A DNA stretch of 34,362 nucleotides from Singulisphaera sp. (GTDB lineage: Bacteria > Planctomycetota > Planctomycetia > Isosphaerales > Isosphaeraceae): NCBI GenBank assembly GCA_027451445.1, contig DAIDJG010000077.1, positions 1-34,362 of the forward strand, given 5' to 3'. The notes beneath the pieces were generated by a model that did not search any database, was not told where the DNA came from, and saw only the letters and a list, made by a program, of their open reading frames with translations. Both the position numbers and the translations under genes were made by a program. This document shows positions 1 to 34,362 of the stretch, piece by piece (positions within the stretch are counted from its first letter, which is position 1; each line of letters opens with the position of its first letter).

Positions 1-196
1 CAGCAAAGTCGATAACCGAATCGGAACCCTGCTGGAATGGCAGGGTTTCGTCCGTGTCGGGAGTTTGGATTCGCGTCGCCCGGGCTCCCGTCGGCGGAGC
101 GAATCGTGAGATGTCCGGCACATGATCGGGAAATCGAGCCCAAGCGGAGAAAGGGGCGACGACTGACAGAACGGAACAGTGTTTCAGGAGGAGAGC

Positions 197-355
197 ATGA
201 CGCGACTGAAGAAAGCGGCCGCAAAAGAGCAGGACCTCTTGAAAGCCCGGCTTTCCCGACTGGAAGTGAGCGGCGCCATTTCGGCCCTGGCAATACGGGT
301 GCTGGCGGTTCAGGTTCGCAAACATGACGGAACGCCGCGCGTCGAGAACGATTGA
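197..355 (+). CDS. Small basic/helical protein, 52 aa, unknown function
   Basis: This short frame starts at an ATG placed 4 to 6 bases after a near-perfect Shine-Dalgarno sequence (AGGAGGAG, about 187-194), the best ribosome site in the first kilobase. The product is 52 residues: a Lys-rich N-terminus, a predicted amphipathic helix through about residue 40 with heptad-like Leu spacing, and a polar tail. No family is recognised and there is no signal peptide. Its stop codon overlaps a TTG start of the next small frame, so the two are probably translationally coupled. The support is the ribosome site, the coupling and the helix-forming composition only, so it could still be a chance frame. Confidence 0.45.
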   Translation: MTRLKKAAAKEQDLLKARLSRLEVSGAISALAIRVLAVQVRKHDGTPRVEND

Positions 356-582
356 TCGATGATAAAATGGGTGTGGTCGCGGAACTCGCGCGAGACCTTA
401 CCGAATTTGGCAGGACGCTGCAAAACGCGCAGCCGTCGCTCGTCGACCTGAGAGCGCCGGTCGAGCCAACGGTTCAATCAGCAGCCGACCTTCCGCCGCC
501 CGTCGTCCTCCCAGTGAGCGAGACCTCCGGATCGTTATCGACACCTGCCTCAGTCCGAAGTACCGATGAAACCGAGCCTTGA
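352..582 (+). CDS. Small acidic protein, up to 76 aa, unknown function
   Basis: The frame can start at TTG 352, which overlaps the stop of the upstream 52-aa frame (TTGA), or at ATG 367, giving 71 residues. The first 30 residues look helical (AELARDLTEFGRTLQNA) and the remainder is Pro/Ser/Thr-rich and probably disordered. No signal peptide, membrane segment or known domain is visible. The stop-start overlap argues for co-translation with the upstream small gene. After it, about 600 bases pass before the RND pump gene, so it is not clearly part of the efflux operon. Confidence 0.35.
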   Translation: MIDDKMGVVAELARDLTEFGRTLQNAQPSLVDLRAPVEPTVQSAADLPPPVVLPVSETSGSLSTPASVRSTDETEP

Positions 583-1185
583 TCCCTTGTGAGCTCTTAA
601 CGTATACTCCACCTTGGAAAAAGGTGCAGTCGACAGAACAACCGGAACCCTGTGTGCTTTCCCCAGAGTGAGAGGCGCGTTGGGATGCGTCTGCGTGCGG
701 TGATCGGCAAAGCCGTGCTGATTCTGCTGACCCTCCGGATGGTCGCGGCGCCGCTGGCCCTGCGCCCTGAATCGCCCGTTCATCATCCCAACTACCGGTT
801 GACCGTTCGGATTTGCGCCTGGCCCGCACAACACGCTTGCGGGAGCCATGTTCCTTCATTTTTGGTGCCGACACCTGGCAGAAAGGGCCTTGAAGGATTC
901 CGCCTCTTCGACCTGCGGCGACAGAGGTTGTCCCGGGAGTCTGTGGCGCACCAAAACCCTTGCCTGCGCACTGACTCCGGCGACGGCTCGTTGTCCGGAC
1001 AACTCACGAGTTGTCTGCGCTGCTGAGCGCTCCATCGTCAGTTCCCCCCCCATCCTCCTCTCCCACGCCTGACGGTCACGCGACCCAACACTGATCAGTG
1101 TGTGCGTTCCGCTCGTTCGTCGCAATCCACGACGTCCCCTATGCATTCTTTCCCGCCCGCCGACTCGCATGATGGAGCCGACCTG
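583..1185 (+). other. Intergenic region upstream of the first RND pump, no confident gene
   Basis: Several overlapping open frames occur on both strands here, but none combines a good ribosome site with a recognisable protein. Visible features are a small hairpin at 610-626 (CACCTT, five-base loop, AAGGTG) and a perfect 14-base palindrome at 1088-1101. The ribosome site of the pump (GGAG at 1174-1177) lies at the right-hand end. Confidence 0.5.
1088..1101. promoter_or_regulatory. Perfect 14-bp palindrome, candidate operator
   Basis: ACACTGATCAGTGT reads the same on both strands and lies 84 bases before the pump start codon. Its size and symmetry fit a dimeric repressor site of the kind that often controls efflux genes, but no regulator gene is present in the window and the site is not repeated before the second pump. 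The role is an inference. Confidence 0.3.
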
Positions 1186-4100
1186 ATGAATGGTCTGATA
1201 CGAGCCTCCCTACGGAACCCTTACGCCGTCACGGTGTTTTGCCTCACGCTCGTGATGCTCGGCACGGTTTCGATCATGGGGATCCCGATTGATATCTTGC
1301 CGGTATTCAAGAGTCCGGCGGTCCAGGTGCTCACGTTCTACGGCGGTATGCCGGCGGCGAGCGTTGAGAAGGACATCACGAACCGAATGGAACGGTGGGT
1401 CGGCCAGGCCAACGGCACGTCCCGCCAGGAATCGCGCTCGATCATCGGTGCCAGCGTCGTGCGCGACTACTTCCGGAGCGGAGTCGATCCCAACGGTGCG
1501 TTGACGCAGGTGAACTCGCTTGCATTGGCGGCCGTACCGAACCTCCCGCCCGGCACGCTCCCGCCGGTCGTGCTTCCGTTTGACCCAACGAGCACGACAC
1601 CCGTCTGCATCGTGGCGGTCGACAGTCCGTCGGGCGAACAAAACGAGTCGATCCTCTATGACGTGGGGCGATATGAAGTCCGCAACATGATCATGAGCCT
1701 CAACGGTGCCGTGGCGCCGGTTGTCTACGGAGGCAAGATTCGCGCCGTCATTGCGTATCTCGACCGCCAGAAGCTGGAAGCGCGCCGGCTGTCGCCGCTC
1801 GACGTGATGAAGGCGATGGACAACTACAACGTCTTTCTCCCGACCGGCGACGCGAAGATCGGCGACATCGACTTCGCGCTCGACTCGAATTCGATGTTCG
1901 ACTACCCGATGGACATGGGCGACATCCCGCTTCACTCCACGATCGGCAACGTGTCGTTTCTGCGGGACGTTGCGGTGACTCAGGACGCCGCGTTCATTCA
2001 GACCAACGTCGTGCGCATCGACGGCAAGAAAGAAGTGTACATCCCCGTCTTCCGCCAGCTCGGCTCGAGTACCCTGGCCGTCGTCAACAGCGTACGTGAC
2101 TCACTCACGGAATTCACCGGCCGTTTGACCCGCAGCGGCATCCAACTGAAGCTCGTGATGGACCAGTCGATCTTCGTGCGGCAGGCCATTTCCAGCCTTG
2201 TCCAGGAGGGCGTGCTCGGCGCTATCCTTTGCTCGTTGACGATCTTGATGTTTCTCGGCGAGTGGCGAATGACGGCGATCGCGGTCATGACCTTGCCGAT
2301 CTCCGTGCTTTCAGCGTGCATTTGTCTGTACGCCGTGGGCCAGACGATCAACGCGATGACGCTGGCGGGCTTGACGCTCGCGATTGGGCCGATGATCGAC
2401 AGCGCCATCATTTGCCTGGAGAACACGCACCGGCACCTCGGCCTGGGTGCGAGCCCCAAGGAAGCCGCCTTCCTCGGCGCGAGCGAAGTGGCGATGCCGG
2501 AGCTGGTGTCGACCCTTTGCACGTTCCTCGTGCTGGCGCCTCTGGCCCTCATGCCGGGCATGGGCGAGTTCCTCTTCATGCCGATGACCATGGCGGTGTG
2601 CTTCGCCATGTGCTCGGCCTACATCCTCTCGCGAACCCTGGTGCCCGCCTGTAGCGCGGCCTGGCTGAAGGGCCACGGTCACGGCCATGGCGGTGAACAC
2701 GGAAGCGAAGGGGGAAGCGAGCACGAGGGTCACGGCGATGGCAATGGTCATGAGCGCCGTCCTGGAGCCATCGCGCGCGCTTTCAAGCGTTGGGAGCAAA
2801 TCGTCGACCGCCTGTTTGCCGGTTATGCCAACTGGCTGGCGGTCGTGCTGCGGCACCGGGTGCTGACGGTTTGCGTCGGCTTCGGCTTGTTCATCGTGAC
2901 GGTAGGTTTCTTGTGGCCGATCATGCGCCGGGAGTTCTACCCCGACGTGGATGCGGGCGCCTTCGAGATGTACGTCCGGGCCCCGAGCGGTACCCGTATT
3001 GAAAAGACCGAAGAGCGGGTCGAACAGGTCGAGAAGTTCATCAGAAAAACGATCCCGGGAGGCTGCAAGCTGCGTTGGATGCCTTCCGTGCGCCTGGCCA
3101 GCGACATTCCGGCCAAGGGCGAGAGCCTGATGATCCTGGCGTCGGTGGATCACGTCCTCCACATCCGCATTTTCGACGCCGAAGGCAAACAGGTTGTCGA
3201 CACGGATGAGAGCAAGCTCGCCCAGTATTCTGGGCAAATCAAGGAGGTCAAGGAGGAGCTCAAGGCGTCTGAAGGCGAGCACGAGATGAACGAGGAGAAG
3301 GAGGACGAGATCACCCATAAGGTGGCGTCGATGGTGAATTACACCATTCCGCCGCACGACTTGCAGCTCATCATCTCCGAGCTGGGCGTCAACGCCGACT
3401 GGTCGGCAGCGTACACGCCGAACTCTGGCCCGATGGATGCGGTGATCAAGGTCCAGCTCACCGAGCACCGCACGCGCTCAGCCCAGGAATACGTACACCT
3501 GGTGCGAATGGGAGTGGCGAAGGACCCGCGGTTCAACGACATGGACTTCGGGTTCGACGCCGGCGGCCTGATCCGAGGCGCCATGAACGAGGGTAAGTCG
3601 ACGCCGATCAACATCCGCGTCACTGGCAAGAAGCAGAAGGAGGCGCGGGCGATCGCCGAGCTGATCCGCGCCCGTTGCGTCAAGATCAACGGCGTGGTCG
3701 ACGCGCGCATCATTCAGCGGCTCGACTACCCTGAGTACATGATCAACGTCGACCGCGCCAAGGCGGCGGATATGGGTCTGACTCAGGAAGAGGTCATGAA
3801 GAACGTGGTGGCCGCGTTCAACTCGAGCATTCAGTTCAACAAGCGCAACTTCTGGATCGACCCGATCGGCGGCAATCAGTACTTCGTGGGCGTGCAGTAC
3901 CCCGAGAACGACATCAAGTCGGTCGAGACCCTCTTGAACATCCCGATCACCGGCTCGGGCACGAACAAGGACAGGATCATCCCCTTGAGCAACCTGATCA
4001 GCCTGACCAGAACGACCGTGCCGACGGAAGTGACCCACCAGAACATCCAGCCGACGATCGACCTGTCCATGGGCGTCTACGGCCGGGACCTGGGGCACAT

Positions 4101-4863
4101 TTCCGACGACGTCTTCAAGGCGATCGACGCGGTCGGCGACCGGCAGGACGACGGCTCGTGGGCGCCTTACGATCCGGCGAGCAAGGGGGGCAAAAAGAAG
4201 CACCTCGTGGGCGCCAAGATCGTGCTCAGCGGCGAGTACGTCAAGATGCAGGATACGTTCCGCGACCTCGGGTTCGGGCTCGTCGGCGCGTCGGTGCTGA
4301 TCTACTTCCTGATGGTCGGCCTCGACAAGTCATGGGTCGTGCCTTTGACGGTCATGTCGATCTTGCCGCTCTGCTTGGTCGGGATTTTGCCGGGCCTGTA
4401 TCTGTCAGGCACAGCCATCAACGTGCAGTCGTTGCTCGGGTTCATCTTCGTCGTGGGCATCAAGGTTGCAAACACGGTGTTGATGACCGACTTCGCGCAG
4501 GAACTGCGGCATGCGGAGGGGTTGACCCCGACGCAAGCGATCTTCAAGGCGGCGTCCATTCGCGTCAAACCGGTGACGATGACCGCCGTGGCGGCCTTCT
4601 TCGCTCTGATCCCAGGCGCCATGGCGCTCGAACGTGGTAGCGAGGCGAACGCCCCGCTCGCTCGTGCGATCCTTGGCGGACTGCTGGCCGGCGAGCCCGC
4701 GACCCTGTTCGTGCTCCCATGCATCTACTCGCTGCTGGTCCGTGATAAGCCTGGAGCACATGGCCACGGGGAACACACCGAGGGTGACGGTCATGGCCCC
4801 GGCGGCGATGACTACGATGACTCGGACAAGTCGCATGACGAAATTCCCGAGTCGCTCCGCTAA
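1186..4863 (+). CDS. RND efflux pump permease with His-rich loops and a periplasmic insertion (system 1)
   Basis: Inner-membrane resistance-nodulation-division transporter of 1225 aa, expected to export substrates by proton antiport as a trimer with an adaptor and an outer membrane factor. The start at ATG 1186 follows GGAG by 8 bases and aligns with the start of the second pump in the window (MNGLIRASLRNP against MRGLIRASLLNP). TM1 is at about residues 10-32, TM2-TM6 about 340-485, TM7 about 550-570 and TM8-TM12 from about 1030. TM4 carries a single aspartate, D405, in IGPMIDSAIICLEN, where AcrB has two. TM10 reads GIKVANTVLMTDF. A His-rich cytoplasmic loop (residues about 496-524, seven His) lies between TM6 and TM7 and a second His/Asp-rich stretch forms the C-terminus. 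Residues 625-724 are absent from the paralogue. Pump identity is secure; the substrate is unknown, and the His content only suggests metal. Confidence 0.95.
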   Translation: MNGLIRASLRNPYAVTVFCLTLVMLGTVSIMGIPIDILPVFKSPAVQVLTFYGGMPAASVEKDITNRMERWVGQANGTSRQESRSIIGASVVRDYFRSGVDPNGALTQVNSLALAAVPNLPPGTLPPVVLPFDPTSTTPVCIVAVDSPSGEQNESILYDVGRYEVRNMIMSLNGAVAPVVYGGKIRAVIAYLDRQKLEARRLSPLDVMKAMDNYNVFLPTGDAKIGDIDFALDSNSMFDYPMDMGDIPLHSTIGNVSFLRDVAVTQDAAFIQTNVVRIDGKKEVYIPVFRQLGSSTLAVVNSVRDSLTEFTGRLTRSGIQLKLVMDQSIFVRQAISSLVQEGVLGAILCSLTILMFLGEWRMTAIAVMTLPISVLSACICLYAVGQTINAMTLAGLTLAIGPMIDSAIICLENTHRHLGLGASPKEAAFLGASEVAMPELVSTLCTFLVLAPLALMPGMGEFLFMPMTMAVCFAMCSAYILSRTLVPACSAAWLKGHGHGHGGEHGSEGGSEHEGHGDGNGHERRPGAIARAFKRWEQIVDRLFAGYANWLAVVLRHRVLTVCVGFGLFIVTVGFLWPIMRREFYPDVDAGAFEMYVRAPSGTRIEKTEERVEQVEKFIRKTIPGGCKLRWMPSVRLASDIPAKGESLMILASVDHVLHIRIFDAEGKQVVDTDESKLAQYSGQIKEVKEELKASEGEHEMNEEKEDEITHKVASMVNYTIPPHDLQLIISELGVNADWSAAYTPNSGPMDAVIKVQLTEHRTRSAQEYVHLVRMGVAKDPRFNDMDFGFDAGGLIRGAMNEGKSTPINIRVTGKKQKEARAIAELIRARCVKINGVVDARIIQRLDYPEYMINVDRAKAADMGLTQEEVMKNVVAAFNSSIQFNKRNFWIDPIGGNQYFVGVQYPENDIKSVETLLNIPITGSGTNKDRIIPLSNLISLTRTTVPTEVTHQNIQPTIDLSMGVYGRDLGHISDDVFKAIDAVGDRQDDGSWAPYDPASKGGKKKHLVGAKIVLSGEYVKMQDTFRDLGFGLVGASVLIYFLMVGLDKSWVVPLTVMSILPLCLVGILPGLYLSGTAINVQSLLGFIFVVGIKVANTVLMTDFAQELRHAEGLTPTQAIFKAASIRVKPVTMTAVAAFFALIPGAMALERGSEANAPLARAILGGLLAGEPATLFVLPCIYSLLVRDKPGAHGHGEHTEGDGHGPGGDDYDDSDKSHDEIPESLR
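3058..3357 (+). other. 100-codon in-frame insertion inside the RND pump
   Basis: Hand alignment with the pump at 16046-19411 runs without a gap up to residue 624 and resumes at residue 725 (DLQLIISELG against DLKLIVTEIG). The extra 100 residues lie in the periplasmic porter region after TM7. They contain a beta-strand-like start, the string RIFDAEGKQVVDTDESKL, then a highly charged helix and the segment ITHKVASMVNYT. This order resembles, from memory, a short module (RIFD.DGK.VVDTDE...) found as a separate unit in many planctomycete hypothetical proteins. The gap in the alignment is seen directly; the module identity is recollection. Confidence 0.75.
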
Positions 4864-4905
4864 CGAACGACGTATCATTGCGGGAGGGTAAGCAGCCCAC
4901 TCAAT

Positions 4906-4940
4906 GCCTCCGGCCTTTGTCAATTCAGAAGGCCGGAGGC
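4906..4940. terminator. 12-bp perfect hairpin between pump and adaptor genes
   Basis: GCCTCCGGCCTT (4906-4917) and its exact complement (4929-4940) flank an 11-base loop, 42 bases after the pump stop codon. No T-run follows on either strand, so this is not a standard intrinsic terminator. It may be an mRNA-stabilising stem or a weak attenuator that sets pump-to-adaptor ratio. The 271-base gap to the adaptor otherwise shows nothing recognisable. Confidence 0.45.
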
Positions 4941-5134
4941 GCCCTCCTGGGAACGACCGAGTCCGCGTGGCCGCGCCGAGGCGCAAGGCTCAACAACCAA
5001 ACTGAGGACGCTTCGCCAAGACCCCTCCCATGGCCGGATCGTCCTCAAACCGAGTACAAATCCCGACCGCCCCTTTTCCTCGGATCGCGCATCAATTACG
5101 ATGACATGAAGCGGTTCCCACAATCCGGAGGTGT

Positions 5135-6583
5135 ATGCCCGTGACTACCGCCATAAATACTCATGCCCCGACCGCTCCTGCCAAACGGGGCACCTGGGGG
5201 CGAGTTGCCCTACTCGTTCTGCTCCTCGCCGTTGCTGGAGGAGGCTTTGCCGCCTGGCGCACGCTTAAGAACGGGGCCAACGCCGCCGGCCACACGACGG
5301 TCGCCACCGAGGGATCCGCATCCGAACCCTCGAGCGATACCGCTGTCCCCGTCGAAGTTACCCGTTTGAGCAAGGGCGGGATCATGCGAACATCCCGGCA
5401 GATCGGCTCGGTCCATGCCTATGAGCGCGCCGACCTCTACGCCAAAATATCGGGTTATCTCGACAAACTTCTGGTCAACTACGGCGACAAGGTGAAGAAG
5501 GGCCAGCTCCTGGCCGTGATTGACGACCCCGAGATTTTGGCGGACGCCGAGAAGGCAAAGGCCGACGTCACTCAGGCGAAGGCCGCTGTCGAGCAGGCCA
5601 AGCAGTTCATCAAAGCCGCGGAAGCGGAACACAAGGCAACCGCCGCGGCAGTGGATCAGGCGAAAGCCGAAGTCGACCGTTACGCCGCGATGAGGAGTTA
5701 CCACAAGAAGAAACTGGATCGATACAAGGAACTTGTCGTCAAGTCCGCCATTCCTCAAGAAATTGCCGACGAGGAGCAGGAGAGTTACGACTCGGCCGTG
5801 GCGAACGAAAATGCCTCCAGGAAGACCGTGCTCAAGACCGAGGCCGACCTCATTGCGTCGGCCGCGCGGGTGAAGAAGGCCGAGGCCGACCTGGAAGAGG
5901 CCAAGGCCAGCCAGGCTGTGGCAGAGGCAAAGAAGGTGCGGGCCGACGTGTTCGTCGCCTACACCCAGATCCTGTCCCCCTATGACGGGGTGATCACCAA
6001 GCGCAACTTTTTCCGAGGGGCCTTCATCCGATCGGCCGCGGATGGGGGGACGGACCCGCTGCTCTCGGTAGCCTATGTCGACAAGGTCTTCGTCGTCACC
6101 GACATCCCCGACCGTGACGTGCCGTTCACCGATGTCGGCGACGCGGCGGAGATTACCCTCGACGCCCTCGGCACGCAGGTGTTCAAGGGCAAGGTTTCCC
6201 GGTTCGCGGACGCGGAAGACAAAGACTCGCGCACCATGCACACCGAAATCGACCTACCGAATCCGGATGGGCGGCTGAAGCCGGGCATGTACGGGGTGGC
6301 CAAGGTCTTCCTCGGCGTGGACATGGTGGCTTCAACGATCCCGTCGAAGTGTCTCGTCGGGGCATCGCAAGGCGGGAAGGCCGACGTCCTTATCGTCAAG
6401 GACGGAAAGGCGAAAAAGACCCGCGTTGAGGTTGGGACCGACGATGGGCTGCGCGTGGAAATCCGTCAGGGACTGACGCCGCAGGACGACGTCATCGTGA
6501 GCATCGGTTCGGTGACCGACGGCACGCCTGTCCAGCCAACCCAGGCGGGTACGCAGGTGAAGGCTGCGCAAGCGGGAGATTGA
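5135..6583 (+). CDS. RND periplasmic adaptor (membrane fusion protein, HlyD/AcrA type), system 1
   Basis: Adaptor of 482 aa that would bridge the pump and outer membrane factor in the periplasm. The N-terminus has a short cytoplasmic tail and one membrane anchor (about residues 22-42). A lipoyl-type half motif follows (YAKISGYLDKLLVNYGDKV, about 107-125), then a long Ala/Lys/Glu-rich alpha-hairpin (about 140-270), the second lipoyl half near YTQILSPYDGVI and a beta-barrel region with DIPDRDVPFTDVGD. The C-terminal part matches the membrane-proximal domain. The ribosome site GGAGG (5127-5131) is only 3 bases from ATG 5135 and 9 bases from an in-frame GTG at 5141, which may be the true start. 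It follows the pump in the same direction, the reverse of the usual adaptor-pump order. The adaptor at 14304-15752 is its paralogue. Confidence 0.93.
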   Translation: MPVTTAINTHAPTAPAKRGTWGRVALLVLLLAVAGGGFAAWRTLKNGANAAGHTTVATEGSASEPSSDTAVPVEVTRLSKGGIMRTSRQIGSVHAYERADLYAKISGYLDKLLVNYGDKVKKGQLLAVIDDPEILADAEKAKADVTQAKAAVEQAKQFIKAAEAEHKATAAAVDQAKAEVDRYAAMRSYHKKKLDRYKELVVKSAIPQEIADEEQESYDSAVANENASRKTVLKTEADLIASAARVKKAEADLEEAKASQAVAEAKKVRADVFVAYTQILSPYDGVITKRNFFRGAFIRSAADGGTDPLLSVAYVDKVFVVTDIPDRDVPFTDVGDAAEITLDALGTQVFKGKVSRFADAEDKDSRTMHTEIDLPNPDGRLKPGMYGVAKVFLGVDMVASTIPSKCLVGASQGGKADVLIVKDGKAKKTRVEVGTDDGLRVEIRQGLTPQDDVIVSIGSVTDGTPVQPTQAGTQVKAAQAGD

Positions 6584-6618
6584 GCATCGTTCGGTTCTCC
6601 AAACTGGGGAAGCCATCG

Positions 6619-6647
6619 CGCCCGCGACGCTCCGTCGCGGGCGTTTT
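6619..6647 (+). terminator. Rho-independent terminator after the adaptor gene
   Basis: An 11-bp perfect GC-rich stem (6619-6629 with 6633-6643), a three-base loop and a TTTT run lie 36 bases after the adaptor stop codon. This closes the pump-adaptor transcription unit and separates it from the exported protein gene. Confidence 0.85.
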
Positions 6648-6784
6648 CACAGGATGATGTGAAGAAACGGATCGCTTCAATCCGATGGAATCGAGCAGAG
6701 CGGCCGCGAACCAGAGTAAGACGTCTTTCCGCGCCTGGTCCCCCCCTTTGCGCTTCAGCCCGGAATTGGGAAGGGAGTCCCCTG

Positions 6785-7408
6785 ATGTCGAGAACCCGCC
6801 ACCGCTGCCGGCTGGCCCTGGAAGTGCTGGAAAAACGGTTGGCCATGAGCTCGGCGCGCGACCTCCACATCCTGCCAACGCCGACGGTCCCCCTCCCGCC
6901 CGGCGATACGCTCACGCTGCTCAACGATTTCGCTCAGGTCTACGGGACCAAGTTGAACCAGCCGACGTACAATCCCGCCTTCGACCTGAACCACAACGGT
7001 CGGATCGGCCAGGTCGACGGTCGCCTGTTGCTCAAAGAACTGCCTCCCCTGGGACCCAAGGTGCCGATCCGCCTCTACGTGGCCATTGCCCCGCAGGATA
7101 ACGCGCATCCTCCCGTCCCCACCAACCTCGGCGGCGTCACGCACCTCATCGACCCCCTGGTCGTGGGCCACACGACGCCGGGCGCCCTGGTCTTCACCGG
7201 GACGGGAACGACCGACCTGAAACTCGCAGGTCCAGTTGTCGTCGCCAACGCGCAGGGGAACTTCTCCCTGCACGTGCAGATGAGCGACGGGATCAACCAG
7301 TTCGACCTCCTGGCCGTGGATCATTACGGCCACCAGACGCTCCGCGCATTCCCCATCCTGTGGCTGGGTTTTGCCCGCTACCAGGCGGAACATCCCAAAA
7401 AGACGTGA
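6785..7408 (+). CDS. Exported planctomycete protein with dockerin/EF-hand-like half repeat and Ig-like domain
   Basis: A 207-aa protein. The chosen ATG 6785 follows GGGAG and opens with RTRHRCRLALEVLEKRLAMS, which fits the N-terminal targeting motif of planctomycete extracellular proteins (Arg-rich start, then LExLExRxxxS). Residues about 45-80 hold an EF-hand-like loop, DLNHNGRIGQVDG, preceded by FAQVYGT and YNPAFDLN, as in one half of a dockerin repeat; calcium binding is likely. Residues about 85-190 look like a beta-sandwich (VVGHTTPGALVF, then GNFSLHVQMSDGINQFDLLA), typical of bacterial Ig-like domains. Longer frames from upstream GTG codons lack a ribosome site. A terminator separates it from the adaptor, and it is convergent with the dehydrogenase gene. 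It is probably displayed at the cell surface; a partner is not evident. Confidence 0.75.
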   Translation: MSRTRHRCRLALEVLEKRLAMSSARDLHILPTPTVPLPPGDTLTLLNDFAQVYGTKLNQPTYNPAFDLNHNGRIGQVDGRLLLKELPPLGPKVPIRLYVAIAPQDNAHPPVPTNLGGVTHLIDPLVVGHTTPGALVFTGTGTTDLKLAGPVVVANAQGNFSLHVQMSDGINQFDLLAVDHYGHQTLRAFPILWLGFARYQAEHPKKT

Positions 7409-7435
7409 GACGTAGCGTGGCCACCCGTAACGTGT

Positions 7436-7464
7436 GCCCCCCCGCCGGGAACCGGCGGAGGGGC
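7436..7464. terminator. GC-rich hairpin between convergent genes
   Basis: GCCCC plus CCGCCGG pairs with CCGGCGG plus GGGGC around a GAA loop, with one internal mismatch. It lies between the ends of two convergent genes and could serve both strands, although no strong T-run is present. Confidence 0.5.
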
Positions 7465-7474
7465 AACGCGCAGC

Positions 7475-8470
7475 TCACGGCTTGTGGCCGGGCATGAACT
7501 CGGCGACGACCACAGCTTCGTGCTCGAGCTCGGCCACGTTCTGGGCGATTCGGTTCTCGGCGTGAGTATCCAGGAAGTGTTTCTGAATGACCGACCACGT
7601 TTGCCCGTCCTCCGTTCGGAGCGGGAAACCGAAGACGAGGCGCTTCGGGACACCGTAGCTCCCATCGGAGAGCACGGCTGCATTGAACCACTGCTCGTAC
7701 GGCGTCGGGCGAGTAATCGAACGAATCGTGCCCAGAATCGCCTGCGTCGCCGAGGCGGCAGGTGAGGAGCCCCGGATCTCGCGGAGCCTCTGGCCACGAT
7801 GCGCCATGTCCGGCTCAAAGGTCTGGTGGGCCCACTCGCTATCGTTGATCACCTCATGAGCAGGGCGATCACCGATAAAGGCGTTGTGGTAGTCGATGAA
7901 CACCGAGGGACCGTGGTTCCCCCACGCGGTCACTCGAGTGACCTGGTCCACGGGCACGTTGGCTTTGTGCGCGAGCATCGCCCGACCCCGGTTCGCGTCG
8001 AGACGCGTCATCGCGAACCAGTGGTCCGGAGGGACGTCAATTGCCGAAGCGCTGGCGATCAGGCAGTTGGTATTGCATGGGTTGGCCACAACGAGGATCC
8101 GCGCGGACTTTGCTGCCTCGTTGATCGCTCTCCCTTGCGCCTGAAAGATCGGTCCGTTGGCCAGAAGTGCCTCGGTCCGTGTCATGCCCGGATGAAACGC
8201 GGCACTTCCGATCAAGAGGATCCAGTTGGCGCCCGCGAAACACTCGGCCGCCTCGGTCGACGCCCGGACCGAGCGCAGCAGGGGAAAATTGCAATCGTCC
8301 AGTTCCATCATCGTGGCTTCGACCAGGGGCATCATCGCCGGTACTTCCAGCAGGCTCAATGAGACCGGTTGGTCGGGACCGAACATCCCTCCGTTGGCGA
8401 TGTGGAAGAGAAGGGCATAGCTAATCCGGCCCGCGGCGCCGGTCACGGCGATGTGGATAGGCTCGGTCAT
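7475..8470 (-). CDS. mdh: Malate dehydrogenase-like NAD-dependent oxidoreductase with altered substrate loop
   Basis: A 331-aa enzyme of the cytosolic-type malate dehydrogenase family, expected to act in the cytoplasm. The Rossmann start VTGAAGRISYALLF and LLEVP (E42, favouring NAD over NADP) are present, as are VVANPCNTNCLIA, the catalytic pair TRLDANR (D158, R161) and WGNHGPS (H186). The mobile loop that binds the substrate carboxylate is changed: family members have G-[AS]-x-PR-x-x-GMxR, whereas this protein has GSAAFHPGMTR, so the first loop arginine is replaced by F92 while R98 remains. Classical malate/oxaloacetate activity is therefore uncertain and a different 2-hydroxy/2-oxo acid is possible. 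The start at 8470 has GGGAG about 13 bases upstream, a long spacing. It stands alone on the minus strand within the efflux locus. Confidence 0.85.
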   Translation of the reverse strand: MTEPIHIAVTGAAGRISYALLFHIANGGMFGPDQPVSLSLLEVPAMMPLVEATMMELDDCNFPLLRSVRASTEAAECFAGANWILLIGSAAFHPGMTRTEALLANGPIFQAQGRAINEAAKSARILVVANPCNTNCLIASASAIDVPPDHWFAMTRLDANRGRAMLAHKANVPVDQVTRVTAWGNHGPSVFIDYHNAFIGDRPAHEVINDSEWAHQTFEPDMAHRGQRLREIRGSSPAASATQAILGTIRSITRPTPYEQWFNAAVLSDGSYGVPKRLVFGFPLRTEDGQTWSVIQKHFLDTHAENRIAQNVAELEHEAVVVAEFMPGHKP

Positions 8471-8871
8471 GGTTCCGTCGTGCTCCCTGGAAGTGGAACG
8501 GTTTGAGGTAGTGTTCGGTCAGTCTCGACGACGTCGGACCCCGCAGTCTTATCCATTCTAACGCACCAGGCGGGTGTGATGACCAAAGGCCGGCGCGAGA
8601 ATCAAAGAAAGCGTGGATTCCATCGAGCAGCGCACTCGGGATCGCACGACGCGTCGTCAGAGAATGAGCTTTGGCCGTGACGGGAGCACCCCACGAATGA
8701 CGCTCGAATGACCGCGACGAGCGATTGGGGAATCCCGGTTGAAGCATTCTGAACGCTTCTGAGGGATAGTCTGACGCAAATCCACGCTCCCGCCGATGAA
8801 GATGTGGAGAGAGACGCTCCATCCTCCGCGATCTCGCAATGTCTCGTTTATGATCAAGCCAGGGAGGGCCC
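8471..8871. other. Divergent intergenic region between dehydrogenase and outer membrane factor genes
   Basis: About 400 bases separate the two divergent start codons. Overlapping frames on both strands lack family resemblance. A 19-base near-palindrome is at 8741-8759, and a TATGAT box at 8848-8853 sits close to the outer membrane factor ribosome site AGGGAGG (8861-8867), without a convincing -35 element. Confidence 0.45.
8741..8759. promoter_or_regulatory. 19-bp near-perfect palindrome, candidate operator
   Basis: GAAGCATTC-T-GAACGCTTC is symmetric about the central T with one mismatched pair out of nine. It lies 113 bases before the outer membrane factor start and 271 bases before the dehydrogenase start, so a regulator bound here could affect either gene. 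Function is inferred from symmetry only. Confidence 0.3.
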
Positions 8872-10503
8872 ATGGGTGGGACTCGAGCTTTCAGCGCGAT
8901 CGCGATCCTATCTCTCCTCGGTGCACTCTCTGTGCCGCCGCGGCGGGCGGTCGCCGAAGATGCTCGGCCGGCGCAGGCCGCTATTCCGCGACCCCCGCAA
9001 GTCAATCCGTCCGCCGAGGAGCGGCCGGCTCCGCCAACGCACGCGCTGCTGTCCGAGGAGGTTCGGCCCATCGACCTGGCGACGGCACTCCGGCTCGCGG
9101 GCGTGCAAAACCCCGAGCTGAATGTGGCTCGGCAGGTTGTGCTGGAAGCCGTGGCGGCGCGACAGCTCGCGGCGGCCCACTTCCTCCCCAGCCTGAACAC
9201 CGGAGCCGGCTACGATGCCCACGCCGGGACGCTCCAGCAGTCGAACGGCAACATCCTGTCCGTGAATCGCAGTTCCGTCTATGTCGGCGCCGGGAGTTAT
9301 GCCGTCGCGGCGGGGACGGTGGCGATTCCGGGCGTCGTGCTTCAGGGGAATACAGCCGAGCTGCTCTACGGATACCTCGTGAGCCGCCAAGTCGTCCGGC
9401 AGCAGGAGTTCGCCGCCGAAGCGACGCGCAACGATGTGCTTCTGCGTGTTGCCCTCGCCTATTGCGAGCTCATCCGGGCCGAGGGCCGGCGTCTCGTTTG
9501 GGAAGAGACCATCAACGATGCGAAGGAAGTGGCCCGAATCACCGGCCAGTACGCCCGCACCGGCCAGGGACGGCAGGCCGACGCCGACCGGGCTCGCACG
9601 GAGCTCTACCGCAGGCAGGCCGACCTACGCAAGGCGGAAGGCGAAGTTTTGATTGCATCCGCGCAACTGTGCAAGCTTTTGAACCTCGATCCCTCGATCC
9701 GACTTCACCCCACCGACGCCTACGCCGTGCCAATGCCGATCGTTCCCGAGCCGATCCCCCTGGCGGAGCTGATCGCTGTCGCATTGCTGAGGCGACCGGA
9801 GATGGGGGAGCGGCGGACCGTGGTGCGCGAGGCGCTGCTGGCGCTCGACGGGGCCAGGGCGCTGCCGTTTTCGCCGAGCGTGCTGGTCGGTTTCAGCTCC
9901 GGCGGGTTTGGCGGCGGCAGTAACCTCGTACGCCCGGTCTTCGGCGGGTTCGGCGGCCGGAGCGACTTCGACGCGATCGCTTACTGGACACTGCGCAACC
10001 TCGGCGTGGGGAACGTTGCCTTGATTCGGGGGGCGACGGCGGCGACGCGCGTCGCCCAGTTCCAGGAGCTGGCAATGCTCGACCAAGTCCGCGACGAGGT
10101 AGCCGAGGCGTATGCCTCGACCCACGCCCGGTTCGCCGAGATCGGCGAGGTCGAGGAGGCTGTCCGCTCCGGGATGGAGGGTTACCGTCTCGACCTGGAG
10201 CGTAGCCGGCAGGGCGTGCCCGGCGAGGGTCTGAACCCACGGCCAATCGAGGTCTTGAACAGCCTGAACCTACTCTATCGCTCCCGGATCGAATACCTCG
10301 ACGCAATCGTTGACTACAACCAGGCCCATTTCCGCCTCTACGTCGCCCTGGGCCAACCACCGGCCGCCGCGCTCGCCCGAGCGGCCCCGATGCCCGACCA
10401 GAAACCGCCGAGCGCGAAGCCCGACAACCCCTCGTCCCACCCGCCTGCGCCACCAACGACCGCAGCGCCGTTGCCCTTCGGCCCATCGCGCGATCGTCGC
10501 TGA
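8872..10503 (+). CDS. TolC-family outer membrane factor, type A (system 1)
   Basis: A 543-aa outer membrane channel subunit that would receive substrates from the pump-adaptor complex. ATG 8872 follows AGGGAGG by 4 bases. The N-terminus is a Sec signal (about residues 1-28, ending AVA before ED). Two TolC-type repeats follow: in the first, PIDLATALRLAGVQNPEL, FLPSLNTGAGYDAH and long helices; in the second, LPFSPSVLVGFSSGGFGGG, then YWTLRNLGVGN and helices. The C-terminal 45 residues are Pro-rich. It is closely similar to the factor at 22307-24040 and less so to its own downstream neighbour. The next gene begins 19 bases later on the same strand, so the two are probably co-transcribed. Confidence 0.93.
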   Translation: MGGTRAFSAIAILSLLGALSVPPRRAVAEDARPAQAAIPRPPQVNPSAEERPAPPTHALLSEEVRPIDLATALRLAGVQNPELNVARQVVLEAVAARQLAAAHFLPSLNTGAGYDAHAGTLQQSNGNILSVNRSSVYVGAGSYAVAAGTVAIPGVVLQGNTAELLYGYLVSRQVVRQQEFAAEATRNDVLLRVALAYCELIRAEGRRLVWEETINDAKEVARITGQYARTGQGRQADADRARTELYRRQADLRKAEGEVLIASAQLCKLLNLDPSIRLHPTDAYAVPMPIVPEPIPLAELIAVALLRRPEMGERRTVVREALLALDGARALPFSPSVLVGFSSGGFGGGSNLVRPVFGGFGGRSDFDAIAYWTLRNLGVGNVALIRGATAATRVAQFQELAMLDQVRDEVAEAYASTHARFAEIGEVEEAVRSGMEGYRLDLERSRQGVPGEGLNPRPIEVLNSLNLLYRSRIEYLDAIVDYNQAHFRLYVALGQPPAAALARAAPMPDQKPPSAKPDNPSSHPPAPPTTAAPLPFGPSRDRR

Positions 10504-10511
10504 GCTTGATC

Positions 10512-10517
10512 GGGAGG
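10512..10517 (+). promoter_or_regulatory. Ribosome binding site supporting a TTG start
   Basis: GGGAGG lies 5 bases before the in-frame TTG at 10523, whereas the first in-frame ATG of the lipoprotein (10568) has no comparable site. This favours the TTG. Confidence 0.6.
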
Positions 10518-10522
10518 TTGGC

Positions 10523-12643
10523 TTGTTGTTGCAGCACGCCGCGAAATCTGGATTTCCATCGGTTTGGATGAGGCACGCCATCCCATGGATCGTGTCGCTC
10601 GCCCTGCTCCCGGGCTGCGCGTCGAACCGCTCGGTGATTCAGTGGCCGTCGTCCGAATCGTACGGCGGCCCCGTTGGGGACAGCCGCCAGGGTGGAGAGG
10701 CGAAAACTCAAGCGTTTGTAGGTGGGACGGTCCGCTCGTTGAAACCAGGTTTTATTGCGCCCACTGTCGCGGGCTCTGGTTCTCTCCCCCCTTGTGGGGG
10801 AGGGTCAGGGTGGGGGGAGGCGAGAGCGGTCGTGTTAACCCAGCACCCCCCGCCCCAGTCCTCCCCCACAAGGGGAGAGCGAGCGAGAGAGCCCGTCGCG
10901 TTCGGGAGAGCGCACGAATCAGCCAAGGATGCGCAAGTCCTCCCTGCCCAGTCGGTACCGATCCCCGAGGCGAACTTCCATGTGCCTCCCGGACCAGCCG
11001 CCACGCCGTCGATCCCCGCTCCGGCACAGGAACTCCCGATCGATTTGCCGACGGCTCTCCAACTGGCCGACTCGACGAACCCCGTAATCGCCGCAGCGCG
11101 TTCCCAGATCGCCGTTGCGCAGTCCAACCTTCTCGCGGCCCGGGTTCTGATGCTCCCATCGCTCAACGCCGGGGCCAACTATCACGCGCATGCCGGCAAC
11201 TTTCAGCGGTCAGCGGGCAACATCCTCAGGCTGTCTGACCAGTCGTTCTACTTCGGCGGCGGCGCCAGGGCGATTGCCCAGGGCACCGTCGAAATCCCCG
11301 CGGTGAACATCTCCGCCTCCGTGGCGGACGCCCTCTACGAGCCTCTGGCGGCTCGGCAGCGGGTCGACGTATCGCGGTTTGACGCCTCGGCGACCGCCAA
11401 TTCGGTGCTGCTCGAAGTCGCGACCCTCTACCAGGACCTGCATCGCGCGGGGGCTTTACTTACAGCGCGCAGGCAGTCCGAGTCCGAGGCTGGCGAAGTA
11501 GTGAAGATCACCGCCGGCTTCGCACGCACAGGGCAGGGGCGCCAGGCCGATGCTGACCGTGCCCGGAGCCAGCAGCAGCTCGTCCGCGCCTCGATCCGAC
11601 GCGCCGAGGAAGAGGTTGCAAAGACCTCGGCCGCCCTTTGCCGCCGCCTCCACCTGGACCCCTCGACCCGTTTGTTCCCCGCCGGCGACCCGCTTGCCAT
11701 CCTGTCGCTGATCGACCCCTCGGCCGATCCAGAGACGCTGATTGCGACAGCGATCGGGCAACGTCCCGAGGTCGGGGGACGATCCGCGGCGATCGCCGTG
11801 GCCGAAACGCGGCTTCGCGCCGAGAAAGTTCGCCCATTCTTGCCGACGCTGTGGCTCGGGTTCAGCGGCGGCGCCTTCGGGGGTGGTAGCAACCTCACTC
11901 CGCCGAACCTCGGCAACTTTGGCGGTCGGACGGACTTCGACGTCGTCGCCTACTGGACACTGGAGAACTTCGGTTTCGGGAACCTGGCGCTTCAGAGGCG
12001 TCGAAGCGCCGAGGTCGGTGCCGCCACCGAAGAACGAGCGCGCGTGATCGCACGCGTCCGCGAGGAAGTCGCGTCGGCCCGTGCTGACGCCCTGGCCCGT
12101 CGTGAGCAGATCGTGCTGGCCGTGGAAGAGCTCGCCGCCTCCGGTGAAGGCTTTCATCAGGACCTCGAACGGGCACGGCAGGTTCGGGGACTACCGATCG
12201 AAGTGTTGAATAACCTGGATCTGCTCATTAAATCTCGTGAGGATTTAATCGAGACAGTCACCGGCTTTAATCGGGCTCAACTGCGGCTGTTTGTGGCTCT
12301 GGGTGTAGCGCCGCCGCTAGAGATTCGGTCCTCGGGTGTACCGACGGCCGGAGAAACGGCGTCGGCTGACCGGGAGCGCGCGAGTTCGACGGCACCGCTT
12401 CTGCTCACGAATGCCCGTCAAGAGGCTGTCCGAGCGGCGGGCGAGTACGATCGTCGGCAAGCGGAATTGGTGAACGCCCTTGCCGCCGATAAACCTTTAC
12501 CGAGTCGCGAAAAACTCGTCAACGAGTTGAAGGCGCTCGCCGAGGCACATCGGAACGTTATCGCTACCCAACTCAGCTACGATCGGGTGCTGCACAGCGT
12601 ACAGGACACAAGCGGCGCGGCTGCCCCTCCCGTCGCCCGTTGA
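10523..12643 (+). CDS. TolC-family outer membrane lipoprotein, type B (system 1), with repeat-derived linker
   Basis: A 706-aa outer membrane factor if started at TTG 10523 (691 aa from ATG 10568). The TTG start puts the lipobox cysteine (LALLPGC, C32) at a position similar to that in its paralogue at 20500-22230 (C34), and the only good ribosome site serves it. After the cysteine comes a linker of about 140 residues, some 55 longer than in the paralogue, part of which is a translated genomic repeat (10781-10879). The channel core follows: LPIDLPTALQLADSTNPV, LPSLNAGANYHAH, then FLPTLWLGFSGGAFGGG and YWTLENFGFGN. A further helical extension of about 100 residues at the C-terminus is absent from the paralogue. 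It lies 19 bases after the type A factor and ends 24 bases from a convergent gene. Confidence 0.9.
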   Translation: MLLQHAAKSGFPSVWMRHAIPWIVSLALLPGCASNRSVIQWPSSESYGGPVGDSRQGGEAKTQAFVGGTVRSLKPGFIAPTVAGSGSLPPCGGGSGWGEARAVVLTQHPPPQSSPTRGERAREPVAFGRAHESAKDAQVLPAQSVPIPEANFHVPPGPAATPSIPAPAQELPIDLPTALQLADSTNPVIAAARSQIAVAQSNLLAARVLMLPSLNAGANYHAHAGNFQRSAGNILRLSDQSFYFGGGARAIAQGTVEIPAVNISASVADALYEPLAARQRVDVSRFDASATANSVLLEVATLYQDLHRAGALLTARRQSESEAGEVVKITAGFARTGQGRQADADRARSQQQLVRASIRRAEEEVAKTSAALCRRLHLDPSTRLFPAGDPLAILSLIDPSADPETLIATAIGQRPEVGGRSAAIAVAETRLRAEKVRPFLPTLWLGFSGGAFGGGSNLTPPNLGNFGGRTDFDVVAYWTLENFGFGNLALQRRRSAEVGAATEERARVIARVREEVASARADALARREQIVLAVEELAASGEGFHQDLERARQVRGLPIEVLNNLDLLIKSREDLIETVTGFNRAQLRLFVALGVAPPLEIRSSGVPTAGETASADRERASSTAPLLLTNARQEAVRAAGEYDRRQAELVNALAADKPLPSREKLVNELKALAEAHRNVIATQLSYDRVLHSVQDTSGAAAPPVAR
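10781..10879. repeat. MITE-like palindromic repeat, copy 1, inside a coding sequence
   Basis: Two arms of about 38 bases (10781-10820 and 10842-10879) are imperfect inverted repeats, and each arm begins with its own small palindrome of the type CTCTCCCC-TTGTGGGGGAG. Related elements occur at 30728-30847 and 34131-34225. Here the element lies in the linker region of an outer membrane lipoprotein gene and is read through in frame without a stop, encoding about 33 residues. Confidence 0.75.
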
Positions 12644-12667
12644 GCTACTGATTTCTGTTCACATTAC

Positions 12668-14038
12668 TCAGCGGTTGGGTTTGTTTTTCGACCGGTACGC
12701 GCTGAGCCACTTCCGGCCCTGCGCTTCGGTCAGGCCGGTGAGGGAAGCGTCAATCTCATCCTTCTCGGGCATGCCGGCCTGCTCGCAGTTCAATCCGCGT
12801 TCGACCAGCTCGCGTGCGGCTCCAGTCCAGTCACCCGTTTTCAGACCGGTGGAGAGCGCTGCGTAATACCAGACGCGGGCGTCGTCCGGGCGCGTGACCT
12901 GGAGTTTGCGGAAAAGGTTGGTCGATTCCGCATAGTGGCCGTCCTTGAAGAGGGCGATCCCCTGCGCCAGGGTCGTATCAGGCCGCCCGCTCACGGTGGA
13001 TGGTGGTGAGATTGCCAGGGGTTCTTGCCGTGTCTCGTCGATCGCCCGGTCCGCTTTTCTTGCCGAGTCCGCGAGGGGTTCCTCGTTCAGAGACGACGAG
13101 AGCCGGTCGCGCAACGACTTCAGGTCCTGTTGCAGATCTTCGAAGCGGTTTTCGAGTCGTCGAAATCGCGCCGGTAGATTGCCGACCTCCTCCATCGTCC
13201 GGGTGAGATCCGCCATCTTGATCTGGAGCGTCCGCACGTCCGGCGGTGTTTCGTCGCGTGTGCGCGTTGTGGTATCGAGGCGATGTCCCAGGTGATCGAT
13301 GCGCTCTGAGAGGTGTTCCACCTGCCTTCGTAGCGAGTCCGCGTCTTGAGCCAGGGTGAACCCAGGGATCGACGAGCCCGACTGCGAAGTCTCGTCCGAC
13401 CCGACCCCCTTGTCCTTGTTCTGATCTTTCTGCCCTTTCTGACTGGATGAACCCTTCTTCTGAGAATCCGACTTCTCGTTCGGGTGTGATGAGTTGCCCT
13501 CGGACTTTGATGGTCCGAAGAAGTAAAGGATCGCCGCTGCGCCGATCATTCCGGCCGCCAGGGCCACCCCCGCGCTGATGAGGATATTGCGCCAGGGCGA
13601 AGGCTGCGGATTCGGTTCGGGGTGGCGGGATTCCCGCTCGTCCTTGTCGCGATCACCCTGAGAATGCTCTTTCCCATTCTCCTGACCGCGTTCGCCTGTC
13701 CTTCCCTTTGGATTTTTGTGTACCGATTGTTGGTCGCGCGAGGAGTGCTTCTCGTTGTCTCCCTTCGGCGTATTCCCATCCCCGCGCTCGGCGGGGTTTT
13801 CGGGGTCGAGGAAGAGAGGAGCCGACATCGGGCTCGCGACGTGGCTGGTGTCCGAGTATTGCGTCGCGTCCGGATGTTTCCGCCACTCCGCCACGGACTT
13901 TGGGCCGGCCGCAACCGCTGGGTCGGCCGTCGAAATCGCTGCTTGGTCAGATTGAGCTTTTGACGCAGGACCGGAGCGGTCTTCCTCGCGGGTCGATTCT
14001 TCCTGGGAATGGTCGTCGTGCTGTTCGTGTTCGGCCAT
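12668..14038 (-). CDS. Membrane-anchored coiled-coil and TPR-like protein, unknown function
   Basis: A 456-aa protein in three parts. Residues 1-150 are very polar (Asp, Glu, Lys, Ser, Gln), low in complexity and probably disordered. One membrane segment follows at about 152-174 (ILISAGVALAAGMIGAAAIL). Then come a Ser/Lys-rich spacer, a coiled coil (about 250-325, with repeated DLxxLRDRL-type heptads) and a C-terminal helical region (about 355-450) with TPR-like features: GIALFKDGHYAESTNLFRKL. With an N-in topology the coil and TPR would be periplasmic, close to the adaptors. GGGAG lies about 10 bases before the start. It is encoded between the two efflux systems, upstream of no other gene on its strand. 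A scaffold or assembly role is possible but not shown. Confidence 0.8.
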   Translation of the reverse strand: MAEHEQHDDHSQEESTREEDRSGPASKAQSDQAAISTADPAVAAGPKSVAEWRKHPDATQYSDTSHVASPMSAPLFLDPENPAERGDGNTPKGDNEKHSSRDQQSVHKNPKGRTGERGQENGKEHSQGDRDKDERESRHPEPNPQPSPWRNILISAGVALAAGMIGAAAILYFFGPSKSEGNSSHPNEKSDSQKKGSSSQKGQKDQNKDKGVGSDETSQSGSSIPGFTLAQDADSLRRQVEHLSERIDHLGHRLDTTTRTRDETPPDVRTLQIKMADLTRTMEEVGNLPARFRRLENRFEDLQQDLKSLRDRLSSSLNEEPLADSARKADRAIDETRQEPLAISPPSTVSGRPDTTLAQGIALFKDGHYAESTNLFRKLQVTRPDDARVWYYAALSTGLKTGDWTGAARELVERGLNCEQAGMPEKDEIDASLTGLTEAQGRKWLSAYRSKNKPNR

Positions 14039-14303
14039 CGGGGCGTTTCTCCCGGGTCCCTATCCCGTGTCAGCAAGTGTGGACGAATCGTTGAGCCAAG
14101 GGGCAGGGGGGCTCGATCCGATGGCTTGTCAACGCCCGGCTCATCCAGCCGATCACGCTGCAAGCCTAATCCGCAATGTCGATGCCATGGGGAACGCGAT
14201 GTTCCCTGGAGCTTGTGCGTGCCTCCAGCATCAGATGCGTGAGGAGCAAAGTTTACCGAGCGGAGTCACGGGTGATTTTCGCTCATCTCGACGATCACGC
14301 TGC

Positions 14304-15752
14304 TCATTGCTGTTCCGGCTCGCTTGTCCCTTCGGCCGTCGCCGCGGGAAGGGCCTCGATCTCGACGCCGTCCTCGATCGACCCGCTGTAGGAGACGATC
14401 ACCTCATCGGACTCTTCGAGACCCGAGCGGATCTCAGCGACGAGACCGTTATCGCGGCCGACCCGGACGTCGACTCGACGTGCCTGGCCTTCTCGGGCCA
14501 CGTAGACGGCCCCCTTGCCGTGTCCGTTGTTCTCGAAAAGGGCGGACGACGGCACAGCCAGGACCTGCGCAGCGGGCTCCAACTGGATGGTCACGTTGCC
14601 GTACATCCCCTCGTGCAGCCGGCCGGAGGGGTTCGGCAGGTCCACCTCCACTCTCATGGCGCGGTTGAAGGAGCTTTGCATCTCCGAATACCGCGTGACC
14701 GTTCCCCGGAACTCCTCGGCTCCCAGCGAGTCGACGTGAACGACGGCGGGGTCGCCGCGGTTGACGTAGGGGACGTCGCGGTCGGGGATGTCGACGATCA
14801 CGCGCATGAGGTCGTTGCGCGTGATCATCAGGATTGGCGGCGTATCGCCCCCCGAGTCGGCCGCGCGGATGAAGTCGCCATCGTGGTAGTTCCGCTCCGT
14901 TACAACGCCGTCGAACGGCACGTCGAGCCTGGTGTATTCTTCGAAGATCTGAGCGGCCGATTGCTTGGCCTCGGCCACCCGGAGACTGGCGCGTGCCGCT
15001 TTCACGTCGGCCCTGGCCTTTTCCACGGCCGCCAAGGCCTTGGCAAGCCGTCCTTTCGCGGTCTGGACCGCCGCGATCGCGACCTCCTCGCCCGCCTTGG
15101 CCGACTCGAAATCGTCCTCTTTTTCGTCGGCCGCGCGCTGGTCGATCACGCGGGTCGTGGCGAGCTCGTTGTAGCGGACGAACTCCTTTTGACGGTATTT
15201 TCGCTTCGCCACGTACTGGCCCACCTGCGCATCGCGTTCCTTGACCTGGGCCTCAGCCGCGACAACCTCGGCCCGGGCCACCGTGACCAGAGCCTCGGCC
15301 TGGACGATCTCCGCCTTCGCGTGTTCGACCGCCGCCGCAGCTTGCTCGACCTGCTGCTGGATCTCGGGCGCGAACACCCGTGCCACGACCTGGCCACGTT
15401 CTACCGTGTCGCCGATGTCCACGACCTGACCCCGAAGAAAGCCCGAGACCTTCGCATACAGCCGAACGTAATCATAGGCGTGAATGACTCCGGGCTGCAC
15501 CGTTGTCAGGGTGAGGCCGCCTCGGCGTGGATGAACGACCCGTACGCGGATTGCCGCCTTGTTCTGGGAGGTCTCGTCGGACGATTGCTGGTCGCGCTGT
15601 TGACCGTGGATGGCGAACGCAATCCCGCCGCCGATCAGCAACACCAGTACGATTCCGACGACCCACCACATCCAAGAATGACCGGAGTGAGCACGCTCGC
15701 GTTCGCGTGTGGAGTTCCAGCGTACCTGTCTCGTCTCGGTCGCGGTGCTCAC
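14304..15752 (-). CDS. RND periplasmic adaptor (membrane fusion protein), system 2
   Basis: With the GTG start at 15752 this is 482 aa, the same length as the system 1 adaptor. That start has GAGGAG 8 bases upstream, whereas the first ATG (15845) has no ribosome site. One membrane anchor is at about residues 27-48 (WMWWVVGIVLVLLIGGGIAF). The lipoyl half YAKVSGFLRGQVVDIGDTV, a long Ala/Glu-rich alpha-hairpin, the second half (YTRLDVPFDGVVTERNYHDG), a beta-barrel with VDIPDRDVPYVNRGDPAVV, and a membrane-proximal C-terminus follow in order. It is divergent from the system 2 pump, with 293 bases between the starts, so both may be controlled from that gap. Family assignment is firm; the substrate is unknown. 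Confidence 0.93.
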   Translation of the reverse strand: MSTATETRQVRWNSTRERERAHSGHSWMWWVVGIVLVLLIGGGIAFAIHGQQRDQQSSDETSQNKAAIRVRVVHPRRGGLTLTTVQPGVIHAYDYVRLYAKVSGFLRGQVVDIGDTVERGQVVARVFAPEIQQQVEQAAAAVEHAKAEIVQAEALVTVARAEVVAAEAQVKERDAQVGQYVAKRKYRQKEFVRYNELATTRVIDQRAADEKEDDFESAKAGEEVAIAAVQTAKGRLAKALAAVEKARADVKAARASLRVAEAKQSAAQIFEEYTRLDVPFDGVVTERNYHDGDFIRAADSGGDTPPILMITRNDLMRVIVDIPDRDVPYVNRGDPAVVHVDSLGAEEFRGTVTRYSEMQSSFNRAMRVEVDLPNPSGRLHEGMYGNVTIQLEPAAQVLAVPSSALFENNGHGKGAVYVAREGQARRVDVRVGRDNGLVAEIRSGLEESDEVIVSYSGSIEDGVEIEALPAATAEGTSEPEQQ

Positions 15753-15760
15753 GATGCCGA

Positions 15761-15766
15761 CTCCTC
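15761..15766 (-). promoter_or_regulatory. Ribosome binding site supporting a GTG start
   Basis: On the minus strand GAGGAG precedes the GTG at 15752 by 8 bases. It makes the 93-base upstream extension to ATG 15845 unlikely. Confidence 0.65.
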
Positions 15767-16045
15767 GGAGTTCGGTTCGATCGTCCAACGCCAATCCTCG
15801 GCGTTTCTCCAGCGGCTCTCCCCGGAGCTCGGCTCGCTGACTCATCGCTACGGGACGAGTCTGGAACTCCGGTTCCCAGATTGATCAAGCAAGCCATGTG
15901 CCACGACGAATGACGATGTGATCCTGCGACCAGATTAAGAAGTAAATTCCTCTTCTCGGCTCAGGGTTTGCTGGCCGATCGGTCGTGGTCTCACTGCCGC
16001 GTCGTTCGCGTCCGTGCCGCGCTCGTGCCTGAGCCGGAGGAAATC

Positions 16046-19000
16046 ATGAGAGGACTGATCCGCGCTTCGCTGCTCAACCCCTGGGCCGTGACCGTTTTCG
16101 CGCTGACGATCTTGGTGCTTGGCGGCTTGAGCCTCACGCAGATCCCGGTCGATATCCTGCCTGTCTTCAAGAGCCCCGCGGTGCAGGTGCTGACCTTCTA
16201 TAGCGGCATGCCCCCGCGCGACGTCGAACGTGACATCACCAACCGCATCGAGCGCTGGACCGATATCGCGTCGGGGCTTCAGCGGCAGGAATCGCGGTCG
16301 ATTCTGGGAACGAGCATCGTCCGCAACTACTTCTACAGCGACATCGATCGGGGCGAAGCGCTCTCCTCGGTTCTCTCCCTGGCGCAATCGGTCGTGCCAC
16401 AGATGCCTCCGGGGACACTTCCGCCGGTCGTCATTCCGTTTGACCCCACGGCGACAACCCCCATATGCCTCGTCGCCGTGAACGGGGCGAAAGCCGGTTA
16501 CGGCGAGAAGACGCTCTACGACGTCGGCCGGTACGAGGTCCGGAATAAGATCATGGAGATCCGCGGCGCGGTCTCGCCTGTGGTCTTCGGCGGCAAGATC
16601 CGTGCGGTGCAGGTCTATCTGGACCGCGAACGGATGATGGCACGCAACCTCTCGCCTGTTGACGTTCTGGAGGCCGTCCAGAACTCGAACGTCTTCCTGC
16701 CGACGGGCGAGGCGATCGTGGGCGAGCGCGATTACTTTCTCAACAGCAATGCCCTCTTCGAGAAGATCCCCGATATGGGGCAGATTCCCTTGCGCACCGA
16801 GGCCGGGAACCGCGCCTACGTGCGCGATGTGGCGACACCCACCGACGACGCCATGATCCAGACCACGATCGTGCGGGTCGAAGGGAAGAAGCAGGCGTAT
16901 GTGCCGGTCTTCCGCCAGACGGGCGCAAGCACGTTGAGCATTATCCAGCAGCTCAAGGCGAAGCTCCCATCCATCCCCAGCCAGCTTTCCAAGTCGGGGA
17001 TTGGTCTCGACCTCATCATGGACCAGTCGGTTTATGTGAAGCAATCGATCTCGAGCCTGGCGACCGAGGGCATCCTGGGCGCAGTCCTCTGCTCGCTGGT
17101 GATTCTGCTGTTCCTGGGTCGCTGGCAGATGACAATGATCGCGATCCTGACAATCCCGCTGTCGATTCTGTCGGCGGTCGGGATTCTCTACGCTCTTGGG
17201 CAGACGATCAACGTGATGACGCTCTCGGGTCTCGCGATGGCGATCGGGCCGATGGTCGACAGTGCCATCATCAGCCTCGAGAACATTGACAGCCATCTGG
17301 AGAAGGGGGCCAAGCTCCGCCGTGCGGCGCTCGATGGGCCGGCCGAAGTGGCGCTGCCGGAACTGGTGGCCAACGTCAGTACCCTCCTGGTGCTCGCACC
17401 ACTTGCGCTGATGCCCGGCTCGGGATCGTTTCTGTTCCGGCCGATGGCCATGGCGATCGCCTTCGCGATGGCGACGGCCTACATGCTCTCGCGAACCTTC
17501 GTCCCGGCCCGTGCCGCAGGCTGGCTACCCGAGACAAAGGAGGCCGGCGGATCGAAGCGGAGCCAGAACCCGATTGCGCGCGCGTTCGCACGCTGGCAAA
17601 AAACGATTGAAGCGGGCGTCGCGTGGTATTCCCGGCGCCTTGACTGGGTTCTCGATCATCGCTGGCTCGTCGTCATTGCCTCGTTCGGGGCCCTCTTGCT
17701 CGTGGTTGCGGTCCTCGTTGAGCCGCTTCGCCGTGAGTTTTTCCCCCAGGTCGATGCCGGGGCTTTTGAGATTTACGTCCGCGCCCCGAGTGGCACGCGA
17801 CTGAAGGTCACCAACGAGCGTCTCGCGGAGGTCGAGCAATTCCTCCGCCGCGAGATTCGCAAAACGGACCTCAAGCTGATCGTGACCGAGATCGGGGTCA
17901 CGCCCGACCTCTCCTCGGCCTACACCGTGAACCAGGCGAAGATGGACGCGATCGTTCGCGTCCAGCTTACCGAGGACCGGAAGAAGGGCTCCTACCAGTA
18001 CACCGATGAGCTTCGGAAGTCCTTTGCGCGCGACCCGCGGTTCGCCGACCTGGAGATCGCCTTCAACGCGGGGGGCTTGATCCTCAGCGCACTCAACCAG
18101 GGACAGACCGCGCCGATCAACGTGCGCGTCACCGGCAAGCACATCCACGAGTCGCACGAGGTTGCCGAGCAGATCCGCCGCAAGGTGGCGAACATTCCCG
18201 GCGTGGTCGACGCGCGGATCCTCCAGCGGCTCGATTACCCCGAGTACCTCGTCGAAGTCGATCGCGTCAAAGCCGCCGACCTGGGATTGACTCAGCAAGA
18301 GGTCATGCAGTGCGTCATCGGGGCCTTCAATTCGAGCATTCAATACAACAAGAAGAACTTCTGGATCGATCGGGAGAACGGCAACCAGTATTTCGTGGGC
18401 GTCCAGTATCCTCAGGCGAGCATCCAGACCCTCGAGGCGCTCCTGAACGTGCCGATCACCGGCGTGAACCAGACCAAGTTCGACCGCCGCATCGCCGATA
18501 ACAGTCGGATTCCCCGCGTTGCGCAACCCGTGATGGAGGGCTCGCCCGAGCGGCGGACGCCCGTTCTCCTCAGCAGCCTGATCACACTCAAGCGGAGCAC
18601 CATCCCGACCGAGATGACCCACCTGAACATCATGCCGACCGTCGACCTCAACATCGGCGTTTCGGGTCGCGACCTGGGGCATGTGGCGGCCGACGTTTAC
18701 AAGGTCGTCGATCGCTTCGGCAAGCTCAAGAAAAACGCGTCCTCAGGCAGTGAACGGGAAGGAACGAGCTGGGATGCCTACGACCCGTCGGCAACGGACC
18801 ACCGTCTTCTGGAAGGGACGAACATCATCCTCAGCGGTGAGTATTCGCGCATGGAGAAAACTTTCCGCGACCTGGCGATCGGCCTCATCCTGGCCGTGGT
18901 CATGGTCTACTTCCTCATGGTCGCGCTGGACAAGTCGTACATCGTTCCGCTCGCGAATATGATGGTCGTCCCCCTCGTGTTGATCGGCATCATGCCCATG

Positions 19001-19411
19001 CTTTACCTGACCGGGACGTCGATCAACGTCCAGTCGCTCCTGGGGCTGATCTTCACCGTGGGAATCAAGGTTTCGGCCACGGTTCTGTTGACGGACGTTG
19101 CCCAGGAGCTGCGCAAGAAGGAGGGATTATCGCCGATCGAAGCCGTCCGCAAGGCGGGCGCAATGCGGGCCCGGCCGATCGTGATGACGGCGCTCGCGGC
19201 GTTCTTCGCGATGATCCCCTCCGCGCTCGCCCTGGAGAAAGGGAGCGAGGCCAATGCCCCGCTTGGCCGCGCCATCCTCGGGGGACTGCTTATCGGCACG
19301 CCCGCCACGCTGTTCGTCGCGCCGGCCCTTTACGCGCTGATGGTCCGAGGCGAACACGTTGAGCCTGAGGATCCGGAGACCCTCCCTGAAACGCCGGAAG
19401 GCGCTGAATGA
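16046..19411 (+). CDS. RND efflux pump permease (system 2)
   Basis: Inner-membrane RND transporter of 1121 aa, paralogous along its length to the pump at 1186-4863. ATG 16046 follows GGAGG by 6 bases. TM1 is near residues 10-32, TM2-TM6 about 340-485, TM7 about 535-555 and TM8-TM12 from about 950. TM4 carries a single aspartate, D405, in IGPMVDSAIISLEN; TM10 reads GIKVSATVLLTD, with its only lysine (K1008) two residues before the AcrB position. It has neither the His-rich loop nor the 100-residue insertion of pump 1, but it has a short extra stretch near SRIPRVAQPVMEGSPERRT in the second periplasmic half. Together these suggest different substrate ranges for the two systems. The divergent adaptor is next to it and a small secreted protein gene follows 133 bases downstream. 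Confidence 0.95.
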   Translation: MRGLIRASLLNPWAVTVFALTILVLGGLSLTQIPVDILPVFKSPAVQVLTFYSGMPPRDVERDITNRIERWTDIASGLQRQESRSILGTSIVRNYFYSDIDRGEALSSVLSLAQSVVPQMPPGTLPPVVIPFDPTATTPICLVAVNGAKAGYGEKTLYDVGRYEVRNKIMEIRGAVSPVVFGGKIRAVQVYLDRERMMARNLSPVDVLEAVQNSNVFLPTGEAIVGERDYFLNSNALFEKIPDMGQIPLRTEAGNRAYVRDVATPTDDAMIQTTIVRVEGKKQAYVPVFRQTGASTLSIIQQLKAKLPSIPSQLSKSGIGLDLIMDQSVYVKQSISSLATEGILGAVLCSLVILLFLGRWQMTMIAILTIPLSILSAVGILYALGQTINVMTLSGLAMAIGPMVDSAIISLENIDSHLEKGAKLRRAALDGPAEVALPELVANVSTLLVLAPLALMPGSGSFLFRPMAMAIAFAMATAYMLSRTFVPARAAGWLPETKEAGGSKRSQNPIARAFARWQKTIEAGVAWYSRRLDWVLDHRWLVVIASFGALLLVVAVLVEPLRREFFPQVDAGAFEIYVRAPSGTRLKVTNERLAEVEQFLRREIRKTDLKLIVTEIGVTPDLSSAYTVNQAKMDAIVRVQLTEDRKKGSYQYTDELRKSFARDPRFADLEIAFNAGGLILSALNQGQTAPINVRVTGKHIHESHEVAEQIRRKVANIPGVVDARILQRLDYPEYLVEVDRVKAADLGLTQQEVMQCVIGAFNSSIQYNKKNFWIDRENGNQYFVGVQYPQASIQTLEALLNVPITGVNQTKFDRRIADNSRIPRVAQPVMEGSPERRTPVLLSSLITLKRSTIPTEMTHLNIMPTVDLNIGVSGRDLGHVAADVYKVVDRFGKLKKNASSGSEREGTSWDAYDPSATDHRLLEGTNIILSGEYSRMEKTFRDLAIGLILAVVMVYFLMVALDKSYIVPLANMMVVPLVLIGIMPMLYLTGTSINVQSLLGLIFTVGIKVSATVLLTDVAQELRKKEGLSPIEAVRKAGAMRARPIVMTALAAFFAMIPSALALEKGSEANAPLGRAILGGLLIGTPATLFVAPALYALMVRGEHVEPEDPETLPETPEGAE

Positions 19412-19544
19412 ACTCTCCAACGCTTTCAGGTCGGCGTGCGCTTTGCACATGTGAAAGAGCTGGTATTTAACGGGCGAACCCTCCGGAGTCGGGCGCGTCA
19501 GTCCGCTCTTTGCGTCCGAGATGTCGACACAGGAGAGGATCACG

Positions 19545-20393
19545 ATGAATCATCGCCATTTCTACCCTGCGGCTGGCCTGTGTGTGCTGATGCTGTCCGG
19601 ACCTGCCTGGGCTCAGGTTGCCAGGACTCCGGGGGCAGCTCAGCCCGTAGCGTCTGAGCCCACGCGCAGTGAGCCCACGCCGCATACCGGCTCTAAAGTG
19701 CTCGCGGCACACGATATCCCATTGATGATCGAGCGTGCCTTGCACCTGGCGATCGAAGGGAGTGCGCTCGAACTCGCGGCCCGGCAGTTTGTCGTCAACG
19801 ACGCGGGGCAGCTCGAGAAGAAAAAGGACGCCGTTTCGCTGGCGCGCGAGCTCCAGGGCAGTGCGCGGCGAAAAGTCGAGGAAGCGAGGAAGATGGTTTC
19901 TGACGCCGAGGGCATGATCCGCCAACGGAGCGAACATCGGTCCTCGAAGCGCCTCTGCGATGCAACGACCCGGTACATCCAGACGCTGAATCAACTGAGC
20001 GGCGAAACTCTGGCGAAGACGACGCAGCACGAGTCGCGCCCGGAGAAGCGTTCGAGTACCGCCGCCGGGTCAGCGCTGAGCGACGAGGACATCGTGTCCA
20101 TCACTCTGATTAACGATGCCGTCCGGGAAGCGATCAATGCATGCTTCCTGCGGAAGATGATCAGCCCGGCGGACCAGGGCAGCACGGCGTCGGAACAGCT
20201 CCGCCGACATGCCAGGCAAATGGCTGCGCAGAGTCAGCGACGGCTCGAAAACCTGGAAGGGGCATCCCCAACACCGGGTGACAAAAACCGCGCAAGCGTT
20301 GCGCTACTCGCACGGCAGGCTCGGGACATCGTGAATCTGCTCCAGGACGATGCTGAAGAGACGGTTCCGGAATCAGAAACCCGGGGACGTTGA
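19545..20393 (+). CDS. Secreted or periplasmic alpha-helical protein, unknown function
   Basis: A 282-aa protein started at ATG 19545, 6 bases after AGGAGAGG. A clear Sec signal (AGLCVLMLSGPAWA, cleavage before Q24) is followed by a Pro/Thr-rich spacer and then charged helices that may form coiled coils (LEKKKDAVSLARELQG, ARRKVEEARKMVSDAEGMI). Two cysteines in the mature part (RLCDATTRY and AINACFLRK) could pair. No family is recognised. It lies directly after the system 2 pump on the same strand and may be co-transcribed with it, so an accessory periplasmic role is possible, but system 1 has no counterpart. A hairpin with a T-run follows at 20466-20496. Confidence 0.75.
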   Translation: MNHRHFYPAAGLCVLMLSGPAWAQVARTPGAAQPVASEPTRSEPTPHTGSKVLAAHDIPLMIERALHLAIEGSALELAARQFVVNDAGQLEKKKDAVSLARELQGSARRKVEEARKMVSDAEGMIRQRSEHRSSKRLCDATTRYIQTLNQLSGETLAKTTQHESRPEKRSSTAAGSALSDEDIVSITLINDAVREAINACFLRKMISPADQGSTASEQLRRHARQMAAQSQRRLENLEGASPTPGDKNRASVALLARQARDIVNLLQDDAEETVPESETRGR

Positions 20394-20465
20394 GCCTACG
20401 ATCAACGGCCGTGAGCATTCATTTCTGAGCGCCCCGGTTGAGAATCGCCTTGGTGGTGGAAAGCA

Positions 20466-20496
20466 CGCGTGCGCGGGCGCGCACGCGCGTCCTTTT
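20466..20496 (+). terminator. Probable intrinsic terminator after the secreted protein gene
   Basis: A 9-bp stem of alternating G and C (20466-20474 with 20479-20487) with loop GGGC is followed by CGTCCTTTT. It sits 73 bases after one gene and just before the end of the convergent lipoprotein gene. Confidence 0.6.
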
Positions 20497-20499
20497 CGA

Positions 20500-22230
20500 C
20501 TAACGCTTCGCGGCTACCGCGGTGCGGGCAGCTAGTGGAGGCAAGGGGGGGGCGGCGACTGGTGCCGCGGGCAGCGGCGCGTTGGCCGACTCGCCCAATG
20601 GCGGCGGCGAGCCGAGCGCCACGAACAGTCGCATCTCGGCCTTGTTGTAGTCGGTCACCGCATGGATGCGAGCGGCTCTCGCTTGGTTCAACAGTTGTAA
20701 GCTGTTGACGACTTCGAGCGGCCGCCCAACCGTATTGCGGATGCGTTCCAGGTCTTCGCGGAAGCCTGCCTCGGCGCTACGGAGCTGCCTGGCGGTGATT
20801 TCCACCTGGCGCCGCGCTGCGTCGACCTCGGCAAGAGCCTCCGCGACTTGCGTCCGGATCTCGGCGATCGTGCGCGATTGTTCGCCGACAGCCTGGCCCA
20901 ATTCGGCCAGGCGTTCTCTCTGGCGCGCGATGTTGCCCATGCCGAAGTTCTGAACCGTCCAGAACGCGATGACGTCAAAATCGGTGCGGCCGGCGAAGTT
21001 GTTGAGCTCGCCGCCAGTGAGGTTGCTACCCCCACCGAACGCGCCCGCGCTGAAGCCCACCTGGATCGTCGGCAGAAACGGACGATAGATTTCCTGTCGA
21101 TGCCGGACCTCCGCCCTGGCGATTTCTGCGGCCCGTGCCCCGACCTCGGGACGGCCTCGCAACGCGATCTCGATCAAGCTGGGCAAGGCCAGGGAGGGCT
21201 CAACGATCGTGATCGGCTCGAATGCGGGTGAGGCAGGGTGCAGCCGGACGGCCTGGTCGAGGTGGAGCCTTTGGGCCAGCCGCGCGGAGGCAACCGCCAC
21301 CCCTTCCTCGGCTTGCCGCACTTCGTCGACGACCAGGCTGAGTTCGGTGAGCGCTCGTTTGGCGTCGGCCTCGCGTCCCTGCTGCGCGTTCGCGTAGGAA
21401 CGAGTCAGACGGGCGACTTCCGCTTCCTGCTCCGCCGACTGGCGGCGGATTTGCAGGTCGGCTTCGGCAGCCAGCAGGTTAAAGTGCAGTTCGGCCACCT
21501 CGAGCAGGATGTTATTAGCCGTCGCCGACGCGCTGAAGCGAGCGCCTTCCACTTGCTGTCGAGCCGCCAGCGGCTCAAAGATGGCATCGGTCAAGGCGCT
21601 GAAGACGTTCACGGCGGGAATCGCGATCGTCCCTGCGGTGACGGCCCCTGAGCCGCCGCCAAAGTACAGGGCCTGTTTATTCAGATCCAGGATGCGTCCC
21701 GAGGACCGTTGAAGGTCGCCCGTGTGCCCACTATAGCTCATGCCGGCGTTGAGCGAGGGGAGAAGCAAGGCCCGCGCTCCTTGCAGGACGGCCAGCGCCT
21801 CGCCGATGCGTTGACGGGCCTGGGCGATCAGCGGGTTCTCGACCTCGGCGAGCCGCAACGCGGTCGTCAGGTCGATCGGGTATTCCTGGACCGGCGGAGG
21901 GATCACCGGCTCTCCGAATCGCAAGGCATTGGCCGGGATTGGCTCTGCCGCAGTGCGGACAACGCCGGCATCGCCGGTCCTGGGCGGGCTCGCTTCGGCT
22001 GTTTGAGGTTGGTAATTTCCCGGCGGTGGGGCCGGGCTGAGTTCCGCCTGGTCCAGCGTCTCCTGGGAGGTGGAAGACGTGTCGCGAGGCGTATCCGTGG
22101 AAGCCCAGCGCGGTTTCGTCGCGGCCGTACAACCCGACAGCAGTGCTGTGAACAGGAGCAAAGCGTGGAGGAGTGCCGGGGAACGTCCCCAGTCTGGTCC
22201 CCAGCCGCCCCATCGTATCCGTGTCGCCAT
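20500..22230 (-). CDS. TolC-family outer membrane lipoprotein, type B (system 2)
   Basis: A 576-aa outer membrane factor. ATG 22230 follows GGGAGGAG by about 10 bases. A lipoprotein signal ends in the lipobox LLSGC (C34), followed by a linker of about 80 residues. The channel core begins EYPIDLTTALRLAEVENPL and shows LPSLNAGMSYSGHTGD in the first barrel pair, then FLPTIQVGFSAGAFGGG and FWTVQNFGMGN in the second, with long helices between. The C-terminus is Pro/Ala-rich. It is most like the type B lipoprotein at 10523-12643 but lacks that gene's repeat insertion and C-terminal extension. It begins 76 bases after the type A factor on the same strand. Confidence 0.93.
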   Translation of the reverse strand: MATRIRWGGWGPDWGRSPALLHALLLFTALLSGCTAATKPRWASTDTPRDTSSTSQETLDQAELSPAPPPGNYQPQTAEASPPRTGDAGVVRTAAEPIPANALRFGEPVIPPPVQEYPIDLTTALRLAEVENPLIAQARQRIGEALAVLQGARALLLPSLNAGMSYSGHTGDLQRSSGRILDLNKQALYFGGGSGAVTAGTIAIPAVNVFSALTDAIFEPLAARQQVEGARFSASATANNILLEVAELHFNLLAAEADLQIRRQSAEQEAEVARLTRSYANAQQGREADAKRALTELSLVVDEVRQAEEGVAVASARLAQRLHLDQAVRLHPASPAFEPITIVEPSLALPSLIEIALRGRPEVGARAAEIARAEVRHRQEIYRPFLPTIQVGFSAGAFGGGSNLTGGELNNFAGRTDFDVIAFWTVQNFGMGNIARQRERLAELGQAVGEQSRTIAEIRTQVAEALAEVDAARRQVEITARQLRSAEAGFREDLERIRNTVGRPLEVVNSLQLLNQARAARIHAVTDYNKAEMRLFVALGSPPPLGESANAPLPAAPVAAPPLPPLAARTAVAAKR

Positions 22231-22306
22231 CGACCCGATCCTCCTCCCGATCAGAGCCTCTGCGTCTCGATTTGGTACCGTTCCGTGGACCAACATTACA
22301 GGAGAA

Positions 22307-24040
22307 TCAGGCAGCGGGCCTGAGGGGGGAAGGGGAAGGCGGGGGAATCGGTTGCCGGTTCGTGCTCCCCAGCGGGCCGGGGCCTGGCACCGGCTGCGGG
22401 TTCGCGGGCCGCGGTGCGGGCCCCGGCCCCGGAACGTCGCCCCGGATCACCAGCGGCTGACCCGGCGGAGTGATTCCCTCGACCGGTGCCGGACGCGCGA
22501 GCGTATCGGCGGGTGGCTGTCCGAGCGCCACGAAGAGCTCGAATTGGGCGCGGTCGTAGTCAATGATCGAATCCAGGTAGGCGTAGCGAGCCCGAGCGAG
22601 CAGATCGAGACTGTCCACCGTTTCGATCGCCGGGGCGACCGAGTGTTGAATGCGGATCAAGTCCTCGCGGAACCCCTCGGTGCCGCTCCGGACCGCAAGC
22701 TCGGACGTCCCGATCCGGGCGTATCGTGCGTGTGTCTTGGCATAGGCCTCGGCCACCTCAGCCCGGACCGCGTCGAGAACAGCGATCTCCTCGTAACGTG
22801 TCAGTCCGAGACGCGCTCTCGCGACGTTGATCAAGGCCGCATTGCCCACGCCCATGTTTTGAAGCGTCCAGTACGCCATGAAGTCGACATCCGACCGGCC
22901 GCCAAAACCGCCGAAGACGGGCCGGACGAGATTGCTGCCGCCGCCGAAACCGCCTGAGCTGTACCCGATCAAGATCGTGGGGGAGAACGGAAGGGCCCTT
23001 GCCCCTTCAAGTATGTAGAAAGCTTCCTGGATCGCGGCGCGACGCTCCTTGAGCTCGGGTCGTTGCAGCAGTGCCAGCGCGATCAACTCGCTGACCGAGG
23101 TCGGGTCGGGCACAATCGGGTGGGGCACAACGAACGCGTCGGTCGGGTGAAGACGGATCGAGGGATCGAGGTTCAATACGTTGCACAGCCGCGCAGACGA
23201 CGTGAGGACGAACTCCTCCGCAGCCTGCAACTGGTTCTCGCGCTCTTCCAGTTCCGTCTGAGCACGATGGGCGTCCGCCTTCCGGCCCTGGCCGGCGTTG
23301 GCGTAAGCCGCGGTCAAGTCCGCGACCTTTTTGGCCTCTTCCCGCACCTGGATCGCCACCGCTCGCCGGCCTTCGGCGCGAAGTAGCTCGGAGTAGGCTA
23401 AGGTCGTGCGCAAAAACGTCTGGTTCCGCATCGCGTCCGTGGCGAAATGACGCACCGCGACAAACTGCCGCGCGGCCAGGTAGCCAAACACTAGCGCGGC
23501 GGCGTTCCCATTGAGGTAGACCCCGGGTACATCGACCGTGCCGGCTGCGATAGCACCCGAGCCCGCCCCCACGTACACGGCCGAACGCTGGACAGATAGG
23601 ATGTTGCCGTTGGACTGTTGCAAGTTGCCCGTGTGACTGTCGTAGTTCGCACCGACGTTGAGCGATGGCAGGAACTGCGCGGCCGCGAGCTGTCGCAGCG
23701 CGGCGGCCTCGACCAGACGCTGGCGAGCGATCATGAGCTGAGGGTTCTGCACTCCCGCCAGCCGCAGGGCGGTATTCAGATCGATCGGCCGGACCTCCGG
23801 CGCCAAGAGCGTCGGAGGCGACGCCGGGGTTGTGACGATCCCGCTGGCGCCGCCGCGATCGATCGGTCGACTGGCCGCTTGATTGGCACGATTGCTCCCA
23901 TCGGGAACGATCGCTGGTGGCCTCGGGACGGGCATTGCCGCTGGGAGCGCGGGCGCAGGCTGGGCAGCGGCGAGCCCCCCCCAACTCCAACCCGCCAGCG
24001 CAGCAGTTCCTAACACTATGAGGCTTCTGAATCTGTCCAT
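22307..24040 (-). CDS. TolC-family outer membrane factor, type A (system 2)
   Basis: A 577-aa channel subunit. ATG 24040 has GGGGAGAG about 9 bases upstream. A Sec signal covers about residues 1-26 (LIVLGTAALAGWSWGGLAAA before QPAP), followed by a Pro-rich spacer. The two TolC repeats start with PIDLNTALRLAGVQNPQL and with LPFSPTILIGYSSGGFGGG; the second barrel pair ends in YWTLQNMGVGN. The tail is strongly Pro/Gly-rich. It is very similar to the factor at 8872-10503: VRPIDL, LQQSNGNILSV and LVRPVFGGFGGRSD are shared. It is the first gene of the system 2 factor pair and is divergent from the TPR gene at 24925. Confidence 0.93.
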   Translation of the reverse strand: MDRFRSLIVLGTAALAGWSWGGLAAAQPAPALPAAMPVPRPPAIVPDGSNRANQAASRPIDRGGASGIVTTPASPPTLLAPEVRPIDLNTALRLAGVQNPQLMIARQRLVEAAALRQLAAAQFLPSLNVGANYDSHTGNLQQSNGNILSVQRSAVYVGAGSGAIAAGTVDVPGVYLNGNAAALVFGYLAARQFVAVRHFATDAMRNQTFLRTTLAYSELLRAEGRRAVAIQVREEAKKVADLTAAYANAGQGRKADAHRAQTELEERENQLQAAEEFVLTSSARLCNVLNLDPSIRLHPTDAFVVPHPIVPDPTSVSELIALALLQRPELKERRAAIQEAFYILEGARALPFSPTILIGYSSGGFGGGSNLVRPVFGGFGGRSDVDFMAYWTLQNMGVGNAALINVARARLGLTRYEEIAVLDAVRAEVAEAYAKTHARYARIGTSELAVRSGTEGFREDLIRIQHSVAPAIETVDSLDLLARARYAYLDSIIDYDRAQFELFVALGQPPADTLARPAPVEGITPPGQPLVIRGDVPGPGPAPRPANPQPVPGPGPLGSTNRQPIPPPSPSPLRPAA

Positions 24041-24262
24041 GGTCTTCGTCTCTCCCCTGCTGGGTTCGGTTCAAGCCTGTGGGGGTGGACTTCTCGGGTC
24101 TTTATCGACGGAACGGAAGGTGAGGCTTGATCTGATGCTGCAAAAACTCGCGATTCTCATCGGCGAGACGGGGACGGGTTGCTGAGGGGTGAGTGCGATC
24201 GCCTGTGCAAAGAACCCGACGAGAACATGCCCGCGCGATGACGCCAGCACGCTTTACATGCC

Positions 24263-24275
24263 GCGGTATCGATAA
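24263..24275. repeat. 13-bp direct repeat, copy 1
   Basis: GCGGTATCGATAA, containing the palindrome TATCGATA, recurs exactly at 24596-24608. This copy lies 4 bases after TTTACA, a weak -35-like hexamer, but no -10 box follows. It may be a second operator for a DNA-binding protein. Confidence 0.45.
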
Positions 24276-24589
24276 GGCTCACTCGCGGGAGATCCTGGCA
24301 GTTTTCGACCAGCTCGCCGCGCGAAATCCAGCCGACGACAAAGAGGAGCGAGGTCGAACCCAGCGCCCTTCGAGGCCATCGACGCGCCGCGGAGCCGATG
24401 GTGGAGAACCCAAATTCGTGTGTCCGGGATACTTAGGTCAATGATAGAAGACTCGCGAGGCGCGGAACCGCAGCGCGAACTCCACACACAACGTAAGACC
24501 GACCCCAATCGTCCCGACGATTCCCGATCGGGTCGTCTCGAGAGCGTGCCAGCGGTTGGCCTATTACCCTGCACACGGACGAATTTTTC

Positions 24590-24617
24590 TTGACAGCGGT
24601 ATCGATAACCCTAGAAT
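24590..24617 (+). promoter_or_regulatory. Sigma70-like promoter with candidate operator in the spacer
   Basis: TTGACA (24590-24595), a 16-base spacer and TAGAAT (24612-24617) point towards the TPR gene, with transcription expected to start near 24624. The spacer is occupied by the second copy of a 13-base repeat, a position where a bound protein would block RNA polymerase. Confidence 0.6.
24596..24608. repeat. 13-bp direct repeat, copy 2, inside promoter spacer
   Basis: This is an exact copy of 24263-24275, starting directly after the -35 hexamer. The central TATCGATA is symmetric, as expected for a dimer-binding site. Confidence 0.45.
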
Positions 24618-24924
24618 TATCAGTGTACTCCACTCAGGCTTCCCTCCTGCGCTCTGGTTGCAAGGGAGGGTGAATGTGTGGGTTACGAGTGGAGCCTCCC
24701 CTCCATTCCATCGGGTGGTGTGATCGTAGCGGTTACAAGCCCGAGGCTTTTCGAAGCAGCCGCACCTCGTTCCCCCTCCAGCGGCCAGCTCTCGAGAAGG
24801 GTTTCCCTCCCCGATTTGCAACCGTGCTGCGCTTAGACGGGTGGTGTTCTCCGCAACGCGTGAGATACCCGGGCGAGCGCTGAGTGTTCAATGTCTGGGC
24901 GAGTCACTTTGGATGAGGGTTATG

Positions 24925-25944
24925 ATGAAGAAGTTTAGTGTTGCCATGATGTTAGTGGTTGCTGTGTTGGGGGGAGCGTTTGGTCGAGCCCTGGGGGCCG
25001 AGCCGCCCACGCTCTGGGAGGCTTTTCACGATGCAGGTTGGAAGGCTTTGACCGAAGGCCGGTTGTCTCAAGCAGATACGCAGTTGCGCAAGGCGATTGA
25101 GATCGCGCAAGCATTCTCCAACGAAGATCCGCGCAAGGCGATTACGTATGGCAGTCTCGCCTGGTTGCTCGTGGTTGAGGGCAGGAGTGCCGAGGCTGAA
25201 CCGCTCGCTCGCTGGGCCTTGACGGTGCGCGAGAAGCATCAGGGGGTCGATAGCCAGGAGCTGGCGTTCGAGCTCAATACCCTGGCCGTGATCGCAAGGC
25301 GCCAGGGGAAACTCGACGAAGCGTTAAACCTGTACAAGCGTGCCCTCAGCATCCAGGAGAAGGCGCACGGTTCGGACCACGAAGACGTGGCAATGCTCCT
25401 GAACAATCTGGGGTACGTCTATTTCCAGCAGCATAAGAACATGGAAGCGATCGCGTTGTTCGAGCGTGCTCTGGCGATTCGTGAGAAACTGCTGGGCAAG
25501 GACAGCCCGCGAGTCACCGGCGCAATGGACAACCTCGCTGAAGTGTATCTCGCGAGCGGCGAACCTGCGAAGGCCGAGTCGATTTGCCGCACGGCTCTCA
25601 ACATTCAGAACGCCAAGCTCGGTCCGGAGAACATCGTCGAGGCGCGGACAATGGATCTGCTTGCTCAAGCGGAGTTCAAGCAGGGTAAGACCAAGGAGGC
25701 CGAGCCGATGTTCAGGCACAGCTTGGAGATGCGGGAGAAGATGCTCCCTGCGAACCATCCGGCAACGGCCGCATCCCTCGAGCACTATGCAGCCTTGCTG
25801 CGGAAGACCGGCCGCCCAACCGAGGCCCAGTCCCTTGAAGAGCGAGCCCGAACGATCCGAGCCCAGCAACGTCAACCGGGTGAGGAGTCGAATGTGGCGA
25901 CGATGACGTCCGCAAACGTTGGGATGGAGGGACGGATGAATTGA
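24925..25944 (+). CDS. Exported TPR protein, kinesin-light-chain-like repeats
   Basis: A 339-aa protein. Of several close starts, ATG 24925 is best placed, with GAGGG (24915-24919) five bases upstream. A Sec signal (about residues 1-25, VAMMLVVAVLGGAFGRALGA) directs export. The rest is a row of 42-residue TPR units of the kinesin-light-chain type, with the pattern AEPL...AL.IREK..G..H..VA..L.NLA.....G: LYKRALSIQEKAHGSDHEDV, FERALAIREKLLGKDSPRV and FRHSLEMREKMLPANHPAT are successive examples. These repeats bind other proteins. There is no catalytic domain. It is transcribed from its own promoter with a long leader, and a hairpin follows the stop codon. The partner is unknown. Confidence 0.88.
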   Translation: MKKFSVAMMLVVAVLGGAFGRALGAEPPTLWEAFHDAGWKALTEGRLSQADTQLRKAIEIAQAFSNEDPRKAITYGSLAWLLVVEGRSAEAEPLARWALTVREKHQGVDSQELAFELNTLAVIARRQGKLDEALNLYKRALSIQEKAHGSDHEDVAMLLNNLGYVYFQQHKNMEAIALFERALAIREKLLGKDSPRVTGAMDNLAEVYLASGEPAKAESICRTALNIQNAKLGPENIVEARTMDLLAQAEFKQGKTKEAEPMFRHSLEMREKMLPANHPATAASLEHYAALLRKTGRPTEAQSLEERARTIRAQQRQPGEESNVATMTSANVGMEGRMN

Positions 25945-25973
25945 ACGCCCATCGTGCGGATGAGAACGACGGT

Positions 25974-25996
25974 CGAGCCCTTTGCTCAAGGGCTCG
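25974..25996. terminator. 9-bp hairpin after the TPR gene
   Basis: CGAGCCCTT and its exact complement flank a five-base loop 30 bases after the TPR stop codon. There is no T-run, so termination by this stem alone is uncertain. Confidence 0.45.
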
Positions 25997-26225
25997 GGCG
26001 GGATACGGCATCGATCGTAACCCGATAAGTGAGCGTCTCTTCGGAGTTGCGTTCAGCCAGCCAGGCTAACGCTTCCGAATGCTGCGACTTTGGCGATCGC
26101 GTAGAATTTTTGGCGATTGCCCTCAATTCCGCGTTGCCGAACGCCGATAGAGTGATTTGAGCCGTCATCAGCCCGACCGTGGGGTGATGCTGTGACTTGA
26201 GCCCATGTCTTCTCCTCGTGTTCAT
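25986..26225 (-). CDS. Possible small protein, 79 aa, unknown
   Basis: The frame starts at ATG 26225 with GGAG about 8 bases upstream. The product has a basic start, a helix-prone middle (NAELRAIAKNS and SEALAWLAERN) and no signal peptide. No family is recognised, and it overlaps the hairpin following the TPR gene only at its very end. It may be a real small gene, a gene remnant or chance. Confidence 0.2.
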   Translation of the reverse strand: MNTRRRHGLKSQHHPTVGLMTAQITLSAFGNAELRAIAKNSTRSPKSQHSEALAWLAERNSEETLTYRVTIDAVSRPSP

Positions 26226-26571
26226 TTCCTATCTCCAATCCGAGTTGTCCCTGTTGGAATGCCGCTCGGCTGAGTTTCTGGTCTGTGGAATGGCCGAAAG
26301 GCGTACCGTTCCAATACCACTTTCAGTTCGTGATTTGGGCACCGCAAGCGGGTTGCCGAGAGAAAGTCGTTGACGGACGATTGCCAATCCGGCGCGGATT
26401 CCCCCCGCATCGAGACGTTACGGATCATTTTCGCACGAGACACGTTTTTCGACTTTTGCCTGGCGTGTGAAGACTTGGTCCGGACGGGGCTGAAGACGAT
26501 TGCGGGATGAGGATGGAATCCAATCCGGCTGGTGCCGGATTTCCTACGCTCCTGGAAGGATCGCAGGGGAC

Positions 26572-28422
26572 ATGCAGAAACGGCAAGGATCGTCGAAGGT
26601 TGTGGTCTCACGCACCGTTTTGCTCGGTGCGGTGATTGCGACGCTGGTCCCTTTCTCGACCGCTCCCGCCCAGGAGGCCGCGCCGGGTGGTCCCATCGCA
26701 TCCGCGGCTCAGCCTCCGCCCGCAGTCCCGCCGCCCCGGTCGCTCGAATCGGTGCCGGTCCCGTCGCCGGCCGCGACGCGTGAGGCGCAGCTTGAAACTC
26801 GCTTGCGCCGGATGGAGGAGGCCAATCAACGGTTGCTCCAGCAGTTCGATGCGCTTTCGAAGAAATACGACGACATGTCAAAGCGTGTGTCGGGCGGCCC
26901 AGCCACGGGTGCGGCGAGAGGGACGACGACAAGCGCAGCGATGAGTACGACGGCCGACGACTTCAGCGCCTACGAGATCTACCCTGGCGGATCGCCCATC
27001 GGCCCGGAGGGAACCATCGGTCGCGGGACGTCTGGCCGCTACCGTCGTATGGGAGAAGGTGGGGCCGGAGGCGAGGTCACCTACAGTTTTGCGCCACCGA
27101 GCCCGGTGCGGACCGGCGGTGACACGACACGCGGGGGCGGTCCGGCGCGAGGTCCAGAAGGCACGATCGGACGGCGCGGCACCGAAGGCGAGAGCCGGCC
27201 GGTCAGGGTTACGGTCGGTAATGGCTTGCGGTTCGACACGAATGACGACGAGTTCCAACTTCAGTTCCACGACCTGACCCAGGCCGAGTTGCGGAATTTC
27301 CCCGGCCTCGGCGATCAGAGCCCGTTGAAGACCCAGTTCTTCATCCCTCGCCAACGCTGGTACTTCACCGGCCGGGCGACCAAGAACCTCGAATTCTACA
27401 CGGTGATCAACCGGGGATATGGCAGTCTCGACCTCTTGGATGCGTTTCTCAACTTCAACTACGACTCACGGCTCCAGTTCCGTATCGGCCGCACCAAGAC
27501 GCCGACCTCGTATGAGTACTATCAGATTGCGGAAGGCGACCTGATCGCACCTGAGCGCTCGTTGTTCATCGGCAACTACGCCGGTAACCGCCAGGACGGA
27601 GCGATGTTCCACGGCGTGATCCTGGACAAGCGGGCGGAGTGGGCCCTCGGCGTCTTCAACGGCCCCCGCCGTTCCTTCGGCGATACCAACAACGATAAAG
27701 ATCTCTACCTCTTTTACAACATGCGTCCGTTCCAGAATACGGACATCAAAGCGCTCAAGATTTTTAACATCGGCGGAGCGTTCAACTTCGGTAACGAGAG
27801 GAACCCCACACAACCGCAAATCCTGGCGACCGCGAATGATCAGACGACGGGGCAGAACGACGTCGTCATCGAGTCGCTGTCTCCGACGTTCTTCGCGTTC
27901 AACAACAACGTGGTCGAAAGCGGTCCCCGCGCGCAATGGTCAGGATGGATCGCCTGGTACTGGAACAGCTTCAATATCCTCGCGGAGTACGACGGCGGTT
28001 TCCAGGATTACGCGACGAGCTTTAACGGCCCGCGCACCCGAGTTCCCCTGGAAGGGTTTTCCATCACCCCGTATTACTTCATCACCGGCGAACGCATCAC
28101 GCGCCGGGTTGACATCAAGCCCGACAACGACTTCGGATTCAAAAACGGCCGTCTGACCGGCCTGGGTGCCATCGAAGTGTATTCCCGGTACAGCTATATG
28201 AATATCGGGCAGAACGTCTTCGCGGCCGGGCTCTCGGATCCCAATCTTTGGAGCAACCAGGCGTACACGGTTGATACCGGATTCAACTGGTACCTCAATC
28301 GCTATACGAAGATCTATTTCGACTGGCAGCACGCCGTCTACGGCAACGCCGTGTACAACGGCCCCAACGAGCTCAGGAAGACGAGCAATCTGTTCTGGAT
28401 CCGGTTCCAGCTTTTCTTCTAG
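26572..28422 (+). CDS. Outer membrane porin of the phosphate-selective porin O/P family with long N-terminal linker
   Basis: A 616-aa outer membrane protein. ATG 26572 follows GGAAGGA and AGGGG. A Sec signal ends near residue 34 (VPFSTAPA before Q). Next come a Pro-rich stretch, a short coiled coil (about 64-105, LETRLRRMEEANQRLLQQF) and a Gly/Arg/Thr-rich linker (to about 210) in which GPEGTIGR occurs twice. From about residue 215 the sequence is an OprO/OprP-like beta-barrel with alternating aromatic strands (IPRQRWYFTGRATKNLEFY, LQFRIGRTKTPTSYEYYQI, WSGWIAWYWNSFNILAEYDG) and the C-terminal phenylalanine typical of barrels (FWIRFQLFF). It would allow anion or phosphate passage; true specificity cannot be read from the sequence. 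The linker may contact peptidoglycan or another envelope layer. It is a single-gene unit. Confidence 0.88.
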   Translation: MQKRQGSSKVVVSRTVLLGAVIATLVPFSTAPAQEAAPGGPIASAAQPPPAVPPPRSLESVPVPSPAATREAQLETRLRRMEEANQRLLQQFDALSKKYDDMSKRVSGGPATGAARGTTTSAAMSTTADDFSAYEIYPGGSPIGPEGTIGRGTSGRYRRMGEGGAGGEVTYSFAPPSPVRTGGDTTRGGGPARGPEGTIGRRGTEGESRPVRVTVGNGLRFDTNDDEFQLQFHDLTQAELRNFPGLGDQSPLKTQFFIPRQRWYFTGRATKNLEFYTVINRGYGSLDLLDAFLNFNYDSRLQFRIGRTKTPTSYEYYQIAEGDLIAPERSLFIGNYAGNRQDGAMFHGVILDKRAEWALGVFNGPRRSFGDTNNDKDLYLFYNMRPFQNTDIKALKIFNIGGAFNFGNERNPTQPQILATANDQTTGQNDVVIESLSPTFFAFNNNVVESGPRAQWSGWIAWYWNSFNILAEYDGGFQDYATSFNGPRTRVPLEGFSITPYYFITGERITRRVDIKPDNDFGFKNGRLTGLGAIEVYSRYSYMNIGQNVFAAGLSDPNLWSNQAYTVDTGFNWYLNRYTKIYFDWQHAVYGNAVYNGPNELRKTSNLFWIRFQLFF

Positions 28423-28492
28423 CCCGGTTTTCGCTCGTTGCGCACGCCGAACCCTTCCGATATCAATTTATGTAAGGAGTCGTCATGTTTTT

Positions 28493-28657
28493 GGGAGGGC
28501 GAGGCTCCGTCCGAGCCAGCCTTGTTCGGAGGACGAGTCTTCGAGTCTTCCGAACACCGCGAGTGCTCAGGCGGTCCCCTGTGCGGCACGCGATGATCCA
28601 TCGGCTCGAAGACTCGCCCATGGATCAAGGCTGGCTCGGACGGAGCCTCGCCCTCCC
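28493..28657. mobile_element. 165-bp MITE-like element with 32-bp perfect terminal inverted repeats
   Basis: The first 32 bases (28493-28524, beginning GGGAGGGCGAGGCTCC) and the last 32 (28626-28657) are exact reverse complements. A second inner pair (CGAGTCTTCGAG at 28534-28545 and its complement at 28605-28616) makes most of the element foldable into one long stem. No transposase is encoded, and no clear target duplication is visible at the edges. It lies between the porin and a TPR gene and could end or process the porin transcript. Confidence 0.8.
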
Positions 28658-28782
28658 GAGAGTGCGCAACGCACACGAAAACCGCTCTAGCAGCCGAAAA
28701 AGACTCGCGCGCAGGTTCTCGACCGGCATCTTCTTACCCTGGCGGGGCGAAGTCGTATGTGGTGGCCAGGGCGCCAATTGGT

Positions 28783-28788
28783 TAGAAT
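28783..28788 (+). promoter_or_regulatory. Possible -10 box for the cytoplasmic TPR gene
   Basis: TAGAAT lies 102 bases before the TPR start codon, after the MITE. The -35 region is not convincing, so this is a tentative promoter call. Confidence 0.25.
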
Positions 28789-28889
28789 AAGAAGCTGCCG
28801 AGTGACGCGCCGTGTTTTGCCCCGGTCGGCCGAAGAGTCGCCGACGGGTGGCGCCTCTGCCTCGGCCCGGTCTCGAAGGGGTCGTACTG

Positions 28890-30260
28890 ATGTCGTCGGA
28901 TAACCCTCAGCATCAAAAAGCGAAGACGTTCTTTGAGTACGGCAACGATGCTGCGCTGAAATCGAACTTCGACTACGCGATTCAAATGTATCAGGAAGCG
29001 TGCAAGCTTCACGCGGACAACCTGACGTATCGGATGGCCCTGCGTGGGATCGCGCGGCGGAAGTTCGGCAACGACCCGGCGAAGGTGGGGAAGCTGGTCG
29101 GGATGAGAAACCAGCCGATCCGGATGAGCGCGCGGTCGGCCAAGAAGAAGGGGAACTTTGCCGAAGCGTTGGCCATCTGTGAGCAGGCATTCGTCAACGA
29201 CCCCTGGGACGTTGCGGCCTCGCGTGACGCTGCGGAAGCGGCCGAACAGATCGGTTTCTTCCCCCTGGCGGCCTGGTATGTCGAGTCGGTCCTGGCGCAG
29301 GCGAACGACACCGACTTCCTCCGCTTCGCGGCCCACATCTACGAGATCAACGAAGCGTGGCCGAAGGCCATCGCCTGCTGGGAGAAGATCAAGAAGGTCA
29401 ACCCCGCCGACGAGGACGCAACCCGGCAGATCAACGCCCTTTCCGCCAAGGCGACGATCAAGAAGTCGGGGCTCGGCGAAGCCATCAACAAAGCACCCGA
29501 AGGCGGGTCGGGACCCGAGAAACACGAGGCGGAGCTGGCCGAGCTCAAGCAGGAGAAACTGCCGCCCGAAGTCCGGCTCCAGAAGGAGATCCAGGAGCAT
29601 CCGGATCACGTCACCGCCTACCTCGGCCTCGCCGACATCCTGAAGATGCGGAGTCAGCTCGACGACGCGTACAAGGTGCTCAAGAAGGGGTTGTCGGTCA
29701 TCCCGAAGGATCCGAACCTTCAGGAAGCCTACGCCGAGGTCCAGATGGCGCGGCTTCAGAAGGCCATCGCCGACTGGACCCGGCATTGCAAGGAACGCCC
29801 CAACGACGCGGCCGGCAAGGCCAAGCTCGAGGAGCTCACCCAGAAGCTCGCCGAGTACGAGCTGCAGGAAGCACGCCGCAAGGTGGAGCTCCATCCCGAG
29901 GACTTCCAGCTCCACTTCCAGCTCGGCAAGGTCCTGCAAAAACAGGGCAAATTCAAGGATGCGATCTCGTCCTTCCAGCAAGCCCGCTCCAGCCCTAGCC
30001 TGAAGGTGCAGGCCCTGCTTTTGGCCGGCGAGTGCTTCGAAGCCGATGGCGTTCTCAAGGTGGCCGAACGCAACTTCCAGGAAGCGCTCAAGGCCGTCGA
30101 GGACGGGGACAACGCCAGCCTCCTGCCCGTGCACTACGCCCTTGGACGTGTCAACGAGAAACTCGGGAATGGCACGGCCGCCGAGGAGCACTATAACGAG
30201 GTCGCGGCCATCGACTACAACTATCGCGATGTGGCCGAGCGGCTTCGGAGCTTGCATTGA
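28890..30260 (+). CDS. Cytoplasmic TPR-repeat protein, unknown function
   Basis: A 456-aa protein without signal peptide or membrane segment. ATG 28890 has GAAGGGG about 9 bases upstream and begins MSSDNPQHQKAKTFFEYGND. Tetratricopeptide units are spread along the chain: ALKSNFDYAIQMYQEACKLH near the start, NFAEALAICEQAFVNDPWD, YLGLADILKMRSQLDDAYKV in the middle, FQLGKVLQKQGKFKDAISSF and YALGRVNEKLGNGTAAEEHY near the end. A charged spacer at about residues 185-240 separates two TPR blocks. It is one of a type of long soluble TPR protein common in planctomycetes, presumably a protein-binding scaffold. It is followed after 108 bases by rpsT, whose promoter overlaps its last codons; the two may also be co-transcribed. 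Confidence 0.87.
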   Translation: MSSDNPQHQKAKTFFEYGNDAALKSNFDYAIQMYQEACKLHADNLTYRMALRGIARRKFGNDPAKVGKLVGMRNQPIRMSARSAKKKGNFAEALAICEQAFVNDPWDVAASRDAAEAAEQIGFFPLAAWYVESVLAQANDTDFLRFAAHIYEINEAWPKAIACWEKIKKVNPADEDATRQINALSAKATIKKSGLGEAINKAPEGGSGPEKHEAELAELKQEKLPPEVRLQKEIQEHPDHVTAYLGLADILKMRSQLDDAYKVLKKGLSVIPKDPNLQEAYAEVQMARLQKAIADWTRHCKERPNDAAGKAKLEELTQKLAEYELQEARRKVELHPEDFQLHFQLGKVLQKQGKFKDAISSFQQARSSPSLKVQALLLAGECFEADGVLKVAERNFQEALKAVEDGDNASLLPVHYALGRVNEKLGNGTAAEEHYNEVAAIDYNYRDVAERLRSLH

Positions 30261-30281
30261 TCGCGATTTTCGTGGTATGCT
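30252..30281 (+). promoter_or_regulatory. Promoter for rpsT overlapping the end of the upstream gene
   Basis: TTGCAT (30252-30257), 18 bases and TATGCT (30276-30281), the latter preceded by TGG as in an extended -10 element, start within the last codons of the TPR gene. A small hairpin with stem TCGATT/AATCGA falls close to the expected start of transcription. Confidence 0.45.
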
Positions 30282-30368
30282 CTTCGATTCGTTGAAAATC
30301 GACACGCCGGCCCCTGCTAAAGGGATCATGGGACCGGTGTCGCCTGACCGAGTGCCCTGGACTCAGCA

Positions 30369-30647
30369 ATGCCCAATACGCCCTCCGCAATCAAACGCCT
30401 CAAGCAGAGCACCAAGCGCCGGCTCCATAACCGGATTACCAAGAAGGTGATCAAGACCTACACCAAGCGCATGCTCGCTGCGGTGTCCGCCAAGGAGTTC
30501 GAGAAGGCCGAATCCGACTTCCGCCTGACCGCCGGTAAGATCGATAAGGCCGGCTCGCGTCGCGTCCTGCACCCGAACACCGCCGCTCGCCGCAAGAGCA
30601 GACTTGCCCACGATTACACGGCGGCACTCGCGAAAGCCAAGGGCTAA
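30369..30647 (+). CDS. rpsT: 30S ribosomal protein S20
   Basis: A 92-aa basic protein that binds 16S rRNA in the small ribosomal subunit. It begins MPNTPSAIKRLKQSTKRRLH and continues with the typical S20 pattern: NRITKKVIKTYTKRM, a central FEKAESDFRLTAGKIDKA and the conserved HPNTAARRKSRLA near the C-terminus. The length is normal for the family (about 87-92). No clear Shine-Dalgarno sequence precedes the ATG. It has its own likely promoter. A MITE-like repeat follows before the glycosylase gene. Confidence 0.97.
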   Translation: MPNTPSAIKRLKQSTKRRLHNRITKKVIKTYTKRMLAAVSAKEFEKAESDFRLTAGKIDKAGSRRVLHPNTAARRKSRLAHDYTAALAKAKG

Positions 30648-30727
30648 GCGCCACACCGTGTGAACGGTTCCTCAGGCGTTTGATGGTTTGAGCATAAGCC
30701 TCTCGTCGCAATTGGGGTGGCTTCAAC

Positions 30728-30847
30728 ACCTCTCCCCTTGTGGGAGAGGTCGAACGCGAAGCGTTCGGGTGAGGGGTGTTGGGTGACCGCGTCGCGAACG
30801 CCCTCACCCCGCCGCGGCGCGGCGACCCTCTTCCGCACAGGGAGGTA
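30728..30847. repeat. MITE-like palindromic repeat, copy 2
   Basis: The left arm (from about 30728, CTCTCCCCTTGTGGGAGAG, then AACGCGAAGCGTT) and the right arm (ending about 30847) are imperfect inverted repeats across roughly 120 bases. It belongs to the same family as 10781-10879 and 34131-34225. It fills most of the gap between rpsT and the glycosylase gene and no frame is interrupted. Confidence 0.7.
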
Positions 30848-30877
30848 GGGGATATATGACGACCTTCCGTTCCAGCC

Positions 30878-31567
30878 ATGCCCACGCTTGATGAGTCGTT
30901 TCCAGGCCTGCGGGATGCCCTGAGCGAGCGCTACGGCCGCTCCTTGGGTACCATATCGACGGAGCCCTTCCTCGCTGTCGCGGTCGCGGTGCTCGCGGGC
31001 GTCCCCGTTCCGGCAAAAGTCATCGCCGCGCGGACGGCGCTTGCCGACGCTGACCTGATCGACGCCGAGAACCTTGCGGCGACCGACATCGCCTCCGTGA
31101 TTGAGGTGCTTGACGGGAGTGCCGTGCCGCTACCCAGGAAGGCGGTCGCGGCCCTCCAGCGCCTCGCTCGCTGGTTCCTCGAGCGTTACGAGGGGTCCGA
31201 CGACGCCCTCCGCACCGCCTCCACGGAACAACTCCGCGACGAGCTGAATCGCGTCAACGGCGTTGGCCGCGCCACGGCCGATTCGCTTCTGCTCCATGCC
31301 CTCGGCCGTCCGCTCTATCCCGTTGATCGGGCGTCGTATCGCGTTCTCGTGCGTCACGGATGGCTGGACGCTTCGAGCGACTACGACGAGGCGAGGGCCG
31401 CCGTTGAAAGGGCACTGGTCGACGACATCGCGGCTTCCAGAGATCTCTCCGCCGGGATGGAACGCGTCGGTCGCGAGTTCTGCCGGGTGGCCGCCCCTCG
31501 CTGTGAGCACTGTCCGCTCCGGTCATTCCTGCCGGAGGGCGGAGTGATCGAGCCCGAGGTTGGGTGA
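30878..31567 (+). CDS. HhH-GPD base-excision DNA glycosylase (endonuclease III-like), atypical
   Basis: A 229-aa protein of the endonuclease III superfamily, expected to remove damaged bases from DNA. The helix-hairpin-helix is LNRVNGVGRATADSLLLHAL (about 123-142) and the catalytic aspartate is D150 in RPLYPVDRASYRV. In EndoIII the hairpin reads GVGRKTA with the lyase lysine; here that position is A132, so the enzyme would be a monofunctional glycosylase, as in MutY-like members, or act on another substrate. The iron-sulfur signature is incomplete: C202, C209 and C212 give Cx6Cx2C, but the fourth cysteine is absent (LRSFLPEGG follows). No clear ribosome site precedes ATG 30878. It is convergent with the LolA-like gene. 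Confidence 0.82.
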   Translation: MPTLDESFPGLRDALSERYGRSLGTISTEPFLAVAVAVLAGVPVPAKVIAARTALADADLIDAENLAATDIASVIEVLDGSAVPLPRKAVAALQRLARWFLERYEGSDDALRTASTEQLRDELNRVNGVGRATADSLLLHALGRPLYPVDRASYRVLVRHGWLDASSDYDEARAAVERALVDDIAASRDLSAGMERVGREFCRVAAPRCEHCPLRSFLPEGGVIEPEVG

Positions 31568-31578
31568 GCCGTGACAGT

Positions 31579-31636
31579 TGCGAGTTGTCAGCTCAACGGC
31601 AGCGAGCGTGCGCCGGTTTCCATCTGACAACTCGCA
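31579..31636. terminator. 13-bp inverted repeat between convergent genes
   Basis: TGCGAGTTGTCAG (31579-31591) and its exact complement (31624-31636) flank 32 bases between the ends of the glycosylase and LolA-like genes. It can form a hairpin on either strand; there is no T-run, so a bidirectional terminator is only one reading. Confidence 0.4.
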
Positions 31637-31646
31637 GTTCCTGCTT

Positions 31647-32747
31647 TCATTTCGCGGCTGGGGCGGGGGGAGGCTTGATCCCTTCGCTCAGGACGGGTTC
31701 GTCCCCCTCGCTCTTCTTCGCAGCTTCCTTCTTCTGAGCGGCCTGGAGCTGGATCGCTTGCTCCAGTTGGCTGAGAACCGCTTCGGTGTTATCGTCGACT
31801 CGGGCGTCGGGCGGGGGTTCGAACGCGAACTCTTCTACTTTGAGGGTGGGGTTGAGTTTGACGTTCAAATACACCATCTCGATGCGGCTCGGCTGGATCT
31901 TGGGTGCTTTGGCTTTCGGACCGATCCGTTTCCCATCGGGGCCGATGGGACGAGTGTCTTCCAGAACCGAGGGCGCCTTGCCGACAAGCAACACCTTAAG
32001 GGGCCAGCCGCTTTCCTTGTCCAGCCAGAGCGTCACGACGCTCGGGATGTAAGCAGGCAGATTGGCGAAGGGATGTAACGGTTGCTGGTTCGGACCGACC
32101 AACCCTTCGCGGCTCGTCCAAAAGCCGTGAAGGACCCAGACGGGCTTGTTGCCGAACGTGTCTTCTTCCTGCTGATCAAACTTGATCGCCTTGCGCAGGC
32201 CTGTCAGCAGGACTTCGGGGCCCGTCATTCCCATCGAGCTGACAGCTTTCTCGCGCAACTCCGGGTCGAAACCGGCGGAGTTCATCTTCTGCATGATCTG
32301 AGGGATCTTGCCGGTCTTGAAGTAGTTCTGCGAGTCGAGTACCTGGCGGAAGTCCCAGAGTGTATTACCGTCGCAGACTTGAAGGAGTGTGCCCTTCGAG
32401 TCGGTGAGCCCCGAGACCTGGAGACGAAGGTAAACGCGATAGTCCGGGGCTTTGAGGTATTTGCCCTTCACCATAAAGTGCTGGCCGAGCATGTCGACTT
32501 GTTCTTCGATTTCGGCCGCGATCGAGTTCAATGCAGCGATCTTCTTGACCGCTTCATCAATGAGCTTCTCCGCCTCAGTGGGCGGAGCCGCCGGAGCTGC
32601 CGATTGGGCCGGCGCGGTGGGCGGAGCCGGAGCGGCGGCGGGCGGCGTCTGGGCACCAACCCAACGCGCTGCGAGCATCGTGGTAATGGCCAGAAGAGCC
32701 AGCGTAGGGATAATACGGAGTTTTGGCATGATTGGGATGTAGGGCAT
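31647..32747 (-). CDS. Exported LolA-like/outer-membrane lipoprotein-sorting-type protein
   Basis: A 366-aa protein taken from ATG 32747, which has GAGG just upstream; ATG 32729 and TTG 32756 are alternatives. A Sec signal (LRIIPTLALLAITTMLAARWVGA before Q) is followed by a Pro/Ala-rich spacer and a helix at about 60-80. The body looks like the curved beta-sheet of the LolA/LppX type: INSIAAEIEEQVDM-like start, FMVKGKYLKAPDYRVYLRLQ, TLLQVCDGNTLWDFRQVLDS, PVWVLHGFWTSRE and VVTLWLDKESGWPLKVLLVG. The C-terminus is helical, charged and Pro-rich. Such folds bind lipids or lipoproteins in the periplasm, but family membership is by pattern, not by search. It is divergent from the gene at 33028 and stands alone. 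Confidence 0.72.
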   Translation of the reverse strand: MPYIPIMPKLRIIPTLALLAITTMLAARWVGAQTPPAAAPAPPTAPAQSAAPAAPPTEAEKLIDEAVKKIAALNSIAAEIEEQVDMLGQHFMVKGKYLKAPDYRVYLRLQVSGLTDSKGTLLQVCDGNTLWDFRQVLDSQNYFKTGKIPQIMQKMNSAGFDPELREKAVSSMGMTGPEVLLTGLRKAIKFDQQEEDTFGNKPVWVLHGFWTSREGLVGPNQQPLHPFANLPAYIPSVVTLWLDKESGWPLKVLLVGKAPSVLEDTRPIGPDGKRIGPKAKAPKIQPSRIEMVYLNVKLNPTLKVEEFAFEPPPDARVDDNTEAVLSQLEQAIQLQAAQKKEAAKKSEGDEPVLSEGIKPPPAPAAK

Positions 32748-33027
32748 TTTCCTCAAGGGTGGGAAAGGAATGCCCGATCATATCGCTAGGCGTCGTGGGA
32801 CGCAAGTCCGGCCGCAGGTGGTGCGTTCGCCGTATGAGGCGACGTCCTGAGGATCTTCGGTACCGGACATGAGCGCGACGAACGAATCGGCCGCCTGGCC
32901 CTTGAGGGCGTGGGGTCGCCGAGATGCACGCCGCGTATACCAGGATGGTGAGCTATCTCCCCGATCGACGTGCCCCTTTACTGTATGGGAAGGCCGGCTG
33001 CGGTCCTTGGGGGGTGGGAGGACATAG

Positions 33028-34017
33028 ATGAATACGATCGGTATCCTGCTGCTGGCGGCGGCCACCACCGGCGATGGGTTCGGTTATGGCAGTCCCGGCG
33101 TCGGCTTGAAGCACCTGTTTCGTCCTCACGTCGTCGCGAGCGGTCCCCCTCCGGCGGGGGGCGCCATGGCGGGTGCGACGGGTTGCGCCTTTGGACACCC
33201 CGGCTGCATGGGCGGCTCGTCTTGCCCCGGCTCCGCCGGCTCGGGTGGCCCCGCGGGTCGAGGTGCCCAGGCGGGGCGTCGCTTCCCGAACGTACGGAGC
33301 CAGATTTATTTTCTCGGCCCCGAAGGCATGAAGATCGGCTGGCAGAGCGCAGGGCAGGCGGGCGACCGGGTCTACCTGCCGGCCCAACTGACGACGCCTG
33401 CCCGCTATAACTTTCTGCAAGGCTATATCTACCGCCTTAAGCTGACCGACATCCCGGGCCGGACGGGCGTGCAACTCTATCCGACGATCGAAGTGGCGCC
33501 CTCGACGCCCGCGACCGACGCCTACCTGACGCACAACCCGATTCCGGTCCAGTTCACACCCGAAGACTTTGACCAGGTCGTCGACGGCGGCAATTTCGTG
33601 ACCAAGGTCATCTACCTGCCTGATCCCAAGTTCCAGGAACTGGCGATCGCGGGTGTGGAGACCCTCGTGTCGACCCGCCTCGAGCCGGGCGTTGATCCGA
33701 TTCTTGAAGCGGACAAGCGCGGCACCATCTTGCTGATCATCCGCCTGGGAGCGATCGATCTGGAGATGCCCGCCTCCGGTATGTCCGTGCCTCCGAGTGC
33801 CGCCCCGACCGGTGCTGTGACGCTGCCGCCCGGCACGCTACCCCCGGCCTTGATGAACGGCACCGTGGCCCCGAGCGTTCCGGTGGATGCCGCCCCCGCC
33901 ACTCCCGCAGGACCGGCCGGCGCCGTACCGACTCCGCCGACACCCACGCCGGTCCCGCCCGCCGCCGAGCCCGCTGCCACCCCAGCGGAAGCGCCGGCTG
34001 ACGCACCCAAGCCATAA
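33028..34017 (+). CDS. Conserved planctomycete protein with Pro/Ala-rich tail, unknown function
   Basis: A 329-aa protein. ATG 33028 follows GGGAGGA by about 7 bases. The N-terminus has a short hydrophobic run ([12 protein letters not shown]) that may be a weak signal, then a Gly-rich stretch with three cysteines ([15 protein letters not shown]). A compact middle domain (about 88-245) carries [64 protein letters not shown] and [17 protein letters not shown]; from memory this pattern recurs in hypothetical proteins of planctomycetes. The last 80 residues are Pro, Ala and Thr. No enzyme motif is visible. It is probably exported and envelope-associated. A strong intrinsic terminator follows. Confidence 0.8.
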
Positions 34018-34061
34018 GTCGTCCGCCGGGTTGCGACGACAGTTCCCGAAGCTCACCATCG

Positions 34062-34105
34062 ACCCGGCGGATACGCGTGTTAACCGCGATCCGTCGGGTT
34101 TTTTT
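34062..34105 (+). terminator. Intrinsic terminator with a competing upstream stem
   Basis: ACCCGGCGGAT (34062-34072) pairs with ATCCGTCGGGT (34089-34099) over 11 bp including one G-U pair, followed directly by a T-run to 34105. The left arm can instead pair with TCCGCCGGGT at 34022-34031 (10 bp perfect), so the two stems exclude each other. Confidence 0.8.
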
Positions 34106-34130
34106 GTGAGTCTAACGGGAGGATGTAAGC

Positions 34131-34225
34131 ATTCCCTCCCCCCTTGTGGGAGAGGGCCGGGGTGGGGGGTGTCGCATCACCTTTGGCCGCTCGAACCCCC
34201 CATCCCAACCCTCCCCCACAGAGGC
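34131..34225. repeat. MITE-like palindromic repeat, copy 3
   Basis: The left arm begins TTCCCTCCCCCCTTGTGGGA and the right arm ends CCCTCCCCCACAGAGG; they are imperfect inverted repeats. It is a relative of the copies at 10781-10879 and 30728-30847 and is inserted after the terminator of the preceding gene. Confidence 0.7.
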
Positions 34226-34362
34226 TGGCCACCCGACACTTTTTGCGCGGCGGAACGTCTTGCAAGGCTTGCACTTATGATCCGACAGGCGATGATCGCT
34301 CCAAAATGGCTGTTTTTCAGCCACCATAGCCTTGTTCGTTCCCCAGCAAGCTCAGCCATTCG
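34226..34362. other. Window end, no confident gene
   Basis: A small hairpin (TGGCTG, TTTTT loop, CAGCCA at 34307-34323) is visible. A minus-strand frame enters the repeat and is probably not a gene as it stands; a gene could begin beyond the window. Confidence 0.35.

Follow-up and report, generated by a model that had tools for sequence, protein, structure and literature searches.

In-frame insertion of a small recurrent protein module in an RND efflux pump of Singulisphaera

The inserted pump and its empty orthologues

The window, the whole 34,362-nucleotide stretch of Singulisphaera DNA that was analyzed, contains two paralogous RND efflux permease genes, one of which carries an additional in-frame segment (Table 1). 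Adaptor and outer membrane efflux protein genes lie near the inserted pump, and two more outer-membrane efflux protein genes are arranged in tandem on the minus strand at 20500-24040. Translation of the inserted pump may instead begin at codon 29, an ATG at nt 1186.

Table 1. Positions of the pump genes, the insert and neighboring features in the window
Feature	Position	Strand	Basis or remark
RND efflux permease gene carrying the insert	1102..4863	+	longest ORF, 1253 aa; ACR_tran PF00873, 9.2e-164
Left copy of the candidate target repeat, host codons T-I-P (ACGATCCCG)	3049..3057	+	statistically not established
Inserted module, residues 653-750 (294 bp)	3058..3351	+	BLASTP vs paralogue, empty sites, profile
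Right copy of the candidate target repeat, codons T-I-P (ACCATTCCG), or alternatively the module's own native tail	3343..3351	+	statistically not established
Periplasmic adaptor (HlyD_D23), downstream of the inserted pump	5135..6583	+	
Outer membrane efflux protein (OEP)	8872..10503	+	
Paralogous RND permease without the module	15968..19411	+	BLASTP, Pfam
Matching empty site of the paralogue, approximate (codons 630-634)	17855..17869	+	read off the pump/paralogue alignment

Homology to ACR_tran/RND proteins was present on both sides of the insert by Pfam, BLASTP and alignment to AcrB. The BLASTP alignment of the pump with its paralogue was continuous to residue 651, a second piece began at 735, and plain homology resumed from about residue 752. 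The two proteins can be aligned end to end with a single long insert; shorter gaps lie at a His/Gly-rich loop near residue 525-550 and at a paralogue-only stretch near 960. Profile matches to the insert covered 3061-3351 in one search and 3061-3339 in another. By hydropathy, the insert starts about 43 residues past TM7. Residues 40-645 of the pump aligned to residues 9-596 of AcrB chains, with residue 645 at AcrB 596, and counting on from there would place the insertion point at about AcrB residue 602, in PC1 and about 10 residues before the switch loop, which is described as G614-N623 (PMC10924465).

The preliminary description had reported a clean insertion relative to the paralogue, containing the motif LHIRIFDAEGKQVVDTDE, a charged helix and KVASMV, and all of this is borne out. 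Its coordinates, 3058-3357, have the right start and an end that takes in two host codons (P-H). The residue numbers given there, 625-724, fit a count from the ATG at codon 29, in place of the full-frame numbering of Table 1.

The pump was matched at E<=1e-200 in 27 of the 45 genomes of the window's family, its own included. Among the matches listed, those reaching the site stopped at 650-653 or started at 744-753, and some others ended earlier (482-553). When 30 loci of the pump were fetched (L057-L086, in which L058 and L085 are the same gene), the module was present in one, the window's own (L057). The 29 other loci lack it, including a same-genus orthologue that is 88% identical. The empty site of that orthologue (L058) reads FIKKTIPKHDLELF, with the junction FIKKTIP/KHDLELF, and the filled site of the window reads FIRKTIP/GGCKLRW...VNYTIP/PHDLQLI, slashes marking the boundaries. 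The in-frame insert in the window pump is thereby confirmed; the fetched orthologues lack the segment, and in BLASTP it does not align as an ordinary part of the porter domain, so that neither result named as refuting in the preliminary description was seen. Between the host pump and the empty orthologue, flank dS was 0.89 on the left and 0.58 on the right, and codons differ synonymously in 346 cases and non-synonymously in 139. Against 11 usable outgroup loci (L060 and L066 being disregarded as wrong-frame reads), the identity of the host pump was near that of the empty orthologue, at 0.80 v 0.85 for the nearest outgroup and within 0.015 for the rest.

A module family within unrelated proteins

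The insert belongs to a family of modules of about 94 residues (about 95 in the window segment) that had no match above threshold in Pfam, NCBIfam, PHROG or PDB sequences, and no description of it was recognized in the largely open-access literature searched. The window's own genome holds three copies at E <= 10; besides the window insert, one lies in an HAE1-type pump and one in a protein that Pfam does not match. A search with the single query matched 11 of 59 relatives, own genome included, and the profile matched 18 of the 45 genomes of the window's family. Broader draws, whose counts may be low because 13 candidates were scored per genome, gave 28 of 397 genomes in the class, 6 of 392 in the phylum and, in the order to which G445 belongs, 20 of 386. 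The class count includes the 18 of the window's family and a few from other families, and still contains G442 and a 33-residue match in G051; the phylum count comprises the own genome and G427, which are believable, and four matches judged spurious; the order count includes G445 itself and several weak matches. One genome of that order had 12 matches and another 6. Named loci with the module come from Aquisphaera insulae JC669 and from two MAGs, one of Planctomycetota and one titled Akkermansiaceae (in G445), a family belonging to Verrucomicrobiota. The A. insulae locus (L052) and G033, a genome of the window's family, carry the module at an identical contig position, and the window's family is accordingly taken as Isosphaeraceae. 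The module family thus apparently occurs in Planctomycetia and Verrucomicrobiales, the latter assignment resting on the title of one MAG. A planctomycete module, as first suggested, is consistent with its many planctomycete copies, and its range apparently extends further.

Sixty copies were assembled, including the short or partial L033, L039, L043, L032, L038 and L220 and omitting seven class loci (L182, L185-L190). Matches in G442, G046 and G042, which share an identical short C-terminal stretch, and in G364, which has stops, were excluded as spurious. In an alignment of 26 copies (A4), residues P, G, R, F and G are near-invariant, and pairwise protein identity has a median of 30% and a maximum of 54%. 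The window copy was matched by a profile built without it as well as by one including it. A profile of 29 copies from the second order recovered all 31 first-set copies with a worst E of 1.5e-6, in a small set and in a test that is partly circular because those 29 had been found with A4.

An open frame of at least 60 aa extends on both sides of the module in 56 of the 60 copies; in the remaining four the module lies at a contig end (L035, L220) or near a terminus (L011, L039). The expectation of a stand-alone unit or tail therefore holds for its recurrence and not for its position, since nearly all copies are internal. In L011 (G003), a CHAT-domain protein encoded by a low-GC gene (38%), the module sits at the N-terminus, and in L186, L187 and L188 (G737, G749, G621) it lies near the N-terminus of a conserved protein with a 374-aa open frame. 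The sole clearly broken copy among the 60, L220:34-398 (G849:C142), has a frame change within the module.

The hosts are diverse, as the claim of a recurrent module had implied, and are recovered by independent profile matches in many unrelated proteins. By Pfam, one group comprises RND pumps, a polysaccharide flippase, an ECF sigma factor fusion, a CNT nucleoside transporter, YidC, multicopper oxidase, a CEMIP beta-helix, CHAT, PQQ and WD40 propellers, RoxA-like cytochrome c, kinase-TPR and an alpha/beta hydrolase, and the other GtrA, PPDK_N, PSCyt2/PSD1, an AI-2E transporter and an AAA ATPase; several hosts have no Pfam match. RND pumps were entered at four or more distinct sites: five of 60 fetched pump loci carry the module, at four sites, and visual inspection added a sixth pump, from a different family of the class. 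Empty orthologues with flank identities of 72-92% were found for the window pump, two HAE1-type pumps and the flippase, and more distant ones (38-70%) for the CNT, YidC and PQQ hosts. Judged by eye, no host residue was apparently lost in four close filled and empty pairs (window, L034, L026, L020), and three more distant pairs (L022, L025, L042) are compatible with this, with less certainty.

Two HAE1-type pumps from two genera, L034 (G000) and L026 (G061), carry modules that are 42% identical at the same codon, and a congener of each host is empty (L089, L116). This could reflect two gains, one gain followed by many losses, or transfer between pumps. Two genomes hold 12 copies (G849, L212-L223) and six copies (G962, L224-L229), with six hosts common to both.

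Predicted fold, constraint and origin

AlphaFold, applied to four rows of the module alignment, returned a beta4-alpha2 domain with a pLDDT of 87.9 and a pTM of 0.79; this predicts that the module is an independently folding domain with the order beta-beta-beta-beta-alpha-alpha. The whole-pump model was of low confidence (mean pLDDT 39.9). Within it, ten-residue blocks of the insert scored 62-86 and showed the strands and helices in unchanged order, and all other blocks scored 61 or less. A PDB sequence search with the module gave a lowest E of 0.091, and Foldseek found no match with E <= 0.001. Assignment to a known fold was rejected, the best Z being 4.6 (rmsd 4.5, 88 aligned) and the SetA, MavC, SH2 and poxin rows being taken as chance. 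A relationship to the CHASE8 periplasmic sensor domain was suggested by a weak Pfam match of the window copy (E 0.006, 17.2-17.3 bits), but this is under the curated cut-off of 27 bits and was seen at E <= 0.01 in one of 26 copies, and we consider such a relationship very improbable.

Identity among copies at codon positions 1, 2 and 3 was 47, 56 and 42%, as compared to 29, 26 and 35% expected from composition, and mean GC3 was 0.81 both in the module and in the host frames. Six orthologous pairs, the insertions common to G849 and G962, gave module dN/dS values of 0.09-0.20, and two more distant pairs gave 0.47 and 0.40, all of these being rough because dS values above 1 are saturated. In five of the six G849/G962 pairs the dN of the module was above that of both flanks, and in L217/L225 it was lower. 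By these estimates the module is seen to be under purifying selection in the six pairs.

Purifying selection and the near-invariant residues would both be expected of a functional accessory domain, one that binds a ligand or partner such as the adaptor, peptidoglycan or lipid and has been recruited to pumps and envelope proteins for its usefulness. The many envelope-protein hosts and the repeated occurrence in pumps agree with this. However, hosts such as the AAA ATPase and the CHAT protein have no evident task in common with the others, the module has neither a Foldseek match at E <= 0.001 nor a known ligand, and most fetched orthologues manage without it; we regard recruitment for function as possible, at somewhat less than an even chance. 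An ancient presence of the module in the pump, followed by its loss elsewhere, could be argued from the multicopper oxidase module common to two families (L027; L182, L189), the WD40 gene module carried by two out of four genomes in a single genus (L037, L030), and the hosts shared by G849 and G962. Because all 29 other pump loci are empty, many precise losses would be needed, and the empty sites disfavor this explanation so strongly that we give it hardly any credence.

A further alternative is selfish mobile DNA comparable to Rickettsia palindromic elements or MITEs, in which a trans-acting transposase would move a coding element of about 285 bp whose in-frame copies survive, the peptide being merely tolerated. 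In-frame hits in unrelated genes speak for it, as do direct and inverted repeats in the flippase host L020:1474-1794 (G026), which of all copies looks most like a transposition scar. The direct repeat, 24 nt long and 75% identical with the core TTTCCGGGGGAG/CTTCCGGGGAAG, flanks this module and is single in the empty gene L117, and a 28-nt, 79% inverted repeat also brackets it; none of 3000 shuffles attained the 20-nt inverted match of 16 seen in L020, although this is the best of 19 copies. Candidate 9-bp repeats agree at 7/9 positions in both the window and YidC. Permutation tests covered 23 and 28 copies for duplications, and 19 and 28 for inverted repeats. The first set gave p = 0.024 for 6-mer direct repeats and p = 0.02 for inverted ones, but 0.064 for 9-mers and 0.39 for 12-mers, and the second set gave 0.07, 0.27 and 0.085 for direct repeats and 0.56 for inverted ones. 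Neither kind of repeat was upheld as a general rule, the signal across all copies being weak in the first set and missing from the second. The inverted repeats of the window copy and L026 are not placed at the ends, the window copy has no special hairpin (z = -0.99; 18 of 100 shuffles fold as well), no intergenic copy was recognized among the copies met, short of a systematic search, and one copy is frame-shifted (L220). Moreover, the low dN/dS is unexpected for junk, and when the 29 second-set copies are compared outside the hosts they have in common, the longest DNA matches are 72% over 209 nt and 67% over 179 nt. We therefore consider selfish DNA rather unlikely. Co-occurrence of prolines left and right of the module, examined by eye in 23 pairs, was not convincing.

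In our judgment the most probable course, and one that we hold with good confidence, is that a self-folding module of about 94 residues has been repeatedly inserted in-frame into unrelated proteins of Planctomycetia and apparently Verrucomicrobiales, and entered the window pump after the split from its congener, where it was tolerated and then came under purifying selection. In-frame relatives inside dozens of unrelated proteins give the module the look of a wandering protein part. Entry would have been into a helix-to-strand loop of the PC1 porter subdomain. The module may have been tolerated because it folds on its own, with the pump presumably continuing to work around it, and once inserted it would have been kept by purifying selection, either on the fold alone or on a surface function. 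Counted against this account are the draft assemblies G000 and G001, with estimated contamination of 4.8% and 10%. An insertion younger than the genus split, under the constraint measured, should also still resemble its source, and no such copy was found: the closest of 66 other copies is 37% identical to the window insert over at least 60 columns, leaving no close donor, and the single-query search gave a short match of 45% over 56 residues. Neither viral_contigs, plasmids nor phages contained a match that would indicate a phage or plasmid carrier, and no PHROG matched at E <= 0.01.

More tentatively, the module may be a transferable domain cassette, a DNA unit with one foldable domain that passes from species to species across at least two phyla, lands in-frame, is selected for its own fold in the host and has a large unsampled pool, so that almost every new copy is unlike those known. 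If so, the cassette would be a mobile element whose selected unit is a tolerated protein fold. Domain insertion is usually regarded as an uncommon event tied to particular hosts; in this case conserved machines, among them YidC, RND pumps, a flippase and a nucleoside transporter, have accepted a single small fold, and empty sister sites date some of the insertions. These provide a natural experiment on where proteins tolerate new domains and how bacterial domains are shuffled, and a domain family missing from the libraries searched can now be recognized by annotators.

Comparison with known insertions

Inteins have Cys or Ser as their first residue and end in His-Asn followed by Cys, Ser or Thr. 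The window insert does not fit this pattern, as it begins G-G-C and ends T-I-P/P. The host pump resembles AcrB/MdtB-type RND permeases as a member of the ACR_tran family, and it is the inserted module that lacks a PDB sequence match. Lineage-specific insertion domains of RNA polymerase, described as several domain types in one enzyme, are similar in placing a folded domain within a conserved protein (PMC11515920). They differ in that the present case involves one family, dozens of unrelated hosts and low copy number.

Rickettsia palindromic elements (RPEs) are described as palindromic sequences of about 105-150 bp with stem-loops, found also in intergenic regions and RNA genes (PMC2229807, PMC10969869). 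The module and the reading frames of RPEs or intragenic MITEs are alike as in-frame coding insertions into many unrelated genes that stay open. Unlike RPEs as so described, the module is about 285 bp long (294 bp in the window) with a predicted folded domain, lacks a special hairpin in the window copy, and was recognized in no copy between genes; its copies are typically 30% identical as protein, are constrained at the protein level and apparently span two phyla. The module thus resembles RPEs in its landing sites, departs from them in size and, for the window copy, in the hairpin, and behaves as a constrained protein domain.
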